From a virus: a stretch of DNA of 38,401 nt. The stretch spans positions 1 through 38,401 of the IMG/VR virus record IMGVR_UViG_3300019776_000579. One strand, given 5' to 3'. The position numbers and the translations under genes were made by a program. The notes under the pieces are model-generated. The model did not search any database. It was not told the origin of the DNA and worked only from the letters and a program-made list of their open reading frames with translations. This document shows, piece after piece, positions 1 through 38,401 of this stretch (within the stretch, counting starts at the first letter, position 1; every line of letters begins with the position of its first letter).

Positions 1-293
1 CTAGACGAGCAACGGTCATCGAAGCCCGCGCAGAAGCGTTGAAGGCGTACCTTGAGCGATGCCTTCTGTCGGCTGGCATCAAGAAGGTAGAAGGACCCGG
101 CGTGGTGCTTTCCTTCAGGTCATCTACCGCCGTCGATGTGTATGAGCCAGGACTGATACCGGCTGAGTACATGAAGACGCCAGAACCACCACCCCCAGCG
201 CCTGACAAGCTGGCGATTGCCGCAGCGATCAAACGCGGCGAAGTCGTCCCAGGCGCGAAGCTTGATCAGAGGCAGAACTTGCAGATCAAGTGA
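1..293 (+). CDS. Gp157-family phage protein, C-terminal part (cut by window start)
   Basis: The open frame enters from the left edge (the first complete codon is at 3-5) and ends at TGA 291-293. The visible part has the long amphipathic helix and the C-terminal block typical of the Siphovirus Gp157 family: a helix ending LKAYLERC, then GIKKVEGPG, then IPAEYM, a proline run, PDKLAI and VPGAKL, ending LQIK. The matching N-terminal half lies at the other end of the window (38210-38401), which is the main evidence for a circular or permuted molecule. Gp157 proteins occur beside recombination genes in phages. Some have been linked to phage resistance, but the biochemical function is not established. 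The adjacent Erf gene fits a recombination module. Confidence 0.85.
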   Translation, partial: RRATVIEARAEALKAYLERCLLSAGIKKVEGPGVVLSFRSSTAVDVYEPGLIPAEYMKTPEPPPPAPDKLAIAAAIKRGEVVPGAKLDQRQNLQIK

Positions 294-430
294 CAGTTTT
301 ACGGGCGCTGCTAGTCCGCAACCTCCTCCCAAACCGCTCGCAAGAGCTTCTAGCAGCAGCAGCAATGCAGCACTTTTTATTCGTAACACACCAATTGAGG
401 CCCAGCCTCAGAAGGACGAACGATGAGTAA
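290..430 (+). CDS. Possible small phage protein, 46 aa
   Basis: A GTG at 290 overlaps the Gp157 stop as GTGA, the coupling pattern used throughout this genome. The frame runs to TAA 428-430, overlapping the next start (423) by 8 bases. The product would be helical (NRSQELLAAAAMQHF) with no recognisable domain. A competing reading is another frame, open from TTG 217 or TTG 262 to TGA 424-426. It encodes a proline- and serine-rich tail ending NTPIEAQPQKDER, and that ending resembles the start of the next gene (MSNTPTEA). Neither frame has a clear Shine-Dalgarno sequence, so this call is tentative. Confidence 0.3.
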   Translation: MTVLRALLVRNLLPNRSQELLAAAAMQHFLFVTHQLRPSLRRTNDE

Positions 431-1013
431 CACACCGACCGAGGCTGTGTCCTCGAATGCAGAGTTAGGCGGTATGCCATTGGGCCTTGTTGCGCGCTTG
501 AGAGCGACCCCAAACTGGCTGCGTGAGTCTTGGGGAAGCTGGAAGTATTGCGTTACTAAGTACGACAGAGCCCCGTTTGACGCCGCCGACGAGATTGAAC
601 GGCTTCGCTCAAAGCTGGACGAGATTGCAGAGATTGCTCACGACTCCAACTTGCAGCCGGGGGACCGCCTTCAGCGGATTTCAGCCAGGGCGCAAGTGAT
701 GACGCCCAATGCAGAGTTAGGCCCGCTGGTGGAGCCTGTGACACTGGACGATGTGCTGGATGCACTTAACCTGTTCAACAGGCCAAAGCCAAGCGAAGAC
801 GATGGACCGTGGGAGGGCGGGCACTTCATCCGCGTTGACTACCTGCCGGACTTCATAAACATCATTGCGGCAGCATGGTTTGCCCATGAAGCAGTGCGGG
901 TCGCAGAGCGCGAGCGGTGCGCGGCGAAATGCATGCGCCCCGCTGGCTGGCTTAGGGCAGATCAGCAGCGGCTGGTGGACGAGATTCGGGCTGCCATTTT
1001 GAGTGGGGCCTAA
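423..1013 (+). CDS. Hypothetical accessory phage protein, 196 aa, mosaic of two modules
   Basis: Starts at ATG 423. The stop TAA (1011-1013) lies inside the left core of an attC-like site, as in true integron cassettes. The protein contains two copies of the peptide NAELG (about residues 12-16 and 96-100), each encoded by a near-identical 15-base DNA block (456-470 and 708-722). The first module has a helix DEIERLRSKLDEIAEIAHD. The second begins PLVEPVTLDDVLDAL and ends with a helix carrying the AERERCAAKC motif, which is common in small accessory phage proteins. Function unknown. The two-module build suggests fusion of two former cassette genes. Confidence 0.65.
   Translation: MSNTPTEAVSSNAELGGMPLGLVARLRATPNWLRESWGSWKYCVTKYDRAPFDAADEIERLRSKLDEIAEIAHDSNLQPGDRLQRISARAQVMTPNAELGPLVEPVTLDDVLDALNLFNRPKPSEDDGPWEGGHFIRVDYLPDFINIIAAAWFAHEAVRVAERERCAAKCMRPAGWLRADQQRLVDEIRAAILSGA
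456..470 (+). repeat. attC-type right-core remnant, copy 1
   Basis: AATGCAGAGTTAGGC ends in GTTAGGC, a match to the attC right-core consensus GTTRRRY. The same block recurs at 708-722 and, as AACGCAGAGTTGGGC, at 1079-1093. No matching left core is visible upstream, so this is a remnant rather than a complete site. It is now translated as NAELG. Confidence 0.45.
708..722 (+). repeat. attC-type right-core remnant, copy 2
   Basis: AATGCAGAGTTAGGC again, ending in GTTAGGC (GTTRRRY) and read in frame as NAELG. No convincing left core or pairing arm lies upstream, so it is probably a decayed or captured boundary between two cassette modules. Confidence 0.45.
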
Positions 1014-1093
1014 CACCGCAGTTCAGCGGCGGCAGGACTGACCGCCACACAACCCGGACGGCGGATGCCGTCCGCTGCAACGCAGAGTTGGGC
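1008..1093 (+). repeat. attC-like recombination site 1 (86 bp)
   Basis: Left core GCCTAAC (1008-1014, RYYYAAC) pairs with right core GTTGGGC (1087-1093, GTTRRRY), with one wobble. Inside, the left arm GTTCAGCGG (1021-1029) matches the right arm CCGCTGCAAC (1072-1081) with a single unpaired base, the classic extrahelical base of attC sites. Two hairpins fill the centre: GGCGG/CCGCC, and CGGACGGC/GCCGTCCG (1055-1062 with 1067-1074). The stop codon of the upstream gene lies in the left core. Together these meet the structural definition of an attC site. No integron integrase is present in the window. Confidence 0.7.
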
Positions 1094-1111
1094 TTATTGC
1101 CCGGAGGAACC

Positions 1112-1381
1112 ATGAGCACAAACAAAGTGAAAACCGTGATCGAGGGGACACCTTTTGAGGCCGGTGCTGGCGTGTGGGACATGCTTGTATTGCCCTGCTT
1201 TAAAGCCGTGAAGAACCAGCCGCCGATTAGGGTCCAGCAGTTCTACTCGGGCCTGCTGTCCGCCTGCATGGGCGCGATGGTTGCAGACTTCGGGCATGAA
1301 AAGGCGGTGAGCATTCTTCGCACGCTTGCAGACTCACTCGATGGGATGCGAGACGACATGGAAGGGTCGCGGGTTCAATGA
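1112..1381 (+). CDS. Hypothetical cassette-like phage protein, 89 aa
   Basis: ATG 1112 follows a strong Shine-Dalgarno sequence (CGGAGGAACC). The gene lies exactly between two attC-like sites (right core ending at 1093, next left core from 1383), with one gene and short flanks, as expected for an integron gene cassette. The protein is mostly helical with a central stretch FYSGLLSACMGAMVADFGHEKAV. No catalytic motif or known domain is recognised. Similar short proteins occur among phage accessory genes, so it may be a regulatory or host-interaction factor; this is a guess from context. Confidence 0.65.
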   Translation: MSTNKVKTVIEGTPFEAGAGVWDMLVLPCFKAVKNQPPIRVQQFYSGLLSACMGAMVADFGHEKAVSILRTLADSLDGMRDDMEGSRVQ

Positions 1382-1382
1382 A

Positions 1383-1482
1383 GCCCAACGCAGAGTTGAC
1401 GCGCCGGTAAGGGCTGCACGGCCTTGCCGGAGCGCGACGCGGCACCCAGCCCTTGCCGGTCGCGCCGAACGATCTGTTGGGC
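1383..1482 (+). repeat. attC-like recombination site 2 (100 bp)
   Basis: Left core GCCCAAC (1383-1389) and right core GTTGGGC (1476-1482) are perfect complements. The inner arm CCGGTAAGGGCTG (1404-1416) pairs with CAGCCCTTGCCGG (1447-1459) over 13 positions with one wobble. Between core and inner arm, GTTGACGCG faces CGCGCCGAAC with one extra base, again resembling the extrahelical base of attC. The spacing after the stop of the preceding gene (TGA 1379-1381) is cassette-like. This is the best attC candidate in the window. Confidence 0.75.
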
Positions 1483-1511
1483 GGCTGGTGGACGAAGCAA
1501 AGGAAATGAGC

Positions 1512-1925
1512 ATGGGTAGATGCAAACAGCAAGAGCACTGCGCCAACCCGTCATGGTGCGGCATCACCGGACGCTGCCTGCGCGCAGAGACAACTGGACC
1601 GCTGCGAGACGACAGCATGCCAGCAGGTGCGGATGAGCGCAGGCTGCGCCGCCTCCTGGCACTGCGCGTGGGCATGCCGGGTTTGTACCTTGACGATGGC
1701 GAGGCCAGCGCGCAAGAGCACGGCATCAGCATCGACTTCATGCGCGAGCCCGTGGCCGACATTGATGCCAAGTTGCGGGCGCTGAACGTGGCGCGGCTCG
1801 AAGTGAAGCCGCTACCGCCTTACTACATCGGCGGCCCGTACCACGACGGCAGCTATGCCATGTGCGTGACGAGCACCGGCAAGGTGGTGCACCGCGAGCC
1901 GCCCAACACTGGAGTTGAACGATGA
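1512..1925 (+). CDS. Hypothetical cassette-like protein, 137 aa
   Basis: The ATG at 1512 is preferred over ATG 1506 because AGGAA (1501-1505) stands at proper distance only for 1512. The N-terminus is cysteine-rich (C at about 4, 9, 14, 20), suggesting a small metal-binding or disulfide knot. A helical centre (DERRLRRLLALRVGMPGLYLDDGEASAQEHGI is visible as two segments) and a C-terminal beta-rich tail follow, ending PPNTGVER. It lies between attC-like site 2 and the weaker candidate at 1901, so it may be the third cassette gene. The stop overlaps the next start as ATGA (1922). Function unknown. Confidence 0.6.
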   Translation: MGRCKQQEHCANPSWCGITGRCLRAETTGPLRDDSMPAGADERRLRRLLALRVGMPGLYLDDGEASAQEHGISIDFMREPVADIDAKLRALNVARLEVKPLPPYYIGGPYHDGSYAMCVTSTGKVVHREPPNTGVER

Positions 1926-1958
1926 GCAACGCGAATTCGGTCGAACGACCAGTTGGAC
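1901..1958 (+). repeat. Weak third attC-like pair of core boxes
   Basis: GCCCAAC (1901-1907) fits the left core and GTTGGAC (1952-1958) fits the right core. The cores pair with one mismatch. The inner arms are poor inverted repeats; they are closer to direct repeats, GTTGAACGA and GTCGAACGA. The right core lies inside the next gene. It may be a degenerate site or chance. Confidence 0.3.
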
Positions 1959-2260
1959 GACCCGCCAAGGTCAAGGCCTGGAAGATTTATGTCCGAGGAT
2001 GGGGCAAAGGCCCGGAGGCGGTGACGATGGCGACCACGCGGGGCCGTGCAATTGCCAGAAGCCTCGCCAGCGCGCAGGACGTGGGCTACGGGTTGAAGTG
2101 GGGCGACTTTCGAGCCGTCAGATCACCAGAGCACGACGACATGTTCATCAGGCACGGACTTTTCTCGTGGAGCTTCGACCACGCGCAGGCCGTGCTGTGC
2201 GCCGATCAGTCGGCCAACTATGATTTATGCAGCCCGTTAACGAAGTCTGCTACTGAATGA
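1922..2260 (+). CDS. Hypothetical phage protein, 112 aa
   Basis: Start ATG 1922 overlaps the previous stop (ATGA). Its own stop overlaps the next start at 2257. The sequence has a basic N-terminal part (RPVGRPAKVKAWKIYVRGWGKGPEAV) followed by helix TTRGRAIARSLASA. These features would suit a small nucleic-acid-binding protein, but no domain is recognised. A second frame (1915-2223) is also open but its sequence is low-complexity and arginine-rich, so 1922 is preferred. Confidence 0.55.
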   Translation: MSNANSVERPVGRPAKVKAWKIYVRGWGKGPEAVTMATTRGRAIARSLASAQDVGYGLKWGDFRAVRSPEHDDMFIRHGLFSWSFDHAQAVLCADQSANYDLCSPLTKSATE

Positions 2261-2559
2261 GGCAATACGCACACAAGCGATACAGCGCAGCCCAGCTTGA
2301 CGCGATGGCGGAAGGCAGGGCAGCGAAGCGAATGGAGCAGCCGGAGCGGCCAGCAATACCGGCGCGCTCTCCGGGTGTGCTTGTGCTGGATGTAAACGGG
2401 CAGCGCTTTGACTTAGAGTTGAGGCCGCATCCGAGAGACTGCCGCCGATGGCTTGCGTACCGTGACGGCAAGCCGTTTGAGAGCGGCGGGCTTGAGCGTA
2501 TCTGGCGCAAGGTTCAGGCGGAGCTAGTGCCGCTGCTTGGGGTGCGGAATCTGGCTTAG
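2257..2559 (+). CDS. Hypothetical phage protein, 100 aa
   Basis: ATGA-coupled to the previous gene, with its stop (2557-2559) overlapping the integrase stop on the other strand. The centre carries a beta-hairpin-like segment VLVLDVNGQRFDLEL followed by WLAYRDGKPFESGGLERIWRKV. No known domain is recognised. It is the last gene of the early rightward unit that begins at 35846 and crosses the window ends. Confidence 0.6.
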   Translation: MRQYAHKRYSAAQLDAMAEGRAAKRMEQPERPAIPARSPGVLVLDVNGQRFDLELRPHPRDCRRWLAYRDGKPFESGGLERIWRKVQAELVPLLGVRNLA

Positions 2560-3566
2560 AGCCGCGCTGCTATCTGCGCCTCATCCTCCCGAAAATACGT
2601 CCTGCACAATTGGCCCATGTCCCGATGCCCCAAAATCTTGGCAAGCGTGAGCGGGTCTGTCTTGCGTGCTGTGAGTGTGGCAAACGTGGCGCGGGCATCG
2701 TGAAACGTCAGGCCCGACACACCGGCTGCACGGCTGTAGCGCCTAAACAGTGTGTCGCGGGATTTTTCGGACATGGCCCAGAGTGATCCGTTTTCGCCGC
2801 CCTCACCCTGCATCGCAGCTCTGATGATCTTCGCTGCTCGCTTGTAGATCGGCACCCGGCGAGCACCTACTAGGCGCGAGGTCTTGTGTGATTCGAGCAG
2901 GATCACGCGCCGGTCAAGGTCTATGTCTGAGCGCTTCAGGCCCATGATTTCGCCCGCTCTCATGCCTGTCGTGAGCGCAATCAGGAACATATAGGCTAGC
3001 TCATGAATCGCAGAGCACGGGACTAGGCCAGTCCTGTAATGCATATGACGCAGCACGCGCCGGATGTCCTGCCACTTCCACACAGCCTCACGCGCTCGAT
3101 TCTGCCCAGGCATACGCAAGTTTGACCACGGGTTCTCACCGCACCAGCCCCACTCTTTGCGGCCAACAGTCCACACGTTGCGAAAGAGGTTGATGTCGCG
3201 TTGAACTGATCCGGGTGTGACTTCCTTCAGGCGGGCATCTCTCCAGGCCGCGAGGTCGGAGCTTTTGACCTCTGAGAACTGCATGGCCGTGAGCTTTGGA
3301 AAGTGCCGCTTCAAGGCTTCCATGCGCTTCACTTCCTGAACGCCTGACGACTTGGCCGCGCTGATTTCTAGGGCGTATCGGTCGAGCGCATCCGCAAAGG
3401 TCTTCGCCGGGTATTTGCCGCGCTGGCCCGCCCTGATTGCTGCCTCTTCGGCCTGCGCCCAATACGTCGCCTCAGCCTTTGTCGGTCGTGTCGCGCTTAC
3501 GTCCGGGTGTCCTTTGACCCGCACAATGGCTTGCCAAGTCTTGCCGCGCTTTCGGATATAGGCCAC
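2556..3566 (-). CDS. int: Tyrosine recombinase, phage integrase, 336 aa
   Basis: Catalyses site-specific integration and excision. GTG start at 3566, with GGGAG 7 bases upstream. Layout: N-terminal arm-binding region (MAYIRKRGKTWQAIV, residues 1-60), core-binding helices (60-160), catalytic domain (165-330). The catalytic set is visible: Arg203 in TTGMRAGE, a Lys near 228, His289 and Arg292 in HDARATF, His314 in LGHRDMG and Tyr324 in CRTYF. The length is normal for phage integrases. It is convergent with the early rightward genes. Phased repeats lie just upstream and are candidate arm-binding sites. It lacks the extra domain expected of integron integrases, so it is unlikely to move the attC-like sites. 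Confidence 0.95.
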   Translation of the reverse strand: MAYIRKRGKTWQAIVRVKGHPDVSATRPTKAEATYWAQAEEAAIRAGQRGKYPAKTFADALDRYALEISAAKSSGVQEVKRMEALKRHFPKLTAMQFSEVKSSDLAAWRDARLKEVTPGSVQRDINLFRNVWTVGRKEWGWCGENPWSNLRMPGQNRAREAVWKWQDIRRVLRHMHYRTGLVPCSAIHELAYMFLIALTTGMRAGEIMGLKRSDIDLDRRVILLESHKTSRLVGARRVPIYKRAAKIIRAAMQGEGGENGSLWAMSEKSRDTLFRRYSRAAGVSGLTFHDARATFATLTARKTDPLTLAKILGHRDMGQLCRTYFREDEAQIAARL

Positions 3567-3612
3567 TGTCGCTCCCTTTGTCTCTCTGCTGTCTCAGCGG
3601 GGAGGTGACGAT

Positions 3613-3694
3613 AAGCGACAAGAAGCGGTGTTAAGCGGTGTGACGCTAGGGGTTTTCAGCGGGTAAAAGCGGTGCAAAGCGGTTTAAAGCGGCG
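3613..3694 (+). repeat. Two arrays of AAGCGGTG-type repeats with exact 10-bp period
   Basis: Array 1 starts at 3613, 3623 and 3633 (AAGCGACA, AAGCGGTG, AAGCGGTG). Array 2 starts at 3657, 3667, 3677 and 3687 (CAGCGGGT, AAGCGGTG, AAGCGGTT, AAGCGGCG). Units lie exactly 10 bp apart, one helical turn, so bound proteins would stack on one face. The position 47-128 bp upstream of the integrase start suggests arm-type integrase sites or excisionase sites of attP. Self-regulation of int is another possibility. Confidence 0.7.
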
Positions 3695-3767
3695 TTATGT
3701 ATTAGCGCCCCCGGCAGGAATCAGACTTATAGCGAAAGTGTATGAACGACAGGCACTTAGAACGGCG

Positions 3768-4253
3768 ATTGTGCTTGCTGTCTCTAATTTGTCGCTGCAC
3801 AATAGAAGCTCATCGGGCCAGGACGCTATAGGCGCACCCGTCTGGTGAGGCGTCAGGACCTAACTGATGACCACCCCGGGAAAGTAGCGGGGGCTATCAG
3901 ATCAGCGGCGATGTGGATGGACACAGTGCCGGTTAGCTGCCGGATCGCTTTGGATGACACCGACAAGATCAATCGGTAAACGGAGCCAAAGAGTTACCCG
4001 ACTGACGGGGTCTAGCAGGTATCAAGCCCTGCACGCTGATCTGATGGTGAAAGGGGCGCAGCCTACCCTGCTTATTGTTGCCGACTGGCAGGCAGCAGAG
4101 CCACTATCTAGGCTGCGACAACGCGGCTGGTGCGGGTGTAAGCCCTGACAACCTCCACGGTGCAAGGCCGTGGGCCATCATCGAAGCGGCGGCGTAGATT
4201 GAAACCAGATACGCTTCAGCAGGAAGGGATAGCGCCCTGCCCGCTTCTTCGAT
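3768..4253 (+). ncRNA. Candidate structured non-coding RNA upstream of a tRNA-like element
   Basis: No credible gene lies between the integrase start and 4354. The stretch is dense in long-range complementarity. ATCAGATCAGCG (3896-3907) pairs with CGCTGATCTGAT (4034-4045), closing a domain that holds branches GCGAT/ATCGC (3908/3944), CTTTGG/CCAAAG (3948/3986), ACCGA/TCGGT (3959/3973), CCCG/CGGG (3997/4006) and GCAGG/CCTGC (4015/4028). A second domain has GCAGCCTA (4058-4065) with TAGGCTGC (4109-4116) and inner CTGCT/AGCAG. A hairpin CCACGG/CCGTGG follows (4155/4168). A third domain is CCATCATCGAAG (4175-4186) with CTTCGATGATGG (4247-4258). A possible promoter is TTGCTG (3775) and CACAAT (3798), 17 bp apart. 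I recognise no known RNA family. Confidence 0.6.
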
Positions 4254-4349
4254 GATGGTGTAGCTCAGCGGATAGAGCACGCAAGGCATTGCGTAGGCAG
4301 ACCGGCGACGGATATTGCCGATTGCGCCGGTTCAAGTCCGGCCACCATC
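4254..4349 (+). tRNA. tRNA-like element with long variable arm and abnormal anticodon arm
   Basis: A cloverleaf is clear: acceptor GATGGTG (4254-4260) pairs perfectly with CACCATC (4343-4349); U8 and A9 are in place; the D-arm is GCTC/GAGC with loop AGCGGATA; the T-arm is GCCGG/CCGGC with loop TTCAAGT. The variable arm CGGCGA/TTGCCG (4303-4308 with 4315-4320) is long. The anticodon arm instead forms ACGCAA/TTGCGT closing on GGCA (4279-4294). A 7-nt loop with U33 cannot be drawn; the alternatives are a 6-nt or 8-nt loop. No CCA is encoded. It is therefore probably not a decoding tRNA, but it could be recognised by RNase P and RNase Z. A host tRNA captured at an attachment site is an alternative. 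Confidence 0.55.
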
Positions 4350-4353
4350 TTCA

Positions 4354-4542
4354 ATGCAAAGTCAGCACACAATGAAGCAGCCAACCCGCAGAGGCCCCAA
4401 GCCCAAGAGCCCGACCGGCCAGCCGATGAAGCGCCGGGTGATCCGCATGTGTGACGCAGATTGGGCAGCGGCTAAGGCAATCGGCGATGATCGGACGCGG
4501 GAGTTGATCCGCGAAGAGGCGAAGAAGAAGGAGAGCGTATGA
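4354..4542 (+). CDS. Small basic protein, 62 aa, paralogue of the gene at 26512
   Basis: The first in-frame ATG after the tRNA-like element is 4354 (another is 4372); neither has a Shine-Dalgarno sequence. The protein has a basic Gly-Pro-Lys start (RRGPKPKSPTGQPMKRR) and a helix ending RTRELIREEA. The minus-strand gene at 26512-26796 shares this layout (GxKPKxPxGxPMK, then DRxRxLxRxEA), so the two are probably paralogues. The basic stretch suggests DNA or RNA binding. It starts only 5 bases after the tRNA-like 3' end, so processing there would leave an almost leaderless message. Confidence 0.6.
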   Translation: MQSQHTMKQPTRRGPKPKSPTGQPMKRRVIRMCDADWAAAKAIGDDRTRELIREEAKKKESV

Positions 4543-4799
4543 CGCACGAACTAGGGCCGCTGCCTGAGCACCACTACGAATGGCGAAACGGTCAGATCGG
4601 TTTCACGCCTGAGCAAATGCGCGCCTACGCACTTGCAGAGGTTGAGAAGGCCGTGAAGGCGGAGCGGGAGCGGTGCAAGCGCATCGTGCAATTCAATCAG
4701 TACCGCTGCGGGCGACACAAACACGATGATGTGACCATCGGTCATTTCAATGTCAGCATGATTTCAGAAATTGATTCAGGTGAGCCGCCAAAGGCTTAA
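4539..4799 (+). CDS. Hypothetical phage protein, 86 aa
   Basis: ATGA overlap with the gene upstream. N-terminal EHHYEWRNGQIGFTPEQMRAY is followed by a helix with the AERERCKRI motif seen in several small proteins here (also in the genes at 423 and 4804). The C-terminal half has scattered Cys and His (C49, C57 region, H60, H62). Function is unknown; it is probably an early accessory protein. Confidence 0.6.
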   Translation: MTHELGPLPEHHYEWRNGQIGFTPEQMRAYALAEVEKAVKAERERCKRIVQFNQYRCGRHKHDDVTIGHFNVSMISEIDSGEPPKA

Positions 4800-4803
4800 G
4801 CAA

Positions 4804-5124
4804 ATGACCGAACACCCCGAACCCGAACGAGTGGCCTTTGAAGCGTGGAAACGGCTTCAAGGAGGCCACTACATGAGCAGGAACAATGCACCCGGCAGCG
4901 ACTTGAGCGGATACCAGGACGCCCATACGCAAGGCCAATGGGAGGCGTGGAAATCCGCTATAGCATCAGAGCGGGAGCAGTGCGCAAGGCTGTGCGCAGA
5001 CACATCGGCAGACTACAAAAAGCACTCGCTTGATATGGGGTATCAAGAGCACCAACGGGTGACCTTTGCCGCCTACTCTCAAGCATTGGCCGACATCAGC
5101 AAGGCTATTGCTGGCTTGAAATGA
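4804..5124 (+). CDS. Hypothetical phage protein, 106 aa
   Basis: ATG 4804, four bases after the previous stop, gives a protein beginning MTEHPEPERVAFEAWKRLQ. An upstream ATG-like start (4771) would overlap the previous gene, so 4804 is preferred. The helical centre carries SEREQCARLCADTSADYKK. The first nine residues are nearly repeated at the start of the next gene, suggesting tandem duplication of the 5' end. Function unknown. Confidence 0.6.
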   Translation: MTEHPEPERVAFEAWKRLQGGHYMSRNNAPGSDLSGYQDAHTQGQWEAWKSAIASEREQCARLCADTSADYKKHSLDMGYQEHQRVTFAAYSQALADISKAIAGLK

Positions 5125-5261
5125 CCGAAAACCCCGAACCCGAGCGCCTCGCCGTAGGCTGGCCATTCCCACCCCACGGTCGCCCCGTACCACCTACCGC
5201 TGCAAAGCTAGAGCAGGATCAGCGGGAAGAGCTTGAGAAGCTGGGGGAGGCGCTGTTTTGA
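5121..5261 (+). CDS. Small phage protein, 46 aa, N-terminus duplicated from its neighbour
   Basis: ATGA overlap at 5121 and stop TGA at 5259-5261. The protein starts MTENPEPERLAVGWPFPPHG and ends in a short acidic helix QREELEKLGEALF. The first nine residues match those of the gene at 4804 with one change. The 3' end overlaps the last gene of the late leftward operon (5219) tail to tail by 43 bp. Function unknown. Confidence 0.55.
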   Translation: MTENPEPERLAVGWPFPPHGRPVPPTAAKLEQDQREELEKLGEALF

Positions 5262-5494
5262 GCCTTCCGCTCATCCCACACCCGCAAGAATTCGCGCGTG
5301 AGCCTCTCAGCGGACTCGGTGCCTTCTTTGCGCGCTACCGCTGCGATGTACTCGCGCCGCCCGTCAGTAGTCCGAAGCCTGCCCATTGTCTGCATGTGGT
5401 TGTGACGCTGTAGGCACTCAGCCCGCCACTCTGGCGAAGCGCTGGAGACTTGGCGACCGTCGATCAGGGTGACGGTGTTATCAGTGCGTGACAT
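5219..5494 (-). CDS. Hypothetical protein at the end of the lysis module, 91 aa
   Basis: Start ATG 5494 overlaps the spanin gene by 31 bp. The sequence VTLIDGRQVSSASPEWRAEC followed by RREYIAAVARKEGTESAERL is typical of a small family found beside phage lysis or terminase genes (DUF7696-like, from memory). It is soluble and helical with no catalytic motif seen. It is the last gene of the long leftward arm. Confidence 0.6.
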   Translation of the reverse strand: MSRTDNTVTLIDGRQVSSASPEWRAECLQRHNHMQTMGRLRTTDGRREYIAAVARKEGTESAERLTREFLRVWDERKAQNSASPSFSSSSR

Positions 5495-5889
5495 GCTCTC
5501 AATCGGTCTGAGACTGCTTCGGCTTCGGCTGCGAGCGCGACAAGATCGCTTCTAACGTAGCTAGAAAGTGCCCAGGCTGCGGGGCTGGTGTCATCACTTC
5601 GGCTGGCACATCCGGCCTGATCTGCGGGGCGACTTTCTGCGAGCTTGCGCAGCCGGTCAGCAGTAGCGCGAGCAGTGCGCTCAGTAGAGATACGGTCTTG
5701 TGTGAGTGCATCGCCGATCCTTGTGATGTTCCGCGCCGCGAGTCTCTCGGACTCTCTCAGGGCTTCGGATGTGTCTAGCGCCTCTTGTGCCTTCTTGCCG
5801 TGCGTGTACTTGATGGCAGCACCCCAGCCAGCGCCGAAGGCCACAAGAAGCGACACGAGGCCAGCAAGGAGGCGTGCAGCTAGGCTCAC
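5464..5889 (-). CDS. Rz-like inner-membrane spanin (i-spanin), 141 aa
   Basis: GTG start at 5889 overlaps the preceding stop as GTGA. One N-terminal membrane anchor (residues about 5-26, ARLLAGLVSLLVAFGAGWGA) is followed by a long periplasmic helical region (KKAQEALDTSEALRESERLA and on). The Rz1-like lipoprotein gene is nested inside it in another frame, the hallmark of Rz/Rz1 pairs. Together the two fuse the inner and outer membranes as the last step of lysis. Confidence 0.8.
   Translation of the reverse strand: MSLAARLLAGLVSLLVAFGAGWGAAIKYTHGKKAQEALDTSEALRESERLAARNITRIGDALTQDRISTERTARATADRLRKLAESRPADQAGCASRSDDTSPAAWALSSYVRSDLVALAAEAEAVSDRLRACHALITPSP
5499..5711 (-). CDS. Rz1-like outer-membrane lipoprotein spanin (o-spanin), 70 aa
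   Basis: Entirely nested within the Rz-like gene in a shifted frame. It has a signal peptide with lipobox LLTGC (Cys about residue 21) and then a proline-rich mature part (APQIRPDVPAEVMTPAPQPG). This architecture is diagnostic for the outer-membrane partner of Rz. Confidence 0.8.
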   Translation of the reverse strand: MHSHKTVSLLSALLALLLTGCASSQKVAPQIRPDVPAEVMTPAPQPGHFLATLEAILSRSQPKPKQSQTD

Positions 5890-6287
5890 GAGATAGTCAG
5901 CCTGATCGGCTTGCCTGACAGCTTCTCAGCCTGTAGCTTTGGGAAAAGGCGGTCGAAGGCGATCCGGCTTTCATCGATCCGGTTTAAGCCCTTCTTTGTG
6001 CCAACAAGGATGCATCCTTCAGTGTCAGCAGCCGTGTTGCCAGGGTGGATGCGGACTCCGATAAAGCCATTCACTTGGAGCAGTAGAGGGAGCATCCGCT
6101 TGAAGCGCGGAGACATGGTGATGTCGATCACGTATGAACCGGCAGGGATGGCTGTTTCGCCGTGAATCTTCACGCCGTCAGCCCTCACCACATCCTCAAG
6201 CGTGTAGCACTCGAAGACACCATCGATATACATTTCACCGATGGTGCAAACGTCGTTCTTCTCGGTGCGCTTGACAGTGATATTCAT
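5886..6287 (-). CDS. DUF5675-family protein, putative peptidoglycan-cleaving endolysin, 133 aa
   Basis: MNITVKRTEKNDVCTIGEMY, IDGVFECYTLED, AIPAGSY and RIHPGNTAADTEGCILVG are hallmarks of the DUF5675 family, which is annotated in some databases as an L,D-carboxypeptidase or transpeptidase. His81 and Cys92 are the likely catalytic pair. It lies between holin-like genes and the spanins, where the endolysin belongs, and no other muralytic gene is seen. It has no signal peptide, so it would depend on a holin. Enzyme activity is inferred. Confidence 0.7.
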   Translation of the reverse strand: MNITVKRTEKNDVCTIGEMYIDGVFECYTLEDVVRADGVKIHGETAIPAGSYVIDITMSPRFKRMLPLLLQVNGFIGVRIHPGNTAADTEGCILVGTKKGLNRIDESRIAFDRLFPKLQAEKLSGKPIRLTIS

Positions 6288-6589
6288 CGCGGAACACCTT
6301 TGAAGGATGCTTGCTGGTGGCTAATCGTGTGAGTAGGCGGTCCTTTTTCCCACGTTGGGAAGCTTGTCCACAACCAGCACAGCGTAGTAATGACCGCACC
6401 AGCGCCGCCAATTGTCACGATGCCCTCAACGGCCTCTAGGATTGCCCACAAGCACCCAACCCCCATCCCGACATGCATCGCCACCACTGCGAGCTGATGT
6501 TTCCGCCATGTGAGCGCATCAAGACGGCAGACAATGCCCGCCAATCCGACCAGCGCCAAAACTTCGACGACGATTCGCAGGACGTTCAT
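6284..6589 (-). CDS. Small membrane protein, holin candidate, 101 aa
   Basis: ATG 6589 overlaps the preceding stop (ATGA). The first 75 residues hold about three hydrophobic segments (VLRIVVEVLALVGLAGIV; LAVVAMHVGMGVGCLWAIL; IVTIGGAGAVITTLCWLW). The tail is short and hydrophilic. Size, topology and position next to the endolysin candidate fit a holin or antiholin. The earlier in-frame open region (up to 6838) overlaps the neighbouring gene and lacks a ribosome site. Confidence 0.6.
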   Translation of the reverse strand: MNVLRIVVEVLALVGLAGIVCRLDALTWRKHQLAVVAMHVGMGVGCLWAILEAVEGIVTIGGAGAVITTLCWLWTSFPTWEKGPPTHTISHQQASFKGVPR

Positions 6590-6936
6590 TGAATTCTCCG
6601 TTTCACAGCAGCAGGCAAAGCCTCGGCCAACGCCGTCACAAGGGGGTGGAAGAAGACACCGAAACCAGCCGCGATTCCTTGGGCTGTGTTGATGTCTGAT
6701 GGTGAGAAATACGCCCCAGCTTTGGCGCTCAATAGAGATGCTGCGATGAATAGAACTCCAGCCCTGATGCGACCAACAGCAGGAGCCCACGGCAGGCCAA
6801 CAACGCAGCCACATGCAGCCCAAGCCAGCAGCGACCATGTGATGCCAAATTGCACAAGAACAGCCCCCACGAGGCCTGATACAAGGCCAGCAGCAACAGC
6901 CGAAGCCGCAGGGGAAATTACGGGATCAGCGGCCAT
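6586..6936 (-). CDS. Membrane protein, second holin candidate, 116 aa
   Basis: Start ATG 6936 (MAADPVISPAAS) is chosen because GGAGGTG lies just upstream. At least three hydrophobic stretches are visible: VAAGLVSGLVGAVLVQF, WSLLAWAACGCVVGL and AGVLFIAASLLSAKAGAYF. The C-terminus is basic (AAVKRRIQ), as in many holins. It overlaps its neighbours at both ends. Holin or head-host membrane factor; the exact role of each of the three adjacent membrane proteins cannot be separated from sequence. Confidence 0.6.
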   Translation of the reverse strand: MAADPVISPAASAVAAGLVSGLVGAVLVQFGITWSLLAWAACGCVVGLPWAPAVGRIRAGVLFIAASLLSAKAGAYFSPSDINTAQGIAAGFGVFFHPLVTALAEALPAAVKRRIQ

Positions 6937-7288
6937 TTTTACGGCACCTCCAAGCAAACACCGAAAGGGCTGCTATCCCACTAACCAGCAGCGATGTATT
7001 GCCCCACTTTGCCGAGCATGACTCGGAACCGGGTTCTCTGACCCACGGGGCTATAAGCCACCAAAGCGAGCACGCCGCCGTGGTGAAGTTCATGGTGACG
7101 ACAGCCGCGCAGGATGACGACACAAAAGCATCCCAGCGCGACAGGCCCGCGACGATGAAGCAGGCTGCTGCCAGCAGCATCCACATCGTGATCTGTCTGA
7201 TGTCGCCCTGCATGTCAGGCGCGAAGGCCTGCCACACAAAATCGTGAGCAGAGCCAAGCACCAGCAGCAATAGCGCAGCGCGCCACAT
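6926..7288 (-). CDS. Four-segment membrane protein in lysis module, 120 aa
   Basis: ATG 7288 shares its A with the stop of the small gene upstream (TGATG), which fixes the start. Four hydrophobic segments are visible (RAALLLLVLGSAHDFV; MWMLLAAACFIVAGL; AFVSSSCAAVVTMNF with SLWWLIAPWV; SLLVSGIAALSVFAW), then a basic end RCRKNGR. The stop overlaps the next start by 11 bases. It is possibly an antiholin or a superinfection-related membrane protein; no family is recognised. Confidence 0.5.
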   Translation of the reverse strand: MWRAALLLLVLGSAHDFVWQAFAPDMQGDIRQITMWMLLAAACFIVAGLSRWDAFVSSSCAAVVTMNFTTAACSLWWLIAPWVREPGSESCSAKWGNTSLLVSGIAALSVFAWRCRKNGR

Positions 7289-7413
7289 CAGCGCGGCCCG
7301 GTAGGTGGCGGGCCTGCCTTTGTCTTTGGAGGCGCTGGCGGCTGAGTTGGAGCTTTCTGGTCTGGTTCTTTTGGGCCAAACAGGCCGACAAGCCATTTCA
7401 ATAATCGGATCAT
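7288..7413 (-). CDS. Tiny proline-rich amphipathic protein, 41 aa
   Basis: Start MIRLLKWLVGLFGPKEPDQ, then a proline- and lysine-rich tail (PTQPPAPPKTKAGPPPTGPR). The hydrophobic amphipathic N-terminus could bind membrane. It lies 16 bases after the tailspike stop and is coupled to the next membrane gene by TGATG. A longer in-frame opening (to 7617) runs inside the tailspike gene and is not credible. Confidence 0.5.
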   Translation of the reverse strand: MIRLLKWLVGLFGPKEPDQKAPTQPPAPPKTKAGPPPTGPR

Positions 7414-7429
7414 GTTTATCCTATATTCG

Positions 7430-9301
7430 TCAAGATGCAGCGCGATAGGTAAATGTAACAACAAACCTAGCGCCTGATAGGTTTGCGTTTGTCGCATATG
7501 CGCCTGATGCTCCAGGCTTCCAAAAAACGAATGTAGCGGATGAAGTACTACCAACGGGCATAAAAACACCGTTAATATCCTGAAATCCAATAACACCAGC
7601 CGGTTGCGCGCCAGCATCGGGCTGGAACGGAAGACTAAGACGCGCCTGACTTACGTCTGTAGTTATTGGATATCTTATATCTAGATGCACGGTTGTCATT
7701 TTGCCGTTTTTTACGTATCGCGCCTGAGACACATCAGAGATCGATAACCCTGCTCCGCTTCGATCTGTGGCGATCCAGTTGCCCTCTGTATATTCTGGGG
7801 TCCCAAACAAACCTGAAACAGTAGCAGCGCCTGTATTCTTTCCTATTTTATGAGTTGAAACGCTGCCATTTACAACAATTGAAGTCCCTGTTCCAGTATT
7901 ATCGAAATGGTTTGAGTCAATCGACGCAGATTGCCCATCAAGATATATACCTTGAGCAAGACCACCAAAAGTAAAACGATTACCATTGACAGACAGCCCT
8001 ATATTTGCGCCGCCCTGCTCAATTACTCTTGATGTGCCGGATGTGTCGGTAATCCTCATCCCGTTGCCTGAGATTGAAACACACTGTGTATCAACTGCGC
8101 CAAGCGCTTGAAGGCGAATACAAGACTTAACAGCGTACATCCATGAGTTACTGATTCGCAAATCCTTGCAGTCTGTTGTTTTTATAGCGTCCTGCCCAAT
8201 GAGGTCAATTACGCAGTTACTTATGTGTAGCGATAGAAAGCCTGTTCCAGTCAAAACGCCGTAAGCGCCTGAAGACATAAGCGAATCTGAAACCATTAAT
8301 CCTTCACCAATGGTTGACCCATCATTGACAAGCCAAATAGATGAGTTTCCTCCATTGCTAACAAATCTGCATCCGGTTACAGTGTTATTTACGGACTGAC
8401 CATAAACATAAAAACCGTTATTGCTGTTGATAGAAGTGACGTTATCTAGGCGACTGTTCCATGTGTATCTGAAATTCACGGCATCCGCCCAGCCCTGCAA
8501 GTACAAATCTCTAAGCGTCACATAGTTGATATTGCTTGAATTTGTGCCGCTGCAGAATATTGCCACAAAAGATCTAGGGTCGGGTGTCCCATCGCCTGCA
8601 TATGAGAAAATATGCAGGCTTTGAATTGTCACCAATGATGCACCGGCAGACAGCGTAAAGGCATCACATCCGTAAGCGAGAATTGAGCTTCCGTGCCCTT
8701 CTCCGTAGATCATTACTCCAGAAGGTACGGTAACTGTTGAATTAATGCGCCAGGAACCAGCGGGAACGTAAACGATTTTGCTAGAGTTAACAGCGTTTTG
8801 AAATGCTTGCGAGCAGTCTTGATTTCCTGTCGGGTCTGAGGCGCCAAAATCCACAATAGAAACTGACTCGCGAAGCTTTTCTTGAACAGTCCGAGAAACT
8901 GCACCCGTGCCGTTTTGGATGAATGAAATGAACGAAGCGCCAGCCGACTTAACGTAGTTAATGAACCCCTGAACAGTTGTAAATAGAGTTCCTGAAGCCC
9001 CGTCATTGACTGAGATATTCTCGGCAAGAGAACCATCGGTAATTCCATCAACGCTCCACACTTGTGATCCAGCCGATGTTTTTAGAACCATCGTGTAAGC
9101 GCCAGAGCCTAGCCATACCTGAGCTTCTCCACGAGCATCAAGAACCACCGGGTTGGTGTTAGCTGTGCCAAGCGTTGAACTCGTGTACGTGGCCTTCTTG
9201 TCGATAGTGCCGCTTGCGTAGGTGTAGAGCAAGCCACCGACAAGCGGATTACCTGCGTCATCGTCAGCCGCAAACCGGCCTGCTGTGAACTGTACGGACA
9301 T
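7430..9301 (-). CDS. Tailspike / tail fibre with pectate-lyase-type beta-helix, 623 aa
   Basis: The N-terminal head-binding-type domain (FTAGRFAADDDAGNPLVGG, then LYTYASGTIDKKATYTSSTLG and VVLDARGEAQVWLGSG) is widespread on phage tail fibres. Around residue 145, SVSIVDFGASDPTGNQDCSQAF opens a pectate-lyase-superfamily beta-helix, with repeated short strands to about 500. A beta-rich C-terminal domain ends RFVVTFTYRAAS. It probably binds or depolymerises surface polysaccharide. The DNA is visibly more AT-rich than its neighbours, suggesting recent acquisition. A terminator-like hairpin lies just upstream. Confidence 0.85.
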   Translation of the reverse strand: MSVQFTAGRFAADDDAGNPLVGGLLYTYASGTIDKKATYTSSTLGTANTNPVVLDARGEAQVWLGSGAYTMVLKTSAGSQVWSVDGITDGSLAENISVNDGASGTLFTTVQGFINYVKSAGASFISFIQNGTGAVSRTVQEKLRESVSIVDFGASDPTGNQDCSQAFQNAVNSSKIVYVPAGSWRINSTVTVPSGVMIYGEGHGSSILAYGCDAFTLSAGASLVTIQSLHIFSYAGDGTPDPRSFVAIFCSGTNSSNINYVTLRDLYLQGWADAVNFRYTWNSRLDNVTSINSNNGFYVYGQSVNNTVTGCRFVSNGGNSSIWLVNDGSTIGEGLMVSDSLMSSGAYGVLTGTGFLSLHISNCVIDLIGQDAIKTTDCKDLRISNSWMYAVKSCIRLQALGAVDTQCVSISGNGMRITDTSGTSRVIEQGGANIGLSVNGNRFTFGGLAQGIYLDGQSASIDSNHFDNTGTGTSIVVNGSVSTHKIGKNTGAATVSGLFGTPEYTEGNWIATDRSGAGLSISDVSQARYVKNGKMTTVHLDIRYPITTDVSQARLSLPFQPDAGAQPAGVIGFQDINGVFMPVGSTSSATFVFWKPGASGAYATNANLSGARFVVTFTYRAAS

Positions 9302-9311
9302 TTAAGACCCC

Positions 9312-9343
9312 AAAAGAAAAGGCCCCACGGCTTAGGTGGGGCC
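9312..9343 (-). terminator. Intrinsic terminator (leftward) before the tailspike gene
   Basis: Stem GGCCCCAC (9321-9328) with GTGGGGCC (9336-9343) and loop of 7. On the minus strand it is followed by a U-rich run (TTTTCTTTT, 9320-9312). It lies between the injection protein gene and the tailspike gene, so tailspike transcription must read through it or start locally. Confidence 0.75.
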
Positions 9344-9384
9344 TAGAATGACGGGCAACTGCGCGAAGCCGTCAGGGAGAGAAC

Positions 9385-9612
9385 ATGGAATTCAGTGATA
9401 GGGCTTTAGCCCAGCTAGCAACGCCGTTTGTGTTGTTTGCAATGCTCTTGATTGCCTACCCGTTCAAGTGGGCAATCACGAAGTACATGAAGGACGGGAA
9501 GCTAAAGCGCTTCCTGCTATTTCGATGGGGCGACCCCAAGCCCAACACCCCCAACCTTGATCAGAAAATTTGCAATTTCGTTGTCAAGTGCTTCAGGCGC
9601 GTAACGCGCTAG
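9385..9612 (+). CDS. Possible moron: small single-pass membrane protein, 75 aa
   Basis: Lies on the strand opposite to the whole late operon. ATG 9385 is preceded by AGGGAGAGAAC. One membrane segment (LATPFVLFAMLLIAYPFKWAI, residues about 11-31) is followed by a basic cytoplasmic tail (DGKLKRFLLFRW). The 3' end overlaps the injection protein gene tail to tail. The orientation and position suggest a lysogenic-conversion gene, but I see no clear promoter of its own, so chance is not excluded. Confidence 0.45.
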   Translation: MEFSDRALAQLATPFVLFAMLLIAYPFKWAITKYMKDGKLKRFLLFRWGDPKPNTPNLDQKICNFVVKCFRRVTR

Positions 9613-11124
9613 TGCATTGGGTGTGTAGTTGGTGCGTGAGATTGCGTTTTGAACCGGCCCAGATAGTGCAGCAGCCCGAGCGGCTGGCCTTGCCGCCACA
9701 CCCGCCAGCAATAGAGGGTTGCCTGATGTACCAGCAGCGCCACCGGCCATCATTGCATCGATCACACTGAACTTAGGCACAGTCACATTGTCCTGAGCCG
9801 CCTTTGGGAATGCTTTGGCAAACTGAGCCGCCGTCAGAAGATCGCCTGATAGCGCCTTGCCTTTGTCGAGTTGCTTTGCCAAAGCATTGGCGCTAACACT
9901 ACCCGTAGAAGTGTTCAGAGCGTTTTCAACAGAATGTGTCTTAGCGATCAGCACCCGAGCATCACGAAGAGCGGCTAGAAGTTCCTTTTGCCCTGTCTTC
10001 TCTAGCGCATCCTCTAGGAATGCGTTGATCTGCTTTGCAGACGTTGCCGAGGCTTTGGCTTTGGCTAGAGTCTCTGGGTTAGCGTCACGCGCATAGGCTT
10101 TGAAATAGCCTGTAGCGTCGTGGTTTGCTTGTTTCCATGCGTTCACCAACTCAGCAGACGAAACCTTAGCCTCCGGGGCCATCGTCAACGTGTTAGCGCC
10201 CTTCTGAACTGCGACTGAAGCAGGAAGCTTGGCGCCACTTGTCACAGGCAGATCACCAAGACTTGCGACAGCCTGATAGGCTTTGCCTGCCTCTTGGCGG
10301 ACTTCCGCGAGCGCATTTTGGCTGATCTGAGAACCCTTTGGCAACCCGACAGCATTAGCCGCGAGTGCATTGGTGATATCTTGGTTTTTGACGCTGGCTT
10401 GTTGCTGTGTCTTGATCTTTCCGCCCAAAGCTTCAAGCGCCGAACCAATGACCCCAGGCTTTGAGGTCATCGCAGGCGTCACGACATACCCGGCTTCACG
10501 GGCCGCAGCAACAGCAGCATCGGTGCCAGCGTTTGCAGCGGCTTTCTCAGCCATCTTGCGAGCTACCGTGTCTTTCAGTGCGCGGGCACCGGCTCCGAGG
10601 GTGTCCCCTAGAACCTTGCCTCCTACGCCACCAATCGCACCAGCAACACCACCTTGCAAGCGTTCCTCAACACCACCCGGAGTCATGGCCGTTCCGGTCA
10701 AGCCGCCAAGAATGGCCGCGCCTCCGTATGTGTTGGCACCCGGAACAAGCATTACAGGAGCAGCAGCAGCAGTGGCGCCAACTACGTTTCCGACCTTGCC
10801 TGACTTGGTAGCCATCAAAGGCGCATCAAGCTGCGTGCGCTCTGCGCGATCAGCGTCAGACTCTCCAGCACCGACAAGGCCAGCCAAGCCCTGATAGGCC
10901 GTGTGCATACCCTTGCCGATACCTGCCAGCACCTTTTGACCAGTGCTCATATCTTTGGTCGGGTCGTAGGTCTCAGCGTTCCTTCCGCCATCTAGGGAAA
11001 TGACGTTCTTTCCGAAGTCACGCGAGGCCCGCTGAGTCACTGACTCGGGCGTCACATCGTCAGGCGCACCACGATACACATGGGTAGTGCCGTCTTCAAA
11101 CTTGACTGTGATGTCACGAGGCAT
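9517..11124 (-). CDS. Internal virion / DNA injection protein, 535 aa
   Basis: The N-terminus is beta-rich (DITVKFEDGTTHVYRGAPDDVTPESV). The centre (residues about 85-180) is glycine- and alanine-rich and hydrophobic, with two amphipathic membrane-like stretches (VVGATAAAAPVMLVPG; AILGGLTGTAM with GGVAGAIGGVGGKVLG). The rest is helical. This composition and the position between other injection-type genes and the tailspike match P22-like ejection proteins, which enter the envelope ahead of the DNA. The family is inferred from architecture, not from a named domain. Confidence 0.6.
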   Translation of the reverse strand: MPRDITVKFEDGTTHVYRGAPDDVTPESVTQRASRDFGKNVISLDGGRNAETYDPTKDMSTGQKVLAGIGKGMHTAYQGLAGLVGAGESDADRAERTQLDAPLMATKSGKVGNVVGATAAAAPVMLVPGANTYGGAAILGGLTGTAMTPGGVEERLQGGVAGAIGGVGGKVLGDTLGAGARALKDTVARKMAEKAAANAGTDAAVAAAREAGYVVTPAMTSKPGVIGSALEALGGKIKTQQQASVKNQDITNALAANAVGLPKGSQISQNALAEVRQEAGKAYQAVASLGDLPVTSGAKLPASVAVQKGANTLTMAPEAKVSSAELVNAWKQANHDATGYFKAYARDANPETLAKAKASATSAKQINAFLEDALEKTGQKELLAALRDARVLIAKTHSVENALNTSTGSVSANALAKQLDKGKALSGDLLTAAQFAKAFPKAAQDNVTVPKFSVIDAMMAGGAAGTSGNPLLLAGVAARPAARAAALSGPVQNAISRTNYTPNALARYAPEALDNEIANFLIKVGGVGLGVAPSK

Positions 11125-11129
11125 GGTGA

Positions 11130-12383
11130 TTACCAGTTGCTGACTGAAGGGGCTTTGGCCGCGCCGGGTTGTGGCTTGCTTTTAGTGATGGCCGACTTTG
11201 TGCCTTGCATCATCCTGTCTAGGTCTGAGGCTTGCTGCATCAAGGAATCGTTGCTTGTGATAGCGCCCTTCATACTTGTCGGGTCGGTCACGATAGAGGT
11301 CAGAATCTCGTAGTCGTTGCCGTTCAAAACGCCGAGCTTGTAGGCTTCCTTCGCCTGCAACATCATGTTGTTGTAAGCGGTGCCCATCTTGGCGCGAGCG
11401 TTCGGGCTCAATGCACCAGACGCACTCCAGTTCTTGAGTTCATCCTGATAGGACTTGATCGCGCTTCCGAGTGCATCAATACCGGCGACTTGGCTGCGGA
11501 CGGCTTCAGGCTGCTTACCTGGCAATGATTGGCCGTTGAATGTGGCCGCCGGTCGAGCAAGGCCAGTGCCCTTGTCAACCAACATCACACCGTCAGCGGT
11601 TTCGATGACTTGTGTCCGGCCTGCTTGGCGCTGGATGTCGTTGTTTTCGCGAGCGCGTGAGTCGGCCATGTTCTGGCCGCGAGCCGTGAGGCCTTCGCTT
11701 GCCTTGTTGTGGCGGACCTGTTCAGCCGCTGTGCTTTGTTTCACAGCCAACTCAAGCTGATTCATCCTGTCCTGGGTCTGCTGCTGAATGGTCATGCCGC
11801 CCTTCTGGGCGTTGACCTTCCATTGATCAAGCGGCATCTTCCCGGACTGCAAAGCGCCCATGATCTGCTGCGCTTGCTCTGGCTGGAACTCACCCAACTG
11901 CACACCCTGCTGAATCCACTGAGCAGCCGATTGCAAGTCTTGGATTCCGCCCAAAGCCTGCAAATGCCGGTCGCGTTTCATGTAGGTTGTAGCAAGCGCT
12001 TTTTGCTCCGTCTCGGCATCTGCCTTAAGCTTCTCTGCGTTCTCCTTGGCCGTCTTTGCTGCCCGCTCTGTAATTTCGCCGTGAGTCTTGATGAGACCAT
12101 CAGCCATTGATGGGGCCACTTGGTAAAGCTTGGCCCTGTTCTCTGGCTTTGACAAGTCCGGCTCGCCCTGACGGTATAAGTCAGCAAGCGCGTTCTTCTC
12201 AGCTAGTCCGCGCTTCCTTTCTGAGTTGGCGTCTTGCAAGGATTGAAGCTGTAACGCGTTCTGCTGCCGGAGCATGTCGCGCTGTTCGCGCTTGGCCACT
12301 CTGTCTTCGTAGTCGTTGGCATAGTCCATCATGGACTTCTGCGGGGCCATCAAGGCGTTGTAAATCGACGTATCCAAAGCCAT
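11130..12383 (-). CDS. Internal virion / injection protein, 417 aa
   Basis: Mostly long charged helices rich in Gln and Ala (RDMLRQQNALQLQSLQDAN; ITERAAKTAKENAEKLKADA), with coiled-coil potential. The region around 165-215 is glutamine-rich. It ends in a low-complexity tail KSKPQPGAAKAPSVSNW. It sits between two other putative ejection proteins and is separated by 5 bases from the next gene. Proteins of this build in P22-like phages are packaged inside the head. Confidence 0.6.
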   Translation of the reverse strand: MALDTSIYNALMAPQKSMMDYANDYEDRVAKREQRDMLRQQNALQLQSLQDANSERKRGLAEKNALADLYRQGEPDLSKPENRAKLYQVAPSMADGLIKTHGEITERAAKTAKENAEKLKADAETEQKALATTYMKRDRHLQALGGIQDLQSAAQWIQQGVQLGEFQPEQAQQIMGALQSGKMPLDQWKVNAQKGGMTIQQQTQDRMNQLELAVKQSTAAEQVRHNKASEGLTARGQNMADSRARENNDIQRQAGRTQVIETADGVMLVDKGTGLARPAATFNGQSLPGKQPEAVRSQVAGIDALGSAIKSYQDELKNWSASGALSPNARAKMGTAYNNMMLQAKEAYKLGVLNGNDYEILTSIVTDPTSMKGAITSNDSLMQQASDLDRMMQGTKSAITKSKPQPGAAKAPSVSNW

Positions 12384-12384
12384 A

Positions 12385-13077
12385 TCAGCCCCCTAGGCTC
12401 CAATCACCCCATGAACCAAGCACATCAGCGCCACCGCCGCCGCTTGGCTTTTGCTGGCTTGAGTACCAGCCGCCAATCTGGTTCAAAGCGTTTGCGTATT
12501 GGCTGCCCTGAGCAACTCCAGCCGCAGCACGTGCATTGCCAAGCTGCAAGGCGTTGTTACTCACGTTGTTTCCGTAGTTCTGCGCCGCTTGACCAAGCCT
12601 CGCCATACCAGTCTGACCAAGTCCCGCCATTGATTGCAGAGGGTTAAGCACAGCCGAACGGTTCGCAACCATGCGGTTAAAGGCGTCGTTGTACTTGCCT
12701 GTTCCGTAGTCGTTGCCATAGCGAGCAGCAGCCTTGAGCGCTGCGCCACTATTCCGCATGCCACGCGCCCCAAGCTGGTTATTCAGCGCGGTTTGGCCTT
12801 GCTGTAGGCCGAACTGATAGCCAGCCTCTTTGGTGACATCGCCGACCTCAATCGGCTTGCCGTACTCGCCGCCATCAAACAGATACTTCTGTAGCTGTTC
12901 AAGCGACTTGTTGCGAGCCTGTATTGCTGGCATTGCGTCTTCGCGCTGCTGCTGCAATGCATCCCACTGCATTTGATTTGAATCGCGAACCGCATCAGCT
13001 TGCGTGTTTGAAGACTTGCGCGATGCTTCAGAACCAATCACCGCCGCTGCTACTGCGGCCGCTGCTGCCCATGGCAT
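12385..13077 (-). CDS. DNA-transfer-type internal virion protein, 230 aa
   Basis: Start ATG 13077 (MPWAAAAAVAAAVIG) has a perfect AAGGAGG site, which itself overlaps the stop of the upstream gene. A short hydrophobic N-terminus is followed by a Gln/Asn-rich helical region (SNTQADAVRDSNQMQWDALQ) and a glycine-rich end (SSQQKPSGGGGADVLG). This matches small injection proteins of podoviruses that line the channel together with two larger partners, here the two genes downstream. Confidence 0.6.
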   Translation of the reverse strand: MPWAAAAAVAAAVIGSEASRKSSNTQADAVRDSNQMQWDALQQQREDAMPAIQARNKSLEQLQKYLFDGGEYGKPIEVGDVTKEAGYQFGLQQGQTALNNQLGARGMRNSGAALKAAARYGNDYGTGKYNDAFNRMVANRSAVLNPLQSMAGLGQTGMARLGQAAQNYGNNVSNNALQLGNARAAAGVAQGSQYANALNQIGGWYSSQQKPSGGGGADVLGSWGDWSLGG

Positions 13078-13079
13078 TG

Positions 13080-13610
13080 TTAATCCTCCTTGCGAACGCA
13101 TACGATCATCGTCACGCGCTCGTATTGCGTTGGGTTCTCGACCCAATGGGTAAATTGGTTGTCAAACCAAAACAAGTCACCGGGCTTTGTCTCAAGCCGC
13201 GATCCCTCAAAGCAAAACGCTTGCCCCGGTGCGCTGGTGATCTGAACGCCGAACTTCTGATAGCGGCGAGCGTGCCAGCCAGGGTCTGTGTGCGGCTTGC
13301 ACTCCGCACCAGCGGGAATCCGAGTGATGAGAACCCCGCCAAGCTCGACGCCTTCGACTAACCGCATGATGTCGTGGCACAAAGGCTTGATGCCCAAGAC
13401 ATCGGCGGACGGATACCAGAATGAATCATGCGGAGCGCCATCAGCCGCCCGCGAAGGGTCGCCAAACCGAGCCCAGATGTCATCAAGGCCGTGATGCGGG
13501 CTGTCCGGTGACTCTGTGCGCGTGGTGTGCTGATTCCACAATTGCGGGTTGTTCAGCAGAGCCCAATAGATCGGCGCGACGTTCAAACCTTCAGACAGAA
13601 GATTGATCAT
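13080..13610 (-). CDS. 2-oxoglutarate/Fe(II) oxygenase-like (aspartyl/asparaginyl hydroxylase fold), 176 aa
   Basis: Start MINLLSEG at 13610, overlapping the preceding stop. The double-stranded beta-helix signature is complete: His107-x-Asp109 (KPHTDPG), distal His155 (FTHWVEN) and Arg165 (ERVTMIVCV) for 2-oxoglutarate. The segment [16 protein letters not shown] is typical of aspartyl/asparaginyl beta-hydroxylase-like enzymes. It lies inside the virion gene block, so it may modify a virion or host protein; the substrate is unknown. Neighbours overlap on both sides, so it is transcribed with late genes. Confidence 0.7.
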
Positions 13611-13789
13611 TGAACTGCCCTTTTGTCGCGCTCTTTCAGCATCTCGTCTGCGATCTTGGCGCACTCTTCAGCCGTGCGGGGCGTTGCTGCATCCCTGGTT
13701 GTTCCTGGGTGCAAAGAGATGCTCATGACCGAGGCGAAATACATATCCCAGGCCATAAGCTTTGACGGGTCTTGAATTGGCTCAATCAT
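13607..13789 (-). CDS. Small late protein, 60 aa
   Basis: ATGA-type overlaps at both ends. The sequence [35 protein letters not shown] is followed by a helix [16 protein letters not shown]. This small protein type recurs in podovirus structural modules, but I know no function for it. Confidence 0.55.
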
Positions 13790-14124
13790 GGTTGATCAAG
13801 CAGCCCAGAGAGATGGTGCACAGTGACCTTGTTCGCTGTGCCCGCAAGCCCTTGGAGCTTGTCGCTTGACTTCATCACGGGTACATCGACATCGACCACG
13901 CCGCCAATTGCCAAGGTTTGCTGAAAGCAGACATTCCCAGCACCAGCAGTGCCACCAGAGGGAACAGCGTAGAGCGTGACAGCTTGGGTCGCCGTGTCGG
14001 TGTTGACCAAGCGAACCCGAAAATTCACCGTCTTCGTCACTGATGTCGCCGGTACGGTGTAGATGTCGCCAGCAGTCGCCGCGAGTTGAAGCGGTTCAAA
14101 CGCTTTGAGAGTGCTGAAGGTCAT
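13786..14124 (-). CDS. Small beta-rich virion-associated protein, 112 aa
   Basis: Predominantly beta, with alternating hydrophobic residues ([36 protein letters not shown]). This is characteristic of small head- or tail-decoration folds. Overlaps with both neighbours indicate tight late co-translation. No family is assigned. Confidence 0.5.
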
Positions 14125-14504
14125 GGTCTACCCATCGTGAAAGTCTCTAGATTCCGAAGCCGCGCCAGCTCTTGCGAGAGATTCGCGACCGACGATTGCA
14201 GGCTCAGAACAATCGGCACTAGGTCATTGACCGTAAGCCCCTTGTCACGCGGCATTGAGTGCGCAAAATTGGCCAGCAATTCAGCGTCAATGCCTGTTTG
14301 CTTTGCCTCGTTGGCAGTGTTTGCCGCTGCGTCTGCTGCTGCTTGTGCCGCTGTGGCTGACGCGTCTACCTCTTTGATCGTTGGGGCTTTTGTTCCGCCA
14401 ACTCGGCCATTCAACTGCTCTAACCAGCGCTGCCATTCGCGGGTGACATTGCCGTTCTTGTCAACCAACGGAACCCGATTAGGCTGCGCGTTCAGTTCAG
14501 ACAT
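14121..14504 (-). CDS. Putative structural protein with helical repeats, 127 aa
   Basis: N-terminus PNRVPLVDKNGNVTREWQRWLEQL resembles the starts of many tail-associated phage proteins. The middle is an Ala-rich amphipathic helix (SATAAQAAADAAANTANEAKQ), followed by a second helix SLQSSVANLSQELARLRNLE suitable for trimeric coiled coil. It adjoins the gp10-like gene by one base. It could be a tail needle or fibre linker; this is inference only. Confidence 0.5.
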   Translation of the reverse strand: MSELNAQPNRVPLVDKNGNVTREWQRWLEQLNGRVGGTKAPTIKEVDASATAAQAAADAAANTANEAKQTGIDAELLANFAHSMPRDKGLTVNDLVPIVLSLQSSVANLSQELARLRNLETFTMGRP

Positions 14505-15902
14505 TTAGACCTCATTGATCACTACGGCTAAAAGATTGCAGGTCACATCGTCAGTAACTCTGACATTCCAAACCCGATCACGAGCAGAGCCAAGCCTTGC
14601 AGCCCTAGCCCGCGCTTTGGTTTGACCAATAGCCCCTAGGCTGAGATGCTTCCAATTCGACCAATTCGCGCCGCCGTCATCCGAATAGCGCAGCATCAAG
14701 CGGGCTTCCGTCGAATCCGGCAAGCCTTCACCCACATCGCAATCGAACTGAGCGGACCAGAACCGGATTCGCTTGAGCGTTTCGTTTGGCGTGTGCGGCG
14801 TGATCAAGTCACGGCACATCACATCCGAGTCATGCTTGTTTGACAGCGGGTTGAGCTGATACAACCCACCATCCGAGCCACCGACGATATTTAGACCGTA
14901 GGCGTAGGCGTGGCACTCAGCACGCCACCTAGACCAATCTCCATTCCATTCGCCACGCTCATGCCAAGAGTTAGCAGCGAGGTCATAGACCCACGTTGTA
15001 TCAAGCCCAGGCACTTGCAGGACATAGAAGGTTTGCCCCTCTTGCACATACACAAACGCGTAAGCCGATGTCAGGTCTGGAAGGGTTGTTAACCTTTCCT
15101 CAAGCGCAAATGAACTGATCCGAATCGGCTGATATGCCGACATCGAAAAAACGACAGAAGCGCCGTTCTCGTCTCGGCCAAGCCAAATAGCTTGACCCGC
15201 CACTTTGCGCAACGTCCGGCCAGCGACAAGGCCGACCTCAATACTTGCACCGGAATTTCGAGCTAGAGGGAAATCAGAATCGCCGGAGTCATACCAGACT
15301 TCCCCGGTTCGATCCTTCAGGATGATCAATTCGCGGTGCTTTACCAACGCCCCGACAATCTCTCCGGGGGAGCCTTCCGCCGTCGCAAAGTTCAGCGCGT
15401 CGAACTTGGTGAAGTCCTGGTTGTCGCTCAGGTAGAACTGAGCCGTACCCGGTTCGGCGAATACACCCCAGCCGTCGAGATATTCCGCACACACTGACCC
15501 GCGCCAATTATCGCTAATTTGCGAGAAATTGCCAGAGTCTAGGTCGTACACATAACCATCATTCCCAGAGACAACGCATAACTGTGTCTCGTTGTCCTGC
15601 ATGAAGACAGCGCCTGATGCGGTGACGTTTCCCAAGTGAGTTAGCGCAAAGGCTGACGACACGCTGTAAAGACCCCCACCGATCACAGCATAGAGCACGC
15701 CGCGAGCCGTCAGAAGGCCGCGCACAGCGCCAGAGCCGGTCGCTTTGAGCGTGAGCCCTGGGCACTGCTTTAGATAGCCTTGCGAGCCGTCCTTACCGCC
15801 GCCTCCCTCAATGGGAACAGGCATCCAGTTAACAACCCTGCGAGGGTCGGCCTTGAGACTACGCAGGGCCGACGATGAACCTACAAGCTTGAGGTTTGGC
15901 AT
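14505..15902 (-). CDS. P22 gp10-like packaged-DNA stabilisation / tail hub protein, 465 aa
   Basis: Opens with LVGSSSALRSLKADPRRVVNWMPVP, the conserved N-terminal theme of the phage stabilisation family (P22 gp10). Repeated beta-blades follow (GGGLYSVSSAF, GNDGYVYDLDSGNFSQI, GGSDGGLYQLNPL), and a C-terminal beta domain (LMLRYSDDGGANWSNWKHLSLG) typical of this family. It completes the tail nozzle together with the gp4-like protein. The length agrees with gp10 (about 470). Confidence 0.85.
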   Translation of the reverse strand: MPNLKLVGSSSALRSLKADPRRVVNWMPVPIEGGGGKDGSQGYLKQCPGLTLKATGSGAVRGLLTARGVLYAVIGGGLYSVSSAFALTHLGNVTASGAVFMQDNETQLCVVSGNDGYVYDLDSGNFSQISDNWRGSVCAEYLDGWGVFAEPGTAQFYLSDNQDFTKFDALNFATAEGSPGEIVGALVKHRELIILKDRTGEVWYDSGDSDFPLARNSGASIEVGLVAGRTLRKVAGQAIWLGRDENGASVVFSMSAYQPIRISSFALEERLTTLPDLTSAYAFVYVQEGQTFYVLQVPGLDTTWVYDLAANSWHERGEWNGDWSRWRAECHAYAYGLNIVGGSDGGLYQLNPLSNKHDSDVMCRDLITPHTPNETLKRIRFWSAQFDCDVGEGLPDSTEARLMLRYSDDGGANWSNWKHLSLGAIGQTKARARAARLGSARDRVWNVRVTDDVTCNLLAVVINEV

Positions 15903-17662
15903 TACGCAAGCGGGCGAATAGTTGGGCGACCGATCTTGACCGTCACCTTGTTACCGGCTGTTCCTCTCAATCCAGTGTTGAGCGCGAAGACCCACGAGGC
16001 AGCCGAAGGTGTCGCGGTGAACTTGGCCGTTGGGAACAAACAGAGGTCTTCTGTGATGTTGGTCGTGAGCTTTGGCTCATTGCTCACGCCGTTCTCAGTG
16101 CGGTAGTTTTCAGTCACCCGAGCGTTAACGCCGCCGATGGTGGCTGTGACAAAGTGGCCGTATCCGTTGACCTCAAGGCCTGAGTCAATCGTGATCGACA
16201 GCGAGCAACCCACGAAGTAGTCACCCGCCGTGATGTATGAGGCGAAGCCGGTCAGATCGACCTGGAAGCTTTGGTTATTGCCGCCTGGGACAAACTCAAG
16301 CACCTGGTCATAGCCGAAGCCATCAGACCGCGCCACAAGCGAGCAATTCAGGACGGCAGAAGCGCCACCTACAGCAATCGCTGTGATGTTGGCATCTACA
16401 GTGCCGGTAGCCTTGGCCGATAGCGTCGAAGCTGTCGTGCCAGTGTTGAGCCAGAAACCCGTCATCGCTTGCGGGTTCGTGGCCTCCTTGCTGGTGCAGT
16501 CGTTGACCGACGAGATAAGCCGATTGATTGGCTTGGCAAGGATAGATTGCAGCGCCGGGTAGTGGGCCTGCGTGGCGACCAAGTCTTTACCGACGCGGGA
16601 CAGGTGAACGCCATCACCGATGAAAATACCAGACTTGCCCTTACCCGTCGCTGGGTTGATGGTCGGCGTGTACTCGTCTGCGATGTAGAGCAGCGGGTTT
16701 GACTTGCGGAGATTGACCAGTGCGTTCGTGATCTTCTGGCCGCGAGCTTCTTGGGCTGTTGTGAGGCTTGCTGTAGCCGGTGCCATGAGCACAACAACCA
16801 CCAAACCAGCCTTTGTCAAGCCGTCAATCATGGTCGTCATGTTGGCAATCGTGATCGCAGGATCAGTGCCGCCGAGAATGTCGTTCCCGATACCGAACGC
16901 GCCGATAACGCAGTTGATGTCCAGTTTTAGCAAGTCGCGCCAGTACAGCACCTTGCGAGCCGTCTGCTCACCACCGACCGCAAGAGTCGCAACAATATCA
17001 ATCGAGCCACCCGACAGAGAGCTCAGCTTGCGCACCCAGAAGGGTTGTGCATAGGCGGTCAGGAAATGGGCATCCATGAGCCCAGAGCCATCCGGCCAAT
17101 TTGGCAGATCGAACCGCAGCGCAGTAGCGCTCACGCGGGTTGCGACAGCAGTCGCGGTGTTGCGCTGGAAGTCTGTCGTCGGGCTGTCTTTGTTAAGGCT
17201 TACAAGGCACCCAGTCTGCAAAAGGTGGTCGCCTTCCGCGCTTGTCCAAGTGCCAACGCCGTTGGAGACAACGAGAGTCCCTTCAGCGTTTGCAAAGCAG
17301 TGCTGATCGGTCGATGAGCCGAAGATTGCGCAGCGCAGTACGCCGGGGATGGTTGGTGATGCAACACCAGAGGGAGACTGCAATTGCCCTCGTTCATTGA
17401 CAGTGGCAGGTAATCCACCACCGTAGGAATTCGGAGAAACGTCTCCAAACTCAATGAAGGCCGACCCAATGTCTGCACTAATAGTCAGCGTTTGGTCAAC
17501 GTCAAACGGACCAAGCACAACGCGGCCAGGAATTGGGCCGACAGACCCAGACCGAGCCCCTGACCAACTTGCAACGCATCCACCATTCACACCGACAGTG
17601 ACAGTTGCGCCATCTGTCTGGGCTGTGAATTGGTATGTTGAACCTTGATTGATTAGCGCCAT
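15902..17662 (-). CDS. Tail protein with SGNH/GDSL esterase domain, 586 aa
   Basis: Residues 1-85 are a domain shared with the next tailspike (QGSTYxFxAxxDGATVTVGVNGGCVASWSG, split here for length). From about 108 an SGNH hydrolase domain is seen: nucleophile block AIFGSSTD (Ser116 or 117), block III GIGND (257-261) and block V DGVH (350-353). A beta-sandwich C-terminal part follows. Such domains deacetylate capsule or O-antigen sugars. The nucleophile block is GSS rather than GDS, a tolerated variation. It starts one base before the gp10-like gene ends its neighbour role, that is, the two genes share one base at 15902. Confidence 0.8.
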   Translation of the reverse strand: MALINQGSTYQFTAQTDGATVTVGVNGGCVASWSGARSGSVGPIPGRVVLGPFDVDQTLTISADIGSAFIEFGDVSPNSYGGGLPATVNERGQLQSPSGVASPTIPGVLRCAIFGSSTDQHCFANAEGTLVVSNGVGTWTSAEGDHLLQTGCLVSLNKDSPTTDFQRNTATAVATRVSATALRFDLPNWPDGSGLMDAHFLTAYAQPFWVRKLSSLSGGSIDIVATLAVGGEQTARKVLYWRDLLKLDINCVIGAFGIGNDILGGTDPAITIANMTTMIDGLTKAGLVVVVLMAPATASLTTAQEARGQKITNALVNLRKSNPLLYIADEYTPTINPATGKGKSGIFIGDGVHLSRVGKDLVATQAHYPALQSILAKPINRLISSVNDCTSKEATNPQAMTGFWLNTGTTASTLSAKATGTVDANITAIAVGGASAVLNCSLVARSDGFGYDQVLEFVPGGNNQSFQVDLTGFASYITAGDYFVGCSLSITIDSGLEVNGYGHFVTATIGGVNARVTENYRTENGVSNEPKLTTNITEDLCLFPTAKFTATPSAASWVFALNTGLRGTAGNKVTVKIGRPTIRPLA

Positions 17663-17678
17663 GCTTACCTCAGAAATG

Positions 17679-17701
17679 GAAAAGCCCGCTGTGTGCGGGC
17701 T
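17679..17701 (-). terminator. Intrinsic terminator (leftward) between the two related tail genes
   Basis: Stem AGCCCGC (17683-17689) with GCGGGCT (17695-17701) and 5-nt loop, followed on the minus strand by TTTTCC. It would cut transcription after the beta-helix spike unless read through. Confidence 0.7.
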
Positions 17702-17715
17702 TGGTGTTGCGTGGA

Positions 17716-19482
17716 TCAGTGCAGATCAGCCCATGCCCCGGAAGTCCTTACTCGCAGTTTGTTCGTTGTCGAGTTGTAATAAACATCGCCGTTTTCTGCT
17801 GTGGCCGGATCAGCAGCCATGGCAATGAAATTGAGCGCGCCAGTTGACTTTGCTTTCGCAACTGGCACAACAGCATCAGCGCGGCGGGCTTCAATGAACA
17901 CATCAGAGGCCGTCCAGTTAGCATCAGCAGGCATAGCCCGCACCGTGCCGCCAATCTTCACTGTCCCAGCCGTATCACGGCCCCAAAGCCTCATTTGGGA
18001 CGGTTTGTTTATGCTCACCGCTTTACTGCCGTTGATGAACCCGCCAGGGCTTGGAACCATCCAACCGTCAGTACCACCATTGCGGATCATCCCGACAAGG
18101 TTGTCTGTACCTTCGTCAAGGAATGGGTCTGTCACGGCCGTTGGGTTGACGATGATCACATTGCAATTTGACGTTGAAGCCTGCAAGTGAGCGCCGCGAG
18201 TCATTGAGATTGGCTTGACTCTGGCTGATAGCCTTGCCCCAGCCTTCATAACAATGGCCGTCTTGCTTGTTGCGCCGGTTGCAAGCTGCCCATTAACATC
18301 GACATCGTTAACACTAATGTCTTGGCTCAGCGCTCCATCAATCTCAATCCCCACCCAATCACCAGTGGCGTTTTGATTTGCGTATAGCAAGCCTGGGTTG
18401 ATTTGAGATTGCAAGACATTGGTTAAGACAATGCCTTTTTGTCGGGCGTTGATGTGCCAGTTTGTCAGCTCAACCCACGGCTCAGCGTTGCCGCTATGAA
18501 CCTTTGAAACTCCAATGTTGCAGTCAACAACGACAAAGTTATTGAATATCGTGCCTTCAGCAGTGCCCGAAATGTCAGCCCCGACAGCAACGCTTGCGCC
18601 CTGAGTGTTGGTGATTTTTACGTCTGTCGCCTCCCCCTCAATTTTTACAACATCAGCCGTTGTGAGTGAGGTCTGACCGTGAACATACAGGCCGTCAATG
18701 ACTGAGTTTCTGGCGTTGTTTATCCTGACACCACCAGACCAATAACCGGAGCCCCTGACCTCAGCAATTACGTCTTGAACGTGGGCCGTCTTCAGGTTTA
18801 GGTTTGTCGATGTGTCATAGTCAATGTCAATTGGTCGGCCAGCACCAGCCACTGCGGCAACTGCTGTAAACCCACCAATTGACACTAGCTCTCCAACAGT
18901 GCCCTCATACCTGAAAAGCCCGTTTGTGCTGTAGCAGGCAATTTCGCAAGACGCTGCACCAGGGCCACGCACAACCACATTGTCAGCATTGATAACAACT
19001 CGCTGATTGCATCGGCTCTTACCGCTTGGGAGGACAAGCACACCAAAATCAGGAACACTGTTTGCTGCTGATTGAAACGCTGCCCAATCGTCAGTAACAC
19101 CATCAAACACACCACCGAATTCAGGATCGGCAACCCATACCTCTCCAGCAATCCGCGCTTGAGCTGTAGCCGCATCCAGCACCACCCCACCAGCCCCCAG
19201 CAGTCGGCCCTGGGAGTCAAAAACAGCGGGCGATGCATTGCCAAACTCATTTGGCGTAGCGTCTCCGAACTCCAGCGTACAAGAGCCAATATCAGCACTG
19301 AAAGTAACCGATTGGCCGATGTTCAAAGGGCCGACGACGATACGACCAGGAACAGGGCCGATCACGCCAGATAGCGCACCAGACCAACTAGCGACACACC
19401 CTCCATTGACACTAAGCGTCACCGTAGCGCCATCGTTAGGCGCAGCGAATGGGTACGTAGAGCCTTGAGCCAGGAGAGACAT
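17716..19482 (-). CDS. Tailspike with pectate-lyase-type beta-helix, 588 aa
   Basis: Residues 1-85 are homologous to those of the adjacent SGNH tail protein (MSLLAQGSTYPFAAPNDGAT; EFGDATPNEFG). From about 115, VWVADPEFGGVFDGVTDDWAAFQSA marks the start of a beta-helix of the pectate-lyase superfamily. Coils continue to about 480, and the end DVYYNSTTNKLRVRTSGAWADLH is a common C-terminal tail-fibre motif. It probably degrades or binds surface polysaccharide. The shared adaptor implies that both proteins dock on the same virion site. Confidence 0.8.
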   Translation of the reverse strand: MSLLAQGSTYPFAAPNDGATVTLSVNGGCVASWSGALSGVIGPVPGRIVVGPLNIGQSVTFSADIGSCTLEFGDATPNEFGNASPAVFDSQGRLLGAGGVVLDAATAQARIAGEVWVADPEFGGVFDGVTDDWAAFQSAANSVPDFGVLVLPSGKSRCNQRVVINADNVVVRGPGAASCEIACYSTNGLFRYEGTVGELVSIGGFTAVAAVAGAGRPIDIDYDTSTNLNLKTAHVQDVIAEVRGSGYWSGGVRINNARNSVIDGLYVHGQTSLTTADVVKIEGEATDVKITNTQGASVAVGADISGTAEGTIFNNFVVVDCNIGVSKVHSGNAEPWVELTNWHINARQKGIVLTNVLQSQINPGLLYANQNATGDWVGIEIDGALSQDISVNDVDVNGQLATGATSKTAIVMKAGARLSARVKPISMTRGAHLQASTSNCNVIIVNPTAVTDPFLDEGTDNLVGMIRNGGTDGWMVPSPGGFINGSKAVSINKPSQMRLWGRDTAGTVKIGGTVRAMPADANWTASDVFIEARRADAVVPVAKAKSTGALNFIAMAADPATAENGDVYYNSTTNKLRVRTSGAWADLH

Positions 19483-20172
19483 TTACAGCCTTTGATTGGT
19501 GAGGATGTTCAAGCGACCGGCGTTGATTTCACCGATCTGCAAAACGGGGATTTGGCTGTTGCCTGCCTTGATGACGCGGCGAGCCTTGGCCGCTTCAGTG
19601 ACAGCCGTTTGAGACACTGGCAGGTTGTACGCAGCAGGCAAGCGCTCTGTCAGCGTGTAGAACAAAGCATCCTGATAGCCGTCAGGAAGCTGATATTCAG
19701 TGTCAAGGTCGGCAAAGACAGGGAGTCGCGTCAACACTTGAAGGTGATACTCAAGCGGAGCGGACGGAACCGGCCAAACGTAGACGCGCCCACTCATTTG
19801 GCGGTCGTAGTAGATGCCCTGCGGATATTCGCCCGCTTGGGCTTTGAGAATCTTGGCGTTGTAGTCTTCGCGCTCCCAAATTGGCAGCGGGTAAGACATG
19901 CCAGAGCGCACGTAATAGCACCCAGGCTGCAACTCCTGGGGGTGCGTAACGTCGAACTGTTGACCGGGGCCGATGGTTGCTGATGCGCCCGATACGGTAG
20001 CAACAACCTCGGTTACAGCCCACACATACAGGCGCTGCGCCTGCCAGCGGTCAATGATCCGATTCAGCGTGCGCAATCCATGCTGCGCCATCTCTGCGGT
20101 CATGGTTTCATTGGGGTCAAGAACCCCGATGTCGCCTAGCGCGTCTGCAATCAGTGTGCGGGCTGTGGTCAT
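19483..20172 (-). CDS. P22 gp4-like tail accessory / head-completion protein, 229 aa
   Basis: The N-terminal helix block TARTLIADALGDIGVLDPNETM, then GLRTLNRIIDRWQAQ, is the P22 gp4-family signature. The later part includes YYDRQMSGRVYVWPVP and LPDGYQDALFYTLTERL, typical of the same family. In P22 it binds the portal after packaging and starts tail assembly. It is adjacent to the tailspike gene by one base. Confidence 0.85.
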   Translation of the reverse strand: MTTARTLIADALGDIGVLDPNETMTAEMAQHGLRTLNRIIDRWQAQRLYVWAVTEVVATVSGASATIGPGQQFDVTHPQELQPGCYYVRSGMSYPLPIWEREDYNAKILKAQAGEYPQGIYYDRQMSGRVYVWPVPSAPLEYHLQVLTRLPVFADLDTEYQLPDGYQDALFYTLTERLPAAYNLPVSQTAVTEAAKARRVIKAGNSQIPVLQIGEINAGRLNILTNQRL

Positions 20173-20173
20173 G

Positions 20174-20401
20174 TCATGCAGGGATCAAAGCGACCAAACG
20201 AGACAGGCCCCAGCGCTTGTCATACTCAATACCCAAGGCGTCGAGCTTTGCCCGTGCTGATTCAATGGTTTCGCCGCCGTCTTCAGCCTCAAAAGCTGGC
20301 AGGTATCCCAGATCACTTAAAGCCTTGTGCTCTGCCTGATCGTTGGCAACACCAAATGCAGTCAACTCGCCATAAGTGACGGTCATGTTCAATGGATACA
20401 T
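20174..20401 (-). CDS. Small head-completion-region protein with HeH/LEM-like end, 75 aa
   Basis: Start ATG 20401 (MYPLNMTVTYGE) has GGAG at proper spacing. In-frame upstream starts overlap the coat gene. The C-terminal helix-turn-helix-like segment AKLDALGIEYDKRWGLSRLVALI resembles HeH/LEM-type motifs common in small phage proteins next to coat genes. Function unknown. Confidence 0.55.
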   Translation of the reverse strand: MYPLNMTVTYGELTAFGVANDQAEHKALSDLGYLPAFEAEDGGETIESARAKLDALGIEYDKRWGLSRLVALIPA

Positions 20402-20445
20402 GGTTGCTCCAGAGTGGGGAGAGCCGAAGCCCTCCCCGTTGATCA

Positions 20446-21693
20446 TTACTGAGTCACGCGGCAGGCCCACTCAGGGCGCAACACACCGAACCCGGCCAGC
20501 ATGTCGAAGCGGCAAATGCGCTTGTTGTTCGTGATGTCGAAACCACGGACAAAGCGCAGAGAGACGCCCTCGTAATCGCTGGAAGAGGCCATGTCCATGC
20601 CGCCAGGAACATCCATTTCCATCGTCACGGCAGTCAGCGCGTCACGGTGGAACATGAGGTTCTGCACGTAGCCGGTATTGGCCGAGCCGGTCAGCACGGT
20701 CAAAGCTGCGTTGTCGGCAGGGCGAGCGCTCACGGTCTGGTAAGCACCACCGGCGATGATGGCCGGGTAGATGCGAACCGTCGCGTTGCCGGAGCCGTCA
20801 GACGACACGTCAGAAGCCACCACGAAACGCTGCAAGTCAGGCAACACCTGCTTGGTGATCGGCTGCACAGCAAACACGCCAGCGATTGTGAACACATCAC
20901 CAGCGCGCAGGCGGTTTGCCGCAGCAGCCGTCCAGCCGTCAGTCACCAAGTCGGTGTAGTCTGCTCGCGGGTTGTCGGTCGCGCCGCTGTTGATGATGCC
21001 TTGGTTAGCACCGTTCACCAGAGGAGTGCCACCCAAGCCGCCAACCGTGTGAGTCGGCAAGTTCTGGCTCATGTGCGGCTCAAAGCCCAGCGACTTTTGC
21101 AGGGTGCCGGACTCGTACTGCTTGCCGATGACTGCTTGGCTGTTGAAGAAGCCGGACAGGCCATTGACCAGAGTGCGGTTTGCACGCGGCGACAGCGAGA
21201 AATGGCGAACATCACCACGCGGGCAGGCGTTGTTATCCAACACTTCAGAGGCTTGCAAGCCGATGTCAGCATTTGCAGGCGAGGTGCCAGGGGTGCCGAC
21301 GAAGTTGTAGACCTTCTGGTACAGGCGCTGTGCACAACGAAGGTCGAACTCAGCCGCCAAGCGCGAGCCAAACGGAGCCAAGTAGCGCTCTTCAAACTTG
21401 TCAACCTTGAGCGTCAAGTCGAAGTCGGTGAACTCCCAATCAATACCGAACTCAGGCTCCATCGTGATCGGAACTTGGGGTTCGTTCACATCCTGCACGG
21501 ATGCAGTAGCGCCGCTTCGGACGGTGCCTTGCACAGGCTTGCGAACGTTGATGGTTGTGCCGACTTTGGCACCGCCTGCGCGGAACAGGTCGGTGTAGTC
21601 CTTGTTGATGTAGGGCGCGAAGGCCGAGTTGTTGATCAGGTGGGCCAAGGTGGTCTTGGTGATCCAGCTCGGGGTGATGAGGCTGTTTGCCAT
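20446..21693 (-). CDS. Major capsid protein, P22 coat-like, 415 aa
   Basis: The HK97-fold coat protein of the P22 gp5 family. Typical elements are the N-terminal MANSLITPSWITKTTLAHL, then TTINVRKPVQ, then a long helix WEFTDFDLTLKVDKFEERYL with APFGSRLAAEFD. The C-terminal part has FHRDALTAVTMEMDVP and VRGFDITNNKRICRFDMLAGFGVLRPEWACRV. It lies directly after the scaffold gene, as in P22. Length compares with 430 in P22. Confidence 0.9.
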   Translation of the reverse strand: MANSLITPSWITKTTLAHLINNSAFAPYINKDYTDLFRAGGAKVGTTINVRKPVQGTVRSGATASVQDVNEPQVPITMEPEFGIDWEFTDFDLTLKVDKFEERYLAPFGSRLAAEFDLRCAQRLYQKVYNFVGTPGTSPANADIGLQASEVLDNNACPRGDVRHFSLSPRANRTLVNGLSGFFNSQAVIGKQYESGTLQKSLGFEPHMSQNLPTHTVGGLGGTPLVNGANQGIINSGATDNPRADYTDLVTDGWTAAAANRLRAGDVFTIAGVFAVQPITKQVLPDLQRFVVASDVSSDGSGNATVRIYPAIIAGGAYQTVSARPADNAALTVLTGSANTGYVQNLMFHRDALTAVTMEMDVPGGMDMASSSDYEGVSLRFVRGFDITNNKRICRFDMLAGFGVLRPEWACRVTQ

Positions 21694-21711
21694 GATGTCG
21701 TTTCCTTTTGA

Positions 21712-22458
21712 TTAGCCCTTGAGCTGCTTGAGCTTCCAGGCGAGAAAGTCGGGGCTGTCCGCGCCCGGTGTCACGCTCCCGCTTGCTGCTTTCACAGGCA
21801 CGAGAGGCTTAGGGGCGTTGGACGGTTTGGGTTGCTCGGGCTGCTTGTTCATGTCCGCTTCAATGCGGGCAATCCGGCGTCCGAGTTGTGCGGGGGTGAG
21901 CCCTTGCAGGCCTTCCGCGAGTTCTGGGTTTTTGCCGAGGTGGGCAAGCAACTGATGCGGCGCGTCAGAGTCAAGAACAGCTTCAAGAAAAGCCGTTGGT
22001 CGGCCCTTCTCATAGAACTGAACTTCCTCGTTCACTGCGTTGCACAGCGCGTCAAAGTCCGCGATCTTTTGGCCCTGCGACATCACGCCTTGAACCTTGG
22101 CGGTCAAAGCTTCGGCTTGGGCGATCTCCCGCGCCTTCTCAGTCACAAGCCGCTCGATGTCCTCGGGCTTGATTTGCTGCTGTCCATCCTCAGGCTGCTG
22201 CGCTCGCATGTACTGCTGAAGCTGTCGCTCAAGTTCTTGAGCCCTTGCCTCTGCTTGGTACTTCGAAGCTGTCAGCCGATCAATGCGCCGCTCCATCCGC
22301 TTGACGGTCTTATCACCATCGTCAGAGGGTTTGGTTTCCTCTGTCTGCGGGTCTTGCTTTACATCGCTTTCCGGTGTCGTGACTTCCGGGGTTTCAACGG
22401 ATTCAGGCGCGACGATTTCCGACCCTGCGCCAGCGAGGTCGTTTGTTTCAGTGGTCAT
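21712..22458 (-). CDS. Scaffolding protein, 248 aa
   Basis: ATG 22458 (MTTETNDL). The protein is acidic and highly charged, with a long central coiled coil (MERRIDRLTASKYQAEARAQ and onward, residues about 50-85) and a basic C-terminal hook region (SPDFLAWKLKQLKG). It sits between portal and coat. The C-terminal helix-turn-helix with Lys residues is the coat-binding element in P22 scaffold; this is inferred by analogy. Confidence 0.8.
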   Translation of the reverse strand: MTTETNDLAGAGSEIVAPESVETPEVTTPESDVKQDPQTEETKPSDDGDKTVKRMERRIDRLTASKYQAEARAQELERQLQQYMRAQQPEDGQQQIKPEDIERLVTEKAREIAQAEALTAKVQGVMSQGQKIADFDALCNAVNEEVQFYEKGRPTAFLEAVLDSDAPHQLLAHLGKNPELAEGLQGLTPAQLGRRIARIEADMNKQPEQPKPSNAPKPLVPVKAASGSVTPGADSPDFLAWKLKQLKG

Positions 22459-22519
22459 CGGTAGATGAGGCAAGCGGGAGAAGCGCCGCTAGTCGCTTTG
22501 GCCCTAATGAGCCGGTGAG

Positions 22520-24739
22520 CTACATCGCCTGTTGATCAGGCGTAAAAAAACCCGCCTGAGCGGGTTGATGTTCTTGGCCTTGAGCCTCTAACGGCTCGCT
22601 CGGTTCCATAGGTTCAGGCTGCTCGTACTCCATGCCGCCGCCCATCGGGTCAGCGTCAGGCAAACCGGCCATACCTTGTGCCGTGTGTTCAAGCTCTTCG
22701 CCGCCTTGCAAGGGTTCAGCGGCCATCATTTGCGCGATGACTTGCTGCACCAGCGGGGCGACTTGATCGACAGTTACAGCAGGCTGCAAAGCCTTGAGGC
22801 GGTCAGTCTCAGCCTTGTATGCGTCGTTCTCGATCTTGGCGGACTCGGCGAGATACTTCAGCGTTGTCTCACGATCAGCCGATTGCAACTCCTGAAGCTT
22901 CGCCGTCGCCTGCTCGATGACTTGCTGCATTTGCTGGGCTTGCTGCTCCATCTGTTGCAACTTCTGCTTCAACTGCTCAGGGTCTTCGCCGTTCTGCTCT
23001 TCGCCCAATGCAGCCTGAACAGGAGGGGGAGCCATCGCAAGCAAAGCCTTCGCCAGCTTGTCAGACTCCGGCCAATCTTGCATACGCGCCCAGATAGGCC
23101 CAACAACAGCAGCGAAAGCAGGATTGCCCTGCATGATCTGATTCAGTCCTTCGCTAGCCTCTTGGCGCAGGGTCGTATAGCTCGGGCCGGACTTGACGCG
23201 AACGTCATAAACGCCGGTCCCCAAGTTGATCGACATTGAGCCATCTTCGCGCTCGCTGTATGTGTCACCGTTGGGGTCGATCATCACCGACTTTGTAGAC
23301 CCATCGACACCAAGAATCCGAGTCTCGCGGGGTTGATCGTAGATGCGCGGGAGCATGTCAAGCATGATCCGACCCACATGCTCAATAGAGCGGCTCAGGT
23401 TGTCTATGTAGTGATAGTTCGCAATGTCGCCTTCGTGCTTGTCGGCAAGCTTGGCGCGGCCAGATACCGCGTTACCTTGCTCGCCCAAGCTGGCCTTATT
23501 CATGCCAACAGTAGCGCGCAAGTCATCGCTTGCAAACTGCGCGCCTTGAGCAAACGCGGTCGGCATTGCAGGAGGCGCCATGCGCTGCGGCATTGGAAGT
23601 GGGTTGCCGTCATCGTCGATGTGATCAAACGGCAAGACGGCAAAGTTCGTCTTGTTCGCGTTCTGCCACTTGTCGTAATGATTGGCGATTGACTCCCAAG
23701 GCGCGATATAGGGTGCCTTAGGCTGGAGAGCGACAGCCTCAACCCATGCGGAGCGCTCGTAGTTGTACGCCCTCTGAGCTTCCATCATCCGGCGAACCAT
23801 GCCGCAGAGATAGCGCTTACCCTTCACAAACGACTCATGGCCAATCACAGGGATCAAAGGAATCCAGCGGCTCGGAAAGTCTGTCTCTTCCAGAATCTCG
23901 CAACCGTTCATCGTGCGCCACTTGACACCACGCTTCTTAGCCGTGAACTGGCTTTCAACCATCGGCTGATAGCCAAGCTCTTTGGCTTTGGCCCAATACT
24001 CAGCTTCAGTGACAGACATCTTCTGACCGTCAGGCATCAAGACGCCTAGACGATTTTCAGACGATTCGACAACCTCGAAATACTCAGCGATGCGCAGAGT
24101 CTTATCACCAAACCAACCGGATGGCCCCTTGTTTGATTGCCACGTTGCCTCGTCGGCCTTGGGGTACTTCTCGCGGAAGGCCCGCTTGGTCATTTGGGTT
24201 TCAGCAAACCCGTACATGATGTCTGACCCGTCAGGCTCGGTCCAATCAGGGTCACACACAATCGACAGCGGATCGTGAACCCGCTTTATGCGGATTTCCT
24301 GATAGTTCAGCTCTTCATTGACGACTTCAGGATGAATCCGAATCCAACCCAAGCCCATCCGCGCCGCAGCCTCAAGGGCAGTGTCAAACGCGATCTGTGC
24401 ACGGCTTTGGTACTCAATATGACGGAACATGCCTTCAATCGCTTTAGCGACCTCTTGGCGCGCCCCAGACGATGAAGGCAAGGTCAGCAAGCCCGGTTTA
24501 TTCTGGCGGGCATCGTTGACAACCTGCACGACATTTTGGTTTGTGCGGTCAAGAGTCAAGCAAGGCCGAGCACCTTCAGGCCCACTTGTGCGGATTCGCT
24601 TAGCGGCTTCGTCCCATTGTTGCGGGTCGGCAGGGTTAGAGAACAGTGCATCCTCTTCCATGCGGACGCGGTTCTCCCTGAATGCCTCTGTAGCGTCCTC
24701 AAAACGCTCTTTAGCACGCTGGAAAGTGTCTTGCGTCAT
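22520..24739 (-). CDS. Portal protein, P22 gp1-like, 739 aa
   Basis: ATG 24739 overlaps the terminase stop (ATGA). The P22-type portal fold is indicated by RAKERFEDATEAFRENR, then ARPCLTLDRTNQNVVQVVND, VHDPLSIVCDPDWTEPDGSD and FVKGKRYLCGMVRRMMEAQR. A glutamine-rich coiled-coil barrel begins around 595 (EDPEQLKQKLQQMEQQAQQM). The length is close to 725 in P22. The 12-mer forms the DNA channel. Its last codons contain an intrinsic terminator (22544-22566). Confidence 0.9.
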   Translation of the reverse strand: MTQDTFQRAKERFEDATEAFRENRVRMEEDALFSNPADPQQWDEAAKRIRTSGPEGARPCLTLDRTNQNVVQVVNDARQNKPGLLTLPSSSGARQEVAKAIEGMFRHIEYQSRAQIAFDTALEAAARMGLGWIRIHPEVVNEELNYQEIRIKRVHDPLSIVCDPDWTEPDGSDIMYGFAETQMTKRAFREKYPKADEATWQSNKGPSGWFGDKTLRIAEYFEVVESSENRLGVLMPDGQKMSVTEAEYWAKAKELGYQPMVESQFTAKKRGVKWRTMNGCEILEETDFPSRWIPLIPVIGHESFVKGKRYLCGMVRRMMEAQRAYNYERSAWVEAVALQPKAPYIAPWESIANHYDKWQNANKTNFAVLPFDHIDDDGNPLPMPQRMAPPAMPTAFAQGAQFASDDLRATVGMNKASLGEQGNAVSGRAKLADKHEGDIANYHYIDNLSRSIEHVGRIMLDMLPRIYDQPRETRILGVDGSTKSVMIDPNGDTYSEREDGSMSINLGTGVYDVRVKSGPSYTTLRQEASEGLNQIMQGNPAFAAVVGPIWARMQDWPESDKLAKALLAMAPPPVQAALGEEQNGEDPEQLKQKLQQMEQQAQQMQQVIEQATAKLQELQSADRETTLKYLAESAKIENDAYKAETDRLKALQPAVTVDQVAPLVQQVIAQMMAAEPLQGGEELEHTAQGMAGLPDADPMGGGMEYEQPEPMEPSEPLEAQGQEHQPAQAGFFTPDQQAM
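22544..22566 (-). terminator. Intrinsic terminator inside the 3' end of the portal gene
   Basis: AACCCGC (22549-22555) pairs with GCGGGTT (22560-22566) around loop CTGA, followed on the minus strand by seven T (22550-22544). The portal stop is at 22520-22522, so the hairpin lies inside the coding sequence, 22 bases before the stop codon. Confidence 0.75.
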
Positions 24740-26193
24740 GCAGCCATCCAAGAGCCGCCAGCGCTTTCTACTGGCGGTGAAGGTTTAGCCTTTCGGCCTT
24801 TACCAATAAATTGAAGCCCGCGCCCAATGAGCGAGCAAACGTCCACTGAGTCGTCATGCTTGCCAGCAGGGAAGCGCAACAACTGCCCCAATACTTCAGA
24901 CTTCCAGACTGCTTGCTTGGGAAAGAACACCTTACCCATACTCGCCATTGCCTGAAAGCTTCGCGCCCGCGTCGGCTTGTCGCTGATGCTTGGCAACCAC
25001 TCAACCCTGCAATGAGCCTTGCGCTCACTCATGCGGCGAAGCATGAACGGCTCAACAGCGCGACGGATCGGCCCAGCTTCACCGAACCAACAAAGCGGCT
25101 CGTGAGCCAGAACCAAATCACACTTGGATTCGATCCAAACATCCGCAGAGGCTTGCTTTCTCCACCAATCCAAAACAAACAGGTTGCCAACAGCGTCAAC
25201 GCCGAAAACACCATGCTCGGTGTAGTCGCCGCCGCTATCGGTCACACCGTAGTCACTCGCGCCGTATACCCGCAAACCTTCAGGCGGCTTGTCGTACTCA
25301 GCGAACCAATCAGCCTTGAAGTAGTCGCCCTCATCGGCTGCGGGCTGCTGCTGATACAGCGCGTTCCATGCCCGCATATCCATCTTTGCGACATTCACCA
25401 TGTCATCAGTGAACCACTCAGGCCACAAGCGCTCACCAGGCTTACGACCAAGCGGGTCATTTGGCATGGCCTCCATAGCAATCTCGATCACATGCCAGCG
25501 ATCACGCTCGCGCTCAAGAATCCGGCCACCAAGGTCGTCTTCATGCCATCGAGTCATCACAAGAATCTGCCGAGCCCCAGGCTTTAGGCGGGTTAGCAGG
25601 TCGTTTGTGTACCAATCCCAAGCCTTTTGCCTGCTGCGCTCGCTGTCTGCGTCTTCCCGACTTTTCACCGGGTCATCAATGACCGCCAAATCAGCGCGGC
25701 GACCAGTGATTGAGCCACCCACACCAGCAGCGAAGTATTCACCGCCTGCTGTTGTGTCCCATCGGCCAGCAGAGGCCGAATCATCAGCCACCGAGATACC
25801 GAAAACGTTTCCGTACTCTTTCGACGCAACCAAGTTGCGAACGCGCCGACCGAATCTTTCAGCCAGCTCTTGAGTGTGGCTTGCAGCAATAACCGACAGC
25901 TTCGGATTGCGCCCCATGAACCAAGGCGGAAAGATCACCGATGTATAGGTGCTCTTCGCCGATCCAGGCGGCATACAAACCATCAGCCGCTCAATCTCTC
26001 CACGCTCTACCTTCTCTAGAGCCTCAATCAACAGCTTGTGATGCGCTGCTGGTTGAAACCCAAGGTCGAGATACTCAATGAACGGCTTTATCTTCTCCTG
26101 GGCCTGCTTCCGCGCTAACAACTCCTTGAGCAGCAAGGAGGCTGAGGATTTCTGCGGTAGCGAGGTCTCTAGGAGTTCGGGTGTCGTTGACAT
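24736..26193 (-). CDS. terL: Terminase large subunit, 485 aa
   Basis: Packaging ATPase and nuclease. Walker A MPPGSAKST (about residues 74-82), Walker B DLAVIDDP (about 158-165), and an RNase-H-like nuclease with a first acidic residue in YGASDYG (about 300) and a late acidic pair in HDDSVDV. It starts at ATG 26193, which gives a 119-bp overlap with the small-subunit gene. A later internal start is possible but the N-terminal helix is normal for the family. It couples to portal by ATGA. Confidence 0.9.
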   Translation of the reverse strand: MSTTPELLETSLPQKSSASLLLKELLARKQAQEKIKPFIEYLDLGFQPAAHHKLLIEALEKVERGEIERLMVCMPPGSAKSTYTSVIFPPWFMGRNPKLSVIAASHTQELAERFGRRVRNLVASKEYGNVFGISVADDSASAGRWDTTAGGEYFAAGVGGSITGRRADLAVIDDPVKSREDADSERSRQKAWDWYTNDLLTRLKPGARQILVMTRWHEDDLGGRILERERDRWHVIEIAMEAMPNDPLGRKPGERLWPEWFTDDMVNVAKMDMRAWNALYQQQPAADEGDYFKADWFAEYDKPPEGLRVYGASDYGVTDSGGDYTEHGVFGVDAVGNLFVLDWWRKQASADVWIESKCDLVLAHEPLCWFGEAGPIRRAVEPFMLRRMSERKAHCRVEWLPSISDKPTRARSFQAMASMGKVFFPKQAVWKSEVLGQLLRFPAGKHDDSVDVCSLIGRGLQFIGKGRKAKPSPPVESAGGSWMAA

Positions 26194-26401
26194 TCAGTGT
26201 GGCCTCAGCTTTGCCCCATGCGCGATCAAGCAGCTTTTCAGCCGCAGTAACTCGCGCTCCAGGCGGAGCGGACTCATTGCCCATAACTTCGGCCAGAGTC
26301 CTGATTGCATCCTCTGTGTAAGCCCGAGCCAATTCCTTGACTTCAGGCGGCACACGAGGCCGACCAGACGGATTGCCAGATTTCCCTTTTTCGAAAGCCA
26401 T
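26075..26401 (-). CDS. Putative terminase small subunit, 108 aa
   Basis: The N-terminal motif FEKGKSGNPSGRPRV is of the DUF5681 type (basic KGxSGNPxGRP), common in phage small terminases and other DNA-binding proteins. A helix ELARAYTEDAIRTLAEVM, then AEKLLDRAWGKAE, follows. It is directly upstream of TerL, overlapping by 119 bp. It would recognise the packaging start. No pac site can be assigned. Confidence 0.7.
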   Translation of the reverse strand: MAFEKGKSGNPSGRPRVPPEVKELARAYTEDAIRTLAEVMGNESAPPGARVTAAEKLLDRAWGKAEATLNVNDTRTPRDLATAEILSLLAAQGVVSAEAGPGEDKAVH

Positions 26402-26456
26402 TGTTTCGCCCTTGTTAGCAGGGACTTACATACGGAAAGCGCCGCAAGTCGCAGAA

Positions 26457-26489
26457 ACGAAAACGCCCGCAGGTCAGACCGTGCGGGCG
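26457..26489 (-). terminator. Intrinsic terminator (leftward) before the terminase genes
   Basis: CGCCCGCA (26464-26471) with TGCGGGCG (26482-26489), loop of 10, then TTTTCGTTTC on the minus strand. It stands about 630 bp after the late promoter, like a leader terminator that an antiterminator must overcome. Confidence 0.7.
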
Positions 26490-26511
26490 CAATTACTCGG
26501 GGGTTATTAAA

Positions 26512-26796
26512 TCACTGTTTTTCGGGTGTGTCAATAGGCTTGATGACTTCAACCCATTCTTCGCCAGTTGCTAGCCAATCAGCAGCGCTGTTGAATCTGT
26601 CATCTTTGGAGATTCTTACCCGCTCCGCCTCTTGCCTGACAAGCCCTCTAACTCTGTCCATACCGATCAGCAGTACATCAGCCCATCCGGCATTAGTCCA
26701 GCGCATCGCGTGGGGCTTCATGGGCTCTCCGCTTGGGTCTTTGGGCTTTTGACCTGCCCCCGGCCTGGGGCCTCCGCGTTTTGTTTTGGTGGTCAT
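26512..26796 (-). CDS. Small basic protein, 94 aa, paralogue of the gene at 4354
   Basis: Start ATG 26796 (MTTKTKRGGPRPGAGQKPKD) overlaps the preceding stop. The shared layout with the 4354 gene is a basic Gly-Pro-Lys start, GEPMKPH, an aromatic turn, then DRVRGLVRQEAERV. A 20-residue C-terminal extension is unique. It is probably nucleic-acid-binding, with an unknown target. It lies early in the late operon, between the promoter and terminase. Confidence 0.6.
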   Translation of the reverse strand: MTTKTKRGGPRPGAGQKPKDPSGEPMKPHAMRWTNAGWADVLLIGMDRVRGLVRQEAERVRISKDDRFNSAADWLATGEEWVEVIKPIDTPEKQ

Positions 26797-27086
26797 GCGA
26801 AATTGATGATTTGAGCGTTGCAAGCCTGATCGCATATGACACTTACTTGCCACTCATCGCCGCCAAGATCAATAGATTCGTCGCTGTACTCAACTTCATC
26901 AATCACAGGCACAAGGCCGAGTTGAGCAGCGGCGCGGATGCGATGGCACCCCTCAAGCGCAGCCCAAACGCCGTAGCACTCCATCCACACAGCACGAATG
27001 ACCGGAGCGCCAAGAGTTTGCATTTCAGACTTGACGGCTTCCAAGTGATCAGTGTCGAAGTGCTCATGGACAAGGGCGATTTGCAT
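26793..27086 (-). CDS. ParB/Srx-fold-like protein, 97 aa
   Basis: Start ATG 27086 (MQIALVHEHFD) with GGAGC upstream. Residues 10-70 show a ParB N-terminal-like pattern: a strand, then helix DHLEAVKSEM, then WAALEGCHRIRAAAQLGLVPVIDEV, where EGCHRIRAA corresponds to the Gx(H)RxxAA turn of the family. No DNA-binding helix-turn-helix domain is attached. It is the first gene after the late promoter. Small solo ParB-fold proteins occur in phages with unknown roles. Confidence 0.6.
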   Translation of the reverse strand: MQIALVHEHFDTDHLEAVKSEMQTLGAPVIRAVWMECYGVWAALEGCHRIRAAAQLGLVPVIDEVEYSDESIDLGGDEWQVSVICDQACNAQIINFA

Positions 27087-27121
27087 TTTCTTGCTCCGGT
27101 TTGTGTGTTGCGTTGGTTGAT

Positions 27122-27150
27122 ACTGTAGCGACGCAATCATACAGAGTCAA
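27122..27150 (-). promoter_or_regulatory. Sigma70-type promoter, candidate late promoter (leftward)
   Basis: On the minus strand TTGACT (27150-27145), 17-bp spacer, TACAGT (27127-27122); an A-run lies upstream (27159-27152). It follows the gene at 27173-27550, which is in the position of antiterminator Q, and precedes the late operon. Confidence 0.7.
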
Positions 27151-27172
27151 GCTTTTTTTGTAGGTGCAAACC

Positions 27173-27550
27173 CTAGATGATCCCCGATTGCCCCAACGCC
27201 TTAGCCAGCATTGAGCGAGCCTCACCGATACGCGCCTGCATGTCTTCGGCTGAGATGCGCGGAGTCCTGAAGACTGCGGCGCCGATAGCCAGATTTCTGG
27301 CGTTGCACTGAATAGCCGCTAGGTGCTGGCCCTCTAGCGTGCTGTGGATAAGTGAGTCTAGGCCGATCATCATCCGGCCTTCAATGTCGGTGTCCAAAGC
27401 TCCATTGGTGTCGTCGTACTGCTTGGAAGTGCGGTATCCACGGCAGGATGGGCACTCTGTGGGATAGCCGCCTTCAATCGGTGGCCGGTCGCACCAGCGA
27501 TGCCAGCGGGCGAGAAGGTCGTCAATGATTCGTGCGGTTTCGTCTGTCAT
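27173..27550 (-). CDS. Hypothetical protein in the position of a Q-type antiterminator, 125 aa
   Basis: N-terminal helices (ARIIDDLLARWHRWCD), a CPSC pair, then SKQYDDTNGALDTDIEGRMM, DSLIHSTLEGQHLAAIQCNARNL and GAAVFRTPRI. A family with this pattern is common in betaproteobacterial prophages at this location, after ninG and before the late genes. No function is proven to my knowledge. Position and helical nature suggest late regulation, but sequence identity with known Q proteins is not apparent. Confidence 0.6.
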   Translation of the reverse strand: MTDETARIIDDLLARWHRWCDRPPIEGGYPTECPSCRGYRTSKQYDDTNGALDTDIEGRMMIGLDSLIHSTLEGQHLAAIQCNARNLAIGAAVFRTPRISAEDMQARIGEARSMLAKALGQSGII

Positions 27551-28137
27551 GCTCTCTCCTTCTCTAGCTCGTTTGCCCGTTTCCGGTAGGTATCGCGGAT
27601 TTCTGCCAGCTCTTCGCGGGTGTACTTTCTGACTGAGTTGTCAGCCTCTAGAGCTTCGACGGCAGCAAGGCCAATCCGATCGATTAGCCCAATCCGGTAC
27701 TCAACAGCACGGCCAGCAAGCCGTCTATTGCAATACTTTCTTTGGGCATGTACGTTGCGTTCGTCATACCTCAGATTCTGTGCTGACCCAACAGAGCGAT
27801 AGTGGCCTGCATCGTAGCTGCCACCCACATCACCAGAACCAAGAGGCATTCCACAACAGATGCAAGGCTTTCCAAAATCTCTCAATCTCACATATCTATT
27901 GAACTCTTCCTGTGCTTCTTCCTTAAGTTTTGGCAATGTCTTAAGCTGCTCACGCTTAACCTTGTCCGCCCTACGTTCTGCCGCTTTGGCTTGCTTCGCC
28001 TTCTTGACTGCCGCCTTGACGCCAATGGTTAGAGCGCACTCAACACCACAAGCGACATGGAATGAGTTTCTAGGCCAAAACTCATCCCGGCAAACCTTGC
28101 ATTTCTTGACCTTTAGCGTTGGGGCTCGCATACTCAA
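27547..28137 (-). CDS. ninG: NinG/Rap-type recombination nuclease, 196 aa
   Basis: The N-terminal zinc knuckle KKCKVCRDEFWP with later Cys pair (C30, C34), a basic helix, and an HNH-like core CICCGMPLGSGDVGGSYDAG followed by HYRSVGSAQNLRYDERNVHA and CNRRLAG. This is the lambda Rap/NinG family, which cuts branched recombination intermediates. The length fits (about 200). It overlaps both neighbours by 4 bp. It belongs to the replication and recombination block. Confidence 0.85.
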   Translation of the reverse strand: MSMRAPTLKVKKCKVCRDEFWPRNSFHVACGVECALTIGVKAAVKKAKQAKAAERRADKVKREQLKTLPKLKEEAQEEFNRYVRLRDFGKPCICCGMPLGSGDVGGSYDAGHYRSVGSAQNLRYDERNVHAQRKYCNRRLAGRAVEYRIGLIDRIGLAAVEALEADNSVRKYTREELAEIRDTYRKRANELEKERA

Positions 28138-28466
28138 GCCGCCCGCTTATCCAATCCGCGATTGCTTGCCTCTTCGCTGCGCCATACATCAATGCGGGCT
28201 TGGGCCGCAATCAACTTCCATTGAAGAGTGGTTTCATTCTCGACAGCAACTCGCAAACCTTGAATTACCTCTTGATATTCTGGATGAGCGTATGCAAAAG
28301 CTTCTTTATCGACGCCTGTTTTCTTGTCACAGTCGTTCATTAATATGGCTTTTTTGGTCTTTCTGAACTGCTCCAAATATACCCTATTTGCCTTGGCTTG
28401 TGCATATTCTTTGGCGTGTTTAAAAAGAAAGTCGATAGCCTCGTGCGGGTTAAAATCTTTGCTCAT
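28134..28466 (-). CDS. Hypothetical phage protein, 110 aa
   Basis: Helical protein (AIDFLFKHAKEYAQAKANRVYLEQFRK, given in pieces: helix 10-35) with a C-terminal block LIAAQARIDVWRSEEASNRG, a strongly recurring motif in phage early operons near ssb or recombination genes. Function unknown. Confidence 0.6.
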   Translation of the reverse strand: MSKDFNPHEAIDFLFKHAKEYAQAKANRVYLEQFRKTKKAILMNDCDKKTGVDKEAFAYAHPEYQEVIQGLRVAVENETTLQWKLIAAQARIDVWRSEEASNRGLDKRAA

Positions 28467-28939
28467 AACTCCACCACCGTAGCAGACTTGTTTTTGATCA
28501 GCTTATTGATAGCCTCTTGCGTTTGCATCTGTGCTCGTCCAATATCAAGCGCAGATAGCTGGCTCATAGCCTGCTCATAGATGGAAACCACGGAGCGGAC
28601 AGCCTCAAGCCCTGCACCGTCGAATCGCAAAGACCCGCCCGACTTGTGTCTGTTTGCTGCGTGAACCATTGCTTCGACAGCCTTATTCACGAACACCATA
28701 GTTTCTGACTTCGGAAGCTTTTCAGTTCTTGCCAACGTCTCAACAGTGTTTATTGCATCGCTTAGGGCTTGCCAGTCAACAGCGCTAGGGTTCGATCCTT
28801 TTTGCACAGACTCAAGCGCCGACCAGAAATAGGCCATGATCCTGAGTTGCTCGCTTTTTGGCGCTGGTGCAAAAGCAGTCAGAGGATTGATGCAATCCTT
28901 CGGTACGTACTTCTTTGCTGGCTTTTTGTTCTTGCTCAT
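28463..28939 (-). CDS. Hypothetical phage protein, 158 aa
   Basis: Basic start (SKNKKPAKKYVPKDCINPL), then helices (RIMAYFWSALESVQKG; DWQALSDAINTVETLART) and a central segment MVFVNKAVEAMVHAANRH. The pattern is widespread in proteobacterial prophage replication regions. No enzymatic motif is visible. Overlaps with both neighbours imply an operon. Confidence 0.55.
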   Translation of the reverse strand: MSKNKKPAKKYVPKDCINPLTAFAPAPKSEQLRIMAYFWSALESVQKGSNPSAVDWQALSDAINTVETLARTEKLPKSETMVFVNKAVEAMVHAANRHKSGGSLRFDGAGLEAVRSVVSIYEQAMSQLSALDIGRAQMQTQEAINKLIKNKSATVVEL

Positions 28940-29568
28940 GCTGCGCGCCTTTCTTCGTTTGCCGCCTCAATCTGCCGAATAGCAATCTTGAAAGGGCAAG
29001 AAGCCAGCGCTCTCCGCGTGTTTCTAAGCGCAGCGCTCCTCTCGGTGCGAGTCATTGCGGCAGGCTTTACAGCGTCAACACCTTGGCCAAAAATGAATTG
29101 ATCAGCCCACTTACCATCATGGCCTTTTCTATAATGCCCTGAAATGTGAGCAAGCTTGTTATTGCGCAGGAGTTTAATAATCTTCCCGCATGAGATTGGA
29201 GAAAGCTCAGTTACTGCAATGATTTCCTTGCGGGTCAAAGCATTTTCTTGGATGGCGTCAATAACCTTCAGCACTAAGCGAGTGCAATACTCGACGCGGT
29301 AGGTCTTGGCCTCATTTCGTGGGATGCCTGGGCACGGCGCGTCTTCTCCATCACCAAAGGCGTAGATGCGTTGCGCCATGAGCCTGGGGCGAACCTTCCA
29401 CGCTTTGACGTACACATGGCCGGTGTCACGCATAGCCAAGACGATGCTGCGAACGGTCGGCTGAGACATGCCGGTTAGCTTCACGAGCTGCTCAATCGTG
29501 CGAGGGGCACGGATCAGTGCGGCAATGATCTGAACAGGGGCTGCAAAGCCGTAGCGTTCTTGCTTCAT
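28936..29568 (-). CDS. Winged-helix DNA-binding protein, 210 aa
   Basis: Residues 10-60 form a winged helix (PVQIIAALIRAPRTIEQLVK, LTGMSQPTVRSIVLAMRDTG, then wing VYVKAW). A second similar unit lies around 105-145 (ENALTRKEIIAVTELSPISC, GKIIKLLRNNKLAHISGHY). Two such units in tandem suggest a transcriptional regulator or a replication-associated DNA-binding protein. Basic C-terminus. Confidence 0.6.
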   Translation of the reverse strand: MKQERYGFAAPVQIIAALIRAPRTIEQLVKLTGMSQPTVRSIVLAMRDTGHVYVKAWKVRPRLMAQRIYAFGDGEDAPCPGIPRNEAKTYRVEYCTRLVLKVIDAIQENALTRKEIIAVTELSPISCGKIIKLLRNNKLAHISGHYRKGHDGKWADQFIFGQGVDAVKPAAMTRTERSAALRNTRRALASCPFKIAIRQIEAANEERRAA

Positions 29569-29759
29569 GCTGGTTCCTTCATTACGCGAGTCGAGCGGTT
29601 CAGGCAGCTCGGCTCAGGTTGTTTCCAAAAAACGGGGCTAGAAGGCGCTGGAGGGTCTAGGTCTCCTGTTGCCCTTAGCGCTTCAGTGATAGCGGCTTCT
29701 GGATACGCTGCGCCGCGTTTGCAGGCGTTCAGAAGCGAGTGGGCTTCTTGCTTGGTCAT
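29565..29759 (-). CDS. Small hypothetical protein, 64 aa
   Basis: ATGA overlaps at both ends. N-terminal helix TKQEAHSLLNACKRGAAYPE with short proline-rich middle (LDPPAPSSPVFWKQPEP). No motif is recognised. Confidence 0.5.
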   Translation of the reverse strand: MTKQEAHSLLNACKRGAAYPEAAITEALRATGDLDPPAPSSPVFWKQPEPSCLNRSTRVMKEPA

Positions 29760-30391
29760 GCTGCCCCCTTTTCTCTAGCATGGACAAGCCTCAAAGACTC
29801 GGAGGCGCGGGTGATCTTGGTCTTCGATCCATCGACGCCAAGACGCATGACTTCCGCCGCCTTTTCTGGCGAGCCAATGAGCACAGGCTTTTGAGTCTTC
29901 CGCCCATTCATGCGGTTTTCGATCTCATGAGCACCCGGAAGGTAGGAAGGATGCTCGTGACCTGGGCGAGATGCGTAGGCTTTGTACGAATCGCAAAACC
30001 TCTTTTGGACGAACTGAAGCTCATCCATGTTCGACCGGCAAAGCTTTGACCACCCGCCAAGGTCTTCGATAACCGTGTGAATGATCCCGTCATCGAACGC
30101 CACGGACTCATAAGCCCCCACGCGCTGCATTGCGTCCAAAGCCTTGCCCCATGCCACGAGAGAGCGGTCGGTGTTTGTGCCTTGAAGCTGGCGAACAATG
30201 TCGGCAGGCTTGGGCATGAACTGGCCGCGCTCAGGGTCCATGAGGTGAGCGGATAGGGCTTTCGATACCTGCTCAACGTCGAAGGACTCGCAAGCCTGAA
30301 GCCACACTTGGGCCGAAAAGGCAGACAACTCACGACCGTAGAAGTCGTACACGCCGCCGAGGATTTCAAGAAATTTGGCTTTGGCACTCAT
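29756..30391 (-). CDS. DUF6475-type replication-region protein, 211 aa
   Basis: AKFLEILGGVYDFYGRELSA, then FDVEQVSKALSAHLMDPERG and QFMPKPADIVRQLQG. Next come SLVAWGKALDAMQRVGAYES and VAFDDGIIHTVIEDLGGW. This is the layout of the DUF6475 family found directly after DUF1376 replication proteins. Position parallels lambda P or a helicase loader. The loader role is inference. It is coupled to the upstream gene by ATGA. Confidence 0.7.
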   Translation of the reverse strand: MSAKAKFLEILGGVYDFYGRELSAFSAQVWLQACESFDVEQVSKALSAHLMDPERGQFMPKPADIVRQLQGTNTDRSLVAWGKALDAMQRVGAYESVAFDDGIIHTVIEDLGGWSKLCRSNMDELQFVQKRFCDSYKAYASRPGHEHPSYLPGAHEIENRMNGRKTQKPVLIGSPEKAAEVMRLGVDGSKTKITRASESLRLVHAREKGAA

Positions 30392-31230
30392 GCTGCGTGC
30401 TCCCGCTTCAGTTGTTCAACGATTGAGGCGTTGCGAGCCTCTAGGGCTGCTTGCTTGCTTACCGGCTGCGGCAATGGGCCTCGATGAAGCTGTGAGCCCA
30501 TCGACACAGCCCGCTTACGCTCGTTCTCGACGGCAGCGAGCAACCACGCAAAGCCCTTGCCTTGCTCAGCAGCGGAACGGGCGAAGCCTGTGAACTCGGG
30601 TTCAGTTGCTCCCGCTTCGATCAATGCCCTGAGTCGCGGGTGCCCAGGGTTCACATCGGCGATGCCGCATCGCTTGATGGCCTTGCAGATCGCTCCGGCC
30701 TGTGTTGGCGTGAAACCTTCTGTGTCGGTTTCTTCGTCCGCCCCCCCCTTTAGGGTGGTAGTAGCAGTACCTATTGGTTCTTGGTTGATTGGTTGATTGG
30801 TTGATGGTTGATGGTTAGTTGAATTTCGTTGAGCTTCTGTTGCAACGGAATTCAACGGCTGTTCAACGGCTGTTGATTCGCCGTTGAGCGCCCGTTGCCT
30901 TTTCAGCCTTTTTGCCTCCGCTGAAGCCTTTCCGGCTAGCGCCTTCTGGCTTGTGTTGGCGTGATAGGCCTCAATCTCAGCTTCGCATCGGTCGTGATAC
31001 CAGCCTGTTGGCGTCTCCGTGAAAAACTCGTTCAACACCTGTTGAACAGCCGTTGCCTCTTCGTTGGAACGGGCGACAACACGCCTACACAGCGCAGCTA
31101 TGTCCAAAGTAAGGCGCTGCTCGGTGTCGTAATACAGGTCGATCAAGTCACGGTAGACGCTCCGCTCGATCCGAGTCAGGTGCCTTGTGGCCTTGTCAAA
31201 GTCGCCGATGTGGTGCGGGTAGTGCTTCAC
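30388..31230 (-). CDS. DUF1376 (YdaU-like) replication protein, 280 aa
   Basis: MKHYPHHIGDFDKATRHLTR, ERSVYRDLIDLYYDTE, then TGWYHDRCEAEIEAYH: the classic DUF1376 N-terminal DNA-binding domain (about residues 1-95). A flexible, Asn/Gln/Thr-rich linker (about 120-160) is encoded by short tandem repeats, followed by a C-terminal helical domain (TPTQAGAICKAIKRCG and LIEAGATEPEFTGFARSAA). Phages place it where lambda O lies. The linker DNA has repeats resembling a replication origin. Confidence 0.85.
   Translation of the reverse strand: MKHYPHHIGDFDKATRHLTRIERSVYRDLIDLYYDTEQRLTLDIAALCRRVVARSNEEATAVQQVLNEFFTETPTGWYHDRCEAEIEAYHANTSQKALAGKASAEAKRLKRQRALNGESTAVEQPLNSVATEAQRNSTNHQPSTNQPINQEPIGTATTTLKGGADEETDTEGFTPTQAGAICKAIKRCGIADVNPGHPRLRALIEAGATEPEFTGFARSAAEQGKGFAWLLAAVENERKRAVSMGSQLHRGPLPQPVSKQAALEARNASIVEQLKREHAA
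30781..30897. repeat. Candidate replication origin: tandem TTGGTTGA repeats plus CAACGG iterons inside the DUF1376 gene
   Basis: Three perfect TTGGTTGA units (30781, 30789, 30797) are followed by two 7-bp variants. CAACGG boxes lie at 30843, 30853 and 30864 and, inverted, at 30881 and 30892, all 10-11 bp apart within each group. The arrangement of an AT-richer repeat next to helix-phased iterons within an initiator gene is like lambda ori in O. Confidence 0.5.
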
Positions 31231-31232
31231 CT

Positions 31233-31481
31233 TTACCGCCCCCTGTACTCTGGTTTAGGCGACCCATGCGAAGACCGAGCAGCAGCCCAGCCGCAGCGAC
31301 GGATGACGCCTTGCTTGATCGCGGTTTGAGTGACTGAGCCCCACCAGCGAAGCTCCTTTGGCTGCTCAATGCGGGGGCCGATGACGGACCGTGCGCGCTC
31401 AATCGTGAACGGGTGACGGGCCTGCTGTGCAAAGCGGACTAGTGCCGCGTAGGCTTGGGCCTTCCATTGCTCTTTGCTCAT
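31233..31481 (-). CDS. Hypothetical early protein, 82 aa
   Basis: Helical N-terminal half (KEQWKAQAYAALVRFAQQAR), then a winged-helix-like segment FTIERARSVIGPRIEQPKEL and GSVTQTAIKQGVIRRCGWA. It may be a small DNA-binding protein. It lies just upstream of the DUF1376 gene with a 2-base gap. Confidence 0.5.
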   Translation of the reverse strand: MSKEQWKAQAYAALVRFAQQARHPFTIERARSVIGPRIEQPKELRWWGSVTQTAIKQGVIRRCGWAAARSSHGSPKPEYRGR

Positions 31482-31672
31482 TTGCTCATCCCCTTAACGC
31501 AGTGCGCGCAAGTCCAAGTCCTGCCCCACTGCTTGAGAAACTTCAGCTTTCGGCCCAAGGTAGCGCGAGGTTTGCCGCAGCCTGGGCAGACCCACGAGTA
31601 AGCGTGGCCGACGCCAGCAAACCGCTGCACGCCGGTAAGGTCTGGGCCTTTTTGTGTGCCGGTGTCGCTCAT
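31478..31672 (-). CDS. Small zinc-ribbon protein, 64 aa
   Basis: Two cysteine pairs, CPGC (about residues 29-32) and CAHC (about 55-58), flanking a basic stretch KPRATLGRKLKFLKQWG. This fits a zinc ribbon, likely for nucleic-acid binding. It overlaps both neighbours by 4 bp. Confidence 0.6.
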   Translation of the reverse strand: MSDTGTQKGPDLTGVQRFAGVGHAYSWVCPGCGKPRATLGRKLKFLKQWGRTWTCAHCVKGMSK

Positions 31673-31968
31673 GCTTCACCCGCCTTGCCATTCCTGATCA
31701 TTTCGCTTCCAGGCTGAAGCAATACTTCAGCGGGTACGCCGATAGCAAAAGCACGGATGCGTGCGTTAAGCGGAAGGTTTGCCATGCCGTGAATAACGTC
31801 GCTGTACTTAGAGGCTGTGATGCCGAGAATTGCGCTGAAGTCTTTCGCGTTCAGTTCATATTGAAGGCGGCGAAATTCAAGTGCGTCTTCAATAGAGATA
31901 TCGCACTCTTTGCCAGCTTGAGCCTCAGTCAAAAGCCTGAGAATCATTGCGCGTTTTGGCTCTCTCAT
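31669..31968 (-). CDS. HTH regulator-like protein, 99 aa
   Basis: Start ATG 31968 (MREPKRAMILRLL). Residues 37-80 look like a compact helix-turn-helix (LQYELNAKDFSAILGITASK and YSDVIHGMANLPLNARIRAF), of the type seen in XRE/HigA-like proteins. There is no toxin partner next door. It may act as an early repressor. Confidence 0.55.
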   Translation of the reverse strand: MREPKRAMILRLLTEAQAGKECDISIEDALEFRRLQYELNAKDFSAILGITASKYSDVIHGMANLPLNARIRAFAIGVPAEVLLQPGSEMIRNGKAGEA

Positions 31969-32201
31969 TCGTGCGCCCCCCTGCCGTCGGTGCCGTCGAT
32001 GTCGATTGACCAGTGACGCCACTCAACCGATGAACTCCACAACGATGCAATCTGCGCACGAACGCCAGCGGCATCGGCGGGGTAGTTTTGGTACAGCGGT
32101 ATTGACCAGCGTGAGCCATCCCACCAGCGATACATGTCATAAGCAGTAGGCCACCACCCCACAGCAGGAGGCGGGCCGCTGAACCATTGGGGGGCGGTCA
32201 T
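31965..32201 (-). CDS. Small tryptophan-rich protein, 78 aa
   Basis: Start ATG 32201, the base run overlapping the stop of the gene upstream. Repeated tryptophans in a pattern like WWPTAYDMYRWWDGSRWS suggest a small beta-sheet domain of the kind found in DUF2510-like modules. Function unknown. Confidence 0.5.
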   Translation of the reverse strand: MTAPQWFSGPPPAVGWWPTAYDMYRWWDGSRWSIPLYQNYPADAAGVRAQIASLWSSSVEWRHWSIDIDGTDGRGAHE

Positions 32202-32701
32202 GCGGCACCCCGCACTTCTTTGCACTCGCCGCCGCACTTGGGGCAGAAGCGCTGGCCGTTGTCAGCGGGGCCGCCGTCGATAAAGCTCCAGACAGCGCCG
32301 CAAGAGCCCTGCCATGTGTCTGGCGTGTGCTCGTCGTCGACTTGGGTCCAGGTGCAGTGCTCGCGCGTCTCCGGCGCATTGCCGCGAAGCTCTTCGACCC
32401 AATCGCTTGCGCTGCGGTCGCCAAGGAAAGCCCAAGCCTTCGCGCCGTTCTCGCGCAGGCGCTGAAGCTGGGCTTCATCGACTTCATGTGATACGCAAGG
32501 ACCGCCGTTATTGGGCTCGGCTTGTTTTTCCGGTTTCGCGTGTGATACGGGCGGCTGTTGGGCGGCTGCGAGCATGGATTTGTAGGCCGCTTCCGCTGGT
32601 GTCGGTGTTTCAATCGCAATGCGTGCGCTTGCACCAGCCAGACACATATCAAGGGTCGGCTCAATGGGAACCAGCTTCCAGCCTTCAGGAATAGCGCTCA
32701 T
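32198..32701 (-). CDS. Hypothetical early phage protein with C-terminal zinc site, 167 aa
   Basis: N-terminus MSAIPEGWKLVPIEPTLDMC, then AAYKSMLAAAQQPP, is a recurring module on phage accessory proteins. The C-terminal third has CTWTQ, CGAVW and FCPKCGGEC, a likely zinc-binding fold. The middle carries a GDRSASDWVEEL helix. It is probably a mosaic accessory protein. Confidence 0.55.
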   Translation of the reverse strand: MSAIPEGWKLVPIEPTLDMCLAGASARIAIETPTPAEAAYKSMLAAAQQPPVSHAKPEKQAEPNNGGPCVSHEVDEAQLQRLRENGAKAWAFLGDRSASDWVEELRGNAPETREHCTWTQVDDEHTPDTWQGSCGAVWSFIDGGPADNGQRFCPKCGGECKEVRGAA

Positions 32702-33045
32702 TGCTTGGCCCTCCCGATCTCAACTGCGCAGCGGAAGACGGCGAGGCGGGTTGCCGCTGGCCGATTGCATTCGTCGTCAACGTCTTCAACGTGATCAATG
32801 GCACCTGCCATTACGTATGCGTCGTTATCCGACTTGTCGTCATGCATCACATCGATCTTCAGCTTCACCGCCAGCCGAAACGCGTCCCCGTCATCCTCTT
32901 TAGGGCGCCACGCCATAAGAAACCCTTCGCGCTCAATGAAAGCGCCGCAGTACGCACCGCCTTTGCACCCACCCTGCTTGAACGTCAGCACGTAGCCCGC
33001 TGCCTTGGCGGCTAGCTCGTGGTCAATTCGGTCTTGGTCGGTCAT
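32698..33045 (-). CDS. Hypothetical phage protein, 115 aa
   Basis: Start ATG 33045 (MTDQDRIDHELAAKAAGYVL). The N-terminal half has a GGxxGGAYCGAFIEREGFLM beta region. The C-terminal half carries AFRLAVKLKIDVMHDDKSD, common among small phage proteins. No function is known. Confidence 0.5.
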   Translation of the reverse strand: MTDQDRIDHELAAKAAGYVLTFKQGGCKGGAYCGAFIEREGFLMAWRPKEDDGDAFRLAVKLKIDVMHDDKSDNDAYVMAGAIDHVEDVDDECNRPAATRLAVFRCAVEIGRAKQ

Positions 33046-33224
33046 TGCTTGTCCCCCTTGGCCCATGCCTTTACTTCAGCCGCAATAAACCGCTTGGTCT
33101 TGCTGCTGATTGCGACCACTGGCTTAGGAAAGCCGGGGCGCTTTGTCCACTTGTCGCGCACAGTCTTCGGCTTGACCTCGTACTGATTGGCGATGTCTTT
33201 GTGAGTCCATGTCTCTTGGCTCAT
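33042..33224 (-). CDS. MerR/excisionase-type helix-turn-helix protein, 60 aa
   Basis: SQETWTHKDIANQYEVKPKT, then VRDKWTKRPGFPKPVVAIS and KTKRFIAAEVKAWAKG: a compact winged helix of the AlpA/excisionase type, with recognition helix at about 14-30. It may act as an excisionase or early regulator. It lies in the cII region rather than beside int. Confidence 0.6.
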   Translation of the reverse strand: MSQETWTHKDIANQYEVKPKTVRDKWTKRPGFPKPVVAISSKTKRFIAAEVKAWAKGDKQ

Positions 33225-33637
33225 GCCGCCCTCCGCATCTCTGCAATGCGAGCCTCAAGCTCTGCAATCTCCGCATCCTTGGATGAGCGCACGACAAGCT
33301 CACAGCCCATCTGATACGCGATCCACTGCAAAGGCCCAAGGCTTCCGGTTTCGCGCATGAAGCGAATCAAGCGCTTTGCCCAAGCCTCTCCAGCCTCACG
33401 CACGAACCGGCTCATGTAGCCCTTAGAGATGTGCAGCTTCTCGGCGAAATAGCTGTCATCCATGCCGGTCTGCATCAAGGCAAAAGCCAGCACGCCGGAG
33501 AAGTCAGCAGAGGCAATCACTCGCTGATCCATCTCGCGTGGCTTGCCCACTTGTCCCAAGATAGGGAGCCCGAGTTGCGTGCTGTTTCGTCCAATTTCTT
33601 GCGGTTTACTTTCACCGCGCCAAATACTTCGATCCAT
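33221..33637 (-). CDS. Regulator in the CII position, 138 aa
   Basis: ATG 33637 (MDRSIWRG) has GGGAG upstream and is preferred; the frame stays open to 33778 but without support. Residues 45-100 contain a helix-turn-helix-like stretch (GVLAFALMQTGMDDSYFAEK, LHISKGYMSRFVREAGEAW). The C-terminal helix EIAELEARIAEM is coiled-coil-like. It is located downstream of cro as cII is in lambdoids. Whether it is a transcription activator is unknown. Confidence 0.5.
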   Translation of the reverse strand: MDRSIWRGESKPQEIGRNSTQLGLPILGQVGKPREMDQRVIASADFSGVLAFALMQTGMDDSYFAEKLHISKGYMSRFVREAGEAWAKRLIRFMRETGSLGPLQWIAYQMGCELVVRSSKDAEIAELEARIAEMRRAA

Positions 33638-33679
33638 GGTTTCGACTCCCATCGAATAGTTGAGGAGACAGAGGCCTAC

Positions 33680-33919
33680 ATGACCTCTTGGGGACACACG
33701 CCAGCACCCGCCCGAATGGGGGAGTCGGCCACCCAAGCGGGTGAACTGACATGCGCCCCCAAGAGGGCACAAAAACAAAGGTCGTTGGAAATGGACGCAA
33801 ACAAATGGGCCGCGCTGGCCCTTGCCGCTGTATTGGCACGCTGCAAAGCTTGGGCAGCAGCAGAGCTAGAGCGAGAGGCGCTAAAGCTCCAGCAAGCGGC
33901 GAGGGGGCTGCGGAAGTGA
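33680..33919 (+). CDS. Possible plus-strand small protein in the immunity region, 79 aa
   Basis: ATG 33680 is preceded by GAGG with 5-base spacing. The C-terminal half is an amphipathic helix (AALALAAVLARCKAWAAAEL, REALKLQQAARGLRK). It runs opposite to the cro-cII transcription unit, so its message would be antisense to that unit. A minus-strand frame (33676-33924) also exists but has no ribosome site. Confidence 0.4.
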   Translation: MTSWGHTPAPARMGESATQAGELTCAPKRAQKQRSLEMDANKWAALALAAVLARCKAWAAAELEREALKLQQAARGLRK

Positions 33920-33930
33920 GGCATCGCCAG

Positions 33931-34086
33931 TCACTCCAGAAGCGACAGAAGGCCGGTCGCAGTGAGGCCGGAAATCACGCCGCAAATGAAGCCGTAAGTT
34001 CCAGAGGCTTTGGAAATCTCATAGAGAAACGCATTTACGGCAATGACTACCGCGAGCCACAAGAACACGCGAAGAGCAGTTCTCAT
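33931..34086 (-). CDS. Small membrane protein after cro, 51 aa
   Basis: ATG 34086 lies two bases after the Cro stop. Two hydrophobic segments: TALRVFLWLAVVIAVNAFLY and YGFICGVISGLTATGLLSLL. Likely an inner-membrane peptide produced in the first minutes of infection, perhaps for superinfection control. No family is recognised. Confidence 0.55.
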   Translation of the reverse strand: MRTALRVFLWLAVVIAVNAFLYEISKASGTYGFICGVISGLTATGLLSLLE

Positions 34087-34089
34087 GGC

Positions 34090-34317
34090 TCAGGCCTCCG
34101 CCTTGGCTTTGCGCTTTCCCAGCGCTTTCAGCCGCTGCCCAGTGACTCGCGCAACAAGGCTCGGAGAGTCACGCCGCGCAGCCGCAGCAATCACCCGATC
34201 CACAAGATGCGGCGGGAGCTGTTCAGGCCATTGGCTGATAGCCGATGTGCTGACACCAACAGCCGCAGCGGTCTTGGCTGGGCCACCAAAGAGAGAGAGT
34301 GCTTTTGCTTTGTCCAT
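34090..34317 (-). CDS. Cro-like repressor, 75 aa
   Basis: YdaS/Cro-type helix-turn-helix: ALSLFGGPAKTAAAVGVSTS, then AISQWPEQLPPHLVDRVIAA. Basic C-terminal tail (RLKALGKRKAKAEA). It is divergent from the CI-like gene with only 26 bp between starts, and those bases contain the operator. Arrangement and size are those of lambdoid Cro. Confidence 0.75.
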   Translation of the reverse strand: MDKAKALSLFGGPAKTAAAVGVSTSAISQWPEQLPPHLVDRVIAAAARRDSPSLVARVTGQRLKALGKRKAKAEA

Positions 34318-34324
34318 GCCGAAA

Positions 34325-34340
34325 GCTTAGCACACTAAGC
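34325..34340. promoter_or_regulatory. Operator palindrome between cro and cI
   Basis: GCTTAG-CACA-CTAAGC, a perfect 16-bp inverted repeat located in the divergent intergenic gap. A further CTAAG (34359-34363) follows within the cI start region. The same half-sites reappear at 35704-35786. Confidence 0.7.
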
Positions 34341-34343
34341 GCC

Positions 34344-34982
34344 ATGAACGCAAGCACACTAAGTTTAAGCGCTGGTCAAATGCTGCTAATGAGTACGCTT
34401 CAAGACAGAGCGCAAGAGGCAATCGACGCCGGGTTTAAGCCTGCGCAATTGGCTCGCGCTGCTGGAATTTCAAACGCCGCCGTTAGCCATTGGCTAGCGG
34501 GTCGGTCTAAGGCTTTGAAGGCTGAATCTGCGATAGGCCTACAAAAACTTACAGGGTGGGCTGCTGACTGGTGGATTACGGGCCGTGGTTTGAAAGCAGC
34601 GGCATCCCCCATAGTGGGGGCTCATGCTATGAGCCTCGACGCAGTGATACTTCTTCCCAAACAGATGACATGGGGGGAAGTGATGATGGGCGGAGAACTG
34701 CCAGAGCGATTTATTGTGGTGATGCCTGACGACCAGGCCGCGCCAAAGTGCCCAGCAGGCGCGCAGTGTGTTTGGTCAACAGTGAAGCCGGCTCGACCGG
34801 GCCGTGTGGTGCTTTTGAAGGACAAGCACGGTCAGATGCACGCTAGAGAGTACAGACAGGGCAAGGCACCCGGAGAGTGGGCAGCTTTGGCTATCAATCA
34901 GGCTTATGTGTCTTTTGACAGCTCGGCCGATGGGCTGTCTGTAATCGCCACACTTGCCGGGGTAATTGAGGGTGATGATTAA
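34344..34982 (+). CDS. CI-like repressor with degenerate S24 domain, 212 aa
   Basis: Helix-turn-helix at about residues 25-60 (QDRAQEAIDAGFKPAQLARA, AGISNAAVSHWLAGRSKALK). Linker to about 100, then an S24-like fold (LPERFIVVMPDDQAAPKC; GRVVLLKDKHGQMHAREYRQ; INQAYVSFD). In cleavable repressors a Ser follows the G-D-S-M position and a Lys comes later in a vKrl strand. Here the corresponding sequences are MPDDQAAP and MHAREY, so both catalytic residues look absent. The start could also be 34380 or 34389. No ribosome site precedes 34344, which could mean a leaderless message, as for lambda cI. Confidence 0.7.
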   Translation: MNASTLSLSAGQMLLMSTLQDRAQEAIDAGFKPAQLARAAGISNAAVSHWLAGRSKALKAESAIGLQKLTGWAADWWITGRGLKAAASPIVGAHAMSLDAVILLPKQMTWGEVMMGGELPERFIVVMPDDQAAPKCPAGAQCVWSTVKPARPGRVVLLKDKHGQMHAREYRQGKAPGEWAALAINQAYVSFDSSADGLSVIATLAGVIEGDD

Positions 34983-34991
34983 AGGTTGACC

Positions 34992-35321
34992 ATGCGCAAA
35001 TACGCATTTCTTCTTGTTGCCTTGTCAGGGTGCTCAGCAACTGCGCCTGTAAAGATCGGCGCTGAGACGTACTACGCCTCTAAGCAAAACACTGGCGGCA
35101 TCTTCGGGAACGTCGATTCGATAGCCGGTGAGCTGATGACCCAAGGTAACGCCCATTGCGAAGCGCTTGGAAAGCAATTCGAGCTTGTGACGCAGAAGAC
35201 AGAGAACGCGATCCCGGCTGTTCGCCTTGGTGGCGCATCCATCACATTCAAGTGCACCGACAAGCCAAAAGACCCGGTAATGAGGCCTGACAAGGGCGTC
35301 AGCACGATAGAAATACGCTGA
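34992..35321 (+). CDS. Lipoprotein downstream of cI, 109 aa
   Basis: ATG 34992 with AAAGG upstream, 9 bp after the CI stop. Signal peptide with lipobox (FLLVALSGC, Cys about residue 14). Mature part APVKIGAETYYASKQNTGGI, FGNVDSIAGELMTQGNAHCE and LGGASITFKCTDK, a pattern found in small cell-envelope lipoproteins of proteobacteria. Co-expression with CI in the lysogen suggests a conversion or superinfection-exclusion factor; this is inference. Confidence 0.65.
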   Translation: MRKYAFLLVALSGCSATAPVKIGAETYYASKQNTGGIFGNVDSIAGELMTQGNAHCEALGKQFELVTQKTENAIPAVRLGGASITFKCTDKPKDPVMRPDKGVSTIEIR

Positions 35322-35395
35322 CAAAGAACCTAGGATCACCCAAAGACCTCCCCTACCCACTGGGAAGCGAGTAGAGAAGGGATCACCCCGCATTG

Positions 35396-35646
35396 CGGAT
35401 CAGACATGGCACACCTTGTGTGCTCCCCCGGCGTGTCTGACTAGGCCAGCCGCACGGACTATTCGGGAACTGCCCCCTAGCCTTTCGGCATACCGTGTCG
35501 CGGTTCAACTCCGAGCGGCCCCACTTGCGGCCCCTGCTTTCGTGCGGAGTACGGCCACCAGAAACAGAAAGCCCAAAAGGCCTATGCCGTCCTGTGGTCG
35601 CATCACAGCCCGCGTGTACGGGTGAACGGCATAGAGCTTTTGGGCT
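35396..35646. ncRNA. Non-coding region with strong secondary structure, 35322-35845
   Basis: No credible gene lies in this 524-bp gap. TCAGACA (35400-35406) pairs with TGTCTGA (35434-35440) around a perfect GCACAC/GTGTGC hairpin (35409-35423). A 21-bp inverted repeat, 35570-35590 with 35626-35646 (19 of 21 match), encloses hairpins CTGTG/CACAG and CCCG/CGGG. The rest also has short stems. It could be one or more regulatory RNAs, a terminator for the cI unit, or DNA cruciform signals. The strand of any transcript is not clear. Confidence 0.5.
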
Positions 35647-35703
35647 CAATGCTGAATTTTGCCAGAGATGCGACCAATGGCGAACGGATTATGCAACCCC
35701 TAA

Positions 35704-35787
35704 CTTAGTGGAATCCACTACTCCGGCCGTTTACCTTACTACGCTAAGTGGTTATTGCTTAGCATGCTGCGCTTAGTCTGCTAAAGT
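35704..35787 (+). promoter_or_regulatory. Cluster of CI-type half-sites and candidate early rightward promoter
   Basis: Half-sites CTTAG (35704), GCTAAG (35743-35748), GCTTAG (35757-35762 and 35771-35776) and GCTAAA (35781-35786) match the cro/cI operator. A separate 15-bp palindrome TAGTGGAATCCACTA lies at 35706-35720. A weak promoter could be TTGCTT (35755) with TGCTAA (35779), 18-bp spacer. This sits about 60 bp before the first rightward gene. Confidence 0.55.
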
Positions 35788-35845
35788 ACATCCCATGGCA
35801 GCGCGACAGGTAACACAGTGACCGGCGACTGACGGGGGTAGCGGA

Positions 35846-36184
35846 ATGACAGCATGCGCAACACAGATGGCGATCGATGCACACCAGGGCGAATTGGATC
35901 GCGCTGATGCAGCTTTCGACGCAAAGGAGCGGGCTTTGGTTCGCAAGGCTGACCGTCTGATGAAGGCGTGGGGTGAGGACACAAAGCTCATCGACGAAGC
36001 GATTGGCGAGCATGTCGGCGGCGTGGCTTGGGATGAATTGCTCGAAGCCATGAAGGCGGCTTCTGAGGCATCGACCCTGAAGCACCCAGAAGAGCGCCGC
36101 TTGGCTGCAAAGGTTGCAGGCGACAAGCTGGTGACGGCTATGACAACGATGGCTTGGTCTGCTGTTGGGGGTGATGAGCTGTGA
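35846..36184 (+). CDS. First gene of early rightward operon, hypothetical, 112 aa
   Basis: ATG 35846, preceded by a G-rich ribosome site. All-helical, with acidic and basic repeats (DRADAAFDAKERALVRKADR; MKAASEASTLKHPEERRLAA). No motif is recognised. It is presumably controlled by the half-site cluster directly upstream. Confidence 0.6.
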   Translation: MTACATQMAIDAHQGELDRADAAFDAKERALVRKADRLMKAWGEDTKLIDEAIGEHVGGVAWDELLEAMKAASEASTLKHPEERRLAAKVAGDKLVTAMTTMAWSAVGGDEL

Positions 36185-36297
36185 GCGTCGCAATCATCTA
36201 TCAGGCCGCAATGGCCTATGACCTGAGCCTTGCTCGTGCATGGCAGGCTTTCCTAGCCGATGTGCCTATGTCTTGGGTTGACGAGGAGCCGAAATGA
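36181..36297 (+). CDS. Tiny phage protein, 38 aa
   Basis: GTG 36181 overlaps the previous stop (GTGA) and its own stop overlaps the next start (ATGA). The peptide SVAIIYQAAMAYDLSLARAW, then QAFLADVPMSWVDEEPK, is a short amphipathic helix. Double coupling supports a real gene. Confidence 0.5.
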   Translation: MSVAIIYQAAMAYDLSLARAWQAFLADVPMSWVDEEPK

Positions 36298-36467
36298 CTA
36301 GCTTGCGCTTTTACTTCTATTGCCTTGCGGTTATCGCAGTGCTGCTCAGTTTGATAGCCATTGATCGCGGCGGCTTGTATTGGGCGGTTGCATTCTTCTC
36401 GTTCTCGACTGCTTACTTTTCGTGGATGGCCGCTCGGCTTGATGAGATGCGTTCGGAGGCTGTATGA
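36294..36467 (+). CDS. Small two-segment membrane protein, 57 aa
   Basis: ATGA overlap at both ends. Two hydrophobic segments (FYFYCLAVIAVLLSLIAI; LYWAVAFFSFSTAYFSWM) and a charged end RLDEMRSEAV. Early inner-membrane protein of unknown role. Confidence 0.55.
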   Translation: MTSLRFYFYCLAVIAVLLSLIAIDRGGLYWAVAFFSFSTAYFSWMAARLDEMRSEAV

Positions 36468-36739
36468 GCAAGCAACCAGAGGCGCTCAGGCTGGCTGATG
36501 CGCTTGAAGACGATCTTGAACAGTATGACGGCTATGCATTGCCGCCGTCTTCTCAGGGCATTGCTGACGCCGCAGCCGCAGAGCTTCGCCGACTTCATGC
36601 GGTGAATGGCGAGTTACGGAAAGCGTTGAGTGCTATTGAGTTTGTTGCAACGCTTGACGACAAATGCTCTCCAGATTCTCAAACGTGGCGTCTCATCAGC
36701 AAAGCCAATGCAGCCATCACCAAAGCGGAGGCCGCATGA
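36464..36739 (+). CDS. Ea22-like accessory protein, 91 aa
   Basis: CGGAGG ribosome site. QPEALRLADALEDDLEQYDG, then DAAAAELRRLHAVNGELRKA, is the helical module common in phage early proteins of the Ea22 type. It ends in a helix ISKANAAITKAEAA. Function unknown. Confidence 0.6.
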   Translation: MSKQPEALRLADALEDDLEQYDGYALPPSSQGIADAAAAELRRLHAVNGELRKALSAIEFVATLDDKCSPDSQTWRLISKANAAITKAEAA

Positions 36740-36948
36740 CCCAAGACCAACAGCGCCGCGTCAATGCCTTGTGGGTCACATCGAGTGGCCGACTCACGAA
36801 AGACGACTGCATCGAGATCGTGACCGAATCAGACTATCAGCGCAATCAGCGCGAGCAGGGTGATCCGCCGTGGACTGGATGGGCTCTTGCTATCGCAGTG
36901 GGCCTTGTCTACGTGATTTACGCAGCAGTGATGGGGCCGACGCTATGA
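36736..36948 (+). CDS. Small protein with C-terminal membrane anchor, 70 aa
   Basis: ATG 36736 (MTQDQQRRVNALWVTSSGRL) is chosen by ATGA overlap. The C-terminal segment WTGWALAIAVGLVYVIYAAV is a membrane anchor. The N-terminal half is a soluble helix. It resembles tail-anchored phage early proteins; role unknown. Confidence 0.55.
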   Translation: MTQDQQRRVNALWVTSSGRLTKDDCIEIVTESDYQRNQREQGDPPWTGWALAIAVGLVYVIYAAVMGPTL

Positions 36949-37256
36949 GCCTGCACACTCCAGGCCCTTGGGCCGTGACAAAAGCAACGGACATGCAAAG
37001 CATGTACTCGGTCAACCGCGAAGCATGGGGCCACAAGTGGGGATCGTCTGTTGCTGTTGTGAGCCAGCGTGATGTAGGCGCATGCAACCAAATCACTCAT
37101 GACGAGGCAATGGCAAACGCCCGCCTGATCGCCGCCGCGCCGGATTTGCTTGAAGCGCTGGAGGCTGTTGTCGCATGGCTTGAGCAGGGCGACCACGAAG
37201 GCGAATTGCACACGATGGCAACCGCAGCGATTGCAAAGGCAAAGGGGCAAGCATGA
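36945..37256 (+). CDS. Conserved small phage protein (HTPGPW / ANARLIAAAPDLLEAL type), 103 aa
   Basis: The start motif MSLHTPGPWAV, then CNQITHDEAMANARLIAAAP and DLLEALEAVVAWLEQ, is among the most recurrent small proteins in proteobacterial phages. Its function remains unknown. ATGA overlap at both ends. Confidence 0.65.
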   Translation: MSLHTPGPWAVTKATDMQSMYSVNREAWGHKWGSSVAVVSQRDVGACNQITHDEAMANARLIAAAPDLLEALEAVVAWLEQGDHEGELHTMATAAIAKAKGQA

Positions 37257-37450
37257 CCGACTTTGAACCTTGGCACTTGCCACACATGAGCAACCAGCCC
37301 AACGACGCCGGTATGTGTCAGGCGGAAGGTTTCGGCTGTGTCGTTGACGGTCGGCCAGTTGCTGAGATGGCCTGCGCAGAGCCGGAGCCTGAGCCGAGCT
37401 TCTGGCGTGCGCTGTTCGACTTCCTGACAGCACCGAAGTTCACCCCGTAA
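37253..37450 (+). CDS. Small hypothetical protein, 65 aa
   Basis: ATGA overlap with the previous gene. MTDFEPWHLPHMSNQPNDAG, then CGCVVDG-like loop (FGCVVDGRPVAEMACAEPEP) and an aromatic end SFWRALFDFLTAPKF. Two or three cysteines; no known domain. Confidence 0.5.
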   Translation: MTDFEPWHLPHMSNQPNDAGMCQAEGFGCVVDGRPVAEMACAEPEPEPSFWRALFDFLTAPKFTP

Positions 37451-37530
37451 CCGTTTCGCCCCTTCGCCACCTTCAACTTTTTGGGTCGGCGCTCAAAAGA
37501 GGCGGAGGGGCTCCCAATCAAGGATAGACC

Positions 37531-37647
37531 GTGACACGACTCCAGCAAATTCGCTATGAGTACCGCGCCAGCCGCCGCGACGGGTTCAGCCTGTTTGCGT
37601 CAGCCGTCCGCGCTGTGTTTCTTGCACTTCAACCAACACCATTCTGA
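37531..37647 (+). CDS. Tiny basic phage protein, 38 aa
   Basis: GTG 37531 with AAGGA upstream; stop just before the Erf start. RLQQIRYEYRASRRDGFSLF, then ASAVRAVFLALQ, resembles a short basic peptide often found in phage early operons beside recombination genes. Role unknown. Confidence 0.5.
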   Translation: MTRLQQIRYEYRASRRDGFSLFASAVRAVFLALQPTPF

Positions 37648-37649
37648 TC

Positions 37650-38213
37650 ATGGACAAAATCGCATCTGCACTTGTCAAAGCTCAAAAGGGCTTTGCACCA
37701 GCTCTCAAGAGCAACACAAACCCGCACTTCAAAAGCAAGTATGCCGACTTGGCCGCTTGCGTCGAAGCTGTGATTGATGCACTGAATGAGAACGGGATCG
37801 CGCTGATTCAGAAGCAGCACCCGAGCGAAGGCGGTGTGTCTGTTGAAACGGTGTTCGTCCACGAATCCGGCGAGACCTTGAGCGCTGGCATCTTGTCTGT
37901 GCCTGCGTCAAAGCAAGACCCGCAAGGCTACGGATCGGCCCTCACCTACGCCCGCCGCTATTCACTGATGGCCGCGTGTGGCATTGCTCCTGAAGATGAT
38001 GACGGGCAAGCCGCAAGCAAGCCAAAGGCCGCACCAGTCCGCGCCGCATCTGATCCTGTTCAAGAGATCAAGGAAGGCGTCAAGCGTGGCGATGCATCAG
38101 GCGCAGCAACCTATCTCGCTGGACTTGATGAGAAGCGCCTCAATGCGATCTGGTCAAAGCTGACCGTTGACGAACAAGACCAACTCACAGCCGCATGGCC
38201 TAAAGCAGCATGA
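37650..38213 (+). CDS. erf: Erf-family single-strand annealing protein, 187 aa
   Basis: N-terminal ERF domain: SALVKAQKGFAPALKSNTNP, HFKSKYADLAACVEAVIDAL, GYGSALTYARRYSLMAACGI and PEDDDDGQ-like end (APEDDDGQAA). The family anneals ssDNA and, in P22, circularises the terminally redundant genome. Length agrees (about 190-200). The C-terminal helices (QEIKEGVKRGDASGAATYLA) are the oligomerisation or ssb-interacting tail. It is followed by Gp157 with ATGA overlap. Confidence 0.85.
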   Translation: MDKIASALVKAQKGFAPALKSNTNPHFKSKYADLAACVEAVIDALNENGIALIQKQHPSEGGVSVETVFVHESGETLSAGILSVPASKQDPQGYGSALTYARRYSLMAACGIAPEDDDGQAASKPKAAPVRAASDPVQEIKEGVKRGDASGAATYLAGLDEKRLNAIWSKLTVDEQDQLTAAWPKAA

Positions 38214-38401
38214 CAACACTCTACGCACTCGCAGACCAGTACCGCGCCGACGCTGCGAAGCTGGCAGACCTCGACCTACCTCCTGAAGCAGTGGCCGATA
38301 CGCTTGAAGCGATGGCCGGAGAGCTTGAGGTAAAGGCCGAAAACGTCGCCCTAGTGATCCGCTCGCTTGATTTCCAGGCCGCAGCCGTCAAGCAATGGGG
38401 C
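38210..38401 (+). CDS. Gp157-family phage protein, N-terminal part (cut by window end)
   Basis: Start MTTLYALADQYRADAAKLAD, then ADTLEAMAGELEVKAENVAL and IRSLDFQAAAVKQWG, matches the Siphovirus Gp157 N-terminus. The rest is at 1-293. Joining the two ends directly is out of frame by one base; with four more bases the total length would equal the family's usual spacing. The start overlaps the Erf stop by ATGA. Confidence 0.85.
   Translation, partial: MTTLYALADQYRADAAKLADLDLPPEAVADTLEAMAGELEVKAENVALVIRSLDFQAAAVKQWG

Follow-up and report, generated by a model that had tools for sequence, protein, structure and literature searches.

A real and widespread family of structured RNAs almost certainly exists in phages, and the region beside the integrase gene of the window analysed here, the whole of a 38.4-kb viral contig, appears to encode a noncoding RNA of several domains, at least two of which come from this family. 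The family comprises at least 218 phage loci, and its modules occur in hundreds of phages of proteobacteria and in at least one cyanophage. It is apparently undescribed; the open-access literature searched (subscription papers lay outside the search) holds no published description of it, and there is no Rfam model. The overall reading developed below, namely a multi-domain noncoding RNA with at least two domains of a new phage family, docked elbow-like loops and a trans-acting role as a tRNA mimic, stands at about even in our judgement.

To our knowledge, few classes of structured phage RNA are known, and the best studied, GOLLD and ROOL, are still without a function. Viral contigs contain the module family far more often than would be expected of one missing from Rfam, as three exact-motif scans each gave at least 120 matches.

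The structured region of the window

The integrase gene of the window lies at 2556-3566 on the minus strand, which also carries the terminase, portal and tail genes. A preliminary description, made from the letters of the sequence, had presented the neighbouring DNA as free of genes, and indeed open reading frames of 80 or more amino acids are absent within 3567-4538 on both strands; the conserved open frame that it named as a competing possibility is likewise not borne out, there being no open frame. A sigma-70-like promoter was not found in the window region, and across the modules promoters show no enrichment. The plus strand of 3700-4353 folds at -268.6 kcal/mol, where shuffles average -241.0 with an sd of 7.5 (z -3.7) and 0 of 20 match it; the minus strand reaches z -2.3 against its shuffles.

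Three helices proposed at the outset proved exact in their coordinates and perfect in their pairing when checked directly against the plus-strand sequence. The 12-bp helix joining 3896-3907 (ATCAGATCAGCG) to 4034-4045 (CGCTGATCTGAT) is the closing stem, P1, of module 1; an 8-bp helix joins 4058-4065 (GCAGCCTA) to 4109-4116 (TAGGCTGC); and a second 12-bp helix joins 4175-4186 (CCATCATCGAAG) to 4247-4258 (CTTCGATGATGG). The suggestion that the region belongs to no recognised family also stands, in that Rfam 15 gives only the tRNA family RF00005 at 4254-4350 and leaves the modules without a family.

Two parts of the preliminary description have to be redrawn. It had seen one large multi-branched RNA; a structured RNA is supported, but what the evidence shows is an array of separable domains of ~25-150 nt that also occur solo in other phages, and not a single large architecture. 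It had also set the interval at 3700-4253, whereas the structured part runs from ~3811 or 3868 to 4349 and ~3700-3810 lies outside the RNA. Because these 5′ ~110 nt share 83% identity with the sister phage L004 and adjoin integrase arm-type repeats, they are best assigned to the integrase/attachment region. Clustered repeats of the AAGCGGTG/AAAGCGGT type, probably integrase arm-type sites, lie in 3604-3700 between the integrase and the RNA, and an inverted pair, AGCGACAA/TTGTCGCT, is found at 3614-3621 and 3789-3796.

The integrase of L004 is 93% identical to that of the window, and just one 35-nt hairpin is kept between the two phages within an otherwise rearranged RNA region. When window positions 3570-4560 are compared with L004 positions 1300-2990, identity is ~83-85% on both sides and the RNA region is wholly rearranged between them. 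Relative to the hairpin, the module is upstream in one sister phage and downstream in the other, which suggests domain exchange.

Homologues and census of the family

A BLASTN search of phages and plasmids with the whole region yielded no more than a match of 65 nt to four Pseudomonas syringae phages. This near-empty result arises because only short motifs are conserved, and motif scans were therefore required. The linker hairpin of the window (3868-3892, plus strand; TGACCA-CCCCG-GGAAAGTAG-CGGGG), the one kept in L004, recurs exactly in 30 viral contigs, and in 33 when three of its pairs are left free. Those three free pairs covary: they are 100% paired, and both sides have changed in 14 cells where shuffling gives 2.4. 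A scan of genome contigs for the same hairpin gave mostly chance matches, and the flanking motif was present only in Comamonas testosteroni, Achromobacter marplatensis and Advenella mandrilli.

The flanks of the linker-hairpin loci yielded a second recurrent motif, GCGGCGTGGA-N-GGACACGC, a scan for which gave at least 120 matches. Tens to ~200 nt after nearly every match comes a hairpin of the type GCCGG-TATCAAGC-CCGGC, and directly against it the upstream flank recurs as its reverse complement. An alternative T-like hairpin, GCNGGAGTAGCGCCCNGC, also gave at least 120 matches, and its members carry the D-like loop GAAAGCAGA. Phage records that were examined hold one to three copies. Many copies of the module are standalone units of ~100 nt. 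A loose D-arm pattern run against 301 Comamonas-family genomes produced so many chance matches in this GC-rich DNA that it is not used as evidence.

A covariance model, R1, was built from alignment A3, which contains 44 compact modules and neither the window nor L004. In the window, R1 matches 3901-4040 with 44.5 bits (E 5e-6 over 375 kb; E 1.6e-8 for module 1 in a local search with filters off), while module 2 scores 20.4 bits (E 0.27 over 375 kb, 0.0008 locally). Further held-out matches are those in Acidovorax phage AP1 (71.6 bits), Pseudanabaena phage Pan3 (66.2), Caulobacter phage DMCA (63.4), Iodobacter phage phiPLPE (58.7), a Sinorhizobium plasmid and L004, all the held-out loci except L004 having originally been located via the D-arm motif.

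Module architecture and covariation

The module has a fixed order. A 2-nt linker, usually CG, separates the 5′ strand of the closing stem P1 from a D-arm-like hairpin; an insert comes next, and then a T-arm-like hairpin that ends 0-1 nt before the 3′ strand of P1. P1 varies in sequence and length, up to 20 bp. The D-like stem usually has 5 bp and a 6-nt loop, and the T-like loop usually has 8 nt. All three helices covary, each having been tested with a selection blind to the helix concerned, and the covariation check that the preliminary description had named thus gives a strongly positive answer across homologues.

For P1, circularity was avoided by locating the T-like hairpin by sequence alone in 89 loci and then comparing the 8-nt flanks. 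Of the 8 positions in these flanks 7.53 are paired, where permutation gives 4.36 (at most 4.82 across 200 permutations), and pairing is perfect in 60 of the 89 loci where 2.1 would be expected, with all four Watson-Crick types at most positions. Alignment A3 gives a covariation of 0.553 against 0.116 shuffled, and at most 0.10 with partners slid; its members were picked by P1 pairing, so its percentage paired is high by construction. The D arm, in homologues selected by their T arm, has 4.86 of 5 positions paired against 3.62 permuted (maximum 3.86), and in type II modules 4.88 against 4.40. Around the invariant loop GANGGA, the D-like stem takes the forms GCGTG/CACGC, GCACG/CGTGC, GCGCT/AGCGC, GCGTT/AACGC, GTGTG/CACAC and others. 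G-U pairs outnumber A-C mismatches 27:8 in the pairing-blind set (p 0.002), which marks the plus strand as the RNA.

Some features of P1 and its surroundings were noted in addition. The P1 sequences are non-random, as TTCTGAC(T/G)G, TCAGGACGG, TGGCGGTG, GTTACTAGAGYAAGGG and CCATCATCGAAGCGG recur across otherwise different phages (L072, L083, L096, L121, L144, L312, L313, L325, L359 and others). Across all modules, G is strongly depleted (5-15%) in the positions 1-8 nt past the 3′ strand of P1; on the 5′ side, the flank is A/T-rich.

Loop coupling and inserts

The two hairpin loops of a module are coupled. Among the modules listed that have a recognisable D-like loop, type I modules combine the T-like loop TATCAAGC with the D-like loop GANGGA in 53 cases and no exception, and type II modules combine AGTAGCGC with GAAAGCAGA in 63 cases, again with no exception (53/0 against 0/63; Fisher p 2.5e-34, a figure inflated by relatedness). 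The members so coupled differ widely in P1, D-like stems and inserts. A type III pair, GATTGAAACCAGA with AGGGATAGCGC, is seen in module 2 of the window and in the Orimi phages, between which P1 and the D-like stem show paired changes. The T-like loop variants TATCAAGC, TGTCGAGT and TTTCGAGC fit the T-loop pattern of tRNA (TCRA-purine).

A simple reading of this coupling is that the two loops dock as at the elbow of tRNA, which the sequences make likely. In type I, the GG of GANGGA would contact the UC of UAUCAAGC, and in type II a GC would contact a GC. A three-way junction with kissing hairpins that is unrelated to tRNA would fit the same data.

The insert between the D-like and T-like arms ranges from 4 to ~280 nt. 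In type III it has just 4-8 nt, which places it outside the module core. The score for an a-b-a′-b′ pseudoknot is 22.2 over 92 inserts against 18.0 when shuffled, and 24 of the 92 beat all 8 of their shuffles where 10 would be expected; the excess stems mostly from short inserts, as 11 of the 18 with 62 nt or less do so. Compact inserts are therefore probably pseudoknotted in this manner, a prediction with moderate support. Some inserts contain tRNA or tRNA-like sequence: that of L291 (6825-7010, plus strand) contains a complete tRNA-Pro, and that of L279 (3750-3884, minus strand) a complete tRNA of unassigned type. A tRNA or tRNA-like sequence was also observed between the D-like and T-like arms at L187:3995-4157.

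Domains of the window array

In the window, the array may begin, on the plus strand, with a degenerate domain at 3811-3872 (TCATCGG../..CTGATGA; fold -24 kcal/mol), for which the window copy itself offers weak evidence. L004 has a full module in its place (2603-2743, minus strand, 54.6 bits), immediately upstream of the shared linker hairpin. Module 1, of type I, extends over 3894-4047 on the plus strand and is closed by P1 at 3894-3907/4034-4047. Its identification comes from the match to the held-out covariance model. The D-arm-like hairpin at 3912-3925 (TGTG-GATGGA-CACA) has the conserved GANGGA loop and a stem that covaries among T-arm-selected homologues; the T-arm-like hairpin at 4015-4032 (GCAGG-TATCAAGC-CCTGC), 1 nt before the 3′ strand of P1, also covaries, and its motif is present in at least 120 viral contigs.

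A predicted inter-module domain follows at 4048-4174 (plus strand), delimited by sequence and fold; it holds the 8-bp helix and ends in the hairpin CCACGG-TGCAAGG-CCGTGG at 4155-4173. Module 2, of type III, occupies 4175-4258 on the plus strand, with P1 at 4175-4189/4241-4258, a D-like hairpin at 4192-4214 (loop GATTGAAACCAGA) and a T-like hairpin at 4219-4240 (loop AAGGGATAGCGC). It is 80% identical over 65 nt to the Pseudomonas phages Orimi01 and Orisa01-03, in which P1 (GCAGGTG/CATCTGC) and one pair of the D stem differ from module 2 with pairing kept, a comparison that supports module 2 independently of R1.

The array alternates as CYATC...GATGG...CCATC...GATGG...CACCATC. Each P1 could therefore pair in its outer part to either side, a possible switch. 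The same alternation, and a GATGG..CCATC-bounded domain after the modules, is found in L022, L029, L043, L045 and L006. A further common motif, GCGAGTAGGACCGCAACGAGCGTGCAGCGCC, adjoins arrays at L022 ~1220-1380 and L045 ~1690-1800 and is probably another domain of the same system. Pyrimidine-rich CTCCCTCCCTCTCT tracts come after several arrays (L006 ~7700, L027 ~2740, L186 ~3390 and 4260).

The array ends at 4254-4349 (plus strand) in a tRNA-like element, as the preliminary description had recognised. The element matches RF00005 with 44.4 bits at 4254-4350 and has an acceptor-like helix (4254-4260/4343-4349) and a T arm (4326-4342); its 5′ acceptor strand overlaps P1 of module 2 at 4254-4258. 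ARAGORN calls no tRNA at 4254-4350, and the anticodon arm is non-canonical, with a best local hairpin of 6 bp and a 4-nt loop, not a 5-bp stem and a 7-nt loop. Model R1 gives the element ~20 bits, and its exact 27-nt D-arm/anticodon pattern has 0 matches. The reading of the element as an attP or tRNA remnant is made less likely, but not refuted, by 41 Comamonas-family genomes, which give no long match to the T-arm end and no clear attB-like match, the best matches spanning its tRNA-like 5′ half.

Genomic context and possible function

No gene is conserved beside the modules, as no PHROG is common to more than two of ~95 neighbours on either side. This makes action in trans probable and rules out a riboswitch or leader for a fixed gene. 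Among the modules listed, 19 of 221 have a tRNA within 500 nt (8.6% against 3.6% at random), a modest association overall, and all 19 of these nearby tRNAs lie on the strand of the module. At L099:142-4433, a module stands between tRNA-Leu and tRNA-Lys in an array of 19 tRNAs. The Rfam Burkholderiales-2 RNA (RF02917) was also seen on phage contigs that carry modules, at L027:325-391 and L101:1542-1615, both on the minus strand.

The proposed mechanism starts from the docking of the two loops, which would, with good support from the sequence comparisons, let P1 and the T-like arm stack as an acceptor-like rod. The RNA might then be produced together with phage tRNAs or next to them and act in trans as a mimic of tRNA that lacks CCA. 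Among the known readers of the tRNA elbow are RNase P, the ribosome and T-boxes, besides many proteins (PMC4810234). Such a mimic might engage a host factor that reads the elbow, whether a nuclease (for maturation or decay), an enzyme that binds tRNA or a defence protein that cleaves it. Its role could be that of a decoy, a recruiter or a shield, and P1 and the variable insert would supply a phage-specific function. Taken alone, this function in trans is our best guess, held at somewhat less than even confidence.

A wider reading is slightly more tentative still. The modules may form an autonomous class of phage RNA, in which a three-helix core with exchangeable matched loops would rebuild the elbow without anticodon or CCA and, with interchangeable inserts that include whole tRNAs, provide a general platform for capturing or evading tRNA-directed host and defence machinery. 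If the host does read the module as a tRNA elbow, phages would have a new route into tRNA processing or tRNA-cleaving defence. The module is compact and simple to test, as the two natural loop pairings are ready-made compensatory mutants, and the core motifs let annotators spot hundreds of blank intergenic regions.

Among the other explanations, the one that survives best, although unlikely, is a scaffold or compartment RNA like GOLLD and ROOL, that is, an oligomer, cage or late-infection platform in which the elbow contact would be a folding device and the inserts, some of them tRNAs, cargo. The genomic habit is the same, as GOLLD and ROOL occur in phages and prophages near tRNA islands and their variable linker may hold tRNAs (PMC12286853), and domains recombine freely between the sister phages, as the window and L004 illustrate. 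However, the many standalone copies of ~100 nt are far below the size of GOLLD or ROOL, and there is no sequence or model match: neither covariance model finds one in the window and ~46 related loci at the gathering threshold, nor in the window to E 10, so the preliminary description was correct in assigning the region to neither.

A new ribozyme or orphan aptamer is improbable. Loop nucleotides that are invariant amid hypervariable stems, the probable pseudoknot of compact inserts and the scattered placement without a conserved gene would suit a small invariant core in a pseudoknotted or junction fold; yet the conserved nucleotides lie in two coupled hairpin loops instead of forming an open junction core, the flanks show no constant cleavage site, and there is no match to an Rfam ribozyme. 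Equally improbable is a cis element acting on the transcript, through an exonuclease block, transcription timing or processing of a polycistronic phage mRNA comparable to tRNA punctuation. Modules often begin just a few nt after an upstream stop codon and lie between operons, and nearby tRNAs share the strand, as such an element would have it, but the modules keep no consistent orientation towards their neighbouring genes (54/47 upstream, 59/41 downstream) and intrinsic terminators are not enriched near them.

Far less probable is a DNA-level element, in which the inverted repeats would belong to an attachment, replication or packaging site by the integrase and not to an RNA. The module region adjoins an integrase in Caulobacter phage DMCA as it does in the window, and arm-type repeats flank the window copy; most copies, however, lie away from an integrase, and the one-strand excess of G-U over A-C, the coupled loops and the shared orientation with tRNAs all speak for RNA, as does the lack of a clear attB-like match of the 3′ element in the Comamonas-family genomes. 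The least credible reading, a graveyard of decayed phage tRNA genes with insertions, draws on the tRNA score of the 3′ element and on tRNA-like pieces inside some inserts and is possible for 4254-4349 alone, but it is contradicted for the modules, since hundreds of phages show two alternative matched loop pairs and compensatory change in all three helices, which decay does not produce.

Comparison with known systems

The tRNA-mimic reading can be set against several known RNAs. By its fold, the module comes nearest to tRNA mimics. With GOLLD and ROOL, the modules share their placement in phages, near tRNAs and with some tRNAs within the insert, but they are small and repeatable, occur also solo, and have different conserved sequences. 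With tmRNA, they share a tRNA-like end domain and an inserted pseudoknot-bearing region, but the module has neither tag peptide nor CCA, and its D arm is a full stem; ARAGORN found no tmRNA in the window and 13 loci. Group I and II introns, twister-sister and HDV-like ribozymes were considered for the T-loop-like hairpin and rejected, as Rfam gave no match.

T-loop motifs are found in many RNAs unrelated to tRNA, and here the likeness to tRNA extends to the order acceptor-D-(insert)-T-acceptor, the 2-nt linker from the first stem to the D-like arm, a 5-bp T-like arm that abuts the first stem, the TCRA T-loop-like sequence, the GG in the D-like loop and loops coupled as at the elbow. The differences are a P1 of up to 20 bp without CCA, an insert in place of the anticodon arm, and a T-like loop of usually 8 nt instead of 7; the tRNA model RF00005 does not match module 1 or module 2 even at E 10. 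As the module lacks CCA and its P1 often goes far beyond 7 bp, it is not an aminoacylatable tRNA.

The YrlA bacterial Y RNAs are tRNA mimics without CCA, in which a tRNA-like elbow domain is closed by a long stem. Rfam Y-RNA families give no match to the window at E up to 10 or to six loci at E up to 5, no link to a Ro60 gene stood out near the modules, and the module differs from YrlA in that its tRNA-like part is not permuted and its P1 is hypervariable; it nevertheless shares with YrlA the lack of CCA, the elbow-like domain and the long closing stem.
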